From: Betaproteobacteria bacterium
GTDB taxonomy: Bacteria; Pseudomonadota; Gammaproteobacteria; Burkholderiales; Thiobacillaceae
Assembly: GCA_016873935.1 (NCBI GenBank)
Contig: VGVT01000007.1
Span: 1-64,000, forward strand
Direction: 5' to 3'
Length of the DNA stretch: 64,000 nucleotides
Below are positions 1 to 64,000 of the stretch, one piece after another. Position 1 is the stretch's first letter; each line of letters opens with the position of its first letter. The notes under the pieces were generated by a model. The model was not told where the DNA came from. It worked only from the letters and a program-made list of their open reading frames with translations, and searched no databases. Both the position numbers and the translations under genes were made by a program.

Positions 1-179
1 TGTTCCAGTTCGGCGTTGCGTTGCTCCAGGCGGGTCAGGCGCTCCTGCATCTGCTTGAGCAGAGCGGCGACGTCGGCCGCTTCGCTGGCGAATGCCGGGG
101 GGGCGGCCAGGGCAAGCATCAGGGGCAGTACGCGCGGCGGAGGCGGGGCGCGAAATCCACGGGGTGCGGCGGCGGGCAT
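1..179 (-). CDS. N-terminus of exported coiled-coil (porin-like) protein, partial
   Basis: Only the first 59 codons lie in the window; the gene continues past position 1. The ATG at 179-177 follows a GGGAG ribosome site 7 bases upstream. The product starts with a basic, proline-rich stretch, then a hydrophobic core ending in PAFA-S that looks like a signal peptide. After it comes a short heptad-like segment rich in Leu, Gln and Glu (LLKQMQERLTRLEQRNAELE). This start is typical of trimeric or DcaP/OprP-like outer-membrane proteins, which carry a periplasmic coiled coil before the barrel, but the barrel cannot be seen. The porin idea is an inference from the N-terminus only. Confidence 0.6.
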   Translation of the reverse strand, partial: MPAAAPRGFRAPPPPRVLPLMLALAAPPAFASEAADVAALLKQMQERLTRLEQRNAELE

Positions 180-313
180 GGACGACTCCCTTCGGTCAAC
201 ACCGAATTCAAACCTCGGCAGCCACGTTGTCGAAATGCAGGACGGCGTGATCACGATGGCGCGGGCACGCGGATGGAAGGAGGAGATCGCCAGGAATACC
301 GCGCCGACGGTCC

Positions 314-328
314 GGCTCCGGAGGAGCC
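314..328. other. short GC hairpin downstream of cynS
   Basis: GGCTCC and GGAGCC form a 6-base perfect inverted repeat around a 3-base loop, 17 bases beyond the cynS stop. No T-run follows on the minus strand, so it is at best a weak or Rho-assisted end signal. The rest of 180-345 shows nothing recognisable apart from the ribosome site of the leftmost gene. Confidence 0.3.
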
Positions 329-345
329 CATCACGCGTCAGGCCG

Positions 346-786
346 TCACCAGGATTTGTACGGCAGGAATTTGCCACTGATGGTGACCAGTACCCGGTCA
401 CCCTTGGGATCCTCCTGCTTGTCGATGTTCATGGTGAAGTCGATCGCGCTCATGATGCCATCGCCGAATTTCTCGTGGATCAGCTCCTTGATGGTCTCGC
501 CGTAGACACTGACCATTTCGTACCAGCGATAGATCACCGGATCGGTCGGGATGGCCTTGTCCCAGGATTTGTGCGGGAAGCGCTGCAACGCGGCGGAAAC
601 CTCCTTGCCCAGACCGAGTGCCTTGGCGACCGCGTCCGCGCTTTTCTTATCCAGATGGTTCATGCCCAGGCACGCGGAACAGGTGAACTCGGGAGAGCGG
701 CCCGATGCCTTGGCAATGGCGGCCCAGGTCAGGCCCTTCTCGATCTTCGCGGAGAGAATGGCTTCCCTCATTTCTACTTTGTCCAT
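346..786 (-). CDS. cynS: cyanate hydratase (cyanase)
   Basis: Cyanase converts cyanate and bicarbonate to carbamate/CO2 and ammonia in the cytoplasm, detoxifying cyanate and supplying nitrogen. The 146-residue product has the family layout: an N-terminal helix-turn-helix-like bundle (about 1-75) and the C-terminal catalytic domain ending GKFLPYKSW. The catalytic triad known from E. coli (Arg96, Glu99, Ser122) corresponds to Arg87, Glu90 and Ser113 here, all present with the expected spacing. E. coli CynS has 156 residues; the difference lies at the N-terminus. The ATG is preceded by a GGGGAA ribosome site. It lies 138 bases downstream of the CbiM-type gene on the same strand, with a strong hairpin between them, and a CynR-like regulator is divergent. 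Family assignment is very secure. Confidence 0.97.
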   Translation of the reverse strand: MDKVEMREAILSAKIEKGLTWAAIAKASGRSPEFTCSACLGMNHLDKKSADAVAKALGLGKEVSAALQRFPHKSWDKAIPTDPVIYRWYEMVSVYGETIKELIHEKFGDGIMSAIDFTMNIDKQEDPKGDRVLVTISGKFLPYKSW

Positions 787-887
787 CGTGATTCCCCTTG
801 GGTGGCTAGTGCCGCGACGGTTCTTGCGTGCCCGCGGTCGTCGGCGCGATTCGGCGTGAAACCGCCGGACTGATCCGGCCTTCTTAC

Positions 888-914
888 GTCTCCGGCGGTC
901 CGGCCGCCGGAGAC
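888..914 (-). other. perfect 11-bp hairpin between cbiM-like gene and cynS
   Basis: GTCTCCGGCGG (888-898) pairs exactly with CCGCCGGAGAC (904-914) around a 5-base loop, 11 bases past the stop of the CbiM-like gene. There is no T-run on either side, so it is not a textbook intrinsic terminator. It could attenuate read-through, mark an mRNA processing point or protect the upstream transcript's 3' end. Confidence 0.6.
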
Positions 915-924
915 ACGGCCGGTA

Positions 925-1605
925 TCAGGCCTCCGCCGAGTACAGGCGGGAATGGAAGAGACGGCTGTCCTTGAACCGATGCAGCGTCTTGGCGGCGGCC
1001 AGGATCGCCATGTCCAGCACGGGTTCGATGAGGATCACGGTCAGGTAGGCGGCGCCGAAGGCACTGATCTGCACGATGTTGTCCAGAGCGAAGCCGTTGC
1101 CGTACAGAGCCCAGAAAGCCACCCAGACGACGACTCCGCCCTGGAAGGCGGTGGAGAGCGCGAAGGCCTGGCCATAGCTGACATCCTTGTAGGCGGTGTT
1201 GGCGGGGATCACGCGCCTGGCGACGGTGGCGACCACCAGCAGGGGCACCAGCAGCGTGGTCACGTTCATCCCGTACTGGGGCAGATCGGCGGGCGCGAAC
1301 AACAGCCCCTGGGTCAACAGGCCCAGGGCCAGGCCCAGCGCGGCCGGCGCGGCGCCGAACATGAGGAAGAGCGTGGCGCCGAGTATCAGGTGCACCTCGG
1401 ACACGCCAACCGGATAGTGGGGGAAGACCTGGAAGAAGCACAGCACGAGCGCCGTGGTGATCGCGCCGCGAATGGCCAGGGGCGCGATACCGTCATGTTT
1501 CATGGTGTCGTAGGCAAGTTTGGCGGCATAACCGACCGCCCCGGTGGCCGTAACATAGCTCAGCGCCAATTTCGCGCCATCCACCACGCCAGGTTCAATG
1601 TGCAT
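925..1605 (-). CDS. CbiM-type energy-coupling-factor transporter permease, stand-alone
   Basis: The 226-residue, very hydrophobic protein has about seven membrane segments and resembles CbiM/NikM, the substrate-binding membrane subunit of Co/Ni ECF-type transporters. It begins Met-His-Ile; in CbiM/NikM the amino terminus and His2 bind the metal, and His2 is kept here. An AAGGAG ribosome site precedes the ATG. No CbiN, CbiQ or CbiO partner lies nearby, which is unusual because CbiM needs the energising module unless it is shared from elsewhere. Its place directly before cynS and opposite a CynR-like gene suggests co-regulation by cyanate or nitrogen status. It might import a metal or, more speculatively, another small solute such as cyanate. 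Family: high confidence; substrate: unknown. Confidence 0.82.
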   Translation of the reverse strand: MHIEPGVVDGAKLALSYVTATGAVGYAAKLAYDTMKHDGIAPLAIRGAITTALVLCFFQVFPHYPVGVSEVHLILGATLFLMFGAAPAALGLALGLLTQGLLFAPADLPQYGMNVTTLLVPLLVVATVARRVIPANTAYKDVSYGQAFALSTAFQGGVVVWVAFWALYGNGFALDNIVQISAFGAAYLTVILIEPVLDMAILAAAKTLHRFKDSRLFHSRLYSAEA

Positions 1606-1818
1606 GTGAGTCTCCTTTGATCAATCGGCCATCATGAACAGTCGACGCCGCAATACCGCGCGCCACGACTCTTGATTAACGGTGAGAGGTGCTTATCATG
1701 CCCGTCCGAGGTCCTTGCATCGCGGGATGGCGCCTCTTGTCACTGTTGCTAGGAACTATGTGTCATGAATCCCTGTATATCCAAGACTAAATTCCGATGG
1801 GCTCTATAGGGGTTGGCT
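1606..1818. promoter_or_regulatory. divergent promoter region, cbiM-cynS / cynR
   Basis: This 213-base AT-richer gap separates the divergent cbiM-like and cynR-like starts, the usual arrangement in which a LysR regulator controls both its own gene and its target. TTGATCAA (1617-1624) is a perfect 8-base palindrome just upstream of the cbiM ribosome site. I could not assign a convincing T-N11-A LysR box or -10/-35 pair. Confidence 0.45.
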
Positions 1819-2937
1819 ATGGACCGCAACGTCATCTTCCCGCGATCGCTGCGCTACCTCATTGCTGTAGCCGAGCACCATAGCTTCACCCGCGCCGCCG
1901 AGGTTTTGTTTGTCTCCCAGCCCACGTTGTCGCAACAGATCAAGCAACTGGAGGACCTGCTCGACGTGCAGTTGCTGGACCGCACGGGCCGCACCGTACG
2001 CCTGACCGCGGCGGGCGAGGTCTATCTGCATCACGCGCGCCGCGCGCTCGACGAACTGGGCCTCGCCGCCCGCGCGATCCATGAACTACAGGACTTGAGC
2101 CGGGGCTCCCTGCGCCTGGGCATGACTCCCATCACCGACTACCTGGCCACGCCGCTGCTCAACCAATTCATCGCGCGCTATCCGGGCATCAGCATGAACA
2201 CCCTGGAGATGCCCCAGGACGATATCGTCACCGCGCTGGTCGAGGACCGGGTCGACATCGGGATCGCCTTCAACAGCACGCTTTCGACCGAGGCGAGTTC
2301 CGAAGAGATCGACAGCCACATCCTGTTCGTGGAAACACTGTGCCTCGCCGTCGGCGATGGCCATCCGCTCGCGCAGGAACCCGGCCCGTTGAGCAAACAT
2401 GCGCTCGAACAGGTACCGCTCGTGATGCTCAACAACAACTACGCGCTGCGTCGGCACATCGACCTGTTCTGCCACGATCATTGCATTTCACCCCTCATCT
2501 CGATGGAAGCGACCTCGCTGAGCGTCATCATCGAGATCGTCCGTCTCGGCAGGCTGGCCACCCTGCTCCCGGACACGATCGCCTGCTCCCAACCCGGTCT
2601 CTATCCCATCTCCCTGCTGCCGGAATTACCGCGCCACACCATCAGCCTGATCTGCCGCAAGGGCGCGCACAAGAGTCCCGCCTGCCAGGCTTTCGCGGAA
2701 TTGGCCGCGGAGTGGACGTCGGTGCGATGCAAGGTCAAGCGGGGCCATCGGATACGCCCCTGCCCACTCTCGGACGTATGCACCGAGATGGAATGCACGT
2801 CCGCCTGCGAGGCCAAGGGGACCGCCGATTTTTCCGATTCGCCACCGCAAACGGAGGACGGCCCGCCCGCACTCCCCGGCGAGCCTTCCAGCGATGCGCA
2901 AGGCCAACTGGAACGGGACCAGCAAGGTGCCGCCTGA
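1819..2937 (+). CDS. cynR: LysR-family regulator, CynR-like, with Cys-rich C-terminal extension
   Basis: A 372-residue LysR-type regulator. Residues 10-68 form the winged helix-turn-helix (SFTRAAEVLFVSQPTLSQQI), and 95-300 form the periplasmic-binding-protein-like effector domain. Divergent position to the cyanase locus and the general sequence suggest CynR, which activates cynS in response to cyanate. The likely start is the ATG at 1819; a TTG two codons earlier is possible. Typical LysR proteins end near residue 300, but this one continues for about 70 residues. The extra tail starts with a basic Cys-rich stretch (Cys304, 315, 321, 326, 330) and then becomes acidic and Pro/Gln-rich. The tail has no obvious counterpart in CynR and could bind metal or sense redox state. 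The gene ends 2 bases before the convergent tetR stop. Confidence 0.8.
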   Translation: MDRNVIFPRSLRYLIAVAEHHSFTRAAEVLFVSQPTLSQQIKQLEDLLDVQLLDRTGRTVRLTAAGEVYLHHARRALDELGLAARAIHELQDLSRGSLRLGMTPITDYLATPLLNQFIARYPGISMNTLEMPQDDIVTALVEDRVDIGIAFNSTLSTEASSEEIDSHILFVETLCLAVGDGHPLAQEPGPLSKHALEQVPLVMLNNNYALRRHIDLFCHDHCISPLISMEATSLSVIIEIVRLGRLATLLPDTIACSQPGLYPISLLPELPRHTISLICRKGAHKSPACQAFAELAAEWTSVRCKVKRGHRIRPCPLSDVCTEMECTSACEAKGTADFSDSPPQTEDGPPALPGEPSSDAQGQLERDQQGAA

Positions 2938-2939
2938 TT

Positions 2940-3512
2940 TCACGCCGGCGGCTCAACCCCGGACGCGCGAGCGCGTAAACGCCGCAGCGCCCGCATGAAC
3001 ACCTCGGGATCATCCTGCGAGCGAGCCAGGACCAGAGCCCCCTGGATGCCGGCGACGATGTCCTCCGCCCGATCATGCGCCCGCCCAGTGTCGACGCCGC
3101 TCCGCTCCAGCGTGGAAGCGAGCGCCCGCGTCCAGGCGGCGAAGTAGGACCGCACTTCCTCCGCATAATGGTCCCGCGTGTCGTCCAGGGCGAAGATGCC
3201 GACCAGACACACCCGACGGCCGGAATGGAAGAAACGGTCCACGGCCTCGAACATCCGTGCGACGGCTTCGTCGGGCGGGTCGACTTCCCGGAGCGGGGCG
3301 AACACCTCGGTTTCGAACCAGGCCGCCACATCGTCCAGGACCGCCTTCGCCATGCCTTCCTTGCCGTCGGGAAAGTGGTGATACAGGCTGCCCTTGCCCA
3401 AGCCGGTCCGCTTGGTGATCTCGGACAGGCTGGCGCCGGCGAAGCCACGCTCGCGGAACAACTCGCCAAGCAGGGGGATGACGTCGCTTCTTTCGAGAAC
3501 CTTGCGGACCAT
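2940..3512 (-). CDS. TetR/AcrR-family repressor
   Basis: A 190-residue TetR-type regulator. The N-terminal helix-turn-helix (about 10-55) contains SLSEITKRTGLGKGSLYHHF, the classic family signature. The C-terminal ligand domain resembles the LmrA/YxaF branch (KEGMAKAVLDDVAAWF..., DHYAEEVRSYFAAW). It lies 100 bases downstream of the DUF1348 gene on the same strand and is probably co-transcribed with it. Two palindromes upstream of that gene are good candidates for its operators, giving a self-repressed two-gene unit. Such regulators usually sense a small lipophilic or electrophilic compound; the ligand here is unknown. Confidence 0.88.
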   Translation of the reverse strand: MVRKVLERSDVIPLLGELFRERGFAGASLSEITKRTGLGKGSLYHHFPDGKEGMAKAVLDDVAAWFETEVFAPLREVDPPDEAVARMFEAVDRFFHSGRRVCLVGIFALDDTRDHYAEEVRSYFAAWTRALASTLERSGVDTGRAHDRAEDIVAGIQGALVLARSQDDPEVFMRALRRLRARASGVEPPA

Positions 3513-3612
3513 GGTCGAGGGGATGCGTGGCGTAGGGGCGTGGTGGCCGTGATGATATCCGCCCGCGCCGGGCCATGGGCCGCTTCTCCCTCTGCCATGG
3601 CGGCTGCGCGGT

Positions 3613-4080
3613 CTACAGTCCCATCTCCGTCAAACCGGGATGTTGTTCAGGCCTGGGGCCGGATGGCCAGACGAACTTGCGCTCTTCGGGGGCGATCTGG
3701 ATATCGTTGATGCTGGCTTCGCGCCGCCGCATGAGGCCATGCGCGTCGAATTCCCAGAGCTCGTTGCCATGCGAGCGATACCAGTTTCCGGAGTCGTCGT
3801 GCCATTCATACTTGAAGCGGACCGCGAGGCGGTTTTCATCAAAGCACCAAAGCTCCTTGATCAAGCGGTAATCCAGTTCCCGATTCCATTTACGCTTGAG
3901 GAAGGCCACGATAGCATCGCGTCCGGCAAGGAACTCCGCGCGGTTGCGCCAGACGCTGTCGATGCTGTAGGCCAAGGCCACCTGCTCGGGGTCGCGCGTA
4001 TTCCATGCATTCTCGGCCATGCGGACTTTCCGCGTCGCGGTATCCAGGGTGAACGGCGGTAGTGGGGGGCGTTCCGACAT
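3613..4080 (-). CDS. DUF1348 / SnoaL-like (NTF2-fold) protein
   Basis: The 155-residue protein matches the DUF1348 family of NTF2-fold cytoplasmic proteins. Recognisable stretches are [74 protein letters not shown] and the end [11 protein letters not shown]. The start is taken at the ATG 4080-4078, preceded by GGAGATGCC; upstream in-frame codons read through the operator region and are unlikely to be coding. Family members often sit next to TetR or LysR regulators in stress- or drug-inducible units, but no reaction is established. The downstream tetR and the two palindromes in its promoter suggest induction by an unknown compound. Confidence 0.85.
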
Positions 4081-4099
4081 GATGGCATCTCCTTTTTTG

Positions 4100-4134
4100 T
4101 ACCATACGGTATTAAATGTACCACTCGGTACATT
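4100..4134. promoter_or_regulatory. two palindromic operators (probable TetR sites)
   Basis: Two related inverted repeats with the core TACC-N4-GGTA lie 20-54 bases upstream of the DUF1348 start. Site 1 is TACC-ATAC-GGTA (4100-4111). Site 2 is AATGTACC-ACTC-GGTACATT (4115-4134), with perfect 8-base arms. Shared core, spacing and position over the promoter point to binding of the co-encoded TetR protein. Confidence 0.75.
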
Positions 4135-4278
4135 TATCGCAAGCGTGTCCTTAACCACCGACCCTGACCGCGATCCGGATACCGCCGCCGCGCCGAGGTC
4201 CGCCCCGCTGGGCTTCACCACCCGACGGCGCGGATGGCTTGTGGTGACGCGGTCTTCTTCTCGCATCGGTATCCCGCA

Positions 4279-5133
4279 ATGAAATTCCCGGTCTGGGTCC
4301 TTTCGTTCCTGTTGTCATTCGGCGCCGTCGCCGCCGAGGTCGAGGTGGCGGTGATCCCCCTGCACAACCGGCCGGTCTCGGAAGTCCTGCCCATGCTGCG
4401 TCCGCACCTGGAGCCGGACGGCGGCATCAGCGGCATCGGCAACCAGTTGGTCATCAGCGCTCCGCCCGCCACCCTGGCGCGGTTGCGCGGCATCCTCGCG
4501 GAGATCGACCGGCCGCCCCGCCAGCTCGTCATCAGCGTGCGCCAGGAGGGGGCGGAGGAAGCCGCGGCCGGCGGCGCCGGCGTTTCCGGGCGCGTGGGAT
4601 CGGATGGCGTGCGCGTGACCGTGCCGCCGACGCCTTCGCCACCGGGTGTCGAGGTGCGCGCCTCGTCCGGCGACGACACGTTGCGGGCGCGCGCCTGGAG
4701 CAGCCGCGATCTGCGCGAGAACCGCGCCATGCAGCAGGTGCGCGTGCTGGAGGGCGGCAGCGCGCACATCTCGATGGGCGTTTCCTACCCGCTGCCCTTG
4801 CGCCAGGTCTTCCTGACCCCCACCGGCGTGGTCACCGGCGACGCCGTGGTGTTTCGCAATCTGGAAACCGGTTTCCGGGTCAGTCCCACCCTGTCGGGCG
4901 ATACCGTCACCCTGGACATCAGTCCGCGCCAGGAAGAACTGCTGCCCGGCAGCGGCGGCCTGGCGCGCGTGCGGCAGCTTTCCACGCGAGTCAGCGGCCG
5001 GCTTGGCGAATGGATCCCCCTGGGCGGCGACAATCTCGCCGAGCAGTCGCGCCGCTCCGGCTACACCAGCCAATCCACCCGCGACCTGCGGCGTGACGGC
5101 CGCATCCTCCTCAAGGTGGAGGAAGCGCGTTGA
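4279..5133 (+). CDS. exported secretin-like (GspD/NolW N-domain) protein
   Basis: The 284-residue protein starts with a signal peptide ([20 protein letters not shown]). Residues 22-90 read like a secretin N-domain: [55 protein letters not shown]. The second half (about 155-255) resembles a piece of the secretin core with [34 protein letters not shown]. It is much shorter than real type II/III secretins (about 600-700 residues), and no other secretion genes are nearby, so it probably does not form a full outer-membrane channel. The GTG/ATG upstream in the same frame gives no signal peptide, so the ATG at 4279 is preferred. It precedes the VKOR gene by 28 bases, suggesting co-expression. Function unknown. 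Confidence 0.7.
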
Positions 5134-5161
5134 ACCCGGGTTGCAACGAACAGGATGCACG

Positions 5162-6046
5162 ATGAGTAAAGCCAGGAAGAAGACCGCCCCGCGCGGCGCC
5201 GCGCAGCCTCCGCGCAATGGCGCCGGCGGCGGGCGGGCGGCCCCGCCCCTGGCGCCGGACTGGCTGATCATCGGCCTCGCCGCCGCCGGCATGCTGGTCA
5301 CCGCCTACCTCAGCTTCCTCGCCTGGAGCGGTGGCCCGGCCGCCCTCTGTACCGAGGGCGGTGGCTGCGACATCGTGCGGCAAAGCCGCTGGTCGCGCTT
5401 CCTGGGCCTGCCGGTGGCGTTCTGGGGCTTCCTGGTCTATGCCCTGCTCGCCCTCATGGCCTGGCGCATGCCGGCGCGGTTGAAGCGCTGGCGCTGGATG
5501 TCGACGCTGGCGCTGGTCGGCGTGGCGGTCAGCCTCTATCTGCAAAGCGTCGCCCTGATCGCCCTCGATGCCGTCTGCCCGTGGTGCCTGGCCTCCTTCG
5601 CCGTCATCAGCGCCATCTTCGGCGTCCTCGTCGCGCGGCCGCACGCGGCGGCGCCGGGCATGCCCTGGACGCACTGGTGGGCGCGCGGCGCGGGCATCGC
5701 CGCCGTCGTGCTGGCCACCCTGCACCTCGGCTACAACGGCCTGCCAGGCCGCCCCGACGACGCCCGCCTGAGCGCCCTGGCCGACCATCTGCGGGCCAGC
5801 GGCGCCCAGTACTACGGCGCCTGGTGGTGCACCAGCTGCCAGGAGCAGAAGCGCGCCTTCGGCGCGGCGGGCGAGCGCCTGCCCTTCGTCGAATGCGTGC
5901 CCAACGGACGCGGCACCCCCATGCTCGCGCGCTGCCAGACACAAGGCATCGAAACCTTCCCGACCTGGATCATCGGCGGCAGCCGCCATACCGGGCTGCT
6001 GACGCCACGCGAGCTGGCGCGGCATTCCGGCTTCGACTGGCACTGA
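5162..6046 (+). CDS. VKOR-thioredoxin fusion (periplasmic disulfide formation)
   Basis: A 294-residue inner-membrane protein of the bacterial vitamin K epoxide reductase family fused to a thioredoxin-like domain. After a basic cytoplasmic tail, four to five membrane segments cover about 34-190. The shuttle cysteines Cys63 and Cys69 lie in the first periplasmic loop, and the quinone-linked active site is Cys139-Pro-Trp-Cys142. The C-terminal domain carries Cys223-Thr-Ser-Cys226 followed by a GIETFPTWI thioredoxin cis-proline motif. By family knowledge it oxidises its own thioredoxin domain with quinone as acceptor and so makes disulfides in exported proteins, replacing DsbB/DsbA. The ATG at 5162 fits best; longer frames overlap the secretin-like gene. 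Confidence 0.92.
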   Translation: MSKARKKTAPRGAAQPPRNGAGGGRAAPPLAPDWLIIGLAAAGMLVTAYLSFLAWSGGPAALCTEGGGCDIVRQSRWSRFLGLPVAFWGFLVYALLALMAWRMPARLKRWRWMSTLALVGVAVSLYLQSVALIALDAVCPWCLASFAVISAIFGVLVARPHAAAPGMPWTHWWARGAGIAAVVLATLHLGYNGLPGRPDDARLSALADHLRASGAQYYGAWWCTSCQEQKRAFGAAGERLPFVECVPNGRGTPMLARCQTQGIETFPTWIIGGSRHTGLLTPRELARHSGFDWH

Positions 6047-6056
6047 GCCTTCCCGC

Positions 6057-6641
6057 TCAGCGCGGTGTCGGGCGCGCCGGAGCGTCCGGCTGCCGGTGCT
6101 CGCGGCAGATATGCCGGCTGTCGTCCTCGGACAGCGCCTCGCCGGTCAATCCACACTCGTGTTCCGCCTCGCCGGCGCGGAAATGCGCGCAATCCCGGCA
6201 TACACCGAAGGTCCTGCCGGCGCGTGATTGCTGCCAGCCGGCCAACAGCCGCGCCAGCACCGCTTCCGCCGCGTCGCGCTGGGCTTGTGGCAGCCCTTCG
6301 ATGGCCTCGGACCAGGCGCGGTCGCTGGCATCGTCCAGCAGATCGCGTCCCGCTTCCGAGAGGAACAGGCGCACCACGCGGCGATCCGCGGCGTCCGCCG
6401 CGCGCGCGATCCAGCCATGGCTTTCAATGAGCTTCAGGGTCTGCGAGACGGTGCCCTTGGTGAGCGCCAGATACTCCGCCACCGCCTGCGGCGTGTTGCT
6501 GTAGCGGTTGGCGTCGCGCAGATAACAGAGGATCGCCCATTGCACCGGCAACAGGCCGGCGGCCAGCGCCATGCCGCGCTGCTCGCTCTGCAGGGCGCGG
6601 GCGAGACTGGTGATGAGGGCATGCAATCGCGGGGTTTGCAT
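6057..6641 (-). CDS. MarR-family regulator with C-terminal Cys/His cluster
   Basis: The first 135 residues are a MarR winged helix: AILCYLRDANRYSNTPQAVAEYLALTKGTVSQTLKLIESHGWI is the recognition region and ADRRVVRLFLSEAG the wing. The ATG at 6641 is chosen over a TTG seven codons upstream. The unusual part is the tail, with Cys148, Cys151, His153, Cys163, Cys179 and His182, a spacing suited to a zinc or iron-sulfur site. It is divergent from the cytochrome P460 gene, with an inverted repeat in the 139-base gap, so it probably controls that gene and itself. A redox or nitric-oxide/hydroxylamine cue is possible but not shown. Confidence 0.85.
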   Translation of the reverse strand: MQTPRLHALITSLARALQSEQRGMALAAGLLPVQWAILCYLRDANRYSNTPQAVAEYLALTKGTVSQTLKLIESHGWIARAADAADRRVVRLFLSEAGRDLLDDASDRAWSEAIEGLPQAQRDAAEAVLARLLAGWQQSRAGRTFGVCRDCAHFRAGEAEHECGLTGEALSEDDSRHICREHRQPDAPARPTPR

Positions 6642-6666
6642 GGCGGAATGGTATCGAAACAAAACT

Positions 6667-6696
6667 TATTGGACAAACGAAATCACCTGTCCGATA
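6667..6696. promoter_or_regulatory. inverted repeat between marR and cytochrome P460 gene
   Basis: TATTGGACA (6667-6675) and TGTCCGATA (6688-6696) match as an inverted repeat at 8 of 9 positions, 12 bases apart. They sit 26 bases upstream of the marR start. A looser outer repeat, GTATCGAAAC (6651-6660) against GTTTCGAT...CGATAC (6702-6716), flanks them. Both fit a MarR operator serving divergent genes. Confidence 0.5.
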
Positions 6697-6780
6697 CTAC
6701 GGTTTCGATTCGATACTTCATGACGGAGTCAATCCGCCGCTCGGGTCGATGCCCACTGTCCATTCATTCAGGAGATCGCC

Positions 6781-7254
6781 ATGCATCCACGCCGATTAAT
6801 CACCCTCTGCCTGCTCAGCCTCGCCCCCATGCTCGCAGGCGCCGCCGAGGTGCCCTACCCCGACGGCTTCCGCAATTGGCAGCACGTCAAATCCATGATT
6901 CTCAAGCCCGGCCACCCGCTCTACGAGGCGGTGGGTGGCATGCACCACATCTACGGCAACAAGAAGGCCATTCAGGGCTACCAGGCCAACCGCTTCGCCG
7001 ACGGCTCGGTCATCGTCTTCGACCTGTTCGAGGCCGTCGACAAGGACAACGCCATTTCCGAAGGCGCGCGCAAGGCCGTGGTGGTCATGGCCAGGGACCG
7101 CGCGAAATTCAAGGCGACCGACGGCTGGGGCTATCAGGTCTTCGATGCGAAAACCCGCAAGGGATCGCTCGACGGCAAAGGCCAGGCCGACTGCCATGCC
7201 TGCCACATGTCGCAGAAGGCGCAGGATTTCGTGTTCAGCCGCCTGCGTGACTGA
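6781..7254 (+). CDS. cytochrome P460-family periplasmic heme protein
   Basis: The 157-residue product has a signal peptide (cleavage near LAGAAE), a single beta-rich domain and a C-terminal c-type heme site Cys138-His-Ala-Cys141-His142. Features such as YPDGFRNWQHVKSMI at the start of the mature protein and DGWGYQVFD are typical of the cytochrome P460 family. Founding members oxidise hydroxylamine, with a heme cross-linked to a lysine; many relatives lack that activity, and I cannot tell whether the cross-linking lysine is present. Its promoter faces the MarR-type gene, which likely regulates it. A role in nitrogen-oxide or reactive-nitrogen detoxification is a reasonable guess. Confidence 0.87.
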   Translation: MHPRRLITLCLLSLAPMLAGAAEVPYPDGFRNWQHVKSMILKPGHPLYEAVGGMHHIYGNKKAIQGYQANRFADGSVIVFDLFEAVDKDNAISEGARKAVVVMARDRAKFKATDGWGYQVFDAKTRKGSLDGKGQADCHACHMSQKAQDFVFSRLRD

Positions 7255-7302
7255 AGTGCGAAACGGGCCGGCCGGCGGCGAACCGGCGGCCCGCGCGTCG
7301 GG

Positions 7303-7719
7303 TCAGCAAAGCGCGCAGGACTCCACCGGCAGGCCGCGCCGCAGCCAGCCCGGCCCCGCCACGCTGCCGCGCATGCCTTCCTTGACGTTGTAGACGCGGG
7401 TGAAACCCTGGCTTTGCAAATACTTCTGGGCATGCGTGGTGCGGTTGCCGGTACGGCAGATGAGGGCGATGGGGGCGTTTTTGTCGCCACCGACCTCGCG
7501 CAGGATGTACTGCGTCAGCGCATCGGGGCCGCGGTAGAAGTCGACGCGCCCGGCACCCGGCACGATGCCGGTTTCGCGCCATTCCGCCGGCGTGCGGATG
7601 TCGAAGACGCGAATGCTTCCGGCCTGCGCGGCGTCCAGGGTCTCCGGCGCGGAAAGATCGGGGGCGGCGTGTGAAAGGCCGCAAATACAGCTCAGGGCTA
7701 TCCAGGCAAGTGGTTTCAT
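7303..7719 (-). CDS. periplasmic rhodanese-like sulfurtransferase
   Basis: A 138-residue single-domain rhodanese with a signal peptide (MKPLAWIALSCICGLSHAAPD). The active-site loop is Cys88-Arg-Thr-Gly-Asn-Arg-Thr, the canonical six-residue loop plus phosphate-like cradle. VFDIRTPAEWRETGIVPGA matches the family's N-terminal block. The protein ends in CALC, giving two extra cysteines. It would transfer sulfane sulfur or act on cyanide/thiosulfate in the periplasm. The cyanase locus about 5 kb away might imply cyanide/thiocyanate metabolism, but no direct link is visible. The ATG at 7719 is used; longer versions have no signal peptide. Confidence 0.9.
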   Translation of the reverse strand: MKPLAWIALSCICGLSHAAPDLSAPETLDAAQAGSIRVFDIRTPAEWRETGIVPGAGRVDFYRGPDALTQYILREVGGDKNAPIALICRTGNRTTHAQKYLQSQGFTRVYNVKEGMRGSVAGPGWLRRGLPVESCALC

Positions 7720-7839
7720 GGTGAGTACGTACATCAGCAAGGTTGAAAAAACATCATGGCATCGCGCCCAGGCACGCGCCGAATTGGTTGAGTGCCGTCG
7801 CGCGTCCGGGTTCCCCGTCCACCGCGACGCCACACGGGA

Positions 7840-8802
7840 TCAAGCCGCGCGCGCGGGATTTCGGGTCGTCTTCGCGATTCTGGATTCCAGCAGGTCCAGG
7901 CCAAGAACGATATCGTCGCCGAGGGGCACGAGTTTGTCGCGCAACAGGGCATCGCGCTCGCGCACCGAAAAATGGCTGCCCACGCACACCGGCACGCGCA
8001 CCTCGGCGGCCAGCCAGACCAGATCCGCCAGCACCTGCCCGGCATCCGGCGGCTCGCGCCCAGCCAGCACGATGCCCAGCGCGTAACTGCGCGCCGCCAC
8101 TTCGGCGAGCTGGCGAATGGGCAGGTTGGCACCCAGGTATACCACCCGGTAGCCACGATGCAGCGCGCCCAAGGCGAACAGCAACAGACCGATCTCGTGC
8201 GACTCGCCGGGCAGGCAGGCAAGGATCAGCGGCCGGCCCTTCGGCAATCCGGAGGTATGGTGCAGGCGCGCGCCCAGCTTGTTGCGCAGCCAGGCGCTGA
8301 AGAAATGTTCCTCGGCGATGCCCGAGGGCCGGCTGTCCCAGCGTGCGCCCAGCCGCTCCAGCACGGGAATGAGCAGCCGCCGGGTGAGCAGATCGATGGG
8401 ATAGACCGCGCAGGCCTCGTTGTAGAGGGCATCCAGGCGCTCGCTGCTGAAATCCTCCAAGGCGCGCAGGGTGTCCTCCAGATAGCCCTGCCAGGCGATG
8501 AACTCCTCGCCTACCACGGCGCGCGGCGGCGTCTGCATGGGCGCGGCCGGCGGTCCGGAAGGCGCATCCGAAGCCAGCAGGCCGGCGATTTCGCTCAGGT
8601 TCAAACCCTGGGCAACCAGTTCCCGCACCCGCCGCACGCGCAGCACCTCGGCCTGGCCGTAGAGGCGGTGCCCCGACTCCGCGCGATGCGGCCGCAACAG
8701 GCCGTGCCGGTTCTCCCAGGCACGCAGGGTGGAGGCATTCACGCCGGTGCGCTGGACCAGTTCGCGAATGGGAAACAGGGTTTGCTCGGCATGCTTCGGC
8801 AT
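7840..8802 (-). CDS. MerR-type regulator with B12-binding light-sensor domain (CarH/LitR type)
   Basis: The 320-residue protein joins a MerR helix-turn-helix (about 10-75; PIRELVQRTGVNASTLRAWENRHGLLRPHRAESGHRLY) to a helical bundle and a cobalamin-binding Rossmann domain (188-310). The lower cobalt ligand is His202 in ESHEIG, a variant of DXHXXG. Trp155 followed exactly nine residues later by Glu165-His166 reproduces the W-x9-EH signature of adenosylcobalamin photoreceptors such as CarH. Such proteins repress as dark tetramers and release DNA on illumination. The ATG at 8802 is used. AT-rich direct repeats lie in the 183-base gap to the divergent cytochrome c gene, a possible target along with its own promoter. 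Confidence 0.9.
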   Translation of the reverse strand: MPKHAEQTLFPIRELVQRTGVNASTLRAWENRHGLLRPHRAESGHRLYGQAEVLRVRRVRELVAQGLNLSEIAGLLASDAPSGPPAAPMQTPPRAVVGEEFIAWQGYLEDTLRALEDFSSERLDALYNEACAVYPIDLLTRRLLIPVLERLGARWDSRPSGIAEEHFFSAWLRNKLGARLHHTSGLPKGRPLILACLPGESHEIGLLLFALGALHRGYRVVYLGANLPIRQLAEVAARSYALGIVLAGREPPDAGQVLADLVWLAAEVRVPVCVGSHFSVRERDALLRDKLVPLGDDIVLGLDLLESRIAKTTRNPARAA

Positions 8803-8810
8803 GAAAATAT

Positions 8811-8849
8811 TATACACGCTACTTGCACATGTATAAGATTCATGTACAA
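8811..8849. promoter_or_regulatory. probable MerR/CarH operator repeats
   Basis: CATGTATAA (8828-8836) and CATGTACAA (8841-8849) are near-identical direct repeats 13 bases apart. TATACA (8811-8816) and TGTATA (8830-8835) form an inverted pair. The cluster is immediately upstream of the carH-like start in an AT-rich island, as expected for an autoregulatory operator. A separate small palindrome, TCACAG-TC-CTGTGA, lies at 8879-8892. Confidence 0.55.
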
Positions 8850-8985
8850 TTAATTCACCCAGCCCCGCTGCATTTTCTTCACAGTCCTGTGACCTGCCGA
8901 CACCGGAAGGCTTAACGCTCAATGACAACTTGCGGACCGTTACATTAGTTATTGCTTATTTTCTAACCCTGACAGGAGAACCACC

Positions 8986-9399
8986 ATGTACAAACTCGCC
9001 GCCCTCGCCCTCGTCACCACCAGCCTGCTTTCCACCGCCGCCCTGGCCGCCGGCGACCCGGTCGTCGGCAAGCAGAAGGCCACCGCCTGTATCGCCTGCC
9101 ACGGCAGCGAAAGCTACCCCGGCATCTTCTATACGCTGCAACTGGCCGGCCGCAACGCCGACAAGCTGGAAATCAAGACCATGAAGTACAAGACCGGGAA
9201 AATCCTGCATCCCATGATGAACATGGCGGTGGCCTTCTTCGACGAGAAGGAAATCCGCGACATCTCCGCCTATTACCAGTCCCTCGGCAAGCCCGCCTTC
9301 ACCTCGCCGCTGATCAAGATCAAGACCGACGCGGACGACGAGCAGGCCGCCGCCCCGATGTTCATGCCCTACGGCTACGCTCCTACCCCCGCCAGGTAA
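8986..9399 (+). CDS. small class I c-type cytochrome
   Basis: A 137-residue exported monoheme cytochrome. The signal peptide ends at LAAG, the heme site is Cys35-Ile-Ala-Cys38-His39, and the MMNMAVAFFDEKEIRDISAYYQSL segment supplies a likely methionine ligand and the C-terminal helix of class I cytochromes c. The last 30 residues form an unusual Ala/Pro/Tyr-rich tail (AAPMFMPYGYAPTPAR). A GACAGGAG ribosome site precedes the ATG. It diverges from the CarH-like gene and is followed by a clear terminator, so it is a single-gene unit that may be controlled by light/B12. It would carry electrons in the periplasm. Confidence 0.92.
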   Translation: MYKLAALALVTTSLLSTAALAAGDPVVGKQKATACIACHGSESYPGIFYTLQLAGRNADKLEIKTMKYKTGKILHPMMNMAVAFFDEKEIRDISAYYQSLGKPAFTSPLIKIKTDADDEQAAAPMFMPYGYAPTPAR

Positions 9400-9407
9400 T
9401 ACCGCCG

Positions 9408-9488
9408 CGCCGGCTCCACGCCGGCGTCCGTTTCCGGGGCGCCTGCCTCCGCCAGAGCATGTGGCGATGGGCAGGCGCTTTTCTTTTG
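9408..9488 (+). terminator. tandem hairpins with T-run after cytochrome c gene
   Basis: A first stem, CGCCGGC (9408-9414) with GCCGGCG (9420-9426), is followed by GCGCCTGCC (9439-9447) pairing with GGCAGGCGC (9470-9478) and then TTTTCTTTT. The second hairpin also has an inner CGCCA/TGGCG stem. It is a good intrinsic terminator for the plus strand. Confidence 0.82.
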
Positions 9489-9695
9489 TGCACGCTCACT
9501 CACCGCAGTATCACGATGACCATGCCGGCCTCCCTCGCAACGCCACTCCAGTCCATGAACAGGCGGCGTTGAGGCATCTTCCGATACCTGGAACGTGACG
9601 CCTGGAACTGATCAAGATCAATGTCAGGGTGGCTTCGGTTCAAGCCCGGCGCGGATCGGCCGATATGTATTAGCCACGCCCCAGGGAGACTCCCC

Positions 9696-9965
9696 ATGCA
9701 ACCGTCCACCACCCACCACACCCCCGCAACCTCTTTTCAGGAGCACCGCAAGCGGCCCGACCTGCGGGCGTTGTTCGAAAAGACCATTCCCCGGCTGGAA
9801 CCCTTCTTCAGCAACAGGGAGAACCTCAACGGCAACCCCACGGAATATTGGGCGGCGAAGCTGGTCCGTGATCTGCATCCGGAACTCAGCGAGCAGGATG
9901 CCCACATGCTGGTGGGCGCCGCCGCCCGCTATTTCCGCGAGCGGACTGCCGCCGTCAGCGCCTAG
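9696..9965 (+). CDS. small hypothetical protein (89 aa)
   Basis: An 89-residue soluble protein beginning MQPSTTHHTPATSFQEH. The ATG at 9696 follows an AGGGAGA ribosome site. Residues 25-85 are predicted mostly helical (RALFEKTIPRLEPFF, YWAAKLVRDLHPELSEQDAHMLVGAAARYFRE). No family is recognised. Its stop overlaps the convergent folA stop by 4 bases. The 230 bases upstream, after the terminator, hold no other gene; the likely promoter lies there but could not be pinned down. Confidence 0.6.
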   Translation: MQPSTTHHTPATSFQEHRKRPDLRALFEKTIPRLEPFFSNRENLNGNPTEYWAAKLVRDLHPELSEQDAHMLVGAAARYFRERTAAVSA

Positions 9966-10462
9966 CAGCGCCGTCGGTAAGTGACGAAGTCGTAGCCGAG
10001 CCCGTCCGGGTTCACGCGGCGGTCGCGCGCCGTCTCTTCCCATGCATCGCGGTCGAAGGCCGGAAACCAGGCATCTCCGGCGTAATCGGCCTGGATTTCC
10101 GTGAGGTACAGCCGGTCGGCCCTGGGCAGCACCTGGGCGTACAGCTCGGCGCCGCCGACGAAGAAGATCTCCGGTTCGCCGGCGCATGCGGCGATGGCCG
10201 CATCGATGGAGGTGGCGGTCAGGCAACCCTCCACGCGGTAGCCGGAATCGCGGGTGACGATGACCGTGGTGCGGCCCGGCAGCGGCTTGCCGATCGACTC
10301 GAAGGTCTTGCGCCCCATGATGATGGGATGCCCCATGGTCAGCGCCTTGAAGTGCTTGAGGTCCTCCGGCAGGCGCCAGGGTAGCGTGTTGTTGACTCCG
10401 ATGACGCGGTTACGCGCCATGGCGGCGATGACGGAGAGGATGGGGGCGGCACGGTCGGGCAT
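9962..10462 (-). CDS. folA: dihydrofolate reductase
   Basis: The 166-residue enzyme reduces dihydrofolate to tetrahydrofolate with NADPH in the cytoplasm. Visible family motifs are ILSVIAAMARNRVIGVNNTLPWRLPEDLKHFK (substrate site, with the acidic residue in PEDL), MGRKTFESIGKPLPGRTTVIVTR (NADPH binding) and EIFFVGGAELYAQVLPRADRLYLTEI. The length is typical. The ATG at 10462 is chosen; an upstream in-frame start adds ten residues with no similarity. In many proteobacteria folA is next to thyA; here thyA lies about 7 kb away on the same strand. Confidence 0.97.
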   Translation of the reverse strand: MPDRAAPILSVIAAMARNRVIGVNNTLPWRLPEDLKHFKALTMGHPIIMGRKTFESIGKPLPGRTTVIVTRDSGYRVEGCLTATSIDAAIAACAGEPEIFFVGGAELYAQVLPRADRLYLTEIQADYAGDAWFPAFDRDAWEETARDRRVNPDGLGYDFVTYRRRC

Positions 10463-10546
10463 GGAATCTTGCAGGGCGGACGGGTGGGCCAAGGGTATTG
10501 CAGAGGGCGCGAGCTTGGGAAGCGGCGTGACCCGATACCGGCGTCG

Positions 10547-11755
10547 TCAATTCGGCCGCGCCTTTACCCGCGTGCCCTCGGTGATCTTCTCGTCGGGATG
10601 GGCGATGACGCGGTCGCCGGCCTTGAGACCACCGACGATCTGCGTGCGCAGGCCGGTGCGCTGGCCGACCTGAACCTCGCGCAGGCGGGCGCGGCCGTGT
10701 TCCTCGGCGTACAGCGCCCAGCCTTCACCCTTGCGGAACAGAGCGCTGGTCGGAGCCAGCAGCAGGTCGTCGCCTTCCCACAGCACGAAGGCGGCCTCGA
10801 CCCGGTAGCCGTCACCCAGGCTGTTCCAGTCCGCGGCGGGGGAGACGATGTCCACCAGCACGCGCACCCGCTGTTCCTCCACGCCCAAGGCGGAGACCTT
10901 GGTGAAGCCGGCGGGCTCCACCACCCGCACCCGACCTTCCAATGTGCCGGGGCCGCCCCAGCGGTCCAGCAGCACCTTGGCCCCCGGCCGGATCTTCACG
11001 GCGGCGGTGGAGAGCACTTCCACCAGCACTTCCAGGCTGGCCGGGTTGCCGATTTCGATGAGGGGCTGGCCCGGCTGCACGACGCCCTCGCTTTCGTGCG
11101 GCACGGCCAGCACGCGGCCGGCCACTGGCGCCGTCACCGCCAGGGTGGCCGGCGATCCGGCGCCGGCGGGCGCGGTGGCTTCGGTGAGGGCGGCGCGGGC
11201 CACGGTGACCTCGTGCCGGGCCACCTGTATGTGGTAGTCGGCCGCCTGGCGGCTGGCCTGGGCGGACTGCAGGCGGCTGCGGGCCTGGTCCACGGCGGCC
11301 TGGGAGACGAAGTTGGCCTGCCCCAGGGATTCGGCGCGGGCCAGTTCCTGCTCGGCCAGGCGCGCCTCGGCGGCGGCGGCGCGGGCACTTTCCTGGGCGG
11401 CCAGCAGGGCGGCCTGGGTTGCCTGCACGCGCGCCTGGGCTTGGGCGCGCCCGCGCGGGTCGAGGCTGGCGGCGCGGGCGGGCTCGATGAAGGCCACCGC
11501 CTGGCCGGCGGCGACCGCGTCCCCCACCTTCAGGGTGATGCGGCGCGACTGGCCGGCCACCGGCGCGGCCACGACGTAGCGCTCGCGCACACGGGTGCGG
11601 CCCTCCTCCTCCACCGTCACCGCCAGGTGGCCCTGGCTTGCCTCGATCAGCTCGACCGGCACGGGCCGGGGCATGAAGCCGTAGCCGATGCCCGCCGCCA
11701 GGATCAGGGCGACGATCAGGTAGCCGATACGCGCACGCCAGTTCATGTCACTCAT
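10547..11755 (-). CDS. HlyD/MacA-type periplasmic adaptor of ABC efflux system
   Basis: A 402-residue membrane-fusion protein. One N-terminal membrane anchor (RIGYLIVALILAAGIGYGFM) is followed by a barrel-sandwich half (VAAPVAGQSRRITLKVGDAV), a long alanine-rich helical hairpin (about 105-195), the second lipoyl half (TLAVTAPVAGRVLAVPHESEGVVQPGQPLIEIG) and beta-barrel domains. It would link the inner-membrane ABC pump to an outer-membrane channel. Its ATG overlaps the permease stop (ATGA), so the two are translationally coupled. With the next two genes it forms a three-gene MacAB-like exporter, here with separate ATPase and permease. No outer-membrane TolC homologue is in the unit. Substrate unknown. 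Confidence 0.9.
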   Translation of the reverse strand: MSDMNWRARIGYLIVALILAAGIGYGFMPRPVPVELIEASQGHLAVTVEEEGRTRVRERYVVAAPVAGQSRRITLKVGDAVAAGQAVAFIEPARAASLDPRGRAQAQARVQATQAALLAAQESARAAAAEARLAEQELARAESLGQANFVSQAAVDQARSRLQSAQASRQAADYHIQVARHEVTVARAALTEATAPAGAGSPATLAVTAPVAGRVLAVPHESEGVVQPGQPLIEIGNPASLEVLVEVLSTAAVKIRPGAKVLLDRWGGPGTLEGRVRVVEPAGFTKVSALGVEEQRVRVLVDIVSPAADWNSLGDGYRVEAAFVLWEGDDLLLAPTSALFRKGEGWALYAEEHGRARLREVQVGQRTGLRTQIVGGLKAGDRVIAHPDEKITEGTRVKARPN

Positions 11756-14118
11756 TCCCTCGTCTTCAACACGCCCACCAGATCCAGCCGACCCAGTTGG
11801 CGCCACACCAGCAGACCGGAGATGACGGCGGAGACCGTCACCACCAGCGCGCTCAGGGCGAAATTGTAGGGCTCCAGTACCAGCGGCAGGCGATAGAGAT
11901 CGGATTCGAAGACCACCACCAGGATGCCGCACAGGCCGACGCCCACCAGGAAGCCCAGGGGAATCGCGGCCAGGGTCAGCACCGCCAGTTCGCCCAGCAG
12001 GATGTAGGCGATCTCGCCGTGGGTGAAGCCCAGCACGCGCAGGCTGGCGAGTTCCCGTCCCCGCTCGGAGAGGGCGATGCGGGCCGAGTTGTAGACCACG
12101 CCAAAGGCGATGGTGGCGGCCAGCAGGGTGGCCACCATGTTGAAGAACAGCACGAACTCGCCGAGGGTGTCGTAGAAGCTGCGGATGGCGGCGGCGTGCG
12201 CCACCATGCCCAGCACGCGCGGCCGTGCGTGCAGCCGGGCGTAGAGGTCGGCGGCGGCATCCGGCGCGTGGCCGATGTAGGCGCCGGACACCACGTGGCC
12301 CTCGCGCAGCAAGGCGTTTAGATCGTCCTGGCGCATGTAGGCGGAGACCCCCAGATACTGCTTGGTGATGCCCAGCACCGGCACTTGCAGCACCTGGCGG
12401 CGGCCTTCCAGCACTTCCACGGTGAGCAGGTCGCCGGGCTTCACGCGCAGGATGTTGTTCGCCAGATGGTCGGTGAGCACGATGCCGCCGGGCGGCACCT
12501 GGACGGGCCGCAGATTGCGGTCCAGCGAACGGTGCAGGATGCCGTCCGGCTGGATGCCATAGACCGCCGAGCGGTAGTGGTACTGGCCGAAGCGCAGGTT
12601 CGCCGCCACGTCGCGGAATCCCTCCACGTGGCGCACGCCGGGCAACTGGGCCAGCTCGAAGAGGGCGCGGCCGCTGGTCGACTCGATGAAACCCACCGCC
12701 AGATCTTCGCGCGCCGCCTGACGGAACTGGATGTCCACCATGAAATCGATGGCGCCACGCTGGTAGTTGCCCACCATCATGAGGCCGCCGGCGCAGGCGA
12801 TGCCGAACACGGTGAGCAGCGATTTCAGCGGCCGCCGCTCGATGTGGCGCAGGATCATGCGCGTCGGCTGGCTCAGCAGCCGTTGCAGGCCCAGCCGCTC
12901 GAGCAGGGTGGCACGATAGACCACGGGCGTTTCCGGACGCATGCCTTCCGCCGGCGGCAGGCGCACCGCCCGACCCACCGCCACCAGCGTGCCGCTGGCC
13001 GCCGCCAGTCCCGCCACCCCGAGGGCGATGGCGATGACGCCCGGATTCAGCACGTAATGCAAGTAGGGGAAGCGGTACAACTCCATGTAGACGCCGGCCA
13101 GCCCCTGGCCGAACCAGGCCCCCAGCGCGACGCCGCCGGCGACGCCGAGAAAGGCCACCGTCAGCACCAGCTTGAGGTAATGCCAGCCGATGGCCAGCGG
13201 CCGGTAGCCGAAGGCCTTGAGGACGGCGATCTGCTCGCGCTGGGTGGCGATGAGCCGGGCCACCACCACGTTCAGCAGGAAGGCCGCCACCCCCAGGAAG
13301 ATGGAGGGAAACACCGTGGCGGTGGTCTGCAACTGCTTCAGCTCCTCCGACAGGAATCGGTTGGAGAACTGGTCCTTGCGGGCGAAGGCGCCGATGCCGC
13401 CGTAGCGGGCCAGCAGGCCGTCCAGACGGTCGATCACCGCCTGCGCCTCGGCCCCCGGCGTCAGCGTCAGGCTGACGTTGTTGAAGGCGCCGTCCATGTC
13501 ATAGGCGGCGGCCAGGGCGTTGCGGCCCATCCACAGCACGCCGTAGCGCTTGAAGTCGGGAAACATCGCCCCCGGCGCGATCTGGTAGACGTATTCCGGC
13601 GACAGCGCCACGCCCACCAGGGTCAAGGCCTTGCGCTTGCCGTGAATGACCGCGTGGATGCGGTCGCCGGGATGCAGCCCGTGCGCGTCGGCGAAGGTGT
13701 CGCTGACGATCACCTCGTCGCCGCTGTAGGGCGTCAGCCAGCGGCCGCGCTTGAGGTGCAGGGTGTTGAGCAGGGGCTGGCCGGTGTCGGGCAGGGAAGA
13801 CAGCACGCCGGTGACCGGATCGGTGAAACCCGCCACCTCCAGCTTCACCACCGCCACCACCCGCGTCTCAATGCGCTCCACGCCGGGGGTTTCGGCGAGC
13901 CGCGCGGCAACCGCTTCCGGCGCCCGCGTCAGGCGGGTGAACACCTCGGCGAAGCGGTAATCCCGGTAGAACAGGTCGCGGCTGGCCACCAGGGAATCGT
14001 AGGTGGACAGGGACATGACCAGGGTCGCCACGCCCCCCGCGATCACCGCCGCGATGGCCAGCGCCTGGCCGCGCATGTGCCAGAGGTCGCGCAGGAGCTT
14101 GAGGTTGAGGGCGGTCAT
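11752..14118 (-). CDS. FtsX-like ABC transporter permease
   Basis: The 788-residue protein has an N-terminal membrane helix, a large periplasmic domain (about 45-265), three membrane segments (about 270-385), a second periplasmic domain (about 455-655) and three final segments. This is the duplicated FtsX/MacB_PCD layout of permeases in the MacB/LolCE superfamily, which work by mechanotransmission. EQIAVLKAFGYRPLAIGWHYLKL and GRELASLRVLGFTHGEIAYILLGE are the paired coupling-helix regions. The start is set at the ATG 14118, six bases past the ATPase stop; a GTG eight codons earlier would overlap. Likely function: export of a lipophilic compound or envelope molecule. Confidence 0.92.
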   Translation of the reverse strand: MTALNLKLLRDLWHMRGQALAIAAVIAGGVATLVMSLSTYDSLVASRDLFYRDYRFAEVFTRLTRAPEAVAARLAETPGVERIETRVVAVVKLEVAGFTDPVTGVLSSLPDTGQPLLNTLHLKRGRWLTPYSGDEVIVSDTFADAHGLHPGDRIHAVIHGKRKALTLVGVALSPEYVYQIAPGAMFPDFKRYGVLWMGRNALAAAYDMDGAFNNVSLTLTPGAEAQAVIDRLDGLLARYGGIGAFARKDQFSNRFLSEELKQLQTTATVFPSIFLGVAAFLLNVVVARLIATQREQIAVLKAFGYRPLAIGWHYLKLVLTVAFLGVAGGVALGAWFGQGLAGVYMELYRFPYLHYVLNPGVIAIALGVAGLAAASGTLVAVGRAVRLPPAEGMRPETPVVYRATLLERLGLQRLLSQPTRMILRHIERRPLKSLLTVFGIACAGGLMMVGNYQRGAIDFMVDIQFRQAAREDLAVGFIESTSGRALFELAQLPGVRHVEGFRDVAANLRFGQYHYRSAVYGIQPDGILHRSLDRNLRPVQVPPGGIVLTDHLANNILRVKPGDLLTVEVLEGRRQVLQVPVLGITKQYLGVSAYMRQDDLNALLREGHVVSGAYIGHAPDAAADLYARLHARPRVLGMVAHAAAIRSFYDTLGEFVLFFNMVATLLAATIAFGVVYNSARIALSERGRELASLRVLGFTHGEIAYILLGELAVLTLAAIPLGFLVGVGLCGILVVVFESDLYRLPLVLEPYNFALSALVVTVSAVISGLLVWRQLGRLDLVGVLKTRE

Positions 14119-14123
14119 GCGTA

Positions 14124-14843
14124 TCACCAGCTCAACTCGCACGCCGCCTTCTTCACCGCATTGCGCCGCTCCTCGACGATATGCCCGTCGGAAAGCCGGA
14201 TCACCCGATCGGCCATGTCGGCGATGCCGGCGTTGTGGGTGATCAGCACGGTGAGCGTGCCCAGTTCCCGGTTCACCTTCTCCAGGGCTTCCAGCACGAC
14301 GATGCCGGTGGCGGAATCCAGCGCGCCGGTGGGCTCGTCGCAGAGCAGCACGGCGGGATTCTTGGCGATGGCGCGGGCGATGGCCACGCGCTGTTGCTCG
14401 CCGCCGGAAAGTTGGGCCGGGAAGTGATCCAGGCGCTCACCCAAGCCCACCAGACGCAGGGCTTCCTCGGGCCGCATCGGGGATTTCGAGATTTCGGTGA
14501 CCGCCGAAACGTTCTCGCGGGCGGTCAGGCTGGGGATCAGGTTGTAGAACTGGAAGACGAAACCCACATGGTCACGGCGGAAGCCGGTCAGGGCTTCCTC
14601 GCCGGCGGCGGAGAGGTTGCGGTCGAGGTAGAACACCTCCCCCGCCGTGGGCGTGTCCAGCCCGCCCAGGATGTTGAGCAGGGTGGACTTGCCGCTGCCG
14701 GAAGGTCCCAGCAGCACAACCAGTTCGCCGGCGAACAACTCCAGGTCGATGCCGCGCAGGGCGTGCACCTCCACCTCGCCCATGCGGTAGATCTTGGTCA
14801 GGCCCTTCGCCCTGAAAACGCATTCCGCTGTGTTATCCGCCAT
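14124..14843 (-). CDS. MacB/LolD-type ABC transporter ATPase
   Basis: A 239-residue ATP-binding subunit. Walker A is GPSGSGKST (about residue 46), the signature is LSGGEQQR, Walker B is [13 protein letters not shown], and the H-loop is THN. Such ATPases pair with FtsX-like permeases, encoded immediately downstream. The gene starts 61 bases from the stop of the NCS2 gene region and is the first of the ATPase-permease-adaptor unit, which runs on the minus strand. Confidence 0.95.
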
Positions 14844-14904
14844 GCTTAAGAATAAGGGATGCGCGGCCCAGCAGGAGACAAGCCGGGACCCGGCACGGCC
14901 AGGC

Positions 14905-16233
14905 TCAGGCCGAACCCTTGGGCGCCCCCAGTCGCAGAACCTGATTGAGAACCACCGCCAGCACGGTGCAGAGGGTCAGCGAAGATTCGAACAGGGGGCG
15001 GATGCCAACGGGAATGCCCGCGTACAGCGAGGGCAGCAGATCCAGGCTCAACCCGAAGATGATGGAGATCCCGATCACGAAGGTGCGGCGGTTGTCCATG
15101 CCGGCGCCGAGGATGATCTGGATGCCGGAGACGATCATGAACGAAGTCACGAAAATCAGGATGGCCCCCATCACCGGCATCGGCATGACGGACAGGACCC
15201 CGCTGACCTTGGGGAAGAAACCAAGGACGATGAACAGGGCGCCGGCCACGTAGCCAATCCGGCGGCTGGTCGCTCCCGAGGCGCTGCTGAAGGCCACGTT
15301 GCTCGCCGAGGTGTCCGAGGCCACGCCCCCCAGCATGCCGGAGGCCGTGACGCAGCAGGCATCCGCCATGAGACCGTTGCCGATGCGCCGGGTGTTCGGC
15401 GCCTTCCACTCGGCGTCGTTCACCTTTTCGCACATGATCAGGTTGCCGAACGACTTGAGGGCGCCGGTGATCGAGACGATGACGAATACCGGCAGGAGGG
15501 ACCAGCTGAAGGCCACGTCCAGCATGCCGTCGTAGCGTGGGAGTGCCACCCAGGGCGCCGAAGCGACGCCACGGAAATCGGTTGCGGTCAGCAGGCCGGC
15601 GCCGAAGGCGAGTAGGTAGCCGGCGACCATTCCGGCGAGCACGCTGTACAGCTTGAGCCTGCCCTTTCCCCAGACGTTGACCCCCACCATGGTCAGCAGG
15701 GTGAGGAATGCCACCAGCAGGGACGCGCCCTGGATCGGTTCGCCCTCGTAGTTGACGCCGAGGAACTTGGAGACCCCGAGCGGGATGACTCCAACCGCCA
15801 CCATGAGCACCACCAGCCCCGTGATCTCGGGCGGGAACAGGAACTTGATACGATGCAGCGCCCGCGCGAAGACAATCTCGACCAGGCCCGCCGCGATGGT
15901 CATGCCGCGCATCAGCGGCAAGCCGCCGAGCCAGGCGGCGCTCATCGACGCGGCGAAGAAATTCGGGCCGCAGAGGTTCGGGCAGAGATAGCCGGATCCT
16001 ACCCAGCCGCAGCGCATGGCCTGGAATATCGTGCCCAGCCCGCAAGAGATCATGGTGAGGGCGACAACCGAGCGCACCTGGTCGAAGCCGCCGCCGATTT
16101 CGGTGACCAGGACCACGGGTAGAACCAGGGTGCTCGACATGAGGAAGATGTGCTGCATGCCGAGCAACAGCAGAACCGGCAGCGGGGGCTTGTCGTCCAC
16201 GCCGTAGATCAGGTTCTCCGGGGGCTTGGCCAT
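14905..16233 (-). CDS. NCS2-family nucleobase:cation symporter
   Basis: A 442-residue, 14-segment membrane transporter of the uracil/xanthine permease family (NAT/NCS2). Recognisable parts are [19 protein letters not shown] in TM1 and the conserved TM8-TM10 region around [15 protein letters not shown]...[30 protein letters not shown]. It moves a purine, pyrimidine or related heterocycle across the inner membrane with protons or sodium. It lies 10 bases after the double-Cache gene on the same strand, so the two are surely one operon. That pairing suggests the Cache protein reports on or captures the same solute. Substrate not decidable from sequence. Confidence 0.9.
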
Positions 16234-16243
16234 GTTCCTTTGC

Positions 16244-17212
16244 CTACTGCTTCATCCAGATCGGGCTCGCTAGGAAGAAGGTGGAGCCAAGGACGAGGGT
16301 TTCGCCTCCGACCCGGATCTTCCTTGCATAAACCAGTTTTCTCGAGGGTAGCGCCGCGCCCGGCTTGGGCCAGAGGTACTGCGCCCAGGCCTCGTCGTGG
16401 TTGCGCAGTTTCTCGGCGATCTCCGCCATGACCGGCCGGCCAATGGCGTCCTTGATGCCCGAGAGGTTGCGGCCATGGATCTGCGGAAACGCGGGGTCCA
16501 CCACGGTGCGCCCCTGTTCGTCGGTGACGTAGACGTAGGTGTCGAGAAAGCTGAAGGGGGAGGCCAGGTCGCGGAAGGCCCGGAACGCGGCCTCCTTCCC
16601 TTCCCTCGCCAGCAACTCCGCCGCGCGCTGGACGTTCTGCTGCACGAATACCCGCTCCATCTTGGGCTCGTAGATGCCGCTGCCGATCAGGTAGTGCCTG
16701 CCGTCCGGCGCGACGACCTTGCGGATGTAGGCGCCCTTCCATTTCGGCACGAAACCGTCCTTGTCCGGCCACAGGTAGAACACCCAGCCGCGGGCGTCGC
16801 GTGCAGGCTGCCGGCCAACTTCGGTGATGTAACGAATGACCGGCTTGCCGTGCATGTCGCGGAAGTCGATCAGATTCTTGCCGACGAGTTCCGGAGAAAC
16901 GGCATGGAACACGCAGGTACCGCCGCCGTCGTACACGAAGAAATAATATTTTTCGTTGAACCAGCGCGAGCCTGGCTTGCGATATGTGGAGAAGGCCGCC
17001 GTTCCGTCGCGCTCCATGAGCGCCGCCGCGTCCTCGACGAGTCTCACCAGTTGCTTGGTATCCTCGTACAGGTACTGGCTCAAATCGACTTCCCCGCGGG
17101 CGTAAGGGACAAGCAGCAGCACGGCGAAGGCCACAAGCAGGGGGGCATGCAGGTTCGGGCATCTCACCGTGGCGAACGCCGCTGTGCGGCTCAAGGATCG
17201 GTCACTGGCCAC
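16244..17212 (-). CDS. stand-alone periplasmic double-Cache protein
   Basis: The 322-residue product has an N-terminal membrane or signal segment (LLVAFAVLLLVPYARGEVD), then two successive Cache domains. Cache 1 (about 60-190) has YYFFVYDGGGTCVFHAVSPELVGKNLIDFRDMHGKPVI. Cache 2 (about 205-318) has TYVYVTDEQGRTVVDPAFPQIHGRNLSGIKDAIGRPVM. Each ends in a typical strand pair (YLIGSGIY, LVLGSTFF). There is no second membrane segment, HAMP, MCP, kinase or GGDEF output, unlike most Cache sensors. The GTG start is supported by an AAGGAGG site 7 bases upstream. Operon position before an NCS2 permease suggests a ligand-binding partner of transport. Function inferred only. Confidence 0.85.
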   Translation of the reverse strand: MASDRSLSRTAAFATVRCPNLHAPLLVAFAVLLLVPYARGEVDLSQYLYEDTKQLVRLVEDAAALMERDGTAAFSTYRKPGSRWFNEKYYFFVYDGGGTCVFHAVSPELVGKNLIDFRDMHGKPVIRYITEVGRQPARDARGWVFYLWPDKDGFVPKWKGAYIRKVVAPDGRHYLIGSGIYEPKMERVFVQQNVQRAAELLAREGKEAAFRAFRDLASPFSFLDTYVYVTDEQGRTVVDPAFPQIHGRNLSGIKDAIGRPVMAEIAEKLRNHDEAWAQYLWPKPGAALPSRKLVYARKIRVGGETLVLGSTFFLASPIWMKQ

Positions 17213-17269
17213 GCTTCGCCCTCCTTGTCTTGCCTGCCCGGGCGAACTGCCTTTCAGCCCGGGCGAGGA

Positions 17270-18064
17270 TCACACCGCCACCGGCGCCCTGATGCCCGGA
17301 TGCGGGTCATAGCCTTCCAGGGTGAAGTCCTCGTACTTGAAGGCGAACAGGTCGGTGACCGCGGGGTTCAGCTTCATCACCGGCAGGGTGCGGGGTTCGC
17401 GCGAGAGTTGCAGGTTCACCTGCTCCAGGTGGTTGAGGTAGATGTGGGCGTCGCCCAGGGTGTGCACGAAGTCGCCGGGCTTGAGGCCGGTGACCTGGGC
17501 GATCATCAGGGTGAGCAGGGCGTAGCTGGCGATGTTGAAGGGCACGCCGAGGAAGATGTCGGCGCTGCGCTGGTAGAGCTGGCAGCTCAATTTGCCGTCG
17601 GCCACGTAGAACTGGAAGAAGGCGTGGCAGGGGGGCAGCTTCATGTAGGGCAGCTCGCCCACGTTCCAGGCGGAGACGATGATGCGGCGGGAATCCGGGT
17701 TGCTTTTCAGGGTGTGCAGCACCTCGGCGATCTGGTCGATGTGGCGGCCGTCCCGCGCCGGCCAGGAGCGCCACTGGTAGCCGTAGATGGGGCCGAGATC
17801 GCCGTTCTCGTCGGCCCATTCGTCCCAGATGGAAACGCCGTTGTCCTTCAGGTACTGGATGTTGGTTTCACCCTTAAGGAACCAGAGCAACTCGTGGATG
17901 ATGGACTTGAGGTGGACCTTCTTGGTGGTGAGCAGGGGAAAGCCCTCGCCCAGGTCGAAGCGCATCTGGTGGCCGAACACGGAGATGGTGCCGGTGCCGG
18001 TGCGGTCGGCCTTGCGGGTGCCGTGTTCGAGGACGTGGTGCAGAAGATCGAGGTATTGCCGCAT
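17270..18064 (-). CDS. thyA: thymidylate synthase
   Basis: A 264-residue ThyA, the length of the E. coli enzyme. It methylates dUMP to dTMP using methylenetetrahydrofolate, yielding dihydrofolate for FolA. The catalytic cysteine lies in [31 protein letters not shown], the arginine in [11 protein letters not shown] and [13 protein letters not shown] are invariant blocks. The end PGIRAPVAV is canonical. The start codon shares one base with the stop of the PilZ gene (TGATG), so the two are tightly coupled, an unusual partner for thyA. Confidence 0.98.
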
Positions 18065-18987
18065 CAGACGTTCTCTTCCTTGAGGAGGTGTTGATACACC
18101 AGGTTCATGATGATCAGGCGCTGTGCCTGGTTGAGATCGCCGAACTGCAGTCCCAGGGACTTCATGGGCTTGCCCTGCTCGTCGTCCTCCTCGCCCAGGG
18201 AACGGATGATGGCCGGAGTCTTCACGTATTCCTCCATGTCGCCCAGCTTCACCTTGAAAGACAGCCACAGGGTCTGATCCTTTTCGCCCAGTTTCATGGG
18301 GGAGTGCATCTTGGCGCCACCGACGCTGATGTCCACCAGCTTGCCGGCGCCGACCTGCCTGCCCTCCTCGCTTTCGTGCACGGCGACGATGATGCTGGCC
18401 GGGGCGCGCATGGCCTTGCGGATGCGCATGGCCTGGACGGTGTCGGGGTAGGCCAGGTGGAGATAGGGAAAGGGCTGCAACTGGGCCTTCAGCACCCTGG
18501 CCTTGAAGGCGCAGACGTTGAGACCGGAGAACGCGCGCACCAGATAGGTCTGGCCGTCGCGCACGAAAATCAGCTTGCCGTCCACCATGGGCGCGGTGAC
18601 CAGCACGCTTTTCGGTTTCATCACCCCGATTACGCGCACCGTGAAGCGCTCAGTCTGCCCCTCCAGCAGAGGTTGCAGTTGCAGGGTGTCGTCCGGCATC
18701 AGCTTGATGGCCTCGAAGCTGAGGGTTTCCTCCTGCGTTCGCGGAGTTCCGCCGACACCCGCGCCCTCGCCCTCTTCCAGCGCGGACCTGGTGAATTCCA
18801 GGCGCTGGCGCCGACCTTCGCGGAACAGGCCGCGTTCCAGCAGCACCTCGATCTGGTGCTCGCTGCGCACGATCACGCCACGGCTGAGCAGCAGGTTGCG
18901 CGACGCGTCGTAGATGGAAAACGGCAAGGGTTTGCCGAGTTCGATCTCGGATTTGCGCACCGGCACCAGGAATTCGTCGTCGGCCAT
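18064..18987 (-). CDS. YcgR-like PilZ domain protein (c-di-GMP effector)
   Basis: The 307-residue protein has an N-terminal region of about 90 residues, a YcgR-like domain (about 90-185) and a PilZ domain (186-300). The PilZ binding motifs are intact: Arg190-Lys-Ala-Met-Arg194 (RxxxR) and Asp219-Ile-Ser-Val-Gly-Gly224 (D/NxSxxG). Such proteins bind c-di-GMP and slow flagella or alter surface behaviour. A c-di-GMP-metabolising protein and chemosensory genes lie about 7-18 kb away. It is translationally coupled to thyA. Confidence 0.92.
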
Positions 18988-19113
18988 TCTTATCGTCTCC
19001 TCGCTTTCGTCCGCGCATGCACACCTCGTTCAGACGGTGCCCGCATGCCCGCGGCCCTTACATCCGGCATTGTAGGCGCGCCGGCGGCTCTTGGGGCCGG
19101 AGCTACGGCGCCA

Positions 19114-19668
19114 TCAATGCAATGCGGTCTTGCCCAGCTCGTCCAGGATGTCGAGCAGCAGTTTGCGGCCCAGGGGCCCCATGCCCTTCAGAAGCACGTC
19201 GGCGTCACGCTCGCCGTTCACCAGGCGGCGCATGAGGCCGCCCAGGCGGGCCATGTCGCCGCCGGCGCGCAGCATCTGCTCGGCCATGTTGGCCAGCGCC
19301 GACAGCGCCTGGGCATCGCCGCGCGCCGCCGCCGTGATCATCGCTGCCAGGCCGGGCGCGGCGGCGGCGGCATCGGCCTGGCGGTCCAGGGGCGGCAGGG
19401 TGGCCGGGTTGTCGAACCCGCGCAACACGGCGTCGACGATGACCCGATCCTCCTCGTCCAGGCCCAGTTTCAGCGATTCGTCGCGACGGCCGTCGACAAT
19501 GAGGCGCAGGGCGCCCACCAGACGCGGCCAACCCTGGCGCTCGGCTGCCTCCAGGGTGCGCATCAACCCGGGCAGTTGCGAGCGGTCGCGCAGGGCGCCC
19601 ACCACCGCGTGGATGAATGGCGCGTGCATGCGCAGCACCTGCTCGACGGCATCAGGCAGTCCGGCCAT
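19114..19668 (-). CDS. hypothetical protein in aat-bpt operon
   Basis: A 184-residue soluble protein, mostly alpha-helical and alanine/leucine-rich (VEQVLRMHAPFIHAVVGALRDR, LAAMITAAARGDAQALSALANMAEQML). No catalytic motif or known family is recognised. The ATG lies 17 bases inside the end of bpt, so translation is coupled. This is the third gene of a run aat-bpt-this one. Conserved neighbourhood in related genomes would be the best clue to its role, perhaps linked to the N-degron pathway. Confidence 0.7.
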   Translation of the reverse strand: MAGLPDAVEQVLRMHAPFIHAVVGALRDRSQLPGLMRTLEAAERQGWPRLVGALRLIVDGRRDESLKLGLDEEDRVIVDAVLRGFDNPATLPPLDRQADAAAAAPGLAAMITAAARGDAQALSALANMAEQMLRAGGDMARLGGLMRRLVNGERDADVLLKGMGPLGRKLLLDILDELGKTALH

Positions 19669-20395
19669 GTTCCTCCTCCAGCGGGCGCCATTGCCCCTCG
19701 ACAAAGGCTTCCAGGGGGCGATAGCCGCGCTTGTAGGCCATCTTCGTTGAAGCAGCGATCCAGTAGCCCAGGTAGAGATAGGGCAGCCCCATGTCGCGCG
19801 CCAGGCGCACCTGGGTGAGCACGCCAAAGGTGCCCAGGCTGCGGCGGGCCAGTTCCGGCTCGTAGAAGGTATAGACGGCGGACAGCCCGTCGAGGAGCCT
19901 GTCGAGCAGGGAGACCATGACCACCTCGCCACCCAGGCTGTATTCGAGCAGGGCGCTGTCCACCCGGCTTTGCAGCAGAAAGCCGCGAAACTGCTCGCGG
20001 TCGTCCTGATCCATGCCACCGCCGGAGTGACGGGCCGCCTGATAGCGGCGGTACAGGCGATAGTGGGACTCGTCGAACAGCAGCGGCTTGACGCGCACCG
20101 CCAGATCGCCGTTGCGCGCCAGGCAGCGGCGCTGGGCGCGGCTGGGCGCGAAATCCTCCACCCGCACGCGCACCGGCACGCAGGCATGGCAGGCATCGCA
20201 ACGCGGGCGGTAGACATGCAGTCCGCTGCGGCGGAAACCCAGCCGCACCAGTTCGCTGTAGACCAGGTGATCGATGAGACCGGACGGCGCCGCGACCTGC
20301 GAACGCGCCTGCCGCTCCGGCAGATAACTGCACGGATAGGGCGCCGTCAGATAGAACTGCAGGCGGAAGATGGGCAGCTCATTGAGCGAACTCAT
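19652..20395 (-). CDS. bpt: aspartate/glutamate leucyltransferase
   Basis: A 247-residue Bpt/Ate1-family enzyme that attaches leucine from Leu-tRNA to proteins with N-terminal Asp or Glu, tagging them for ClpS/ClpAP. The N-terminal part has the ATE signature with paired cysteines ([25 protein letters not shown]). The C-terminal half is a GNAT-like fold ([41 protein letters not shown]). Its ATG overlaps the aat stop by 4 bases (ATGA). Confidence 0.95.
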
Positions 20396-21096
20396 GCGCC
20401 GAATTCTAAGGTCCATTTGCCCGGCACGCCGGGTTCCCCGGTCAGTCGATCGAGCAGGGCGGCGAAATCCCGGCGGGGAATCTCCCGGGCGCCCAGCGAG
20501 GCGAGGTGGGACGTGTTCATCTGGCAGTCGATGACACCGAAGCCCCGCGCCGCGAGAAAGCGGACCAGATGGGCCAGGGCGATCTTGGAGGCGTCGCTGC
20601 GCCGCGCGAACATGGATTCGCCGTAGAACGCCCGGCCGATGGCGACGCCATACAGTCCCCCCGCCAGCTCCAGGCCGTGTTCGCCTTGCATCCAAGTTTC
20701 CACCGAATGTGCATGACCCGCCTCGTGCAATGCGCCGTACGCCGCGACCATCGCGGCGGAGATCCAGGTGCCGCCGGCGCCGGGGCGCGGCGCTGCGCAT
20801 TCCGCCATGACCCGGGCGAACGCGGTGTCCGCCCTCACCTCGTAATCGGCACAGGCCAGACGTTTCTTGAGGGAGCGGGAAACCTTGAACTCATCCGGAA
20901 ACAGCACCATGCGCGGGTCCGGCGACCACCAGAGGATGGGCTCGCCGGCGCTGAACCAGGGGAAGATGCCGCGCCGGTAGGCTTCCAGCAGGCGCGGCAG
21001 CGAGAGGTCGCCGCCCGCCGCCAGCAGGCCGTTCGGCTCGGCGAGAGCGCTTTCCAGGGGCGGGAAGGGGCCGTGCCCGCGCAGCCATGGAATCAC
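20392..21096 (-). CDS. aat: leucyl/phenylalanyl-tRNA-protein transferase
   Basis: A 234-residue Aat. It adds Leu or Phe to proteins with N-terminal Arg or Lys, creating primary N-degrons. Diagnostic stretches include [47 protein letters not shown] and [31 protein letters not shown], and the end [21 protein letters not shown]. It heads the aat-bpt-hypothetical unit. The 128 bases upstream to the response-regulator gene hold no recognised feature beyond a likely promoter. Confidence 0.97.
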
Positions 21097-21224
21097 GCGA
21101 CAGTCCTTTCACATCCGGATTCAGGTGGAGGCTTCCATGCGCGCAACGCGCGACGCAGTGGCAAGTATGTCCGAGTTCCGCGTCCGGATGCGACAGCCTG
21201 TTCGCCCGCTTGGGGGGGACCGGT

Positions 21225-21899
21225 TCAGTGTTCCGACGGATGTGACACAGGCATCTGGCCCGGCATGGGGGTTCCGCAGGCGAACGTTTCGATTCTCACC
21301 CCCGCGTCGGCGGCCAGGCTCGACAGCGCCAACAGTGAATGCACCCCCATCTTGAGCAGGATGCGGGAGCGGTGCGCCTCGATGGTGCGATGGCTGATAT
21401 CCAGGAGCTGGGCGATTTCCTTGTTGGGTTTGCCGGCGATCGCCAGGCACAGGATTTCGCGCTCGCGGAAGGTCAGTTTTTCGAGTCGATCCCGCAGATC
21501 GTGGCGGGCGATTTCCGCCAGGCGGGCGCTTTCATCGGCGGTCAGGGCGCGCTGGATGCGCTCGATGAGGACCGCCCCATTCACCGGTTTCGTCAGGAAA
21601 TCCAGCGCACCGCCCTGGATCACGCGAACCGTGGTGGGCACGTCGGCGAAAGCGGACATGAAAATGATGGGCAAGCGTATGCCCCGACGCAGCATCTCCT
21701 CCTGCAGTTCGGCTCCGTTCATGCCCGGCATGCACATGTCCAGCAACAGACAGCCATGGTCGTTGGGGCGCCACGCCGCGAGGAATTCCTCGGCGCTGTA
21801 GTAGGCGACGGAGGCATAGCCGGCCGTCTCCACCAACAGGGAGAGGGCCTCGCAAACGCTCTCGTCGTCATCGATCAGGAATACGGTGGAAGGTTTCAT
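21225..21899 (-). CDS. FixJ/NarL-type response regulator
   Basis: The 224-residue protein has a receiver domain with the phosphorylation site Asp54 (LLLDMCMPGM), the acidic pair Asp10-Asp12 and the lysine in FLTKPVNG. A LuxR-type helix-turn-helix follows (about 150-210; LTFREREILCLAIAGKPNKEIAQLLDISHRTIEAHRSRILLKM). The layout matches FixJ/TodT regulators. The start overlaps the stop of the kinase gene (ATGA), so the two are a coupled two-component pair. The short histidine-containing tail after residue 210 is unremarkable. Target genes are not evident. Confidence 0.92.
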   Translation of the reverse strand: MKPSTVFLIDDDESVCEALSLLVETAGYASVAYYSAEEFLAAWRPNDHGCLLLDMCMPGMNGAELQEEMLRRGIRLPIIFMSAFADVPTTVRVIQGGALDFLTKPVNGAVLIERIQRALTADESARLAEIARHDLRDRLEKLTFREREILCLAIAGKPNKEIAQLLDISHRTIEAHRSRILLKMGVHSLLALSSLAADAGVRIETFACGTPMPGQMPVSHPSEH

Positions 21900-24769
21900 G
21901 GCGCGTAAGGTAATGTGAACTGGAAGGTGGCGCCTTGACCCGGCTCGGATTCCACCCAAAGTTTTCCTCCCTGGGCCTCCACGAGCGCCCGGCAAATCGT
22001 CAATCCCATGCCTATCCCCTTGGTTTTGGTTGTAAAGAATGGATCGAAGACCCGGCTCGCCGTTACGCCGTCGAGCCCGGCGCCGGTATCGCGGACCACG
22101 ACCCTGGCCCGCTCACCGTCATCCTCGAGGTGAATGGCGATGCCGTGGCCCGCGCGTTGCACCCCGGCCATGGCTTCCATGCCGTTGCGTATCAGGTTAA
22201 TGAGCACTTTCTCGATATGCAATCGGTTTGCGCTGACGGGCCGCAGACGCGGCGAGGCATGGATGGTCACGGGCGCGCCGGTCAGCCCGACGCTTCGCGC
22301 GAGGTTCACCGCCTCGCGGGCCAGGGCGCCCAGATCCAGGCATTCCCTCGGCGCTTCGGCATTGCGGAAGAAAACCATCAGCTCCCGCAGGATATCGCCG
22401 GCCCTTTCCGCCTGCCCGACCATGCCCTTTACGGCCATGCCAAGTTTTTCGGCCGGCTGCTCGATCGCGGCCAGACACCTGAGGGCGGCCTCACCGAACA
22501 CGGTGATGGCGTTCAAGGGCTGATTCATCTCGTGCGCGATGCCGGCTGCGGTCTGGGCCGCCACCTGCCATTCCACCAGGGATTGCATCTCCTCGCGCAA
22601 TGCCGCCATGGCCGCAGAGGTGCGGGCATGCTCCGCGCGCAGACGCAATGTTCTTACTCCGGCCGCCACTTCCAGGGCGAGCAGATCCAGGAGTTGTTCC
22701 TCATCCTCGGTGAACGGATCGCGCTCGCGCGTGTACAGGGCGATCACCCCGAAGGCCCGGCCGGTCTCGTCGACCAGGGGTAGCGCCGCCACGGCATTGA
22801 ATCCCCTCGCCAACGCCGCCAGCTTCCAGGGCGCGAAGAGCGGGTCGGTTTCGACGTCACGGCAGTACACCGATCTGGCGGTGCGCACACTCTGGCCCGC
22901 GGGCCCGCGGCCGCGCTCGTCGTCGAGCCAGGAGATCGACAACTGATCCAGGTAGCCGGCATCGAACCCCGCGTGTACGACCGGCCGAATCTCGCCCGTC
23001 GGTTCCGCCATGCCGACCCAGACCATGGCGTGGCCGCAATCCTCGACCAGGATGCGGCAGATCTGATCGAGATAATTCGGCTCGTCCTCCGCCCCGCGCA
23101 ATGCCCGCGCGGCATGCCCGAGAGCGCGTTCGGCGCGGACGAAGCGCTGGATGACCGCCTCCCGCCGCTTGCGCCTGGAGATGTCGCGCAACACGATGTG
23201 GAGCGCCCGCGCGCCCTCGAACGACACCGGCGAGGAGGTGATTTCCACCTCCACCACGCCCCCGGTCAGGCGCAGGATGCGGTCCTCGATGATCGGCGCG
23301 GGCAGGCCCGGCGCGTACATCTTGCCGTTGAGTAAGCGCGCCAGGCCATGGCAATCCGAGGGAAACAGGTCCAATACCCTGCGGCCCAACAGGTCTTCCG
23401 GGGTCTCGGCGCCAAACAGCCGCAGCGCGGCCTGATTCGCCAACACCACGCGGTTCCCATGGTTGACGATGATCGCGTCGGGCGCCGTCTCCACCAGGGC
23501 ACGGTAGCGCGCCTCGCTTTCGCGCAAGGCTTGCTCCGCGCGCTTCGTGGCGGAGATGTCGGCCAGGGTGACGAGGACTCCGCTCGGCGCGCCGCCTTCA
23601 TTTCGCGGTAGCGGCGCGGAATTGATGGTAAGCCAGACCAGGCTCGCGTCGGGCCGCCGCAAGGCGATGACGGCGCCATGCACCGCCACTCCGTTGCGCA
23701 GGCTGCGGGAGACGGGCAGGTCGGCCAATGCGATGGGCCGCATATCCTCGTCCATCGGCGTCCAACCGGGCCCGCTCTGGGCGGCGCCCAGCAACTCGTC
23801 GCGCCGCAGTCCCAGGATGCGCGCGGCGGCCGGATTGCACAGCAGGATGTGGCCATCCGGCCCATACACCAGGACCCCTTCCGCCAGCGCTTCGACCAGG
23901 GTGTGGTAACGCGCCTCCCCATGCCGCAAAGCCTGCTCGGCGAGCTTGCGCTCGGTGATGTCGCGGCCCACCGACTGGATCTCGCGCACGCACCCATCCG
24001 CATCGAAGAAGGCGCGATTGACGAACTGCATCCAGCGCGTTTCCCCGCTGGCCTGAAAGACCCGGTTCTCAATGCAGACGACCGGATTTTGCGGCGACAG
24101 CGTGGCCAGAGCCGACTCGATGGCGTCTACATCCTCGGGGTGGGCGACCGGGTACCATCGCTTGCCGATCAGTTCTTCCGCGCGCTTGCCGAAGAAACGG
24201 CAATAGACCTCGTTGACGAAGGAGAACACGCCCTCGGAGTCGAAGCGGCTGATGACCTCGGTCTGGTCTTCCACTACGGCCCGATAGCGTTCTTCGCCGG
24301 CCCGCAGCGATTCGGCCTGGCGCCGGGCGTCGGTGACGTCCCAGTGGATCGCCAGGCTGCCCGCCCGCCCGAGGCGGCTGACTTCCAGTCGGAACAGGAA
24401 ACCGCGTTCCTTGCCCCGGCAGGCATATTCCGCCGTGAACGACCGCCGATCTCCAGCGATCACCGCCGAGATGCCGGCCAGCGCGGTATCGACCTGCAAG
24501 CCGTCCGCATCGAGGCGGTTCCGGCAGATTTCCAGATAGTCCAGGCCGAGGTGTGCATCGGCCGCGGCCGGCGTGCCAGGCTCCAGACTCTCCAACCAGA
24601 AGCGTCGCCATGCCGCGTTCACGGCGAGGATGCGTCCACCCCGGTCGAGCAGCGCCACCTGGGCGGGAATCGCCTCCAACAGGGCAAGCACCAGACCCTC
24701 GCCGTCGGCGAGGTGGTCTACGGCTCCCTCCGTATCCCGCCCGCCCGCGTCCATCATGGCGATACCCAT
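21896..24769 (-). CDS. soluble multi-PAS/GAF sensor histidine kinase
   Basis: A 957-residue kinase with no membrane segment. Reading along: four PAS domains (about 20-140, 150-275, 280-400, 405-530), three with clear PAC ends; a GAF domain (about 550-715; PLVDETGRAFGVIALYTRERDPFTEDEEQLLDLLA); a HisKA helix with the phospho-accepting His near 746 in GIAHEMNQPLNAI; and a HATPase (NLIRNGMEAM, DTGAGLD, FFTTKTKGIGMGL). The HPQN-type H-box and coupling to a FixJ-type partner place it near FixL/TodS kinases. PAS/GAF domains suggest a cytosolic cue such as oxygen, redox or a small aromatic ligand; no heme histidine was identified. Confidence 0.93.
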   Translation of the reverse strand: MGIAMMDAGGRDTEGAVDHLADGEGLVLALLEAIPAQVALLDRGGRILAVNAAWRRFWLESLEPGTPAAADAHLGLDYLEICRNRLDADGLQVDTALAGISAVIAGDRRSFTAEYACRGKERGFLFRLEVSRLGRAGSLAIHWDVTDARRQAESLRAGEERYRAVVEDQTEVISRFDSEGVFSFVNEVYCRFFGKRAEELIGKRWYPVAHPEDVDAIESALATLSPQNPVVCIENRVFQASGETRWMQFVNRAFFDADGCVREIQSVGRDITERKLAEQALRHGEARYHTLVEALAEGVLVYGPDGHILLCNPAAARILGLRRDELLGAAQSGPGWTPMDEDMRPIALADLPVSRSLRNGVAVHGAVIALRRPDASLVWLTINSAPLPRNEGGAPSGVLVTLADISATKRAEQALRESEARYRALVETAPDAIIVNHGNRVVLANQAALRLFGAETPEDLLGRRVLDLFPSDCHGLARLLNGKMYAPGLPAPIIEDRILRLTGGVVEVEITSSPVSFEGARALHIVLRDISRRKRREAVIQRFVRAERALGHAARALRGAEDEPNYLDQICRILVEDCGHAMVWVGMAEPTGEIRPVVHAGFDAGYLDQLSISWLDDERGRGPAGQSVRTARSVYCRDVETDPLFAPWKLAALARGFNAVAALPLVDETGRAFGVIALYTRERDPFTEDEEQLLDLLALEVAAGVRTLRLRAEHARTSAAMAALREEMQSLVEWQVAAQTAAGIAHEMNQPLNAITVFGEAALRCLAAIEQPAEKLGMAVKGMVGQAERAGDILRELMVFFRNAEAPRECLDLGALAREAVNLARSVGLTGAPVTIHASPRLRPVSANRLHIEKVLINLIRNGMEAMAGVQRAGHGIAIHLEDDGERARVVVRDTGAGLDGVTASRVFDPFFTTKTKGIGMGLTICRALVEAQGGKLWVESEPGQGATFQFTLPYAP

Positions 24770-24857
24770 GCCTCTCCGGCGGTGGCGGGCAATGGCTTGT
24801 TCAAGCGGATCGCGCGCAAAGCAGGCACCTTCCTAACGTTGTTATGGCGAGAAATTT

Positions 24858-24883
24858 GGTATCCGCGACACCCTGCGGATACC
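24858..24883. promoter_or_regulatory. perfect inverted repeat between kinase gene and che operon
   Basis: GGTATCCGC (24858-24866) and GCGGATACC (24875-24883) form a perfect 9-base inverted repeat with an 8-base spacer. It lies 89 bases upstream of the kinase start and 168 bases before the che operon. It looks like a dimeric regulator site. The rest of 24770-25050 holds only AT-richer promoter-like sequence. Confidence 0.55.
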
Positions 24884-25050
24884 ACGGCGAAATCCCGTAT
24901 CCCGGATCAGGGAAATTTATACAGTTCACCGTGCCATGACGAGCGTGTCAGCACGTAAGTGTTCGCTCCAATGATTCAAAGGAGGTATCTGTCCGATATT
25001 TAGGTCATGCGTACCAGCCTTCAGTCCACCCGATTCGCGGCGCCGCGTCC

Positions 25051-25419
25051 ATGACCAAGACCATCTTCTGTGTCGACGATTCCACCACCGTCCTGCTGAG
25101 CTTGACCGCCATCCTCGCCAAGGCCGGCTATGGCGCGGAGAAAGCGGCCAGCGGCGAGGAAGGACTTAACCGGCTCAAGGGCGGCCTCAAACCCGACCTG
25201 ATCCTCACCGATCTGAACATGCCCGGGATGAACGGCATCGAGTTCATCAGGCAGGTGCGCCAACTTCCCAACCTGCGTTTCGTCCCCATCCTGTTCCTCA
25301 CCACCGAATCCCAGCAGACGAAGCGGGCCGAGGCCAAGGCGGCCGGCGCCTCGGGCTGGTTGGTCAAACCGGTCAACGGCGAGGAGCTGCTGAACACCAT
25401 CAGGCTGGTAATACGCTGA
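25051..25419 (+). CDS. CheY-type single-domain response regulator
   Basis: A 122-residue receiver with no output domain. Key residues are Asp9/Asp10, the phosphorylation site Asp54 (LTDLNMPGM), Thr84 and Lys106 (WLVKPVNG), all canonical. First gene of the chemosensory operon and so probably the direct target of its CheA, acting on the flagellar motor or another effector. Ribosome-site strength is poor (GCGCCGCGTCC). The next gene starts 6 bases after its stop. Confidence 0.95.
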   Translation: MTKTIFCVDDSTTVLLSLTAILAKAGYGAEKAASGEEGLNRLKGGLKPDLILTDLNMPGMNGIEFIRQVRQLPNLRFVPILFLTTESQQTKRAEAKAAGASGWLVKPVNGEELLNTIRLVIR

Positions 25420-25425
25420 ACCAGC

Positions 25426-26706
25426 ATGCATGCGCCGCGTGAACCCTCCCACTATCTGCGCCGCCAGGTCTGGGTATTCGCCACCTCGGTCACGGCGGTG
25501 GCGATCACCGTCTATCTCCTGCACGCGCCCTTCCATGCCCGCTTTCTTCCCGCCATCGGACTTTCCCATGCCGTGGGCGACGCGCTCGGCATGGTGGTGG
25601 CCGGAGCCTTCTGCTTCACCACCCAGCGCCTGCTCTCCTATTTCTATTTCCGCGACGTCAGCCTTGGCGCCGGCAGCGATTTGCGCGCCCTGGACGACGA
25701 ACTCGCGGAGCACGGGCGCCGGGAAGCACGGGTGGCGGAGGAACTCGACGCCCTGCCCCGCTTCAACGACGTGGTGCGCGGCCATCTCGACAGCGTCACC
25801 CGGGAAACCGAATCGGCCGCGCTCGCCATCATGGAACAGTTGCAGTCGATCGACGGTGTGGTGACGGAACTGAACGGATTCGTCGCCCGCAGCAACGAAG
25901 ATTCCAACCGCCTCATCGCCACTTCCACCGAGGAGGCCGCCGAGAACCAGCGACTCATGGACGCCATGCGCGGCTACATCGCCGCCCGCATGGATGAAGG
26001 CCAACGCGATCTGGAACGGGTGCAGGCTGTGATCAACGAATCCCGCCAAATGGACGACATGGTGGAACTGATCCGCGCCATCGCCGCGCAGACCAATCTG
26101 CTCGCCCTCAATGCGGCGATCGAAGCGGCCCGCGCCGGTGAATACGGCCGCGGCTTCGCCGTCGTCGCCGACCAGGTGCGCAGGCTCTCCAACCAGACCG
26201 CCGAGGCGGTGGCCCAGATCAGCGAGGGGATCGCCCGCGTCACCGGCAGCATCGAATCCCAGTTCAAGGAAAAGCTGTCCAGCGCCAATCTCCAGGGGGA
26301 ACGGGAAATCCTGGAGCGTTTCACCGCCCAACTGGACGAGATGGAAAGCCGCCACACTCTGCTGGTGAACCGCCAGAACGAGGTGCTCGGCACCATCCAT
26401 GGCGGCAGTGTCCGCCTGTCCGACATGTTCGTGCGGACCATGGCCAGCGTGCAGTTCCAGGATGTGGTCAGGCAGCAACTGGAGCACGTCAGCCACGCCG
26501 TTTCCCGCCTGGACGGGCACGTCCGCCAATTGTCCGCCGTGTTGCGGGAACCCGGACAGTCCAACTTCCCGGAGCCGGTATCGCGGCAGTTGAACGCCAT
26601 GTTCGACGGCTACGTCATGGACCGGCAACGCCAAGCCCACACCGGTAGCGTGAACGGAGCCCCGGCCGCGCCGGTGGACACCGCTCCGCGGATCGAACTG
26701 TTCTAG
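25426..26706 (+). CDS. membrane-anchored methyl-accepting chemotaxis-type protein without periplasmic sensor
   Basis: The 426-residue protein has two adjacent membrane segments (about 14-33 and 45-66) with only a short loop between, so there is no sizeable ligand domain. A long coiled coil follows, with the receptor hairpin tip [39 protein letters not shown] (about 222-260). The C-terminal half carries [19 protein letters not shown], often found in short atypical MCPs. It may sense membrane state or relay through another partner. It is tightly packed between cheY and the STAS gene. Confidence 0.9.
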
Positions 26707-26715
26707 GGGTCGCTC

Positions 26716-27024
26716 ATGGATGACGCCATCCGTCGTGTCTGTGTGGACGGCAACCTCACGATCTACGAAGCCGTCCCCCGCAAGCTCGCGCTGCTGTCGG
26801 CGCTGGCGGATTGCCGGGAGCTGGAACTGGATCTGTCGCGCGTGGGGGAAGTGGACAGCGCCGGATTGCAACTCCTGGTCCTGGTGAAACAGGAAGCGTC
26901 GCGCCAGGGCAAACGACTGGCGCTGGTGGCTCACAGCGCCGCCGTGCGCGAGATCCTGGTGTTTCTCGACTTGGCCGGGTTCTTCGGTGACCCGTTGCTG
27001 ATCCCTGCGACAAAAGGCGGCTGA
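26716..27024 (+). CDS. STAS-domain protein
   Basis: A 102-residue STAS domain (anti-sigma-factor-antagonist fold). DLSRVGEVDSAGLQLLVLVKQEA contains the conserved phospho-acceptor region, with Ser48 where SpoIIAA-type proteins are phosphorylated. Between an MCP and cheA it may couple the pathway to a serine kinase/phosphatase or serve as an accessory scaffold. Eight bases separate it from cheA. Confidence 0.9.
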   Translation: MDDAIRRVCVDGNLTIYEAVPRKLALLSALADCRELELDLSRVGEVDSAGLQLLVLVKQEASRQGKRLALVAHSAAVREILVFLDLAGFFGDPLLIPATKGG

Positions 27025-27032
27025 GAGGCGAC

Positions 27033-29204
27033 ATGGACGAACTGCGGCAAGCCTTCGTGCAGGAAAGCGCCGAACAACTGGAAAGCATGGAAGACACCCT
27101 GCTCCTGCTGGAAAGGAACCCCGGCGACCCGGAAGCCATCAACACCCTGTTCCGCAGCGCCCACACCATCAAGGGCGCGGCCGGCGTGACCGAATGCGAC
27201 TTCATCGTCGCCTTCACCCACATCCTCGAGAACGTGCTCGACGTGCTGCGCGACGGCGACATCCAGGTCAGTCCCGACCTGATCGCCCTGCTGTTGCAAT
27301 GCAAGGACCACATGGGCGCCCTGCTCGCCGTGGTGGCCGCCGACCAGGCGGCGCCGAGCGAGGAGCTGGACCTTCAGAGCGGACGCCTGTCCGCCAGGTT
27401 GAAGGCCTACCTGCCGGCCAAGGCCGGCCTGCCGGAGGTCGAGACGGCCGACAGCCAGGTCGAAAGCCTGGGCGGCGGCGGCGGTGGCCGCGACTGCTGG
27501 CACGTCTCGGTACGCTTCGGCGCCGAGGTGATGAAGCACGGCATGGACCCCTTGTCCATCCTGCGCTACCTGGCCACCCTGGGCGAGATCGCGCACATCG
27601 CCACCCTGGTCGATACCCTTCCGCCCGCTGCCGACATGGACCCGGAAGCCTGCTACCTGGGCTTCGAGATCGACCTGCGCAGCGGCGCCGACAAGGCGGC
27701 CATCGAGCGGGTGTTCGACTTCGTGCGCGACGAATGCGTGCTGCACATCCTGCCGCCCGACGCCAGGGTGGAGGAATACATCCGGCTCATCGAGCGCCTG
27801 CCCGAGGACACCCTGCGCCTGGGCGAGATCCTGGTGAAGAGCGGCGCCCTCACCGATGAGGAACTGGCCGATGGCCTGGCGCACCAGTCCATCCTGGCGC
27901 GGGCGCCGGCCGACACCGTGGCGCCACCGGCTATGCCCCCAATCGGCGCGATCCTGGTGGACAAGCAGGTGGTGCAGAAGGAGATCGTCGAGGCCGCCGC
28001 CGCGAAACAGGCCCAGGTCGGCGAGAAGAAAGCCCTGGAAGCCAAGCTGATCCGCGTGCAGGCCGACAAGCTGGACCAGCTCATCAACCTGGTGGGCGAA
28101 CTGGTCATCGCCGGCGCCTCCGCCGCCCTGCTCGCGCAGAAGTCGCGCGACGCGGCCCTGTACGAGTCCACCTCCACCATCACCCGGCTGGTCGACGAGA
28201 TCCGCGACAGCGCCCTGTGCCTGCGCATGGTGCAGATCGGCGAGACCTTCAACCGCTTCCACCGGGTGGTGCGCGACGTCAGCAAGGAGATGGGCAAGGA
28301 CATCGAGCTGGTCATCACCGGCGCCGAGACCGAGCTGGACAAGACGGTGGTGGAGAAGATCAGCGACCCCCTCATGCACCTGGTGCGCAACGCCATCGAC
28401 CATGGCGTCGAAGCCAAGCCGCTGCGCCTGGAACGGGGCAAGCCAGAGAAGGGCACGCTGCGCCTGAACGCCTTCCACGAATCCGGCAGCATCGTCATCC
28501 AGGTGGGCGACGACGGCGGCGGCCTGGACAAGGCGCGCATCCTCGCCAAGGCGGTGGAGAAGGGTCTGGTGCCGGAAGGCATCGAGATGGCCGAGCAAGA
28601 CATCTTCAAGCTCATCTTCGAACCGGGCTTCTCCACCGCCGAGCAGGTCACCAACCTCTCCGGCCGCGGCGTCGGCATGGACGTGGTGCGGCGCAACATC
28701 GAGTCGCTGCGCGGCAGCGTCCACATCGACAGCGCGCCGGGCCTGGGCACCACCATCGCCATCCGCCTGCCGCTGACTCTCGCCATCATCGACGGCTTCC
28801 TCACCGGCGTCGGCGACGCCGCCTTCGTCGTGCCCCTGGACATGGTGGAGGAATGCATCGAACTGCCCGCCGAGGCCGCCTGCCGCGACTACCTCAACCT
28901 GCGCGGCGAGGTATTGCCCTTCGTCCGCCTGGGCGAACGTTTCGGCCAGGGCCGCTCCCGCCGCCGCCGCCAGAGCGTGGTGGTGGTGCGTTACGCCGGC
29001 AAGCGCGCCGGCCTGGTGGTGGACGAGCTCATGGGCGAGTTCCAGACCGTCATCAAGCCCCTGGGCCCGGTGTTCGTCGAACTCAAGGGCATCGCCGGCT
29101 CCACCATCCTCGGCACGGGCGAGGTCGCCCTGATTTTGGACGTTCCCAACCTCATCGCCATGGCCCGGTCCGCCCCCCAGGAGCGGCCGGGTCTGGCGGC
29201 ATGA
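27033..29204 (+). CDS. cheA: chemotaxis histidine kinase CheA with MshEN/GspE-N-like motifs
   Basis: A 723-residue CheA. The HPt domain carries His44 ([10 protein letters not shown]); a P2-like domain spans about 150-250; dimerisation, HATPase ([30 protein letters not shown]) and CheW-like regulatory domains complete the order. The insert between P2 and the dimerisation helix is unusual. Arg262-Gln285 matches the 24-residue MshEN pattern RLGxxLVxxGxLxxxxLxxxLxxQ closely, and a degenerate copy occupies 303-326. In MshE such motifs bind c-di-GMP. Here the second copy lacks the arginine and the spacing is 17 rather than about 5, so binding is an inference. Confidence 0.96.
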
Positions 29205-29235
29205 ACGACTCGAAGCACACTCTAGGAGAGACCGC

Positions 29236-30879
29236 ATGTTCAAGCACCTGAAGATCGGCGTCCGCCTGACCGTCCTGCTTTCCCTGGTCATGGCCCTGCT
29301 GGTGGCGATCAGCCTGTTCGCCATCAACGGCATGGGCAAGGCGAAGAACGACCTGGAAACCACCTATGCCGAGAAGCTCGTGCCGGTGCGCCTGACCGCC
29401 CGCATCCAGCGACTGCTCGAGGACACGCGCGCGCAGTTGATGCTGGGTTTGCAGCACAACCCGCAATCGGAGCTTGCCAAGCTGCACGATCACCCGCTGG
29501 CCCTGCATACCGACACCATCAGGAAAGCGCTGGATGAGGTCGAGTCCACCTGGAAGGAGATCAAGCAGCGCGGCGAAATCGGCGACCCCAAGGAAAAGGC
29601 GGCGATGGACGACTTCGAGAAAGCCGCCCGCGCGTTCGAGGCGGAGGGCTTGGCGCCGGCCCTGAAAGCGCTGCTCGATGGGCGCTTCCTGGAAGCCAAC
29701 ACGATATTGCTGTTGCAGACCAACCCGAAGGCCAACGCCATGCGGCAAGCCGCGAAGAACCTGCGCGACTATTACGGCGAGAGTTCGAAGGCGCTGTTCG
29801 ACGAGGCCGACGAGCGCCAGAGCCGGACCATCGCCATGATGGTCGCCATGGGCCTCATCGCCGGCGTGTTATCCATCCTGTTCGGAGTCTGGATCACGCG
29901 CAGCATCACCCATCCGATCGGTCTGGCGGTCGAGTCCGCCACGCGCCTCGCCGAGGGCGACCTGACCATGCGCCTGGAAACCGACAGCAAGGACGAGACC
30001 GGCCAACTGCTCGCCGCCATGCAGGCCATGGTGGGCAAGTTGTCGCAAATCATCGCCGAGGTACGCGGCTCCGCCGACAACCTCACCTCCGCCGCCGGCC
30101 AGATCAGCGCCACCTCGCAGTCCCTGTCGCAGGCTTCCAGCGAGCAGGCCGCCAGCGTCGAGGAAACTTCCGCCTCCATCGAGGAGATGTCGGCTTCCGT
30201 CAACCAGAACGCCGAGAACGCCAAGCTCACCGACTCCATGGCCACCAAGTCCTCGAAGGAGGCGGTGGAAGGCGGGGCTGCCGTCAAGCGGACCGTCGAC
30301 GCCATGCAGTCCATCGCCGACAAGATCGGCATCATCGACGACATCGCCTACCAGACCAACCTGCTGGCGCTGAACGCCGCCATCGAGGCGGCGCGCGCCG
30401 GCGAGCACGGCAAGGGTTTCGCGGTGGTTGCCGCGGAGGTGCGCAAGCTGGCCGAGCGCAGTCAGGTCGCCGCCCAGGAGATCGGCGAGCTGGCCGGTTC
30501 CTCGGTGAAGATGGCCGAGAAGGCCGGCACCCTGCTCGACGAAATGGTGCCGTCCATCCAGAAGACCTCGGACCTGGTGCAGGAGATCGCCGCAGCCTCC
30601 GGCGAACAATCCTCCGGCATCACCCAGATCAACAGCGCCATGAATCAGCTGTCGCAGATCACCCAGCAGAACGCCTCCGCCTCCGAGGAGCTGGCTGCCA
30701 CCGCCGAGGAGATGAGCGGGCAGTCGGAACAGCTTCAGCAACTGATGGCCTTCTTCAAGCTCGCCGAGGAGGGCCGACCCAGCCGCGTCGTGCCCCTGTC
30801 GCGCGCCCCGTCGGTGCGCCCCGCGCCGCGCGCGCAAATGCCCGACGACGCGGGCGACCACGATTTCGTGCGCTTTTGA
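29236..30879 (+). CDS. methyl-accepting chemotaxis protein (4-helix-bundle sensor)
   Basis: A 547-residue classical receptor: TM1 (about 9-31), a periplasmic helical sensor of about 160 residues of the Tar/4HB_MCP kind, TM2 (about 196-216), a HAMP domain ([24 protein letters not shown]) and a cytoplasmic signalling domain with [40 protein letters not shown]. The last five residues, DFVRF, resemble the aromatic-x-x-F pattern of CheR/CheB tethering peptides. Ligand unknown. Confidence 0.95.
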
Positions 30880-30892
30880 CCGGGTGCCGATC

Positions 30893-31438
30893 ATGGGCGA
30901 TCTCGTGACATCGGCCAGGACCGCCGTCCAGGCACCGGCGGCCCTGGAAAACCAGCAGTACCTGACCTTCATGCTGGGCGGCGAGATCTTCGCCATCGGC
31001 ATTCTCAGCATCAAGGAGATCATCGAATACGGACAGCTCACCAGGGTGCCGCTGATGCCCGCCCACATCCGCGGCGTCATCAACCTGCGCGGCGCCGTGG
31101 TTCCGGTCATCGACCTCTCCGCCCGCTTCGGACGCGCGGGCGGAGAGGTCACCCGGCGCACCTGCATCGTCATCCTGGAGGTTCCCGCCGACACGGGCCG
31201 GCAGGACATCGGCGTGGTGGTGGACGCGGTCAACGAAGTGGTCGAAATTCCCGCCGACCGCGTCGAGCCGGCGCCCGCCTTCGGCGCCCACATCCGCACC
31301 GATTTCATCCAGGGCATGGGCAAGGTGGAGGACCGCTTCGTCATCATCCTGAGCGTCGACCACGTGCTCTCGGTCGAAGAACTGGCCTGTCTTGAGCACC
31401 TGCATGGCCTGGACGCGGCGGACGTGGGGGATGCCTGA
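30893..31438 (+). CDS. cheW: chemotaxis adaptor CheW
   Basis: A 181-residue CheW that couples receptors to CheA. Typical segments are QYLTFMLGGEIFAIGILSIKEIIEYGQLTRVPLMPAHIRGVINLRGAVVPVIDLSARFG and VVVDAVNEVVEIPADRVEPAPAFGAHIRTDFIQGMGKVEDRFVIIL. A GTG three codons earlier is possible; the ATG at 30893 is preferred. Confidence 0.95.
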   Translation: MGDLVTSARTAVQAPAALENQQYLTFMLGGEIFAIGILSIKEIIEYGQLTRVPLMPAHIRGVINLRGAVVPVIDLSARFGRAGGEVTRRTCIVILEVPADTGRQDIGVVVDAVNEVVEIPADRVEPAPAFGAHIRTDFIQGMGKVEDRFVIILSVDHVLSVEELACLEHLHGLDAADVGDA

Positions 31439-31500
31439 AAGCATCCACCCGATCGGTGCCCGGGGCGACCACGCCATGACGGCATTCGGCAACCAGCGCC

Positions 31501-32301
31501 ATGATCCTGACCAACCCCGAATTCGACATCTTGCGCAAGCTGCTCCACGAGAGCGCGGGCATCCATCTCACCCCGGAAAAGAAGGCCCTGGTCGTGGGCC
31601 GGCTGGGCAGGCGTATCGGCGAGCTGGGTCTGAAGAGCTTCGGCGATTACTTCCTGCGCATCGCCAGCGGCACCGACCCGGAGGAGCGGCAGTGGGCCTT
31701 CAACGCCCTCACCACCAACGAGACCAGCTTCTTCCGGGAACCCCGGCACTTCGCCTTCCTGAGCGAGACCATCCTGGCCAAGCACCCGCGCGGCGAGACC
31801 TTCCGGGTCTGGAGCGCGGCCAGTTCCACCGGCGAGGAGCCCTACAGCATCGCCATGGTGCTGGCGGAGCGGCTGGGCAAGGCGCCCTGGGAAGTGGTGG
31901 CCTCGGACCTCAGCACCAAGGTGCTGGACCAGGCCCGACGCGCCATCTACCCCATGGCGCGGGCGGAACGCATCCCCAAGCCCTACCTGCGCGACTTCTG
32001 CCTCAAGGGCACCGGCCCCCAGGCGGGCGGCTTCTCCATCGACCGCTGGCCCCGCGAGCGGGTGCGCTTCATGCAGGTCAACCTGGTGGCGCCCCTGCCC
32101 GACCTGGGCCGCTTCGACCTGATCTTCCTGCGCAACGTGCTCATCTACTTCGACCCACCCACCAAGCGGAAAGTGGTGGAAAGCCTGCTGCGCGCCCTCA
32201 AGCCCGGCGGCCACTTCTTTTCCGGCCACTCGGAAAGCCTGACCGGCATGGTCCCCGGGCTGACTTCGCTACAGCCGGCCGTGTATAGGAAACCGGAATG
32301 A
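31501..32301 (+). CDS. cheR: chemotaxis protein methyltransferase CheR
   Basis: A 266-residue CheR that methylates receptor glutamates with S-adenosylmethionine. The N-terminal helical domain precedes the SAM site VWSAASSTGEEPYSIAMVL. The classical RNVLIYFDPPTKRKVVE and FFSGHSESLTG blocks complete the fold. The 62 bases before it are non-coding. It is followed by a 231-base gap holding palindromic repeats rather than a gene. Confidence 0.96.
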   Translation: MILTNPEFDILRKLLHESAGIHLTPEKKALVVGRLGRRIGELGLKSFGDYFLRIASGTDPEERQWAFNALTTNETSFFREPRHFAFLSETILAKHPRGETFRVWSAASSTGEEPYSIAMVLAERLGKAPWEVVASDLSTKVLDQARRAIYPMARAERIPKPYLRDFCLKGTGPQAGGFSIDRWPRERVRFMQVNLVAPLPDLGRFDLIFLRNVLIYFDPPTKRKVVESLLRALKPGGHFFSGHSESLTGMVPGLTSLQPAVYRKPE

Positions 32302-32343
32302 GGCTGCATTTCTGCGTTGGGTCGCGGGCCTGGATGCGGCGCT

Positions 32344-32452
32344 CCCTCACCCGCCGATTCGCGTCGGCCTCTCCCGGAGGGAGCCCCCATTCGGGGATAC
32401 AAGGCGAAACAAACCCCCTCTCCCTCCGGGAGAGGGCAGGGGTGAGGGAACA
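32344..32452. repeat. REP-like intergenic palindrome pair between cheR and cheD
   Basis: CCCTCTCCC (32416-32424) pairs perfectly with GGGAGAGGG (32428-32436), followed by CAGGGGTGAGGGA. A degenerate copy in the other orientation (TCCCTCACCC...CCTCTCCCGGAGGGAG) occupies about 32343-32382. This CCCTCTCCC..GGGAGAGGG..GGTGAGGG element is a widespread intergenic repeat type in GC-rich proteobacteria. It may form a stable mRNA hairpin inside the operon. Confidence 0.75.
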
Positions 32453-32532
32453 ACGCTTGCCGCCCCACTCCGCGCCCAACTCCGCGCCGAACGCGCGCGC
32501 CCGCCCCGCGACCACCGCGCAAGGCTGACGAG

Positions 32533-33066
32533 ATGGCACACGACCCGCCCGTCACCGGCATCCTCGAAGTCTTCCTGCACCCGGGCGACTTCCATTTCGG
32601 CAAGCACGACACCCGCATCGTCACCCTGCTCGGCTCCTGCGTGTCCATCACCGTCTGGCACCCGCGCCTGAGGGTGGGCGGCATGTGCCACTTCATGCTG
32701 CCCTCGTGCGGCGTAATCCCGGACGGCGAGGGCTACGACGGCCGCTACGGCGACGAGGCCATGAAGCTGCTGATGAACCACATCGGGCGCCTCAACGCCG
32801 AACCGCTCCAGTTCGAGGCCAAACTGTTCGGCGGCGCCAACATGTTTCCCCTGCAATGCCAGAAGAACGAGTGGAACGTGGGTGAGCGCAACCTGGAGAT
32901 GGCCGTCACCCTGCTGGAGCGCTACGAGATCCCGGTCAAGGCCCGGCACATCGGCGGCGACGGCCACCGCAAGCTGATGTTCGACGTCTGGAGCGGCGAC
33001 GTCTGGCTTAGGCACCAGCCTCTGACCCGCGACGGCGGCCGCTCCCGACTGGAGCCGCGCTGGTGA
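32533..33066 (+). CDS. cheD: chemoreceptor glutamine deamidase CheD
   Basis: A 177-residue CheD. It deamidates receptor glutamines and can act with CheC-type phosphatases. Catalytic Cys36 ([11 protein letters not shown]) and His53 (GGMCHFMLP) have the same 17-residue spacing as the T. maritima enzyme. It ends NRD-free but with the usual [23 protein letters not shown] block. Its stop overlaps the GTG start of cheB. Confidence 0.96.
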
Positions 33067-34148
33067 ATGCGATCAAGGTGATGGTCGTCGACGATTCCGC
33101 CGTGGTGCGCCAGGTGATGCTGGACGTGCTCAAGGACGCGCCGGACATAGAGGTCATCGGCACCGCCGCCGACCCCCTGTTCGCGCTGCAGAAGATGCAG
33201 GCGCAATGGCCCGATGTCATCACGCTGGACATCGAGATGCCGCGCATGGACGGCATCACTTTCCTCAGGAAGCTCATGGCGGAGCGCCCCACTCCCGTGG
33301 TGGTCTGCTCCTCGCTCACCGAAAAGGGCGCGGAGACCACCCTGCAGGCCCTGTCCGCGGGCGCGGTGTCGATCATCACCAAGCCCAAGATGGGTGTGAA
33401 GCAGTTCCTGCAGGACGCCTCCAACGACCTGGTGGAGGCGGTGCGCTCCGCCGCCCGGGCCAACATCCGCCGCCTGGGCATCCCACCCGCCGCCCCCAAG
33501 CTCGGCCCGGACAAGGTCCTGTCGTCACCCACGGGTGCCATGGCCCACACCAGCGATCGCATTGTCGCCATCGGCACCTCCACCGGCGGCACCCAGGCGC
33601 TGGAAGCGGTGCTGACCCGGCTACCCCGCGTCTGCCCCGGTATCGTCATCGTCCAGCACATGCCCGAAAGATTCACCGCCGCCTTCGCCGAGCGCCTCAA
33701 CGGCCTCTGCGAGATCGAAGTACGCGAGGCGAGGAGCGGTGACCGGGTGGTGCCCGGCTGCGCCCTCATCGCTCCGGGCGGACTGCACATGCAACTCACG
33801 CGCAGCGGGGCGCGGTATCAGGTCGAAGTAGTCAACGGCCCTCTGATCTCGCGCCACAAACCCTCTGTGGACGTGTTGTTCCGCTCCGTCGCAAAAGTCG
33901 CCGGGCGCAACGCCACCGGGATCATCATGACCGGCATGGGCGACGACGGCGCTCGCGGCTTGAAGGAAATGCATGATGCAGGCGCCCACACCGTGGCACA
34001 GGACGAAGCCACTTGCGTGGTCTTCGGCATGCCGAAGGAAGCCATCCGGATGGGGGGCGTGCGTGAAATCCGGGCGCTTGAGAGCATTCCCGCCGCGATT
34101 CTGGCTGCGCTGTCGCTGGGCTCACCATCCCGTTCGGGGCGTCCATGA
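33063..34148 (+). CDS. cheB: chemotaxis response regulator methylesterase CheB
   Basis: A 361-residue CheB with a receiver domain (Asp56) and a methylesterase domain with catalytic Ser173 (GTSTGG), His199 (VQHMPE) and Asp295 (MGDDGA). It removes receptor methyl groups and resets adaptation. The start is GTG at 33063, overlapping cheD; its stop overlaps the ATG of the next gene (ATGA), which makes the latter part of the same translational unit. Confidence 0.97.
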
Positions 34149-37100
34149 AACTCTTGCACAGAATCTGGATGGTGGCCGCGCTGGTGCTGGCGCTGGCCAC
34201 CGGCACGCTGGCTGTGCTCAGCCATGAACTGGCCGAAACCCGCGTCGAAGCCGACGTGTTGAAGACTGCCCGCACACTGCGCGACCTGCTGATGACGGTG
34301 CGTTACACCTATCACCAGCGGTTCATGGCGAGCGGCCTGCCGGTCACCGAACAGACTCTCGGATTTCTGCCGGCGCACGCCATCTCCGGAATTTCCGATG
34401 ACTTCCGGCGTTTTCACGCGATGGGAATCAGCTTCCGGAACGTCAGCGAGCGCGCCCGTAATCCGGCGAATCAGGCGGACGCGACAGATATTGAAGCGAT
34501 CCGCTGGTTCTCTGCGCATCCCGAGGCGGCAGATCGTCTCGTCAGGATCAATGTCGAAGGTGACGATGGGTCTTTCTTCTACAGCACCCCCATCCGCGTT
34601 GAGCCCTATTGCCTTGCCTGTCACGGACCGCGCGCGGAAGCGCCGGCCGGCATCCGCGACCGCTACGAACAGGGCTTCGGCTATCGCGTCGGAGAATTGC
34701 GCGGCATCCTCGCCATCCGCCTGCCATTGGCCGCCGCCGAGACCGAGGTCCGCGCCGCCATGCTGCGCGAGCAGGCCGCGCACCTCGCCGGATTCATGCT
34801 GGCCCTGAGTGTGGGTGGCCTGCTGATGTATAGGTTGGTGCTGAGGCGCCTGCGCGCCTTCAACACCGGCGCGCTACGCCTCGCCCAGGGCGACTATGAC
34901 ACCCGCCTCGCCTTGTCCGGAGCGGATGAAATCTCCGCGCTGGCGGGCACATTCAACAGCATGGCCGCCGCAATCCAGCAGCGCGACGAGTCGCTACGCC
35001 AAAGCCAGCACCGCGCCCTCTCGCTGTTTTCGAACATGTCCGAGGGCTGCGTCATGCACCGTCTCATTCGGGACGCCGGCGGCCGCCCCGTCGATTACCT
35101 GATCCTGGAAGTCAACGAACGCTTCGAGACGCAAACCGGCCTGCGTGCCACCGAAGTGGTCGGAAAATCAGGAACGGAGGCCTATGGCTGCGCCGAGGCG
35201 CCCTATCTCAAGGAGTTCTCCCGGGTGGTGGAGACCGGCTCGCCCCTGCGCATGCTGCGCTACTTCGAGCCGCTGAATCGGCATTTCGACATCTCGGTCT
35301 CGCCGCTCGACGGGGATGGCTTCGCCACCCTGTTCACCGACATTACCGACCGCATCGTCGCCGAGCTGGCCCTGAGCGCCAGCGAGGCCCGTGCCAACAG
35401 CATCCTGGCGGTGGCCCCCGTGGGCATCGGCATGGTGATCGACCGCGTGATCATGGAAGTGAACGACACCCTGCTGCGCATGACCGGCTACGGCAGGGAA
35501 GAGATGATCGGCCGTTCCGCCCGCTTCCTCTACGTCTCGGACGCGGAATACGAACGAGTCGGCAAGGAAAAGTACGCCCAGATCCGGGAGCGCGGCATGG
35601 GCAGCATCGAGACCCGCTGGCGGCGCAAGGATGGCGAAATCATGGACATCATCCTGTCCTCCGCGCCCATCGATCCGGACGACCTGGGCAGCGGCGTCAC
35701 CTTCACGGCCCAGGACATCACCGAGCGGCGGCGCGCCGAGTCAGCCCTGCGCGAAAGCGAGGTCAAGTTCCACACCATGGTGGATTGGACCTATGACTGG
35801 GAATACTGGATCAACCCGGACGGCAGTTTCCACTACATGACCCCCTCGGTGGAGCGGGTGACCGGTTACGGCATCGAGGAATTCGAGCGCGATCCCGGCC
35901 TCATAGACGGCATCGTGCATCCGGAGGATCGCCCTCGCTGGTCGGATCATGTCCACGATCACCTGCCGGTGGGCTCCCGCGAGGAAGTCTGCGAGTTGGA
36001 TTTCCGCATCCTGCGCAAACAGGGGGACGTGCGTTGGGTCACCCATACCTGCCGTCCGGTCTTCGACCATGGCAAGCGCTACCTCGGCCGCAGAGTGACG
36101 GTACGCGACATCACCTCGCGCAAGGACGCGGAGGAGCAGATTCGCCATCTGGCCTATTTCGATTCGCTCACCGGCCTGCCCAACCGGCGGCTGCTGCTGG
36201 ACCGCCTGGATCAAGCCCTGCTGGCGAGTTCGCGCAGCAAGGAGCATGGCGCCCTACTGGTCCTGGATCTGGACCACTTCAAGACCCTCAACGACACCCG
36301 CGGCCACGACGCCGGCGACCGCCTGCTGGTGGAAGTGGCCCGCCGCCTGCGCGCCTGCATGCGCCAGGAGGACACCGTGGCGCGCCTGGGCGGGGACGAG
36401 TATGTGGTCATCCTGGAGAACCTCGGCGTCGAGGAATCCACCGCGGCCCGTCAGGCCGAGATCGTCGCGGAAAAGGTGCGGCGCGAACTCAACGAGCCCT
36501 ACATCCTCGACGGCCTGGACCAGGATCACCTGAGCACGCCCAGCATCGGGCTGACATTGTTCACCGACCAGGAAACCCCCATCGACATCCTCCTCAAGCA
36601 GGCCGACGTGGCCCTGTACCAGGCCAAGGATGGCGGCCGCAACACGGTACGCTTTTTCAATCCGGCCATGCAGGCGGCGATCGACTGGCGCATCGGCATG
36701 GAAAACGCCCTGCGCCGGGGTCTGCGCGATCAGGAATTCGTATTGTTCTATCAGCCGCAGATCGACCATGACGGCCGGCTCATCGGCGCCGAGGCGCTGC
36801 TGCGCTGGCTTCCCTCGGGCAAGCAGGCGGTATCGCCGGCACAGTTCATTCCCCTTGCCGAGGAAACCGGACTCATCCTGCCCCTGGGCCAATGGGTGGT
36901 GGACACCGCGTGCGACCAACTGAAGGCGTGGGAAGGCAATCCCGCCACCGACCATCTCCAGATCGCCATCAACGTCAGCGCCCGCCAGTTCCATCAGCCC
37001 GATTTCGTCGCGCGGATCCATGCCAGCCTGCTGCGCTCCGGCGCCAATCCGGCCCTGCTCAAGCTGGAGTTGACGGAAAGCGTGGTCCTCAACAACATCG

Positions 37101-37444
37101 ACGAGGTCATCCACCGCATGCAACAACTGCGCGCCCTCGGAGTTGGCTTCTCCCTGGACGACTTCGGCACCGGCTATTCATCCCTGTCCTACCTCAAACG
37201 CCTGCCGCTGGATCAGTTGAAGATCGACCAGTCCTTCATCCGCGACATCCCGAATGATCCGAATGACAGCGCCATCGTGCGGGCGATCATGGCCATGAGC
37301 CTGTCCCTAGGCCTCGATGTCATCGCCGAGGGCGTGGAAACGCGGGAACAGCGCGACTTCCTGCGCGAGAACGGCTGCGTGGCCTACCAGGGCTATCTGT
37401 TCGGCCGCCCCATGCCGATCAACGAATGGGACGCCCTACTCTAG
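34145..37444 (+). CDS. heme-sensor-type DUF3365-HAMP-PAS-GGDEF-EAL protein
   Basis: A 1099-residue membrane sensor. TM1 (about 5-26) leads to a periplasmic DUF3365/Tll0287-like domain with a c-type heme motif Cys156-Leu-Ala-Cys159-His160. TM2 (about 210-235), HAMP and three PAS domains follow (about 290-405, 410-525, 535-660). The GGDEF domain has GGDEY (about 748) and the EAL domain [24 protein letters not shown] and EGVET, so both diguanylate cyclase and phosphodiesterase sites look complete. The start overlaps the cheB stop. Redox or NO/O2 sensing through heme, with c-di-GMP output linked to chemotaxis, is the natural reading but is inferred. Confidence 0.93.
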
Positions 37445-37465
37445 CCGGATACGCGCCGCGCCGGA

Positions 37466-38197
37466 TCAGAACTCGAAATAGCGGCCGCCCTCGGCCTTGA
37501 GTCGCTTGCGTTGCTCGACATGGTCCGGATACAGCCGCTCCACCTCCCGCCAGAATGCGGGGGAATGGTTGCGATGCCGGAAATGGGCGAGTTCATGGCA
37601 GATCACGTAGTCGATTTCTTCCGGGCTGGCCTTGGCCAGGCGCCAGTTCAGGCTGACCACGCCCTTCGGTGACAGGCTGCCCCAGCGCGTGCGGGCGTCG
37701 GACAGACGCAGGAGCGGCACGGGCCGACCCAGGCGCGCGGCATGATGGGCCAGGCGCTCGGCCAGCAGGGGGCGCGCCTCGCGCTTGTACCAATGCACGA
37801 CGGCGGCGGCGAGAGCCGATTCCTCGGCGGCGCAAACCAGCCTGTCCGCTTCCCGGCGCACGGCGGGCCTGCCACCGGGGGACAACGTGACCAGGACCAG
37901 GCGACCACCCAGCCAGGGCAGTTCGGCGCCGTCACGCCACTGGAACACACGGCTGCGGACGCTTTCCAGGCGATCCCGCAACCAGTCCGCGTGACGATGC
38001 AGGAAGCGCTCCACTTCATGCCGGGGCAGGCGCAGGGGCGCGTTGACGGCGATCTCGCCCTGTTCGGAAACCCGCAAGGCCAGGCTGCGGCGGGCGGAAC
38101 TGCGTTTCAGCAGATAGACCGCGTCCGGACCGGCAAGCGGCAGCGGCAGGATTTCCTGGCTGCGGGTCGGCGGCCGCCGCACCCGGAACCCCTTCAC
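37466..38197 (-). CDS. YgjP/WLM-like M48-type metallopeptidase
   Basis: A 243-residue member of the DUF45/YgjP metal-dependent hydrolase family. The zinc motif is VICHELAHFRHRNHS, with the third ligand supplied near the end (FWREVERLYPDH). RWGSLSPKGVVSLNWRLAKASPEEIDYV is the family's diagnostic block. The GTG start (38197) overlaps the frdB stop, so it is co-translated with the fumarate reductase genes. Cytoplasmic; substrate unknown. Confidence 0.9.
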   Translation of the reverse strand: MKGFRVRRPPTRSQEILPLPLAGPDAVYLLKRSSARRSLALRVSEQGEIAVNAPLRLPRHEVERFLHRHADWLRDRLESVRSRVFQWRDGAELPWLGGRLVLVTLSPGGRPAVRREADRLVCAAEESALAAAVVHWYKREARPLLAERLAHHAARLGRPVPLLRLSDARTRWGSLSPKGVVSLNWRLAKASPEEIDYVICHELAHFRHRNHSPAFWREVERLYPDHVEQRKRLKAEGGRYFEF

Positions 38198-38922
38198 CAC
38201 AAGCCCTGCCGGGCCATGCTCCGGCGCAGGTAGGCGATCTGCGTCTGCAACGGCAGCCGCTTCGGGCAGAGGTCGTGGCAGCCGAGCAGGCTCATGCAGC
38301 CGAAGACGCCGCTGTCGTCGCCCACCACCTCGTAGAAATCGGCGTCGCCGCGGACATCGCGCGGGTCCAGGCGGAAGCGGGCGATCTTGTTCATGCCCAC
38401 GGCGCCGACGAAGTCCGCCCGCATCTGCGCCGTGCCGCAGCCGGCGACGCAGCAGCCGCATTCGGTGCAGCGGTCGAGTTCGTACACCTGCTCGGCCAGT
38501 TCCGGCGGCATCGGCGCCTCCAGCGCGTCGACGTCGGGCTCGGCCTCGAAATGCAGCCAGGCGCGCAGGCGCTCGCTCATCGCGCGCATCCACTTGCCGG
38601 TGTTCACGGACAGATCGCCGATCAGCTCGAAGCCCGGCAGGGGGAACAGGTGGATGCTCTCGGGCAGGCCGGCGGTCAGCGTGCGGCAGGCCAGGCCGGG
38701 GCGGCTGTTGATGACCATGGCGCAACTGCCGCAGACGCCGGCGCGGCAGACAAAGTCGAAGTTCAGCGACGGGTCCTGCTCCTCACGGATGCGGGTGAGG
38801 GCGATGAACAGGGTCATGCCGGGGGTTTCATCCAGGCTGTATTCCTGGGTGCGCGGCGCATCCGCCGGGTCACGGGGGTTGTGGCGGAAGACTTGGAAGC
38901 TGAGAGCGCGGTTCATGACCAT
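38194..38922 (-). CDS. frdB: fumarate reductase/succinate dehydrogenase iron-sulfur subunit
   Basis: A 242-residue iron-sulfur subunit linking the flavin subunit to the diheme membrane subunit. Cysteine groups are CRAGVCGSCAM...C ([2Fe-2S]), CTECGCCVAGC ([4Fe-4S]) and CMSLLGCHDLCPK ([3Fe-4S]/[4Fe-4S]). The arrangement and neighbours match the Wolinella/epsilon-type enzyme rather than E. coli SdhB. ATG at 38922 is taken; a second ATG lies two codons downstream. Neither has a strong ribosome site. The 93-base gap to frdA carries an inverted REP-like repeat. Confidence 0.95.
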   Translation of the reverse strand: MVMNRALSFQVFRHNPRDPADAPRTQEYSLDETPGMTLFIALTRIREEQDPSLNFDFVCRAGVCGSCAMVINSRPGLACRTLTAGLPESIHLFPLPGFELIGDLSVNTGKWMRAMSERLRAWLHFEAEPDVDALEAPMPPELAEQVYELDRCTECGCCVAGCGTAQMRADFVGAVGMNKIARFRLDPRDVRGDADFYEVVGDDSGVFGCMSLLGCHDLCPKRLPLQTQIAYLRRSMARQGLW

Positions 38923-38946
38923 TGGGCGTGAATATTCATTGTCGCC

Positions 38947-39007
38947 GTCACCCCGGCGCAGGCCGGGGTCCAGTGCCATTCTGGATTCCGGCCTGCGCCG
39001 GAATGAC
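38947..39007. repeat. inverted REP-like element between frdA and frdB
   Basis: Two 27-base arms (38947-38973 and 38981-39007) are inverted copies of each other with only three or four mismatches. Each arm itself contains a palindrome (CCGGCGCAGGCCGG, CCGGCCTGCGCCGG). The same GTCATTCC...GGAATCCA family recurs between glyQ and glyS. It may form a hairpin that sets the frdA/frdB ratio. Confidence 0.8.
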
Positions 39008-39015
39008 GACCTGAT

Positions 39016-40989
39016 TCATGGCAAGGGCTCGTCCAGTCGCGCGTTGCGCCCCCGGTAGCGTTTCGGCAGATACTGCTTGAAGGCCATCAGTTGCGATTGC
39101 AGGGCGTGGCGGTCCAGCCTGGCTTCGCGCAGTTCGTCCACCTCGGCCTGGCGCAGGGCGGTGAGGGGATGCTCGACGATGTTGCGCACGCCGTAGCCGC
39201 GGAAGCCGGGCGGCAATTCCATGTGCATGACATCGAGCACCTCGTAATCCAGGGTCGGCAGTGCGTCGCCCGGACGCCAGCTCGCCAGGGTACGGTTGAG
39301 CCAGTGCCGGTCGTCGCGCGCGGGGAAGTCCTCGCGGAAGTGGGCGCCGCGGCTCTCGGTGCGTTGCAACGCGCCGAGGGCGACGGTCAGCGCCACCTTC
39401 AGCATGCGCGGCAGACGATAGGCCTGCACCAGTTCCGGATTGGCATCGAGACGCTGGCAGCGCATGGCCAGATGGCGGCTGCGCCGCAGCAGGTCGGCGA
39501 GTTCGTCGACGGCCGCCGCCAGGGCGGGGCCGTTGCGGAACAGACCGACGCTGTCGGTCATGACGGTTTCCATGCGGCGGCGCAGGGCCACCGCCGCCTC
39601 GTTGCCACGCCCGCGGGCGATGGCCGCGAGTTCGGCCTGTTCGCGTTCGAGGAATTCCCGCGCCAGGGCGGTTGCGCACCCGGCCTCGGCTTCCGCCGAC
39701 GCGCAATAGTCGGCCACGGATTCGCCCACCAGCATGCCCGCCACCAAGGTCTCCGCCAGCGAGTTGCCACCCAGGCGGTTGAAGCCGTGCATGTCCCAGC
39801 AGGCGGCCTCGCCGCAGGAGAACAGACCGGCCAGCCAGGGCGACTGGCCGCTGTGGTCGGTGCGCACGCCGCCCATGGAGTAGTGCTGGGTGGGCCGCAC
39901 CGGGATGTATTCGCGGGCCGGATCGATGCCCAGGAAGTACTGGCAGATGTCCTTCACTTCGCGCAGGTTTTTGTCGATGTGCTCTGCGCCCAGGCCCGTG
40001 ATGTCGAGCCAGAGATGCTCGCCGTAGGGTGAGCGGACGCCCTTGCCGCGGCGCATGTGCTCGGCCATGCGCCGCGACACCACGTCGCGCGAGGCGAGTT
40101 CCTTCTTGTCCGGCTCGTAGTCGGGCATGAAGCGGTAGCCGTCGACGTCCTTGAGCAGGCCGCCGTCGCCCCGGCAACCCTCGGTGACGAGGATGCCGGC
40201 GGGCACGATGGCGGTGGGATGGAACTGCACCGCCTCCATGTTGCCCAGACGCGCCACCCCGGTTTCCAGGGCCAGGGCGGCGCCCATGCCCTCGTTGATG
40301 AGGGCGTTGGTGGAAACCCCGTAGATGCGGCCGTAGCCGCCGGTGGCGATGACGGTGGCGCCGGCCAGGTAGGCGGCCAGTTCGCCGCTGACGAGGTCGC
40401 GCACCACGGCGCCATGGCAGCGCCGGCCATCGTGGATGAGGGCCAGGGCCTCCTTGCGGTCGTGCACCGGAATGGACTCGGCGATGACCCGGTCCGATAC
40501 CGCGTACAGCAGCGCATGACCGGTCCCGTCGGAGGTGTGGCAGGTGCGCCATTTGCGGGTGCCGCCGAAGTCGCGCGCGGTGATGAGGCCGTGCGCCGCC
40601 TCCCGTTCCAGCAGGGTGACGGGTTGACCGTTGATCACCACGCGGTGCTCGCCGCTCCGCACCCGGCTCCAGGGCACGCCCCAGGCCGCCATTTCCCGCG
40701 CCGCCTTGGGCGCCATGTGGGCGAACATGCGCGCGACGATCTGGTCGCAGCCCCAGTCGGAACCGCGCACCGTGTCCTCGAAGTGCACGTCCTCGCTGTC
40801 GCCCTCGCCCTTCGCGCAGTTGCCCAGGCTGGCCTGCATGCCGCCCTGCGCGGCGACGGAGTGCGAACGCTTGGCCGGCACCAGCGACAGGATCAGGGGA
40901 TGCAGGCCGCGCCGCCGCATGCCGATGGCCGCGCGCTGCCCGGCGAGGCCGCCGCCGATGATGAGCGCATCGGTATGGATGAGTTTCAT
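39016..40989 (-). CDS. frdA: fumarate reductase/succinate dehydrogenase flavoprotein subunit
   Basis: A 657-residue flavoprotein, essentially the length of Wolinella FrdA. FAD binding: [21 protein letters not shown]; covalent FAD attachment at the His of [14 protein letters not shown]; catalytic region [19 protein letters not shown] and the arginine-containing [14 protein letters not shown]. It catalyses fumarate reduction or succinate oxidation on the cytoplasmic face. The ATG overlaps the frdC stop (ATGA). Confidence 0.96.
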
Positions 40990-41735
40990 GGAGCGGTCTT
41001 GATCCAAGCGGGGATGTAGGGTTCGCCGACGCGGTCGGCGTGCTCGATGCCCAGCTTGATGTACGCGGCCAGGCTGAGCAGGCCGAGCACCAGGAAGAAC
41101 ACGGTGAAGGCCCATTTTAGGCGCCCGAGGATGCGCAGCGAGCGGCGCGGGTCACGGAAGGCGACCCACTTCACCGCCAGACGATACAGGCCCACGCCCG
41201 CATGCAGCTCGACCAGGAACAACAGGACCAGGTACAGCGGCCACATGCGCCCGCTCCATACCCGGTCGGCGGATTCGTAGGGACCGATCAGTTCCGGGTG
41301 CGTCAGCATCAGGTAGAGATGCACCGGCGCCAGGAAGAACATGGCGAAACCGGTGAGCACCTGGACCAGCCACAGGGTGGTGTCGCCGTGGCGCAGCCTG
41401 CCCATATGCCGCCAGAAGGCGGCGTGCTGTTTCCATTGCGCGGGAAATTTGCGCAGCGCCAGCCAGGCATGGACGACCAGCATGGCGGAGACGGCGGCGA
41501 CAAACAGGGAGACCAGCCAGGGCAGGGAACGGCCGAAGAAGAAGTACCCTTCGAAGAAGCGCGCGACCGTCCAGAACGCGTCGTGACCCAGCAGGATGGT
41601 GGCCACGAAGAACATGTGCAGCCACATGAACAGGCCCAGGAACAGGCCCGTGACGCTTTGCAGGACATCCATGCGGGCAGGCCAGGGGCTGCTCCGAGGG
41701 GGTACCGCGGCGGGTGTTAAGGCGGAGAGAATCAC
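40986..41735 (-). CDS. frdC: diheme cytochrome b subunit of fumarate reductase
   Basis: A 249-residue, five-helix membrane subunit of the type-B succinate:quinone oxidoreductases. Compared with Wolinella FrdC (heme ligands His44, 93, 143, 182), His40, His89, His139 and His178 sit at a constant offset of four. The quinol-site Glu66 and the E-pathway Glu180 correspond to Glu62 and Glu176. The GTG start at 41735 is chosen because the 21 extra residues align with the Wolinella N-terminus ([19 protein letters not shown]) and a GGAGA site lies 8 bases upstream; an internal ATG at 41672 is the alternative. Confidence 0.95.
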
Positions 41736-41736
41736 G

Positions 41737-41756
41737 ATATTAGTCTCCGCTAATAT
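41737..41756. promoter_or_regulatory. palindrome enclosing the frdC ribosome site
   Basis: ATATTAG (41737-41743) and CTAATAT (41750-41756) form a perfect 7-base inverted repeat. Its 6-base loop contains most of the GGAGA ribosome site (minus strand, 41744-41748) of frdC. It could be a protein operator or an RNA hairpin that exposes the ribosome site in its loop. Confidence 0.6.
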
Positions 41757-41778
41757 GCTACACCTCCGCGCGCTTGTC

Positions 41779-42480
41779 TTACAGTCTTAACATCGCGCTT
41801 TCTATCCAGGCCTCGGTCTCGGCCAGCACCTGCGTGGCCTTGCGTCCGGCGGTGGGGATGGGCGGGCCGATGAGCACGGTGATCTCGCCCGGCCGCTTGA
41901 CGAAGGCGTTCTTCGGCCAGCAGCGGCCGGCGTTGTGCGCCACCGGCACCACCGGCACGCCCGCCTTGCTGGCCAGCCAGGCGCCGCCGACCTGGTAATT
42001 GCCCTTCTCGCCGGGCGCGACGCGGGTGCCTTCCGGGAACACCAGCACCCAGAATCCGACCCGCAACCGCTCCTTGCCCTGCGTCTCGACCTGTTTCATG
42101 GCTTCGCGGCCGGCGGCCCGGTCGATGGCGATGGGGCTGAACAAGGCCAGGCCCCAGCCGAAGAAGGGGATGTGCAGCAGGCTCTTCTTGAGCACGAAGG
42201 ACAGCGGCGGAAAGATCTGCTGGAAGGCGATGGTCTCCCAGGCCGACTGGTGCTTGGACAACACCACACTGGGTTCATGCGGCAGATGTTCGAGGCCCTC
42301 GACGCGGAAGCGGATACCCAGGATGACCCGCGCCAGCCAGATCACCACCCGCCCCCACAGGGCGATGACGCGGTAGCGCGGCAACGGCGGCAGAAAGAAC
42401 AGGGGCAGGACGCAGAGGACGAAGGGAACGGTGAACACCGCCTTCAGCACGAAGAACAGCACGGAACGCAGGAACGACAT
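41779..42480 (-). CDS. plsC: 1-acyl-sn-glycerol-3-phosphate acyltransferase
   Basis: A 233-residue inner-membrane enzyme that acylates lysophosphatidic acid to phosphatidic acid. It has an N-terminal membrane segment, the catalytic motif SKHQSAWET (HX4E rather than the usual HX4D, as in many betaproteobacterial homologues), and the substrate motif VFPEGTRV. A GmhB gene lies 7 bases upstream, and frdC starts 43 bases downstream with no terminator seen. Confidence 0.93.
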   Translation of the reverse strand: MSFLRSVLFFVLKAVFTVPFVLCVLPLFFLPPLPRYRVIALWGRVVIWLARVILGIRFRVEGLEHLPHEPSVVLSKHQSAWETIAFQQIFPPLSFVLKKSLLHIPFFGWGLALFSPIAIDRAAGREAMKQVETQGKERLRVGFWVLVFPEGTRVAPGEKGNYQVGGAWLASKAGVPVVPVAHNAGRCWPKNAFVKRPGEITVLIGPPIPTAGRKATQVLAETEAWIESAMLRL

Positions 42481-42487
42481 GCAGCGC

Positions 42488-43030
42488 TCAATCCGTCTCG
42501 GAAATGATGACGTTGGCCGCCTCGCGCAGATCCTCGAACACCGGCACGTACTCCGGCAGCCCGCCGCCCTCGATCGTGCGCAAGCCCTTGCCGGTCTTCA
42601 CCAGCATGGCCTTGGCCCCCACCGCCAGGGCCGCCTGCGCGTCACGCAGGGCGTCGCCGATGGCCGGGACGCCGCGCAGGTCGACGTGCAGGCGCTGGCC
42701 GATCTCCTGGAAGAGGCCCGGGTTGGGCTTGCGGCAGGCGCAACTGGAATCGGCCGCGTGCGGGCAGAAGAACACCGCGTCGATGCGGCCGCCGGCCTGC
42801 GCCACCAGCTTGTGCATCTTGGCGTGGATGGCGTTGAGGGTGGCCATGTCGAACAGCCCGCGGCCGACGCCGGACTGGTTGGACGCCACCACCACGCGGA
42901 AACCCGCCTGGGTCAGGCTGGCAATGGCCTCCAGACTGCCGGGAATGGGGTTCCACTCCTGCGGGCTCTTGATGAACTGGTCGGAGTCGTAGTTGATGAC
43001 TCCGTCGCGATCGAGGATGACGAGTTTCAT
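42488..43030 (-). CDS. gmhB: D-glycero-beta-D-manno-heptose-1,7-bisphosphate 7-phosphatase
   Basis: A 180-residue HAD-family phosphatase of LPS heptose biosynthesis. The nucleophile motif is DRDGVIN (Asp7, Asp9); SNQSGVGRGLF is the second motif; and CPHAADSSCACRKPNPG is the zinc-binding loop typical of GmhB. The ATG at 43030 follows a GGAGG site; a GTG-like start five codons earlier is less likely. Standard neighbour of glyS and plsC in betaproteobacteria. Confidence 0.95.
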   Translation of the reverse strand: MKLVILDRDGVINYDSDQFIKSPQEWNPIPGSLEAIASLTQAGFRVVVASNQSGVGRGLFDMATLNAIHAKMHKLVAQAGGRIDAVFFCPHAADSSCACRKPNPGLFQEIGQRLHVDLRGVPAIGDALRDAQAALAVGAKAMLVKTGKGLRTIEGGGLPEYVPVFEDLREAANVIISETD

Positions 43031-43077
43031 GCGGCCTCCATGCACTGTACTTGGCTAGCCCAAACACCCGGACCCGC

Positions 43078-45177
43078 TCATGCCGCCAGCCGGGACAAAT
43101 CGGCCACCCGGTTCATCGCGCGATGCAGCAAGACCAAAAGACCCAGGCGATTGGTCCGCAGCGCGGGCATCTCCGCATTCACCATGACATGGTCGAAGAA
43201 TGCATCCACGGGTTCCTTGAGTGCCGCCAGGGCGCGCAGGGAGGCGGTGTAGTCGCCGGCCGCGAAGGCGGCGTCTGCGACCGGCTCGACCTGCGCCAGG
43301 GCGGTATGCAGGGCGCGCTCGGCGTCCTCCTGGAACAGCGCGGTGTCGACGCCGGCCTGAACCTCGCCCTCGGCTTTCTTGAGGATGTTGCCCACCCGCT
43401 TGTTGGCGGCGGCCAGGCTGGCGGCCTCCGGCAGGTCGGCGAAGGCGCGCACGGCGGCAAGGCGCTTGGGCACTTCGCCCAGACGCTGGGGACGCTGGCT
43501 GACGACCGCGTCCACCTCCTGGGGCGTGTAGCCCTGTTCCCGCAGGAGGCCGGTGAGGCGGTCGTAGATGAAGTCGAGGAGTTCATCGCGACCAACCGCC
43601 ATCTTGGCGTCCCATAGCAATCGATCAATGTCCAGCTGCAGATCGCGCTCGATCAGCATGCGGACCACCCCCAGCGCATGGCGGCGCAACGCGAACGGAT
43701 CCTTGTCCCCGGTGGGACGCTCGCCAATGCCGAACAGGTCCACCAGGGTCTGTAGCTTGTCGGCGAGAGCGACACATAAGCCGACATCGTTGCGCGGCAA
43801 CTCGTCGCCACTGAACCTTGGCTTGTAGTGGTCCTCTATGGCGTCGGCGATATCCTCGGGCAGGCCGTCGTTGAGAGCGTAGTAGCGGCCCATGATCCCC
43901 TGGAGCTCCGGGAATTCGCCCACCATATCGGTGAGCAAGTCGGCCTTGGATAGGTTGGCCGCCTGATCCGCCTTACGGGCCAGTTCAGTTCCCTCCGGCC
44001 ACAGAATCCGGGCGCCGATTTGGCTGGCAAGGGCGGCGACCCGCTGCACCCGTTCGCCTTGGCTGCCCAGCTTGTTGTGATAGACCACCTTGGCCAGACC
44101 GGGCACCCGGTCCTGCAGCGATTTCCTGCGGTCCTGGTCGAAGAAGAACTTGGCGTCGGCCAGGCGCGGACGCACCACCCGCTCGTTGCCGCCGATGACG
44201 GCGCTCGGGTCGTCCGGACGGATGTTGGAAACGATGAGGAAGCGGTTGCTGAGACGGCCCTGGGCATCCAGCAGGGGGAAGTACTTCTGGTTCGCCTTCA
44301 TGGTCAGGATCAGGCATTCCTGGGGCACTTCCAGGAATTCCGGCTCGAACTGGCAGAGCAGGACGTTGGGCCGTTCGACCAGGGCGGTGACTTCGTCCAG
44401 CAGGGCGGCGTCCTCGATGGCTTTCACGCCACCGCCGACACCGGCCGCCGCGGCTTCGAGCTGGCGCACGATCTCGGCGCGGCGCTTGGCGAAGCCGGGG
44501 ATGACCGCGCCCTCGCCTTCCATCTGGGCCTCGAAACTGTCGGCTGTGCGGATGGCGACGGGATGGCTCGCCGCCTCGAAGCGATGACCTTGCGTCTCAC
44601 GGCCGGCGTGCAGGCCCAGGGTGGAGACCGGCACCACCTCGTCACCGTGCAGGGCCACCAGGCCGTGGGCCGGGCGCACGAAGTTCACGGAGCTCCAGCC
44701 GTCGGCGAGCTGGTAGGCCATGGCCTTGGGGATGGGCAGCTTGGCCACCGCTTCGTCGAGGGCCTTCTGCAGGCCGGCGACCAGGGTGGCGCCGGCCACC
44801 ACGGTATCGAAGAACAGGGCCTCGGCCTTGCCGTCGGCGGCGCGCTTGAGTCGGGGCAGCACGCTGGCGTCCAGGCCCAGGGCGGCGAGCTTCTTCAGCA
44901 GGGCGGGCGTGGCCTGGCCATCGGCGGTCAGGGCCACGCTGACCGGCATCAGCTTGTGGGAGACCGGCTTGTCGTCGGCCTGGGCGGCCACGCCGCTGAC
45001 GTGGACGGCCAGGCGGCGCGGCGAGGCGAAAGGCGTCGCGATGCTATCGGCGGCGGTCAGCCCCTGTGCCCCGAGGCTATCGAACAAGGTGGCGGCGAAG
45101 GCCTCGCCCAGCCTCGATAGCGCCTTCGGCGGCAGTTCCTCGACGAACAGTTCGACCAGCAGATTCTTACTCGACAT
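43078..45177 (-). CDS. glyS: glycyl-tRNA synthetase beta subunit
   Basis: A 699-residue beta subunit of the bacterial alpha2beta2 glycyl-tRNA synthetase. It begins NLLVELFVEELPPKALSRLGEAF and contains the conserved VPQECLILTMKANQKYFPLLD and YYALNDGLPEDIADAIEDHYKPRFSGDELP (HD-like) blocks, with an anticodon-binding C-terminus. The ATG has no close ribosome site, but the N-terminal conservation supports it. The 102-base gap to glyQ carries a repeat pair. Confidence 0.97.
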   Translation of the reverse strand: MSSKNLLVELFVEELPPKALSRLGEAFAATLFDSLGAQGLTAADSIATPFASPRRLAVHVSGVAAQADDKPVSHKLMPVSVALTADGQATPALLKKLAALGLDASVLPRLKRAADGKAEALFFDTVVAGATLVAGLQKALDEAVAKLPIPKAMAYQLADGWSSVNFVRPAHGLVALHGDEVVPVSTLGLHAGRETQGHRFEAASHPVAIRTADSFEAQMEGEGAVIPGFAKRRAEIVRQLEAAAAGVGGGVKAIEDAALLDEVTALVERPNVLLCQFEPEFLEVPQECLILTMKANQKYFPLLDAQGRLSNRFLIVSNIRPDDPSAVIGGNERVVRPRLADAKFFFDQDRRKSLQDRVPGLAKVVYHNKLGSQGERVQRVAALASQIGARILWPEGTELARKADQAANLSKADLLTDMVGEFPELQGIMGRYYALNDGLPEDIADAIEDHYKPRFSGDELPRNDVGLCVALADKLQTLVDLFGIGERPTGDKDPFALRRHALGVVRMLIERDLQLDIDRLLWDAKMAVGRDELLDFIYDRLTGLLREQGYTPQEVDAVVSQRPQRLGEVPKRLAAVRAFADLPEAASLAAANKRVGNILKKAEGEVQAGVDTALFQEDAERALHTALAQVEPVADAAFAAGDYTASLRALAALKEPVDAFFDHVMVNAEMPALRTNRLGLLVLLHRAMNRVADLSRLAA

Positions 45178-45188
45178 AGGTAAACCCC

Positions 45189-45259
45189 GTCATTCCCGCG
45201 CAGGCGGGAATCCATATTGTTCTTGATTCCGTCTGGATTCCCGCATACGCGGGAATGAC
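45189..45259. repeat. inverted REP-like element between glyQ and glyS
   Basis: GTCATTCCCGC...GGGAATCCA (45189-45214) and TGGATTCCCGC...GGGAATGAC (45234-45259) are inverted near-copies. They belong to the same family as the element in the frdA-frdB gap. Each arm can fold alone, or the two can pair into a longer hairpin between two co-transcribed genes. Confidence 0.8.
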
Positions 45260-45279
45260 GGCCAGGATCATGACTCCGG

Positions 45280-46209
45280 TCACGCCGCCTTCTTCTCGGC
45301 CTGCTTTTCAATCTGCGCCTGCACTTCCTCGGCCCAGGCCTTCGGCGCCATGGGGAAGCCCAGGCGGGCGCGGGAATCGAGGTAGCTCTGCGCCACGGCC
45401 CGGGCCAGGTTGCGGATGCGGCCGATGTAGGCCGCCCGCTCGGTGACCGAGATGGCGCCGCGGGCGTCCAGCAGGTTGAAGGTGTGGGCGGCCTTCAGCA
45501 CCTGCTCATAGGCCGGCAGGGCGAGCTGGTGCTGCATGAGATGTTTGGCCTGCTTCTCGTGGGCGTTGAAGGCGGTGAGCAGGAATTCCACGTCCGAATG
45601 CTCGAAGTTGTAGGTGGATTGCTCCACCTCGTTCTGGTGGAAGACGTCGCCGTAGCGGACGCCGGGCGCGTACTCCAGGTCGAAGACGTTGTCCACGCCC
45701 TGCAGGTACATGGCCAGGCGCTCCAGGCCGTAGGTGATCTCGCCGGTGATGGGCTTGCAGTTGATGCCGCCCACCTGCTGGAAGTAGGTGAACTGGGTCA
45801 CTTCCATGCCGTTCAGCCACACCTCCCAGCCCAGGCCCCAGGCGCCCAGGGTGGGGTTCTCCCAGTCGTCCTCGACGAAGCGGATGTCGTTCTTCCTCAG
45901 GTCGAAGCCCAGGGCCTCCAGGGAACCGAGATACAGCTCCAGGATATTGGCCGGCGCCGGCTTCAGCACCACCTGGTACTGGTAGTAATGCTGCATGCGG
46001 TTGGGGTTCTCGCCGTAGCGGCCGTCCTTGGGCCGGCGGCTGGGCTGCACGTAGGCAGCCTTCCAGGGCTCGGGACCGAGCGCGCGCAGGAAGGTGGCTG
46101 TGTGGCTGGTGCCGGCGCCGACTTCCATGTCGTAGGGCTGGAGCAGGGCGCAGCCTTGTTCGCCCCAGTAGCGCTGGAGGTTGAGGATGATGTCCTGGAA
46201 AGCGGGCAT
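45280..46209 (-). CDS. glyQ: glycyl-tRNA synthetase alpha subunit
   Basis: A 309-residue catalytic alpha subunit. Signature regions are [46 protein letters not shown] (motif 2 area), [28 protein letters not shown] and [38 protein letters not shown]. First gene of the glyQ-glyS-gmhB-plsC row; its promoter must lie in the 162-base gap to the giant gene. Confidence 0.97.
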
Positions 46210-46285
46210 GGTCTGAGGATGCGGGCCAAAGAGTGCGAATTCTAACCGCTACGCCGCGGGGACGCGGGCTGTCGAATTCCCGACA

Positions 46286-46313
46286 TTGATCCGCCCAGGC
46301 CACCGTCTAAATT
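46286..46313 (+). promoter_or_regulatory. candidate sigma-70 promoter for the giant gene
   Basis: TTGATC (46286-46291) and TAAATT (46308-46313), 16 bases apart, resemble -35 and -10 boxes. A transcript from here would have a leader of roughly 50 bases with a hairpin just before the ribosome site. Based only on similarity. Confidence 0.35.
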
Positions 46314-46337
46314 GGATAAGTGCATCGTTTGATAGGG

Positions 46338-46356
46338 AGGCCGGCGCAACCGGCCT
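46338..46356 (+). promoter_or_regulatory. leader hairpin just upstream of the giant gene
   Basis: AGGCCGG (46338-46344) and CCGGCCT (46350-46356) form a 7-base stem with a 5-base loop. It ends 5 bases before the GGAG ribosome site of the giant gene and is followed by TT. It is too weakly T-tailed for an efficient terminator but could modulate translation or transcript stability. Confidence 0.5.
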
Positions 46357-46371
46357 TTCATGGAGACCATC

Positions 46372-49300
46372 ATGTCGCGCCGCCCATCCTCCCGTGCCTG
46401 GTTGCCGTTCTGGGCTCTGCTGCTTGCCTGCTTCGCCACCCTGCCCGCCCTGGCAGACGAACTTCAGGCCGACCGCACCGAGTTCGCGGTGGGGGAAACG
46501 GTCACCCTGAAGATTCCGGATGCGATGGGCTTGCTCAAGCCGAAGTGGCGCGCCATCCCTTCCGGCATTGTCCAGTTCACGGACAAGGAGCGGACGGAGG
46601 CGAAGGCCAAGGGAATCGCCCCGGGCAAGGTGCAGGTGTCGGCGACGGTGGATTGGAAGCTGGGTTCGACGACCTACACCATCGCGCTGAACGTGACGGC
46701 CGGAGACAGCAGCCGGATCAAACCTGTCATCAAGGACGGCAGTACCGAACCAGGCCGGCGCCCAGTCCTGGATGACCCGCGCATGATTCAGATTGGCGAG
46801 CTGTTGAAGCGCTATGAGGTCGAGTTGGGCGGCATCCGCGCCCTGTTCGACAAAAGTGGCGACGGCGGCAAGACCCCCTCCCTGGACCCTTCTGCCCAGG
46901 CCAAGCTGGCCCTGGTCACCGAGGGGTTCTTCAAGGAGCTCGGCGGGATGGGTCTGAGTGTGCGGGACCTGCAGCAGTTCAAGGAACAATACAAGGCTGC
47001 GGGAGGGGGCGGCAGTGCTCTGTTCCCGGGCCAGGGGGCCTGGGACGACGCCTTCCTGGGCACCGAGCGCGCCCTCATGATGGGCCGGTCCCAGCTGGTG
47101 CAGCGCCTGTGGATGGAAACCCTGCAGGACACCTTCAAGGCGAATCCCGATGCCGCCGTGTTCGGTGAGATCGACATCGGTTCCTGGGTGAAGATGCGCC
47201 TGGGCGACCTGGGCTTCCAAGCGGACATCGATTTCTCCAGCGTGGCCATCGATTCGGACCTGAACCGATGGATCGTGGAAAACTTCCAGAACAAACTGGG
47301 AAAACACATCAAGCTGGACATGGTCCAGGCAGATGCCCTGCTCACACCCCACGGACAGGCTACGCACGACGTGTTCATCGGCGACTGGGGCAAGACCTTT
47401 GCCGAGCTGGACATGCTCAAGCGCTCCAAGTGGAAGCTGATCAAGGTCGAGAAAAACCCGGACGGCAGCCTGGCCCTGGACGAGAACGGCAAGCCGAAGA
47501 TCCGCCTGGTGGAGAAGCCGGGTACGCAACTGTTCTGGGAAGTAGCCTTTCGCAAGCTGGAGGCGGGCAAATTCGCCGAAGTGGAATTCCCCAAGATGGA
47601 TCTGGCCAAGGAGCCCATGCTGTCGCTGGAGATGCTCAGGCACGGTATCCACGACATCGAGCACGGCCCCTACTCCCGCGGTCAGAAGCTGATCAAGATG
47701 CTCAAGTACGCCGAGCGCAGTTATTTCATGAGCAAGAAGGCGGTGGCGGAGTTCGGCTTCAACCCCTATGCCGCCAACGACCCCCTGTTGGCCCAGGCGG
47801 CTGAAAAGATCATCGCCAACAAGAACGACCCGGAAAAGGTTGCGGACCTGCTGCGCACCCTGTCCGGCGAGGAGATCACCTCCGACAACGTGGAGGCGGT
47901 CACCGACAAGCTGGTGGCGCGGGCTAAGACGGCCATGCACGACAACGCCGCGCGCGCCCTGGCCTTCCGCCTCAACGCCATCGCCAAGATCGACAACGAT
48001 GCGGCGCGCCAGCAGGCCGCCGAGAAGCTGTGGCGCGACCTGGGCACGGAACTGGACACCTTCCGCAAAACCTCGGGAGACCCGCCCAAGATCATGGTCG
48101 AGGCCCAGGACATGGCCAAGGCGGTCATGGAAGGCAAGCTGCCTCCGGCCGAACTGGACTCCAAGGCCAACGAACTGCACAAGCTGCTCAACGACGCCTA
48201 CAAACTGCCCGATTCGGTCATCGACCGCATCCTCATGTCCGACAGCGTCCTCAAGCTCAAGGCCACCCTGCGCAAGCTGGGCTGGATCGAGAAGGCCATC
48301 GACGACTTCGCCAACAAGGCCAAGCAGAAGTTCCCCAACATGGCCAAGTTCCACGGCAAGGTGGTGGAACTCAACGAACAGCTGGAGAAGACCACCTCGG
48401 GTTCCTTCCTGCTCAAGGCGACGGACTGGGCGGACAACGGCTTCGCGGTGTACGAGGCCTATTTCAACGGCGAGGCGCACGAGGCGGTGTGGAACGCATC
48501 CGTCGCCATGGGGCGCATTGGCGCGCAGATGCGCTTTCCCAGCCTGCAACTCCCGCTTGCCGTGTACGACAGCCTGAGCAGCGGTTCGCCCAAGCCCCTG
48601 GGCATGGCCGTGGCCTTCATGTACTTCCCCTTCGCCGGGCAGATGTACATGGTGAGCACGCAGATGCAGCGCGCCGACGTGGCCATGCGCGACACCGAGT
48701 TCTACAACGCCCTGGACAAGGTGCTGGCGATCACCCAGTTCGATACCCAGGGCAAGGTCACCGGCTTCAGCCTGCGCAACATCCTGGGCAAGGAGATCGA
48801 CAGCGAGACCATCTCGCCGCCCGGCAACCGCAAGGCCATCGTCGCCCTGTTCACCAAGCCAGACAGCACCTTCTACGTCTCGCCCAATTTCCGCTACTGG
48901 TCCTCCCTGGTGCCGAAGCAGGACGACCGCTTCGGCCGCTACGAGAACAAGCTGCAGAACCTGCGCCGCTTCTTCGGCCTGAGCGAGGACGTGCGCTACA
49001 TGACCGTGATGCTGGAGAACTTCAAGGCGAAGTCGGACGCCATGCCGCAGGACAGGTTCGCCGCCCAGCGCCAAGCGGCCCTGCAGCGCATGGAGGACCA
49101 GCTCACCGAGACCCTGTGGGTGGCGATGGCGGACATGCTGGAGTCCGCCGCCAAGTCGGTCAACGTGGCCGAGCTGGAGGCCAAGGCGAAGAAGTGCGAG
49201 GAAGACCTCAACCTGGCCGACGATGACCTGGGCAAGGACAAGGGCCTGCGCTCCAGGATCAAGTGGGAGATCCGCCAGAATTCGAGCCTCTGGACCGGCG

Positions 49301-52300
49301 AGAACCCCTACGCCGTATCGCTGGTGTACGACAAGTACCTGAAGGCCTGCGAGCGGGTCGACGCCCTGCGCAAGCAGGTCGTGCTGGGCGTCTGGCACAA
49401 CGGGTTTGGCATCGACTACGTGGCGGCCCAGGGCAAGCCCATGAAGGTCTTGCTCATGGGCGGCAAGTCCGGCGCGCCCACCCTGTCCGGCGATCCGGAC
49501 AAGGACGTGGAACTGGCCGAGGCCACCCTCGCCGCCCATCAGGCCCGCGCGGAGGGCATCCGCGCCGACCTGGCGGGGGCACTGGGACGCGCGCTCGACG
49601 CCGCCCAGGACAAGGCGCACCTCAAGGCCCTGGGCCAGATCGGCCTGGAGTGGGAACACCTGCTCGACGACTGCGCCGGCCGCGCCGCGCCCAACTGCGA
49701 GGCCGGCGTGCGCGCCGCCCTGCAGGACCGGGTGAATCGCTACAAGGACTACCTCGCCAAACTGGCGGCCGGCAACCAGGCCATGACGCTGGAAATCACC
49801 GGTCCGTCTGAAATGAAGCTGGGCGAAAGCGCCGACTTCACCGCCAAGTTCGCCAAGCCCGAGGACAAATCGCGTCCCGGCCTGGCCCTGAACTGGTCGG
49901 TGAACGGCCAGTCCGCCGGAATCGGCGAGAAGGTGAACGTGAAGGCCGAGCGGGCGGGCGGCATGAACCTGATGCTGAGCGCCACCAGCAAGGCTTCAGG
50001 CAGCGAGAAGAAACTGGGCGAAGCGGTCCGCGCGGTGACCGTGAAAGACCCGACCGGCGGCAAGCCGCCCGCCGCCAGCGCCAATCTCGCTGCCGAGATT
50101 GACGCAGCCCTCAAGGCGCGCGACTGGAAGCGCCTGGTCGACCGCCTGGACGTGGAGAAGAAGAGCGACCTGAAGATGAAGAACGTGGTCGCCTGGCAAG
50201 CCAACATCGACGCCCTGGGCGTGGCGCTGACCACCCTGAAGAACGAGCGTATGGACTGGGCCTTGGCCTGGCGGCCCTATATCGACGCCCTGGATCACAT
50301 CGACTCCCTCACCTGGGATAAGCTCACGCGCCAGGTGGAAACCAAGCGCAATGAAGTGGAACGCCGTTGCTGGGACAACAGCAGCGACCGCGAAGCCAGC
50401 GACAAGCGCATTGCCCGATGCCAGACCGAAGGCCGCAAGTTCGAGGAAAGTTGCGTCGGCACTTGGCCGGCCCAGCATTGGGAGGAGATGAAGCGCATCC
50501 GCATCGCGAAACAGGAACTGGGCGATGCCGTGCATCTGCTGCACAGCGCCGGCTATGGCGGCTTCCGCAACTGGTTCGAGGCGGTGGAAGCCTTGGCCGA
50601 GAAGCACAAGCTGCCCTTCCCGTACCCGAAACCCGTCACCCCGCGCCTGAAATACGCCCTCAGTTGCGCCAACGTGGATCTGACGACCGGCAAAAAGCCC
50701 CAGGATAACCTCTCGACCATTCAGGTCCGGGTGGAAATACCGAGCGCCATCGTGCCCTTCGGCAAGCCAGTGACCCTCAACGCCAGCGCCGGTGGCGGCA
50801 AGGCACCATACACCTTCGCTTGGTCCACCGGCGCCAGCGGCCAGCGGGCTTCCGTGACGCCGCGCTGGGCCGGTGAATGGACGGTGACCGTGACCGCCAC
50901 CGACGCCGACGGCAAGACCGGCGAAGGCCAGGGCACCCTGATGGTGTCGCCCGCCAGGGTAAAAATGAGCGGCACCCAGCCCCAAGTGTTCTACGGCAGC
51001 CAGGCCAGCCTGTCCCTGCCCGGCAAGGAGCCGCCGCCACCGGTGGCCGACCCCTGCGACGGGCGCAAGGCTACCAATCCCTTCGACGAATGCCTGCGCA
51101 TCAACGCCGATGACCTCAAGCGGGTACCCGCCGCCACTCCCGGCTATGTGCCGCCCGCCCCCGGCATGGTGCACGACGTGAGCCAGGTCCAGGCCCTGCC
51201 GGAAACCGGGCCGGCCCCGCGCGGCGGCAAGCAGCGCGTGGTCTGGCAGTCCGAGCCGGCCGTCGGCTTCGTCCCGGCCACCAGCGAAGATGGCCGCACG
51301 CGAGTCACCTATTCGCGCATGGGCCGGGTCAAACTCTGGTGCGAGATCCAGGAAATGGTCGAAGGCGCCTTCCATACCGTCGGCGAATGCGACCAGGAGA
51401 CGGTGGAGGTGGTCGCGCCCAAGTTCTCCGTGAGCTTCACGCCCGCCGAGGGCCAGGGCCGCATCGGCCAGGACATCCGCCTGCGCATCGCCAGCGAGCC
51501 GTCCGTGCCCGACGACCTCATCGACTTCCGCTGGTTCGACCCGGCCACGTCCAACCGCCTGGAGCTCACCCCCAACGCCCGCGAGATCAGCTTCAAGGTG
51601 AAGGACGCCAAGCCGGTGGTGTTCAAGGCCCTGGCGCGTGTGCCACACCACGGCGACGGCATCGCCGACATCGCCGCCACCTACACCGGCATGCAGTTCC
51701 AGGTGAAGGCCTGGGCCGAGGAGCCCGGTACCCGGCCGATGATGTGGGACCCGGTGAAGGGCGGCCTCAAGCCGGTGCCCAGGGGCCAGTACGCCACCCA
51801 CGAGCGCATCCCCCTGCGCGCCGAACTGCAGGTCGGCGAAGCCCCATCGGACCTGCGCTGGAACTGGACCGTCAACGACGGCACCACGATCTCCAATCCC
51901 ATCTCCCAAACCCCGACGGTTTCCCGTTCCAGCGCGGGTGCCATCGAGGCCAACGTGGAGGCGAGAGACGCCCAGGGTAGCGTGCTGGGCAGCGCCAGCG
52001 TCAGCCTGCCGGTCATGGAGGTTCGCGACACCCCGCCGGCGCCGGTGAATCCGACGGTCAACCTGTCCGCCGAGCGTAACAGTGTGGAACGCGGGGCGAA
52101 GGTCACCCTCAGCGCCGATGCCAGCGGTGGCAAGCCGCCCTACAGCTATGCCTGGCAAGGCGCGGCCGGCCAGGGCGGCAAAGCCAGCCTGACCGCCACC
52201 CAGCCCGGCAACCTGACGGTGAGCGTCACCGTCACCGACAGCAAGGGCAACAAAGGTACGGCCAGCACCACGTTAGAAGTGACCGATAACCAGGCCGATC

Positions 52301-55300
52301 GCAACCGCAAGGAAGCAGCCCGCCTGGGCGAACAGGCGCGCGCCCGCTTGGGGCAGAACGATCTGCCCGGCGCCATCCGTCTGGCCAAGGAGGCGAAAGG
52401 ACTAGACGCCAACGCCGCCGGCGCGGCCGCATCCGAGGTTGCCGCCGCGGCCAAGAAGGCCGGCTGGGAAGGCGTCTACGACCGCGACTTCAGCAATGTC
52501 ATTGCTAACCTGGAGGCGGCGTACCAACTCAACCCTGCCGACAAGGACGCCAAGGACAAGCTGGAGCGGGCCCGGCGCTTCGTCCAGGTCTGGCCGCAGG
52601 TAGAGACCAAGGCGCGAGAATTCGACGCCCAGGTGGCGCAGAAGAAATATTTCAGCGCCCATCGCAGCCTCCTGGCCATGCAGGAATTGCAGCGCGACAT
52701 GCCCGGCACCTCTGAGAAGGCCCTGAACACCCGCATCCAGCGGGACTTCGACGCCGGCATGGCGGAATACAACCGCTTCATGCGCCAGGTCGAGGAGACC
52801 CACGCCCGCTCCGCCCGGGACGAGAACTGGGCACTCATGCTGGAAAACGCGGAAACCGCCCTGCAGCGCGAGCACAGCCTGGCCAACGAAAACAGCCTCA
52901 AGAGCAACGTCGAGTTTGCCCGCCGCATGCTGCGCCAGCAGGCGGAAGCCAAGGCGAAGCAGGCTGGCCAGCCGCTGAGCCTGGCCGGGGTCGGCGGCCG
53001 GAAAGGCACGCCGCGCGCGGTCAAGGGCGTGACCGTCGATGACAGCTCCGGGATTCGCCTCAAGTCCACCGACGAGAAGCGGCTCGTCCTCGACATCCCG
53101 GTGCCGACGCCCACCCAGGCCGCAGCCGTCGCCATTGTCTCCAACCTGGACGACGCCACCTACCTGGAACAGGGCAAGACCATCGCCCGCATCCTCGTCA
53201 GCAAGGACACCGGCGACGAAATTCTGGACATCCAGGCTGGCGTGCACACCAGCGAGTGGAACTATGCCGTGGGGCCGAAGCACAAGCGGGTAGACAGCGC
53301 CGACATCGGCGACAACCGCTTCCTGGTCGTGCTGCCGCTGTCGCGTCCCGGCATGGTCAGGGGCCTCCGGGTCGAGTACGTGGAAACCAACGCACCGAAG
53401 TGGTCCGGCCACGCGCCGGGCTTCGTCCTGCGTGGCGTCAGCCTGGTGGCCGACACCAAAGGCCTGACCCTGACACCAACCACCGGCACTCCGCCCCAGG
53501 CTAGCGGCAGGGCTTCGGTGGCCGGCATATGGCGCACCAGCGAGGGCGAGTTGACCCTGGTGCAGAGCGGCCTCGGTGTGAAGGGCAGCTATACCAGCGA
53601 CGGCGGCGAGATTGTCGGCGAGATGAACGGCAACGTGCTGGAGGGCTACTGGATCGAGAACGGTTCCGCCGAGCGTTGCGCCACCGCGAAGAATGGCCGC
53701 CACCATTGGGGCCGGATCCGCTGGACCTTCGAAGGCGGCAGGTTCTCCGGCAACTGGAGCTACTGCGACAAACCCGTCGCCGGCGGCGGTAGCTGGAACG
53801 GTGAACGCATCGGCGATGTGCCGCCCGGCTATGCGCCTCCGGCCAGCGCTTCCAGCGGCTCCGCCGCGGGCACGGAAGCGGCCGGAAGCAAACCGGCCGG
53901 CGCCACCTCCGACGAGGAATGGACCGTGGTGGAAACCACCCCCGGCATGTACCGCCTGGAGCGTTCCGCCACCCAGGCCCGCGTCGCCCGCCAGGCCAAC
54001 AATCCCGGCGGCCTGCAGTACGCGGGACTGCGCCTGAACCGGGGCCTGCCCGCATCCGGCGACTTCTCGGCACAAGTGAGTTTCGCCGACGCGCGCATCG
54101 AAGGCGGCCTCAACCAGATCGAGCTGCAGGCCACCTTCGCCGACGGCTCCATCTTCTACGTGGTGCGCGACCGGGAACGCAGCGGCAGCCACATCTGGGC
54201 GCCCAACCTGCAAGGCGACGCGCCCTGCGGCAAAGCCGGCGTCCTGCGCATGGAACGGCGTGGCGACACCGTCACCGGCTATTGCGACGGCCGCACCATC
54301 TGGTCCGCGCCGCGCAAGGCCGCCATCACCCGCCTGCAATTCGTGCTGCAGAACAACGCCAGCAACGATCCCATCTCGGTGACCTTCCGGGATTGGCGCT
54401 TCAGCGGATCGGCCGGGACGGCCTCAGTCACCTCATCTACAGTCCATGCCGGCGGTCTCGCCGGCAGCCCGCGCATCGCCGAACTCACCTGGCTCGGCAT
54501 GGACGAGGACCGCGTCGGCGAGTGGGGCAATGGCAAGCCAAACGGCACCCGGGACGGCCACTTCCGCCTTACCCTGGATGCCCCGGGCCGCTTCGCCCTC
54601 CCTAATCTTTCCGTCTGGAGCGCCAACGAGAAAGGTGAAAAGGCGGGCGGCCAGATCTGGCACACGAAGAACGGCAACAACTGGATGCTGGCCGTGTTCC
54701 GCGACGGTCGCCAGCTCAACGCCAGCCACGTGGCCAGTCTGGGCGAGTTCTCGGGCCGGGTCACCCTGGACCTCTACGCCAACAGTTCCGGCTGGTTCAA
54801 TCCCGGCCAGTGGTTCCTGCTGGAAATTGAAACCGCCGACGGCAAGTTCGTCCGCCAGTTGATTCGTCTGGGCACCGTGGGCACAAGTCACGGCGGCATC
54901 GTTGCGCCCCCTGGCGGCCGCGACTACACAGGCCATGACAGTCCCATCGCGACACCGGACAGCCGTCCCGGATCGGGCTACCTGCGCATCGAAGCCTGCG
55001 TCGACGGCAGTGACTGGATCAGCCTCGATAACGGCAGGCTGAACCACCACCACCGCGCCTTCGACCAGATCGGCACCCATGGCGGCTGCCCCGTCTCGCA
55101 CCGGGTGGCGGGTGGCGGTTTCCTGGTCGATGGCCTGCCCGTCGGCCTGGCGCGCCTGCCCATGCCGGTGGGCATGGCCGGAATCGGCCGCTTCGAGGTC
55201 GAGCGGGGGCGCGGTCAGGTGCGCATGGACGGTGCCAACCGCATCCTCATCGACGACGACGGTCCGGGCGGCTCCGACGTCTACATCATCCGCCTGTACC

Positions 55301-55860
55301 CGAGCGCCACGACGACGGGCACGCCGCCTGTCGCCATCGTTCCGGGGGGGCGCGACTACACCGCCGCTCCGGTCCAGGGCCAACTGATCTTCGAGGTCGG
55401 CAACATCGGCGGGGTCGGCAACGGCCCTTCGAAATCGTCCAAATTCACCCTGGCCGCACCGCACGTCGTCACTCTGATCCGCAACTATCACTGGAACGGC
55501 GCGCGCGGCGCCGCGCCTGGCAGCATCGCCCTGAAGGCCAAGGATGGCGGCAGCTACGGCCCCTGGCAGGCGACGGGCAGTCCCGGCCAGGGCGGCGTGC
55601 CGAACGCGTACTGGACGGTCTACCCGAACGTCACGCTGCCGGCCGGCACGTACACGGTGATCGATTCCGACCCGGCCACCTGGTCGCACAACGCGGAATC
55701 GAACAACCGCGGCTTCGTCCGCGTCGAGGGTTATCCTGCCGATGCCAGCCAGCCGTCCGCCTCGCCGAGCACCGGCAATAGCCAGGCCGACAGCCTGATG
55801 AAGGAGGTGGACGGGCTGCTCGATGCCGTCAAATCCCTCAAGGGTCTCTTCGGGAAATGA
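46372..55860 (+). CDS. giant secreted multidomain protein (3162 aa)
   Basis: The largest gene of the window. A signal peptide (about 1-27, LPALA-DE) is followed by an Ig-like domain (30-105), a long mostly helical region (110-1130), an Ig-like domain (1140-1225), PKD-like domains near 1453-1530 and 1894-1972, two further beta domains (about 1684-1885), a TPR-like helical stretch (1975-2200), and at least five C-terminal beta domains (2218-3130), two of them opening with PGGRDYT. No membrane anchor, LPXTG, autotransporter barrel or RTX repeats were seen. A helical end (SLMKEVDGLLDAVKSLKGLFGK) closes it. The ATG at 46372 follows GGAG; another ATG lies four codons earlier. The GT-C-like gene starts 3 bases after its stop. 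No known protein matches overall; function unknown. Confidence 0.93.
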   Translation: MSRRPSSRAWLPFWALLLACFATLPALADELQADRTEFAVGETVTLKIPDAMGLLKPKWRAIPSGIVQFTDKERTEAKAKGIAPGKVQVSATVDWKLGSTTYTIALNVTAGDSSRIKPVIKDGSTEPGRRPVLDDPRMIQIGELLKRYEVELGGIRALFDKSGDGGKTPSLDPSAQAKLALVTEGFFKELGGMGLSVRDLQQFKEQYKAAGGGGSALFPGQGAWDDAFLGTERALMMGRSQLVQRLWMETLQDTFKANPDAAVFGEIDIGSWVKMRLGDLGFQADIDFSSVAIDSDLNRWIVENFQNKLGKHIKLDMVQADALLTPHGQATHDVFIGDWGKTFAELDMLKRSKWKLIKVEKNPDGSLALDENGKPKIRLVEKPGTQLFWEVAFRKLEAGKFAEVEFPKMDLAKEPMLSLEMLRHGIHDIEHGPYSRGQKLIKMLKYAERSYFMSKKAVAEFGFNPYAANDPLLAQAAEKIIANKNDPEKVADLLRTLSGEEITSDNVEAVTDKLVARAKTAMHDNAARALAFRLNAIAKIDNDAARQQAAEKLWRDLGTELDTFRKTSGDPPKIMVEAQDMAKAVMEGKLPPAELDSKANELHKLLNDAYKLPDSVIDRILMSDSVLKLKATLRKLGWIEKAIDDFANKAKQKFPNMAKFHGKVVELNEQLEKTTSGSFLLKATDWADNGFAVYEAYFNGEAHEAVWNASVAMGRIGAQMRFPSLQLPLAVYDSLSSGSPKPLGMAVAFMYFPFAGQMYMVSTQMQRADVAMRDTEFYNALDKVLAITQFDTQGKVTGFSLRNILGKEIDSETISPPGNRKAIVALFTKPDSTFYVSPNFRYWSSLVPKQDDRFGRYENKLQNLRRFFGLSEDVRYMTVMLENFKAKSDAMPQDRFAAQRQAALQRMEDQLTETLWVAMADMLESAAKSVNVAELEAKAKKCEEDLNLADDDLGKDKGLRSRIKWEIRQNSSLWTGENPYAVSLVYDKYLKACERVDALRKQVVLGVWHNGFGIDYVAAQGKPMKVLLMGGKSGAPTLSGDPDKDVELAEATLAAHQARAEGIRADLAGALGRALDAAQDKAHLKALGQIGLEWEHLLDDCAGRAAPNCEAGVRAALQDRVNRYKDYLAKLAAGNQAMTLEITGPSEMKLGESADFTAKFAKPEDKSRPGLALNWSVNGQSAGIGEKVNVKAERAGGMNLMLSATSKASGSEKKLGEAVRAVTVKDPTGGKPPAASANLAAEIDAALKARDWKRLVDRLDVEKKSDLKMKNVVAWQANIDALGVALTTLKNERMDWALAWRPYIDALDHIDSLTWDKLTRQVETKRNEVERRCWDNSSDREASDKRIARCQTEGRKFEESCVGTWPAQHWEEMKRIRIAKQELGDAVHLLHSAGYGGFRNWFEAVEALAEKHKLPFPYPKPVTPRLKYALSCANVDLTTGKKPQDNLSTIQVRVEIPSAIVPFGKPVTLNASAGGGKAPYTFAWSTGASGQRASVTPRWAGEWTVTVTATDADGKTGEGQGTLMVSPARVKMSGTQPQVFYGSQASLSLPGKEPPPPVADPCDGRKATNPFDECLRINADDLKRVPAATPGYVPPAPGMVHDVSQVQALPETGPAPRGGKQRVVWQSEPAVGFVPATSEDGRTRVTYSRMGRVKLWCEIQEMVEGAFHTVGECDQETVEVVAPKFSVSFTPAEGQGRIGQDIRLRIASEPSVPDDLIDFRWFDPATSNRLELTPNAREISFKVKDAKPVVFKALARVPHHGDGIADIAATYTGMQFQVKAWAEEPGTRPMMWDPVKGGLKPVPRGQYATHERIPLRAELQVGEAPSDLRWNWTVNDGTTISNPISQTPTVSRSSAGAIEANVEARDAQGSVLGSASVSLPVMEVRDTPPAPVNPTVNLSAERNSVERGAKVTLSADASGGKPPYSYAWQGAAGQGGKASLTATQPGNLTVSVTVTDSKGNKGTASTTLEVTDNQADRNRKEAARLGEQARARLGQNDLPGAIRLAKEAKGLDANAAGAAASEVAAAAKKAGWEGVYDRDFSNVIANLEAAYQLNPADKDAKDKLERARRFVQVWPQVETKAREFDAQVAQKKYFSAHRSLLAMQELQRDMPGTSEKALNTRIQRDFDAGMAEYNRFMRQVEETHARSARDENWALMLENAETALQREHSLANENSLKSNVEFARRMLRQQAEAKAKQAGQPLSLAGVGGRKGTPRAVKGVTVDDSSGIRLKSTDEKRLVLDIPVPTPTQAAAVAIVSNLDDATYLEQGKTIARILVSKDTGDEILDIQAGVHTSEWNYAVGPKHKRVDSADIGDNRFLVVLPLSRPGMVRGLRVEYVETNAPKWSGHAPGFVLRGVSLVADTKGLTLTPTTGTPPQASGRASVAGIWRTSEGELTLVQSGLGVKGSYTSDGGEIVGEMNGNVLEGYWIENGSAERCATAKNGRHHWGRIRWTFEGGRFSGNWSYCDKPVAGGGSWNGERIGDVPPGYAPPASASSGSAAGTEAAGSKPAGATSDEEWTVVETTPGMYRLERSATQARVARQANNPGGLQYAGLRLNRGLPASGDFSAQVSFADARIEGGLNQIELQATFADGSIFYVVRDRERSGSHIWAPNLQGDAPCGKAGVLRMERRGDTVTGYCDGRTIWSAPRKAAITRLQFVLQNNASNDPISVTFRDWRFSGSAGTASVTSSTVHAGGLAGSPRIAELTWLGMDEDRVGEWGNGKPNGTRDGHFRLTLDAPGRFALPNLSVWSANEKGEKAGGQIWHTKNGNNWMLAVFRDGRQLNASHVASLGEFSGRVTLDLYANSSGWFNPGQWFLLEIETADGKFVRQLIRLGTVGTSHGGIVAPPGGRDYTGHDSPIATPDSRPGSGYLRIEACVDGSDWISLDNGRLNHHHRAFDQIGTHGGCPVSHRVAGGGFLVDGLPVGLARLPMPVGMAGIGRFEVERGRGQVRMDGANRILIDDDGPGGSDVYIIRLYPSATTTGTPPVAIVPGGRDYTAAPVQGQLIFEVGNIGGVGNGPSKSSKFTLAAPHVVTLIRNYHWNGARGAAPGSIALKAKDGGSYGPWQATGSPGQGGVPNAYWTVYPNVTLPAGTYTVIDSDPATWSHNAESNNRGFVRVEGYPADASQPSASPSTGNSQADSLMKEVDGLLDAVKSLKGLFGK

Positions 55861-55863
55861 CCG

Positions 55864-57327
55864 GTGAGGTCACGGCGGGCATCTGCAAAGCACCGCCCGT
55901 GCGGCTGCGAGGAACCGCTGGCCATCGGACAAGCGGGTCGCGAGCCAGGGTCGACTTGCTGGCTTGCGGCCCTCCTCGTCACGGTGGCGCTGGCCTACGC
56001 CAATGCCCTCGCGGCCGGCTTCCAGTTCGACGATTTCAACATCATCGTCGACAACCCGGCGGTGCATTCCCTGGCCGCCTGGTGGGCCGGCATGCCGGGC
56101 ATCCGGCCGCTGTTGAAACTGTCCTATACGCTGAACTGGCTGGCCGATCCGGGTCCGATCGGTTTCCATGCGGTCAATGTCCTGCTGCACCTGCTCAACG
56201 TCGCCCTGGTCTGGCGCTTGACCGCGCACCTGCCGGTCCGGGCCAGCTGGCAAGGCGGCCCTGAACGGTTTCGCGCGCGCATCCTGGTCTCCCTGCTGTT
56301 TGCCTTGCACCCCATCCAGACCGAGTCGGTGACCTACATCAGCGGCAGGTCGATGAGCCTGATGGCCGCCTTCGGCCTGGCCGCCCTGCTCTGCTGGCTG
56401 CAGGCGCCGGCCAGCACGCGGCCCCTTCTCTGGCGGGGGCTGGCCCTGCTGCTGTTCGCCGCCGCCGTCGCCAGCAAGGAGGTGGCGGTGGTCTTGCCGC
56501 TGGCATTGGTGCTGCTGTATCTGCAAGACGCCAAAGAGCGGCCGTCCCCCTTGCGGCTGATGCTGGTGGTCGGCCTATTCCTGGCAAGCCTCATCGGCCT
56601 GCTGTTCTGGCTCGGCTACGGCTATCTGCTGACCGCGCCCATGCAGCGCGGCCTGGCCGCCAACCTGGCCTCGGAAATCCACGCCCTGTTCTATCTGCTT
56701 GGCCAACTGTTCCAGCCGCACGCGCTCAATATCGATCCCGACCTGCCGGAATACCCCGGCTGGGCCCTCCTGCCCGCGCTGGAGGCCACGGCCATCATGG
56801 CGCTGCTGGGCTATGCCTGGACTGCGCGGCGGCGCCACCCCTGGCTGTTCTTCGGCCTGGCCTGGTGGCTGCTCCTGCTGCTGCCCACGCACAGCCTGAT
56901 TCCCCGCGCCGACCTGGCCAGCGAACGGCATTTCTATCTGGCCGCCCTGGGGCTGTACTGGATCGCGGGTGTCGCCCTGGCCAGCCTGCCGGCATTGCGC
57001 CCCGCGCCACGCTGGACCGCCATGCTGGCGGGACTGGCCATCCTCGGCATGTTGTTCACGGCCCTGCGCAACACCGATTACCGGGATGAGATCAGCCTCT
57101 GGCGCGCCACCGCCGCCCACTCGCCCGGGAAAGCCCGGGTCTGGAACAACCTGGGCTACGCGCATGCCCTGGCCGGCCAGACGCAAGCGGCCCGCGCCGC
57201 ATTCCGCGAAACCCTGCGTCTCGATCCCAAACACGCCCACGCCGCCCGTAATCTGAACGCACTGGACGCGGGATACTTCTCCCAGATGCAGGAACTTCCC
57301 CACCCCACCGACCGGAGACCGCCATGA
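55864..57327 (+). CDS. GT-C/TMTC-like membrane protein with TPR tail
   Basis: The 487-residue protein has about ten membrane segments and a C-terminal TPR (KARVWNNLGYAHALAGQTQAARAAFRETLRLDPKHAHAARNLNAL). The first periplasmic loop carries an acidic pair in FQFDDFNIIVDNPAV, as in GT-C glycosyltransferases of the PMT/TMTC type; HPIQTESVTYISGRSMSL and DLASERHFYLAALGLYW are also typical of this bacterial family. Start: GTG at 55864, three bases after the giant gene. It might transfer a sugar from a lipid carrier to the giant exported protein. Transferase activity is inferred. Confidence 0.82.
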   Translation: MRSRRASAKHRPCGCEEPLAIGQAGREPGSTCWLAALLVTVALAYANALAAGFQFDDFNIIVDNPAVHSLAAWWAGMPGIRPLLKLSYTLNWLADPGPIGFHAVNVLLHLLNVALVWRLTAHLPVRASWQGGPERFRARILVSLLFALHPIQTESVTYISGRSMSLMAAFGLAALLCWLQAPASTRPLLWRGLALLLFAAAVASKEVAVVLPLALVLLYLQDAKERPSPLRLMLVVGLFLASLIGLLFWLGYGYLLTAPMQRGLAANLASEIHALFYLLGQLFQPHALNIDPDLPEYPGWALLPALEATAIMALLGYAWTARRRHPWLFFGLAWWLLLLLPTHSLIPRADLASERHFYLAALGLYWIAGVALASLPALRPAPRWTAMLAGLAILGMLFTALRNTDYRDEISLWRATAAHSPGKARVWNNLGYAHALAGQTQAARAAFRETLRLDPKHAHAARNLNALDAGYFSQMQELPHPTDRRPP

Positions 57328-58307
57328 GCGCCAAGGAACACCTCACCTGGGAAACCGACCTGCGCCTGTTCAGTCCGGAGATGGCGAAGGGCTGGAGCCT
57401 GGCCATGGTGGCCACCTGGCTGGTGATGATGCTGATCCTGGGCATCGTCTTCGTCGCCCAGGGCGAGGCGGAGGACCTGCCGGATTTGGCCGGGGTTTTG
57501 CTGGCGGTGACGGCGGGCCTGTGGCTGCTGGGCTTTCTGGTCATGGCCCTGTTGTTCCGGGGCGGACTGCGGGTGCGCTACACGGTTTCCGAGACCGGCG
57601 TCCGCATGGACACCCTGGACAAGGTGGCGAAGACCAGCAATCGCCTGGCCATCGCCCTCGGTGCCCTCTCGGGCAAGCCGGGGCTGCTCGGCGCCGGCCT
57701 GATCAACCGCTCCCGGGAATCGGAAGCGGTGGCATGGGATGGCGCCTTTCGCGCCGAGTTGCGCCCGCAACGGCATCTCATCGTCTTCAAGGGATCCTGG
57801 CGCAGCCTCATGCTCGTGCAGTGCACGGCGGAGAATTACCCGCGCGTGGCGGCAAGAGTGCAGGCCGAAATGGAGCGTCATGGCACCAGCCGGCGCATCC
57901 CAGGCAAATCACCGCTGCCCGCCTACCTGGGCCGCACCCTGCTGGTGGCCCTGGCCAGCTTTCCCATCTTCGCCCTGCACGAGGAATACGACCTCGACGT
58001 GTTCCTGCCGCTGCTGATGTTCTGCTTCGCCCTAGCGACGATCTGGCTGATTCCCCTGTTCGGCTGGGTGGTGCTGGGCAGCCTGGGGCTGATCGCCTTC
58101 ACGGTGCTGGCGCGCTTGCTGGAGGAAACCCCGTCGTACATCCGGCCGGGGCAAACCTTCACCCTGCTTGAGGTCATGAGCAGCGAGGACTGGCTCATGC
58201 TGGGCCTGGCCGGGCTGGGCGCGGGGGTGCTGGTGTGGTTGTCGCTGGGCGCCCTGCGCGGGCGCATCCAGGCGGCGCTGATGGCTGACCAGGGCGACAT
58301 GGGCTGA
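57324..58307 (+). CDS. hypothetical polytopic membrane protein
   Basis: A 327-residue protein with two membrane helices near 25-85, a cytoplasmic or periplasmic domain of about 110 residues (RVRYTVSETGVRMDTLDKVAKTSNRLAIALGAL...SWRSLMLVQCTAENYPRVAARVQAEM) and three to four helices from about 205 to 310. The middle domain resembles a PH-like fold by its strand pattern, but no family is certain. The ATG overlaps the stop of the GT-C-like gene (ATGA), so it is the third member of the giant-protein operon. Confidence 0.8.
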   Translation: MSAKEHLTWETDLRLFSPEMAKGWSLAMVATWLVMMLILGIVFVAQGEAEDLPDLAGVLLAVTAGLWLLGFLVMALLFRGGLRVRYTVSETGVRMDTLDKVAKTSNRLAIALGALSGKPGLLGAGLINRSRESEAVAWDGAFRAELRPQRHLIVFKGSWRSLMLVQCTAENYPRVAARVQAEMERHGTSRRIPGKSPLPAYLGRTLLVALASFPIFALHEEYDLDVFLPLLMFCFALATIWLIPLFGWVVLGSLGLIAFTVLARLLEETPSYIRPGQTFTLLEVMSSEDWLMLGLAGLGAGVLVWLSLGALRGRIQAALMADQGDMG

Positions 58308-58465
58308 GGCTAGGTCGTGCCTGTCGGAAACTCGTCGGCGTGCATGGCGTTTCGCCGCCCCGCATCCCCCTGCTGACCGGAAACCCGCGTCAAATCAGGG
58401 ATCCGTGCCAACGGCAGGTCCGGCACGGAGCTTGCAAGGTCATGGTGGACACCACGGAGGACACC

Positions 58466-58621
58466 ATGACGATCACCCTCACCCCTACCCTGACGATCCG
58501 CATCCGGCGCGCCGCCGACCGGGCCTCGCGGGTGATCCGCACGCACACGCGCCGCCTGTCCATCACCAGCCTGTCCTTCCTGAAGATGGAAGTGATGCTG
58601 TTCAGGTACCACATCAAGTAA
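58466..58621 (+). CDS. small basic protein (51 aa)
   Basis: A 51-residue protein with a good GGAGG site 5 bases before its ATG. It is very basic (RIRRAADRASRVIRTHTRRL) with a hydrophobic end (ITSLSFLKMEVMLFRYHIK), so it may be membrane-associated or amphipathic. It ends one base before the stop of the convergent kinase gene. An ATG eight codons earlier also exists. It is short, and I know no family; the ribosome site and complete frame favour a real gene. Confidence 0.5.
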   Translation: MTITLTPTLTIRIRRAADRASRVIRTHTRRLSITSLSFLKMEVMLFRYHIK

Positions 58622-59917
58622 TCACACGGGAATCACCAGGGTGGCCGCCAGTCCGCCGCCCTCCCGATCCTCCAGTTCGATCCGCCAGCGATAGGCATCC
58701 GCCAGCTGCCGCACGATCGCCAGTCCCAGGCCACTGCCCCCCTCCTCCCGGCTGCGCGAGGTTTCCAGGCGATGGAACGGGCGGAATACCGCCTCACGCT
58801 GATCGGCTGGAATACCCGGCCCACGGTCCAGGACGGCGATGCGGATGTCCGCCTTGCCGCGGACCAGTTCCAGTTCCACAGGAGCGTCGCCACCGTAGCG
58901 GCGGGCGTTGTCCAGAAGATTTCCCAGTATCCGGCGTAAGGCCGCCTCGCCCACGCGGGCGCGGCAGGGCGCGCCCGGCTGCCAGCGCAGCGGGCCGAGG
59001 CGCGCGGCCTGTTGCGCGAGATCGTCCAGCACCTGGTTGAGGTCGCACTCGACCAGGTCATCCACCTTGAGGGCGCGGGCGAAGGCCAGCATGTCGGTAA
59101 TCAGGCGGTTCATCTCGTCGAGATCGCGTTCCATGCGCGCCACCAGCGCGGCATCGCCACCCTCCAGCAGAGACAGGGCCAGCCTGAGGCGGGTGATGGG
59201 CGTGCGCAGATCGTGGGAAATGCCGGACAGCAGCACCGTGCGGTTCTCCAGCAGGGCGCGTACTTCGCCGGCCATGCGGTTGAAGGCGACGGTGAGTTCG
59301 CGCAGTTCACGGGCGCCGGTTTCCGGCAGTCTCTCCGGATCTTGTCCGCGGCCGATCTCCGCCGCCTTTTGCGCGAGCCCGCGCAGTCGCCGGCTGGAGC
59401 GGCTGACCATGACCAGGGCGGTGAGGACGGTGAGGGCGGCCCCCAGGAGAAAGATGCCCATGGCCGCGAGCGGCGCTTCGAGGACATAGCGTTGGCGGTC
59501 GTAACCGACACGCAAGGTGGTGTCGGAGACGCGGATCTCCAGCCAGTCCCAGGCCGCGTCCGGCCCCTGCTTGAGGGTGACGGCCTGGCCCGAGCGTCGG
59601 CTCAGGGCGGCCTCGGCGAGGGCCGCGAAGTAGCCCGCGTCGGTGGCCTCGGGCAGTGGCTCGCGCGATTCGGCCAGCACCAGGTCGTGCCGGAAAGCCA
59701 GTTCCAGCTCGTAGTCGGTGCGGGTCTCGGGCGGCAGTTCGACCCAGGTCTGGGCGGCGAGGATGATCTTCGCCGCCAGATCGTCGGCGGAACGTTCCGC
59801 CAGGGGGCGGATCACCATGCTCCAGACCACCGCGAAGGCCAGGGCCTCGAACACCAGGAAGGCGGCGAGCAGGACGGCGGCGGTGCGGCCGAACAGGGTC
59901 TGCGGGACGAGGGTCAA
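58622..59917 (-). CDS. EnvZ-like sensor histidine kinase
   Basis: A 431-residue inner-membrane kinase. TM1 (about 12-36), a periplasmic domain of about 110 residues, TM2 (about 148-171), HAMP, the HisKA H-box with His235 (GISHDLRTPITRLRLAL), and HATPase motifs (NLLDNARRYGG, DRGPGIP, EGGSGLGLAIV). The HDLRTPLTR-type H-box groups it with EnvZ. Its ATG overlaps the response-regulator stop (ATGA). It phosphorylates the OmpR-like protein encoded upstream. Confidence 0.95.
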   Translation of the reverse strand: MTLVPQTLFGRTAAVLLAAFLVFEALAFAVVWSMVIRPLAERSADDLAAKIILAAQTWVELPPETRTDYELELAFRHDLVLAESREPLPEATDAGYFAALAEAALSRRSGQAVTLKQGPDAAWDWLEIRVSDTTLRVGYDRQRYVLEAPLAAMGIFLLGAALTVLTALVMVSRSSRRLRGLAQKAAEIGRGQDPERLPETGARELRELTVAFNRMAGEVRALLENRTVLLSGISHDLRTPITRLRLALSLLEGGDAALVARMERDLDEMNRLITDMLAFARALKVDDLVECDLNQVLDDLAQQAARLGPLRWQPGAPCRARVGEAALRRILGNLLDNARRYGGDAPVELELVRGKADIRIAVLDRGPGIPADQREAVFRPFHRLETSRSREEGGSGLGLAIVRQLADAYRWRIELEDREGGGLAATLVIPV

Positions 59918-60627
59918 GCGGTCCTGCCCTTGGGCGAGAACAGGTAGCCCTGGCCCCAGACCGTGCGGATATAGGCCGGATTGGCCGGGTCTTCCTCCAG
60001 TTTGCGGCGCAGCCGGGTAACGCGCACGTCGATGGATCGGTCGAAGGGATCGCGTTCGAAACCCTTCAGCCAGTCCATGATCTGGTCGCGCGACAGGGCG
60101 CGGTTGGGATGCTCGACAAACAGCTTGAGCAGGCTGAACTCGGCCTGGGTCAGGGTGATTTCCTCGCCGTCCCGGCTCAGGCTCTGGGCCGCCAGGTCGA
60201 GGACGAAGGGACCGAAACGCACCGTCTCGTCGCCCCCCGCCTCGGCCTTGGCCGCCACGCCCCGCCGCAGCACGGCGCGGATGCGGGCGAGCAGCTCGCG
60301 CGGGTTGAAGGGTTTGGCCAGGTAGTCGTCGGCACCCACCTCCAGGCCGACGATGCGATCGATGTCCTCGCCGCGCGCGGACAGCATGATCACCGGTACG
60401 TCGCGCGCGGATTTGAGACGTCGGGTCAGGGCCAGGCCGTCCTCGCCGGGCAGCATCAGATCCATCACCACCAGATCCGGACGGAAGCCGGCCAGGCGCT
60501 CGTCCATCTCCCTGCCGTCGCGTGCCGTGGCCACCGCCATGCCCTGCTTGGCCAGGTAATCCGCGAGCAGATCGCGGATGCCCGCGTCGTCGTCCACCAC
60601 CAGGACCTGGGGGTTCTCGTTCACCAT
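59914..60627 (-). CDS. ompR: OmpR-type response regulator
   Basis: A 237-residue regulator: receiver domain with Asp13/Asp14 and phosphorylation site Asp56 (VVMDLMLPGEDG), Lys in YLAKPFNPRELLARI, and a winged-helix DNA-binding domain (about 135-232; LTQAEFSLLKLFVEHPNRALSRDQIMDWLKGFERDPFDRSIDVRVTRLRRKLEEDP). The sequence is close to true OmpR. It shares a promoter region with the DUF3106 gene, where TGTTAC repeats lie. Confidence 0.92.
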   Translation of the reverse strand: MVNENPQVLVVDDDAGIRDLLADYLAKQGMAVATARDGREMDERLAGFRPDLVVMDLMLPGEDGLALTRRLKSARDVPVIMLSARGEDIDRIVGLEVGADDYLAKPFNPRELLARIRAVLRRGVAAKAEAGGDETVRFGPFVLDLAAQSLSRDGEEITLTQAEFSLLKLFVEHPNRALSRDQIMDWLKGFERDPFDRSIDVRVTRLRRKLEEDPANPAYIRTVWGQGYLFSPKGRTA

Positions 60628-60644
60628 GCTTCTCCGAAACACTC

Positions 60645-60682
60645 TGTTACAAATTTATCCGAAGCGGAAACCCGCGTGTTAC
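60645..60682. promoter_or_regulatory. TGTTAC direct repeats in ompR / DUF3106 divergent promoter
   Basis: TGTTAC occurs at 60645-60650 and again at 60677-60682, 32 bases or three helical turns apart, beside an AT-rich patch (AAATTTAT). TGTTAC resembles part of the E. coli OmpR box. This may be the regulator's own binding site and the control point for the envelope genes to the right. Confidence 0.35.
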
Positions 60683-60722
60683 CAGCCCCGCCTAGCATGC
60701 GAAGCGTGACAAGGAGAGATGC

Positions 60723-61148
60723 ATGAAAGCCCGCAACCAACCCAATGCCAAATACTTCCTCGCCCTGCTGGCCAGCCTGGCCTGCGCGCCGGCCCTGGCC
60801 AACCCGTTCGAACCCGGGCCCGTGCTGCCGGCCTACGCCAAGATAGCGCAATTCAGCCCCGAGGAACGTCGCGTCATGCGCGAGCGCTGGGAACAGGCCT
60901 CGCCCGAAGAGAGGCTGCGCCTGCGCCGCGAGTTCCAGGATCGTAGCGAGCGCCTGCGTCCCATGCCCCCCGCCGAGATCGAGCGCGAAGGCCGCGGCCG
61001 GCGCGACGTCCTCGAAGAGGCGGGCCGCTTCGGCACCGGCTTCGAGCGCCGTCGCGGCGAGCGGGAACGCCTGGATCGACCCGAATCGTCTTCCTCCCCG
61101 GAAGGCATGTTCGACCGCCGCTTCTTGCGCGACGGCGAGCGTCCGTGA
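60723..61148 (+). CDS. exported DUF3106-type Arg/Glu-rich protein
   Basis: A 141-residue protein with a signal peptide (LALLASLACAPALA-N). The mature part is very rich in Arg and Glu, with FSPEERRVMRERWEQASPEERLRLRREFQ, which matches DUF3106, a periplasmic helical family of unknown function. An AAGGAG ribosome site precedes the ATG. It may be regulated by the divergent OmpR-type gene. Confidence 0.82.
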   Translation: MKARNQPNAKYFLALLASLACAPALANPFEPGPVLPAYAKIAQFSPEERRVMRERWEQASPEERLRLRREFQDRSERLRPMPPAEIEREGRGRRDVLEEAGRFGTGFERRRGERERLDRPESSSSPEGMFDRRFLRDGERP

Positions 61149-61177
61149 ACCACTCAACCAAGACAAGGAGTCCCAAC

Positions 61178-61693
61178 ATGAAACGCACACTGATCACCTC
61201 CGCCCTGACCATGGCCGTGCTCGGTCTGGGCACCGCCCAGGCTTCCCCCTTCCAGGACACCGCCTGGGTCATTTCCAGCACGCCGGTCTATGAAAGCGTG
61301 AACACCCCGCAACGCGACTGCTGGTCCGAACAGGTGGGCTACGAACGGCCACGCTCGCGCGACTACACCGGCGCGGTCATCGGCGGCATTGCCGGCGGCC
61401 TGCTCGGCAATACCATCGGCAAGGGCTCCGGCCGCAGCGTCGCCACCGCCTTCGGTGCCGCCACCGGCGCCATGGTCGGCGACAACCTCGGCAACGACGG
61501 CTACGAGTACCGCGCCCCCGCCCGGCCGCGCCACGAGCAGCGCTGCCGCACGGTGGACAACTGGAGCCGTCAGCTCACCGGCTACAACGTGACCTACCGC
61601 TACCAGGGCCACGACTACACCGACTTCCTGCCCTACGATCCGGGCCGCACGGTGAAGGTCAACGTCAAGGTCAGCCTGGCCGAACGCTATTGA
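61178..61693 (+). CDS. glycine-zipper (2TM) envelope protein
   Basis: A 171-residue exported protein. Signal peptide about 1-22 (LGTAQA-S), then a glycine-zipper membrane hairpin (AVIGGIAGGLLGNTIGKGSGRSVATAFGAATGAMVGDNLG), then a domain with two cysteines (RCRTVDNWSRQLTGYNVTYRYQGHDYTDFLPYDPG). It resembles the SlyB/YMGG family of outer-membrane-associated proteins. The ATG at 61178 has an AGGAG site 7 bases upstream; it starts 30 bases past the DUF3106 gene. Confidence 0.88.
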   Translation: MKRTLITSALTMAVLGLGTAQASPFQDTAWVISSTPVYESVNTPQRDCWSEQVGYERPRSRDYTGAVIGGIAGGLLGNTIGKGSGRSVATAFGAATGAMVGDNLGNDGYEYRAPARPRHEQRCRTVDNWSRQLTGYNVTYRYQGHDYTDFLPYDPGRTVKVNVKVSLAERY

Positions 61694-61724
61694 CCTCCTC
61701 GGCGCGCCGGGTTTGTAGCCCGGC

Positions 61725-63704
61725 GTGCGAGCGGTTACATTGGCGGCCTTTCCAGATGTGCAGCGATACGTGCTCCTCAGATTTTTACCGAGCCTGGCGT
61801 TGCTGGCCGCGTTGCTCGCATCGCCCGCCCACGCCAGCGTCGAAAGCAGTTTCAAGGCGGCCAGGGAAGCCTTCCAGAAGGGCCGCATGGACCTCTTCCA
61901 GAGGCACGCGGCGAAGATTCCCGCCGATCATGACCTCGCGCCCTACATCGAATACTGGCGGCTGAAGGCCAACTCCCCCGGCGTCGAGGCGCAACGCGCC
62001 TTCATCGCCCGCCACGCCGACAGCCACCTTTCCCAGATCGTGCGCATCGACCTCGCCCGCCGCTTCGGCGGCGAAGGCCGTTGGCCGGAATTCCGCGAGG
62101 AATACCGGCAACTGCCGCGCCCGGACCAGGAATTGCAGTGCCATGCCCTGCGCGCCAGCCTGCAGGACAACGAGCCCACGGCGGAAAAAGCGGCCATCGC
62201 CCTGTGGCGTGTGGCGAAGGATCTGCCCTCCGCCTGTGACGCGGTGTTCACCCTCCTGGTGGAGCGCGGCATCCTCGACACCGAGGAACGCTTCATCCGC
62301 CTGCGCCTGGCCCTGGAAACCGGCAACCTGCGCCTGGCTCGTGAACTCATTGCGCGCCTGCCGACGGAAGCGGGCATGGACAGCGACGCCCTGACACGGG
62401 GCCACGCTGGCGACGAGAAGCTGCTGGCCACAGCCGACGAGCGCCGCGGTCAGCGCGAGGCATCTCTGTACGCCCTCTCGCGCATTGCCCGGGACGATCC
62501 CGCGCGCGCCGCCGCGCTCTGGGAACAGCATCACGGCCAGTTCCCCGCCCAGGAACAGCTCTATGGCTGGGGACAGGTCGCCATGCACGCCGCGCGCCGT
62601 CATGACGCCCGCGCCCTGGAATGGTTCACGCGCGCCGGCGGCGCCCACGGCGAGGCGCAGTTGTTGTGGAAGGCGCGCGCCAGCCTGCGCGCCGGCAGGT
62701 GGCTGGACCTCTACAACACCATACAGGCCATGCCGGAAGCGATGCAGAACGAACCGGTGTGGCGCTACTGGAAGGCACGCGCCCTCAAGGCCATGAACGC
62801 GTTCTTCCCCGCCAACGTGCTGTTCGCCGGCCTGTCGCGCGAATTCCACTACTACGGGTTGCTGGCGGAGGAGGAACTGCCGGTCAAGGTGGAAACCCGC
62901 CCCCTCGAGTACAAGGTGACGCCGGACGACCTCAAGGCGGCGGAGGCCCGGCCCGCCCTGCGCCGCGCCCTGCTGCTGCGCAAGCTGGACGACATGGGTA
63001 ACGCCATGGCGGAATGGAGCTTCGCGCTGGGCGGCCTGGACGACCGCCAGCTGCTGGCGGCGGCCGAACTCGCCCGCCGCGAGGGCTGGTACGACCGCGC
63101 CATCTTCACGGCCGAGCGCACCCGCGAGGTGCACGATTTCGATCTGCGTTATCTCGCCCCCTACCGCGACCTGGCCAGCGCCCAGGTCAGCCAGAACGGC
63201 CTCGACGAGGCCTGGATCTACGGCCTGATGCGCCAGGAATCCCGCTTCGTGCAGCACGCCCGCTCGGTCGCCGGGGCGCAGGGCCTGATGCAGATCATGC
63301 CGGCCACCGCGCGCTGGATCGGGCGTCAACTGGGTCTGAAGGCGAGCGCGTACAAGGAGATGCACCGGCCGGAGAACAACATCCGCTTCGGCACCTACTA
63401 CCTGAAGCGCATCTACGACGATCTCGACCAGTCGACGGTGCTCGCCACCGCCGGCTACAACGCCGGGCCAGGCCGCGCCCGCCGCTGGCAGGCGGATGTT
63501 CCCCTGGAGGGCGCGATCTACGTGGAGAGCATACCCTTCGCGGAAACCCGCGATTACGTGAAGAAGGTGCTGGCCAACGCCATGTACTACCGCAGCCGCT
63601 TCGGCGGCGATTCCGTCACGCTGAAAGACCGTCTGGGCGTGGTTCCCGCGCGCCGCGGCGTGGCGCCCGTGAATCAGGACGAGAAGGCGCCCTTCATCGA
63701 ATAG
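61725..63704 (+). CDS. slt: soluble lytic murein transglycosylase
   Basis: The 659-residue protein has a hydrophobic export signal (LLRFLPSLALLAALLASPAHAS), a long superhelical U-domain of hairpins, and a C-terminal SLT domain. The catalytic Glu505 lies in GLMRQESRFVQHARS; AGAQGLMQIMPATARWIG and ATAGYNAGPGRARRW are the remaining motifs. It cleaves peptidoglycan glycan strands with 1,6-anhydro product formation. The GTG at 61725 is a weak start; GTG codons at 61758 and 61770 would give a tidier signal peptide. Confidence 0.94.
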   Translation: MRAVTLAAFPDVQRYVLLRFLPSLALLAALLASPAHASVESSFKAAREAFQKGRMDLFQRHAAKIPADHDLAPYIEYWRLKANSPGVEAQRAFIARHADSHLSQIVRIDLARRFGGEGRWPEFREEYRQLPRPDQELQCHALRASLQDNEPTAEKAAIALWRVAKDLPSACDAVFTLLVERGILDTEERFIRLRLALETGNLRLARELIARLPTEAGMDSDALTRGHAGDEKLLATADERRGQREASLYALSRIARDDPARAAALWEQHHGQFPAQEQLYGWGQVAMHAARRHDARALEWFTRAGGAHGEAQLLWKARASLRAGRWLDLYNTIQAMPEAMQNEPVWRYWKARALKAMNAFFPANVLFAGLSREFHYYGLLAEEELPVKVETRPLEYKVTPDDLKAAEARPALRRALLLRKLDDMGNAMAEWSFALGGLDDRQLLAAAELARREGWYDRAIFTAERTREVHDFDLRYLAPYRDLASAQVSQNGLDEAWIYGLMRQESRFVQHARSVAGAQGLMQIMPATARWIGRQLGLKASAYKEMHRPENNIRFGTYYLKRIYDDLDQSTVLATAGYNAGPGRARRWQADVPLEGAIYVESIPFAETRDYVKKVLANAMYYRSRFGGDSVTLKDRLGVVPARRGVAPVNQDEKAPFIE

Positions 63705-63790
63705 GGTCCGGGTTGCGCGCGGACGGCCAACGGGCGAGGAATCCGGCATGAGCGGGTAAAATCCCGCCATCTTCATTCCGTTCCTCGATC

Positions 63791-64000
63791 ATGCCCATGC
63801 AAACACTTTGCGTTCTCGGCGGTGGCGGTTTCATCGGCCACCATCTCGTCAGCCTGCTCGCCGCCCGTGGCTACCGGGTGCGCGTACCCGCCCGCCGCCG
63901 CGAGGATGCCAAGGCCCTGCTGGTGCTGCCCGGCGTCGAAGTCATCGAAACCGACATCCACGACGAGACCTGTCTGCGCGAACTGCTCGGCGGCGTCGAC
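63791..64000 (+). CDS. NAD(P)-dependent epimerase-like (NDUFA9-type) protein, partial
   Basis: Only the first 70 codons are present. TLCVLGGGGFIGHHLVSLLAARGYRVRVPARRREDAK is an extended short-chain dehydrogenase Rossmann start (GGxGFIG). The region ALLVLPGVEVIETDIHDETCLRELLGGVD matches the NDUFA9-like epimerase family often found in betaproteobacteria next to soluble transglycosylase and tRNA-nucleotidyltransferase genes. The ATG at 63791 or the one two codons later could be the start. The gene runs off the window. Confidence 0.8.
   Translation, partial: MPMQTLCVLGGGGFIGHHLVSLLAARGYRVRVPARRREDAKALLVLPGVEVIETDIHDETCLRELLGGVD

Follow-up and report, generated by a model that had tools for sequence, protein, structure and literature searches.

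Gene content of the locus

The window, that is, the whole stretch of 64,000 nucleotides that was analysed, carries a gene for a MerR-type regulator with B12-binding domains and, divergent from it, a gene for a small c-type cytochrome. The two are separated by a gap of 183 bp (8803-8985). The range on which the earlier note was based, 7840-8849, comprises the regulator gene and its operator. The following features are discussed below.

7840..8802, - strand: MerR-B12 transcription regulator of the CarH/LitR kind, 320 aa, ATG at 8802; identified from Pfam, PDB relatives, AlphaFold/Foldseek and motifs
8809..8836, - strand: inferred promoter-like pair of the regulator, TTATAC (8831-8836), 16 nt, TATAAT (8809-8814)
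8811..8835, no strand: predicted operator site 1, TATACA-N13-TGTATA, covering the regulator's own promoter-like elements
8823..8850, + strand: promoter-like pair of the cytochrome gene, TTGCAC (8823-8828), 16 nt, TACAAT (8845-8850); relatives have the same geometry
8824..8848, no strand: predicted operator site 2, TGCACA-N13-TGTACA, covering the cytochrome promoter-like elements and aligned with relatives
8974..8979, + strand: AGGAGA, likely ribosome-binding site of the cytochrome gene, read directly from the sequence
8986..9399, + strand: monoheme c-type cytochrome, 137 aa, with a signal-peptide-like start; paralogue of the first gene of SHP operons

A cytochrome P460 gene (6781-7254, + strand; PF16694, 2e-31) lies close to the locus, with genes for a MarR regulator (6057-6662, - strand) and a rhodanese (7303-7716, - strand) near it, and is not under TGTACA sites.

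The regulator is a CarH/LitR-like protein

Pfam analysis of the regulator showed matches to MerR_1 (PF13411, 2.2e-17) and B12-binding_2 (PF02607, 8.3e-9), and a match to the B12-binding family PF02310 at 1.3e-4 with a score of 22.2, below the cut-off of 32.1. From these matches and the fold, the domain set of CarH is present, namely an N-terminal MerR domain, a B12 four-helix bundle and a Rossmann domain. The closest sequence relatives in the PDB were the T. thermophilus CarH/LitR entries (E 1.3e-24 to 1.7e-24). An AlphaFold model of the regulator, generated from 27 aligned sequences, had a mean pLDDT of 88.3, and a Foldseek search with this model returned full-length T. thermophilus CarH as the top PDB matches (E 2.3e-15), with the CarH B12 domain also among the best (TM by target about 0.8). 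The score against the NCBIfam CarH equivalog NF052513 was 116.8 bits, the cut-off being 400, and the regulator is therefore not CarH in the strict equivalog sense. In a phylogenetic tree it grouped with LitR-like proteins from other families of the order, apart from the second paralogue of its own genome. Its identity as a CarH/LitR-like protein is thus supported in silico.

We then analysed residues of the photoreceptor domain. Trp155, Asp156, Glu165-His166 and His202 were found where the earlier note had placed them, and the adenosyl-capping W-x9-EH motif (W155, E165, H166) is exact. This motif is described as defining CarH photoreceptors and as lost in the B12-independent CarA (passages of PMC9304148 and PMC8156234). 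The signature given for light-responsive cobalamin-binding domains in SignatureFinder (GxxW, EH, GxxH and GxxxP; a section of PMC11796333) is also complete in the regulator, as GARW155, E165-H166, GESH202 and GANLP228. Across the 27 aligned relatives, Trp155, Glu164, Glu165, His166, His202, Gly224 and Pro228 are invariant, among 24 invariant columns overall.

The earlier note had also singled out Asp156 as special, for it stands where T. thermophilus CarH has His132, the residue that gives the bis-His light state (part of PMC10442372). This proposal did not hold, and we ruled out that Asp156 is unusual. The residue after the Trp is Asp in the regulator and D, A, E, G, K, R, L, S or Q in the others, but His in none of the 27; within this set it is Thermus, with His132, that departs from the rule. 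The H132A protein was mostly tetrameric according to one group, contrary to an earlier report (part of PMC10442372). Read from the sequence, Asp156 predicts a photoproduct that would not be of the bis-His type unless another ligand substitutes, and this natural absence of a His after the Trp provides a test case for whether the CarH switch needs bis-His ligation.

The classic B12 motif, ExHx2G-x41-SxV/T-x22-27-GG (a passage of PMC8156234), is present in the regulator in its first part only (E200xH202xxG205). The cobalamin-tail part is changed to Ala247 for Ser, Arg249 for Val/Thr and Gly275-Ser276 for Gly-Gly, a degeneracy that the earlier note had missed. Applied as a strict pattern the motif was uninformative, failing in 27 of 27 proteins, even in relatives with the normal Ser and Gly-Gly, and the tail residues were instead compared column by column in the alignment. 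Position 247 was not Ser in 13 of the 27 rows. Gly-Ser at 275-276 was seen in six rows (the window, G013, G027, G002, G035 and G028), all with a tie to a cytochrome c, and Gly-Gly was kept by four relatives of the secreted-protein type described below. The coincidence of Gly-Ser with the cytochrome tie (residues 275-276, approximately 7975-7980 of the window) may reflect ancestry alone.

The degenerate tail motif is the main sequence evidence against plain CarH membership and, because of it, we regard B12 binding by the regulator as likely but not certain. If binding had been lost, the protein could act as a B12-independent repressor like CarA, or as a partner-controlled LitR of class II. The tail changes at Ala247, Arg249 and Gly275-Ser276 would fit such a loss, as would the PF02310 score below threshold and the homologue at locus L035, which has no PF02310 match at E 0.001. 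However, the residues on the adenosyl side and the axial residue are all kept under apparent constraint (W155, E165, H166, H202 and P228 are invariant), and CarA, unlike the regulator, has lost the Trp (a passage of PMC9304148). We consider the loss of B12 binding improbable, the least probable of the alternatives weighed here, and favour the reading that the regulator probably uses vitamin B12 for light sensing.

Predicted operator sites in the divergent gap

The direct repeats reported in the earlier note are present as CATGTATAA at 8828-8836 and CATGTACAA at 8841-8849, and form parts of a larger feature consisting of two overlapping, interleaved pairs of half-sites with N13 spacing (sites 1 and 2). 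The repeat occurs a third time, over the start codon of the cytochrome gene (8985-8993), in a copy that the sister genome G013 does not keep. Within the 64-kb window, a degenerate pattern of the pair (TRYRCA-N13-TGYRYA) matched sites 1 and 2 only. The whole genome of 2.7 Mb contained four matches, of which the remaining two were on contigs C2 and C24, and the reversed control pattern gave 0 matches. When the 183-bp gap was subjected to 5000 dinucleotide shuffles, six of the products had at least one pair and none had two.

Both -35-like hexamers match the consensus weakly, that of the cytochrome gene in 3 of 6 positions. A consensus promoter scanner reported neither promoter-like pair and one other promoter-like match instead. 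Geometry and conservation are therefore the basis of the assignment. When 12 loci were aligned, they shared an element, ATTGTACA...ACTTGTACATGTATAAGTTTTATGTATAAT, oriented to the divergent target gene. On the regulator side, the -10-like hexamer ends 6 nt before the ATG with no Shine-Dalgarno sequence, and a TAYAAT hexamer lies 6-7 nt ahead of the ATG in 11 of 13 regulator orthologues, with no Shine-Dalgarno sequence in the last 16 nt. The regulator mRNA is probably leaderless (8802-8814 in the window, and the orthologous loci). A close counterpart, T(G/A)TACA-N12-TGTA(C/T)A, is the sequence that the class II LitR proteins PplR1 and PmlR2 bind over promoters induced by light (part of PMC9758184).

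The cytochrome belongs to the SHP/DHC operon family

The monoheme cytochrome proposed in the earlier note is real, with one CxxCH motif and with cytochromes c554, c4 and c552 as PDB relatives (best E 2.1e-7). A Pfam scan of the protein gave no model above its cut-off. Of the 117 family genomes, 111 have a homologue, which in many of them opens an operon of cytochrome c, cytochrome b561 (PF01292), SHP/DUF1924 (PF09086) and DHC (PF09626). This membership of the SHP/DHC operon family had escaped the earlier note. All 21 DUF1924 copies compared, from the 12 genomes with the regulator, have an Asn in front of the Cys; it aligns with the SHP ligand of 1dw0 and is not the His of cytochrome c''. We take this Asn position of 1dw0 to be the sixth haem ligand of SHP.

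An operon with an SHP bearing this Asn, cytochrome b and DHC is not what the window locus holds, since only the cytochrome c paralogue is found there. All three occur in the complete operon of the same genome on contig C84, in which no operator site was found. Five loci that are linked to the regulator or carry the site do contain SHP, in G027, G028 and G029 as cytochrome c-SHP-DHC without cytochrome b, and in G035 and G040 with cytochrome b. The present genome, G013 and G002 have the regulator-linked cytochrome alone, and a complete operon elsewhere without a site.

SHP is the sole c-type haem protein known to bind oxygen, and the regulators published for its operons are of three sensor-kinase types plus PrrBA, as given in passages of PMC2909971. 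The word "light" is absent from the main text of that paper.

Two further features of these loci were observed. Upstream regions of cytochromes in SHP operons without a TGTACA pair (L051-L071 and L095) often contain TTGACA followed by a AATATTAGAAAATTAG-like element, which suggests a different regulator for those cytochromes. A gene with the motif LIIAHGSRR, presumably a CbiX-like chelatase, recurs near the regulator or near a site-bearing SHP operon (L036, 750-1124; L042, 6831-7277; L090, 2-391), and a cobalt or tetrapyrrole link is possible.

The regulator-cytochrome tie in related genomes

A clear orthologue of the regulator (E 1e-50 or better) was found in 12 of the 117 family genomes searched. 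In six of these, the gene divergent from the regulator encodes a cytochrome c of the same family as that in the window (the present genome, G013, G027, G002, G035 and G029; in the last, a contig end carries the start of the regulator gene, identified by eye), and in four it encodes a secreted protein (G015, G016, G031 and G032). The regulator faces a MoaB-like gene in G028 and a methyltransferase-domain gene in G040, where a photolyase gene lies downstream. The secreted protein (loci L036, L037, L038 and L040), which is conserved and replaces the cytochrome behind the same operator, has TNNLIDSTESVTNN near its N-terminus; two of the four members were scanned, and neither showed a Pfam match.

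We searched 21 relatives (about 69 Mb) with a strict form of the operator pattern, TRTACA-N13-TGTAYA. This resulted in nine sites in eight genomes, and the reversed control gave one, in G015. Six of the nine are at promoters of MerR-B12 or cytochrome c/SHP genes, and three lie inside ORFs (G011, G015 and G107). The site is in the regulator-cytochrome gap in G013 and G027, and in the gap between the regulator and the secreted-protein gene in G031. G040 (1.2 Mb) has two strict sites, one at the regulator promoter and the other upstream of a cytochrome c-cytochrome b-SHP-DHC operon on another contig, and the sole strict site of G028 (3.5 Mb) is just upstream of a cytochrome c-SHP-DHC operon, the regulator again being on another contig. 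In G028 a short stretch resembling the regulator start persists beside the operon, and its site may therefore descend from an old linkage; G040 has no such trace. No N13 pair was found in G002, G029 and G035, yet the cytochrome adjoins the regulator there. G015, G016, G031 and G032 have neither this adjacency nor a site-bearing operon, and their SHP operons are without the site.

Upstream of the best cytochrome c, a degenerate pair was present in 5 of the 12 regulator-bearing genomes and in 0 of the 16 others (Fisher p 0.008, which ignores shared ancestry); the counts for a promoter-type pattern were 6 of 12 and 0 of 16, respectively (p 0.0025, with the pattern drawn from the same loci and shared ancestry again ignored). 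The present genome and G013 are sisters, and G027 and G028 are close. The 28 genomes are those whose loci, among 30 cytochrome loci retrieved, matched at 1e-20; the two weakest, L077 and L078, in genomes without the regulator, were left out, and neither has a pair. A single TGTACA just before the cytochrome start, seen in several relatives, was not counted, as it also occurs in the regulator-less G017, G019, G011 and G030.

The sites might serve the expression of the regulator only, with the adjacent cytochrome as a bystander. Half-sites do lie at the regulator's own -10 element in nearly all relatives, and the neighbour has changed to the unrelated secreted-protein gene in 4 of 12 genomes and to the MoaB-like gene in G028. 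A site serving the regulator alone, however, should be missing from unlinked cytochromes, whereas strict sites are found at the unlinked cytochrome c-SHP operons of G040 and G028; in addition, the conserved promoter-like element is oriented to the target gene, and site 2 covers the cytochrome side in the window. We therefore judge the bystander reading to be quite unlikely. The regulatory link between regulator and cytochrome appears well supported for a computation, and the main interpretation, that of a light-responsive switch acting on the cytochrome, is strengthened by comparative genomics.

The second paralogue, photolyase and homologues in the order

The genome encodes a second MerR-B12 protein (L089, on G000:C43), which is about 30% identical to the regulator and falls outside the window clade in the tree. 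It lies in a LitR-like cluster with CFA-synthase-like, short-chain dehydrogenase, DUF1365 and glutathione-peroxidase genes, and no TGTACA-type pair was found in its 3.7-kb locus. The photolyase gene of this genome is on another contig. The usual LitR-type genes are thus not at the window locus, in agreement with the earlier note, but sit with the second paralogue and on the photolyase contig. Photolyase was rejected as a target in this genome, having no paired site and only one TGCACA, inside the gene.

Among 399 genomes of the order, nine from outside the family have homologues of the regulator (1e-30 or better, 37-45% identity), and at least seven of these adjoin a CFA-synthase-like or UfaM-like gene, as judged by eye and by similarity to a gene tested in this study. 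None of the nine loci has a cytochrome c neighbour or a degenerate N13 pair; as far as the search reached, the tie to the cytochrome is therefore limited to the family. The window clade thus resembles a lineage-specific branch whose target is new. A supply of adenosylcobalamin in this genome is hinted at by a PF02572 fragment, which scores just over the cut-off and lies where a contig ends.

A proposed light-responsive switch

Taken together, we consider a B12-based, light-responsive CarH/LitR-like repressor of its own gene and of the divergent cytochrome gene to be the best explanation of the locus, with a slightly better than even chance of being correct. In the dark, and with adenosylcobalamin bound, the regulator would occupy both interleaved sites (8811-8848) and block its own, probably leaderless, promoter together with that of the divergent gene for the periplasmic cytochrome c. 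On illumination the Co-C bond would break, the regulator would leave the DNA, and the cytochrome would be made. Repression is the direction we infer because the sites lie on promoter elements, and dark repression with release in the light is the best-supported reading by analogy with CarH (part of PMC8156234). Since the cytochrome gene stands by itself and is a paralogue of the one that opens the SHP operon, the light-controlled function would probably be electron delivery within or beside the chain of cytochrome c, cytochrome b561, SHP and DHC.

A light response of the regulator is likely, but the signal that matters in the cell could instead be B12 status or oxygen and redox state, with the regulator binding adenosylcobalamin and controlling the cytochrome all the same. 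The operons in question are tied to a haem protein that binds oxygen, the published SHP regulators are redox or two-component systems (part of PMC2909971), the photoproducts of T. thermophilus CarH vary with O2 and with the cobalt redox state (part of PMC10442372), and nothing indicates that the host organism meets light. On the other hand, the adenosyl-capping Wx9EH is kept in all 27 aligned relatives, and in two relatives at a greater distance, G040 and L042 (a Thiotrichales locus), a photolyase gene lies directly downstream of the regulator. We consider a signal other than light unlikely.

For the light-responsive repressor, the shared site and the recurring pairing suggest light control of a little-understood electron-transfer chain. 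The proposal of the earlier note that light controls the cytochrome thus gains from a CarH/LitR-like protein and from an operator tied to cytochrome c even when unlinked (in G040, and in G028 after an apparent loss of linkage), but loses the special role of Asp156. A more far-reaching version, which we put forward tentatively and hold to be rather doubtful, would add a B12 photoreceptor to the regulators of the SHP/DHC chain as their fourth type. Light would then induce an oxygen-binding c-type haem protein and its cytochromes in non-phototrophic betaproteobacteria, and the photoproduct would differ owing to the missing upper-axial His and the altered tail pocket.

Most of what is known about CarH/LitR switches concerns genes for carotenoids, photolyase and related photoprotection. 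We found no paper tying CarH/LitR to SHP or a cytochrome c among the openly licensed PMC papers searched. If a B12 light sensor controls SHP-type operons and their cytochromes, light would be a concrete inducing condition for SHP, whose physiological role is unsettled, and the B12 light response would extend beyond pigment and DNA repair to electron transfer.

Comparison with known systems

The closest known system is CarH, or class I LitR, of T. thermophilus. It shares with the regulator the MerR DNA-binding domain, the four-helix bundle, the Rossmann B12 fold, Wx9EH and ExHxxG with the axial His, and it is the best structural match. The two are only about 26% identical, and the regulator has Asp where the Thermus protein has His after the Trp, and Ala/Arg and Gly-Ser where the latter has SxV/T and Gly-Gly in the tail motif. 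CarH acts on carotenoid genes through sites that are 11-bp direct repeats, whereas the predicted target of the regulator is a cytochrome and its predicted sites are palindromic with N13 spacing.

AerR, an antirepressor, is not known to have a DNA-binding domain like that of the MerR-B12 regulator. The AerR/CrtJ pair of Rhodobacter capsulatus nevertheless offers a B12 photoreceptor circuit that reaches respiratory cytochrome genes, through CrtJ (part of PMC5362033). Its targets differ from those of the regulator. A reported precedent for including the promoter of a cytochrome c gene in a regulon of photo-oxidative stress is cycA P3, a target of sigma-E in R. sphaeroides.

The class II LitR proteins of Pseudomonas, PplR1 and PmlR2, resemble the regulator in their T(G/A)TACA...TGTA(C/T)A half-sites over light-induced promoters, with a spacing of 12 as against 13 (part of PMC9758184). 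They reportedly have one of the two B12 domains and a LOV partner, while the regulator has both domains. The SHP operons of proteobacteria are like the site-bearing or regulator-linked operons of the relatives in containing SHP (PF09086) and DHC (PF09626), with cytochrome b561 also in G035 and G040, and the window has their leading cytochrome only. In print, such operons are linked to sensor kinases and PrrBA (part of PMC2909971), in contrast to the MerR-B12 protein found here.
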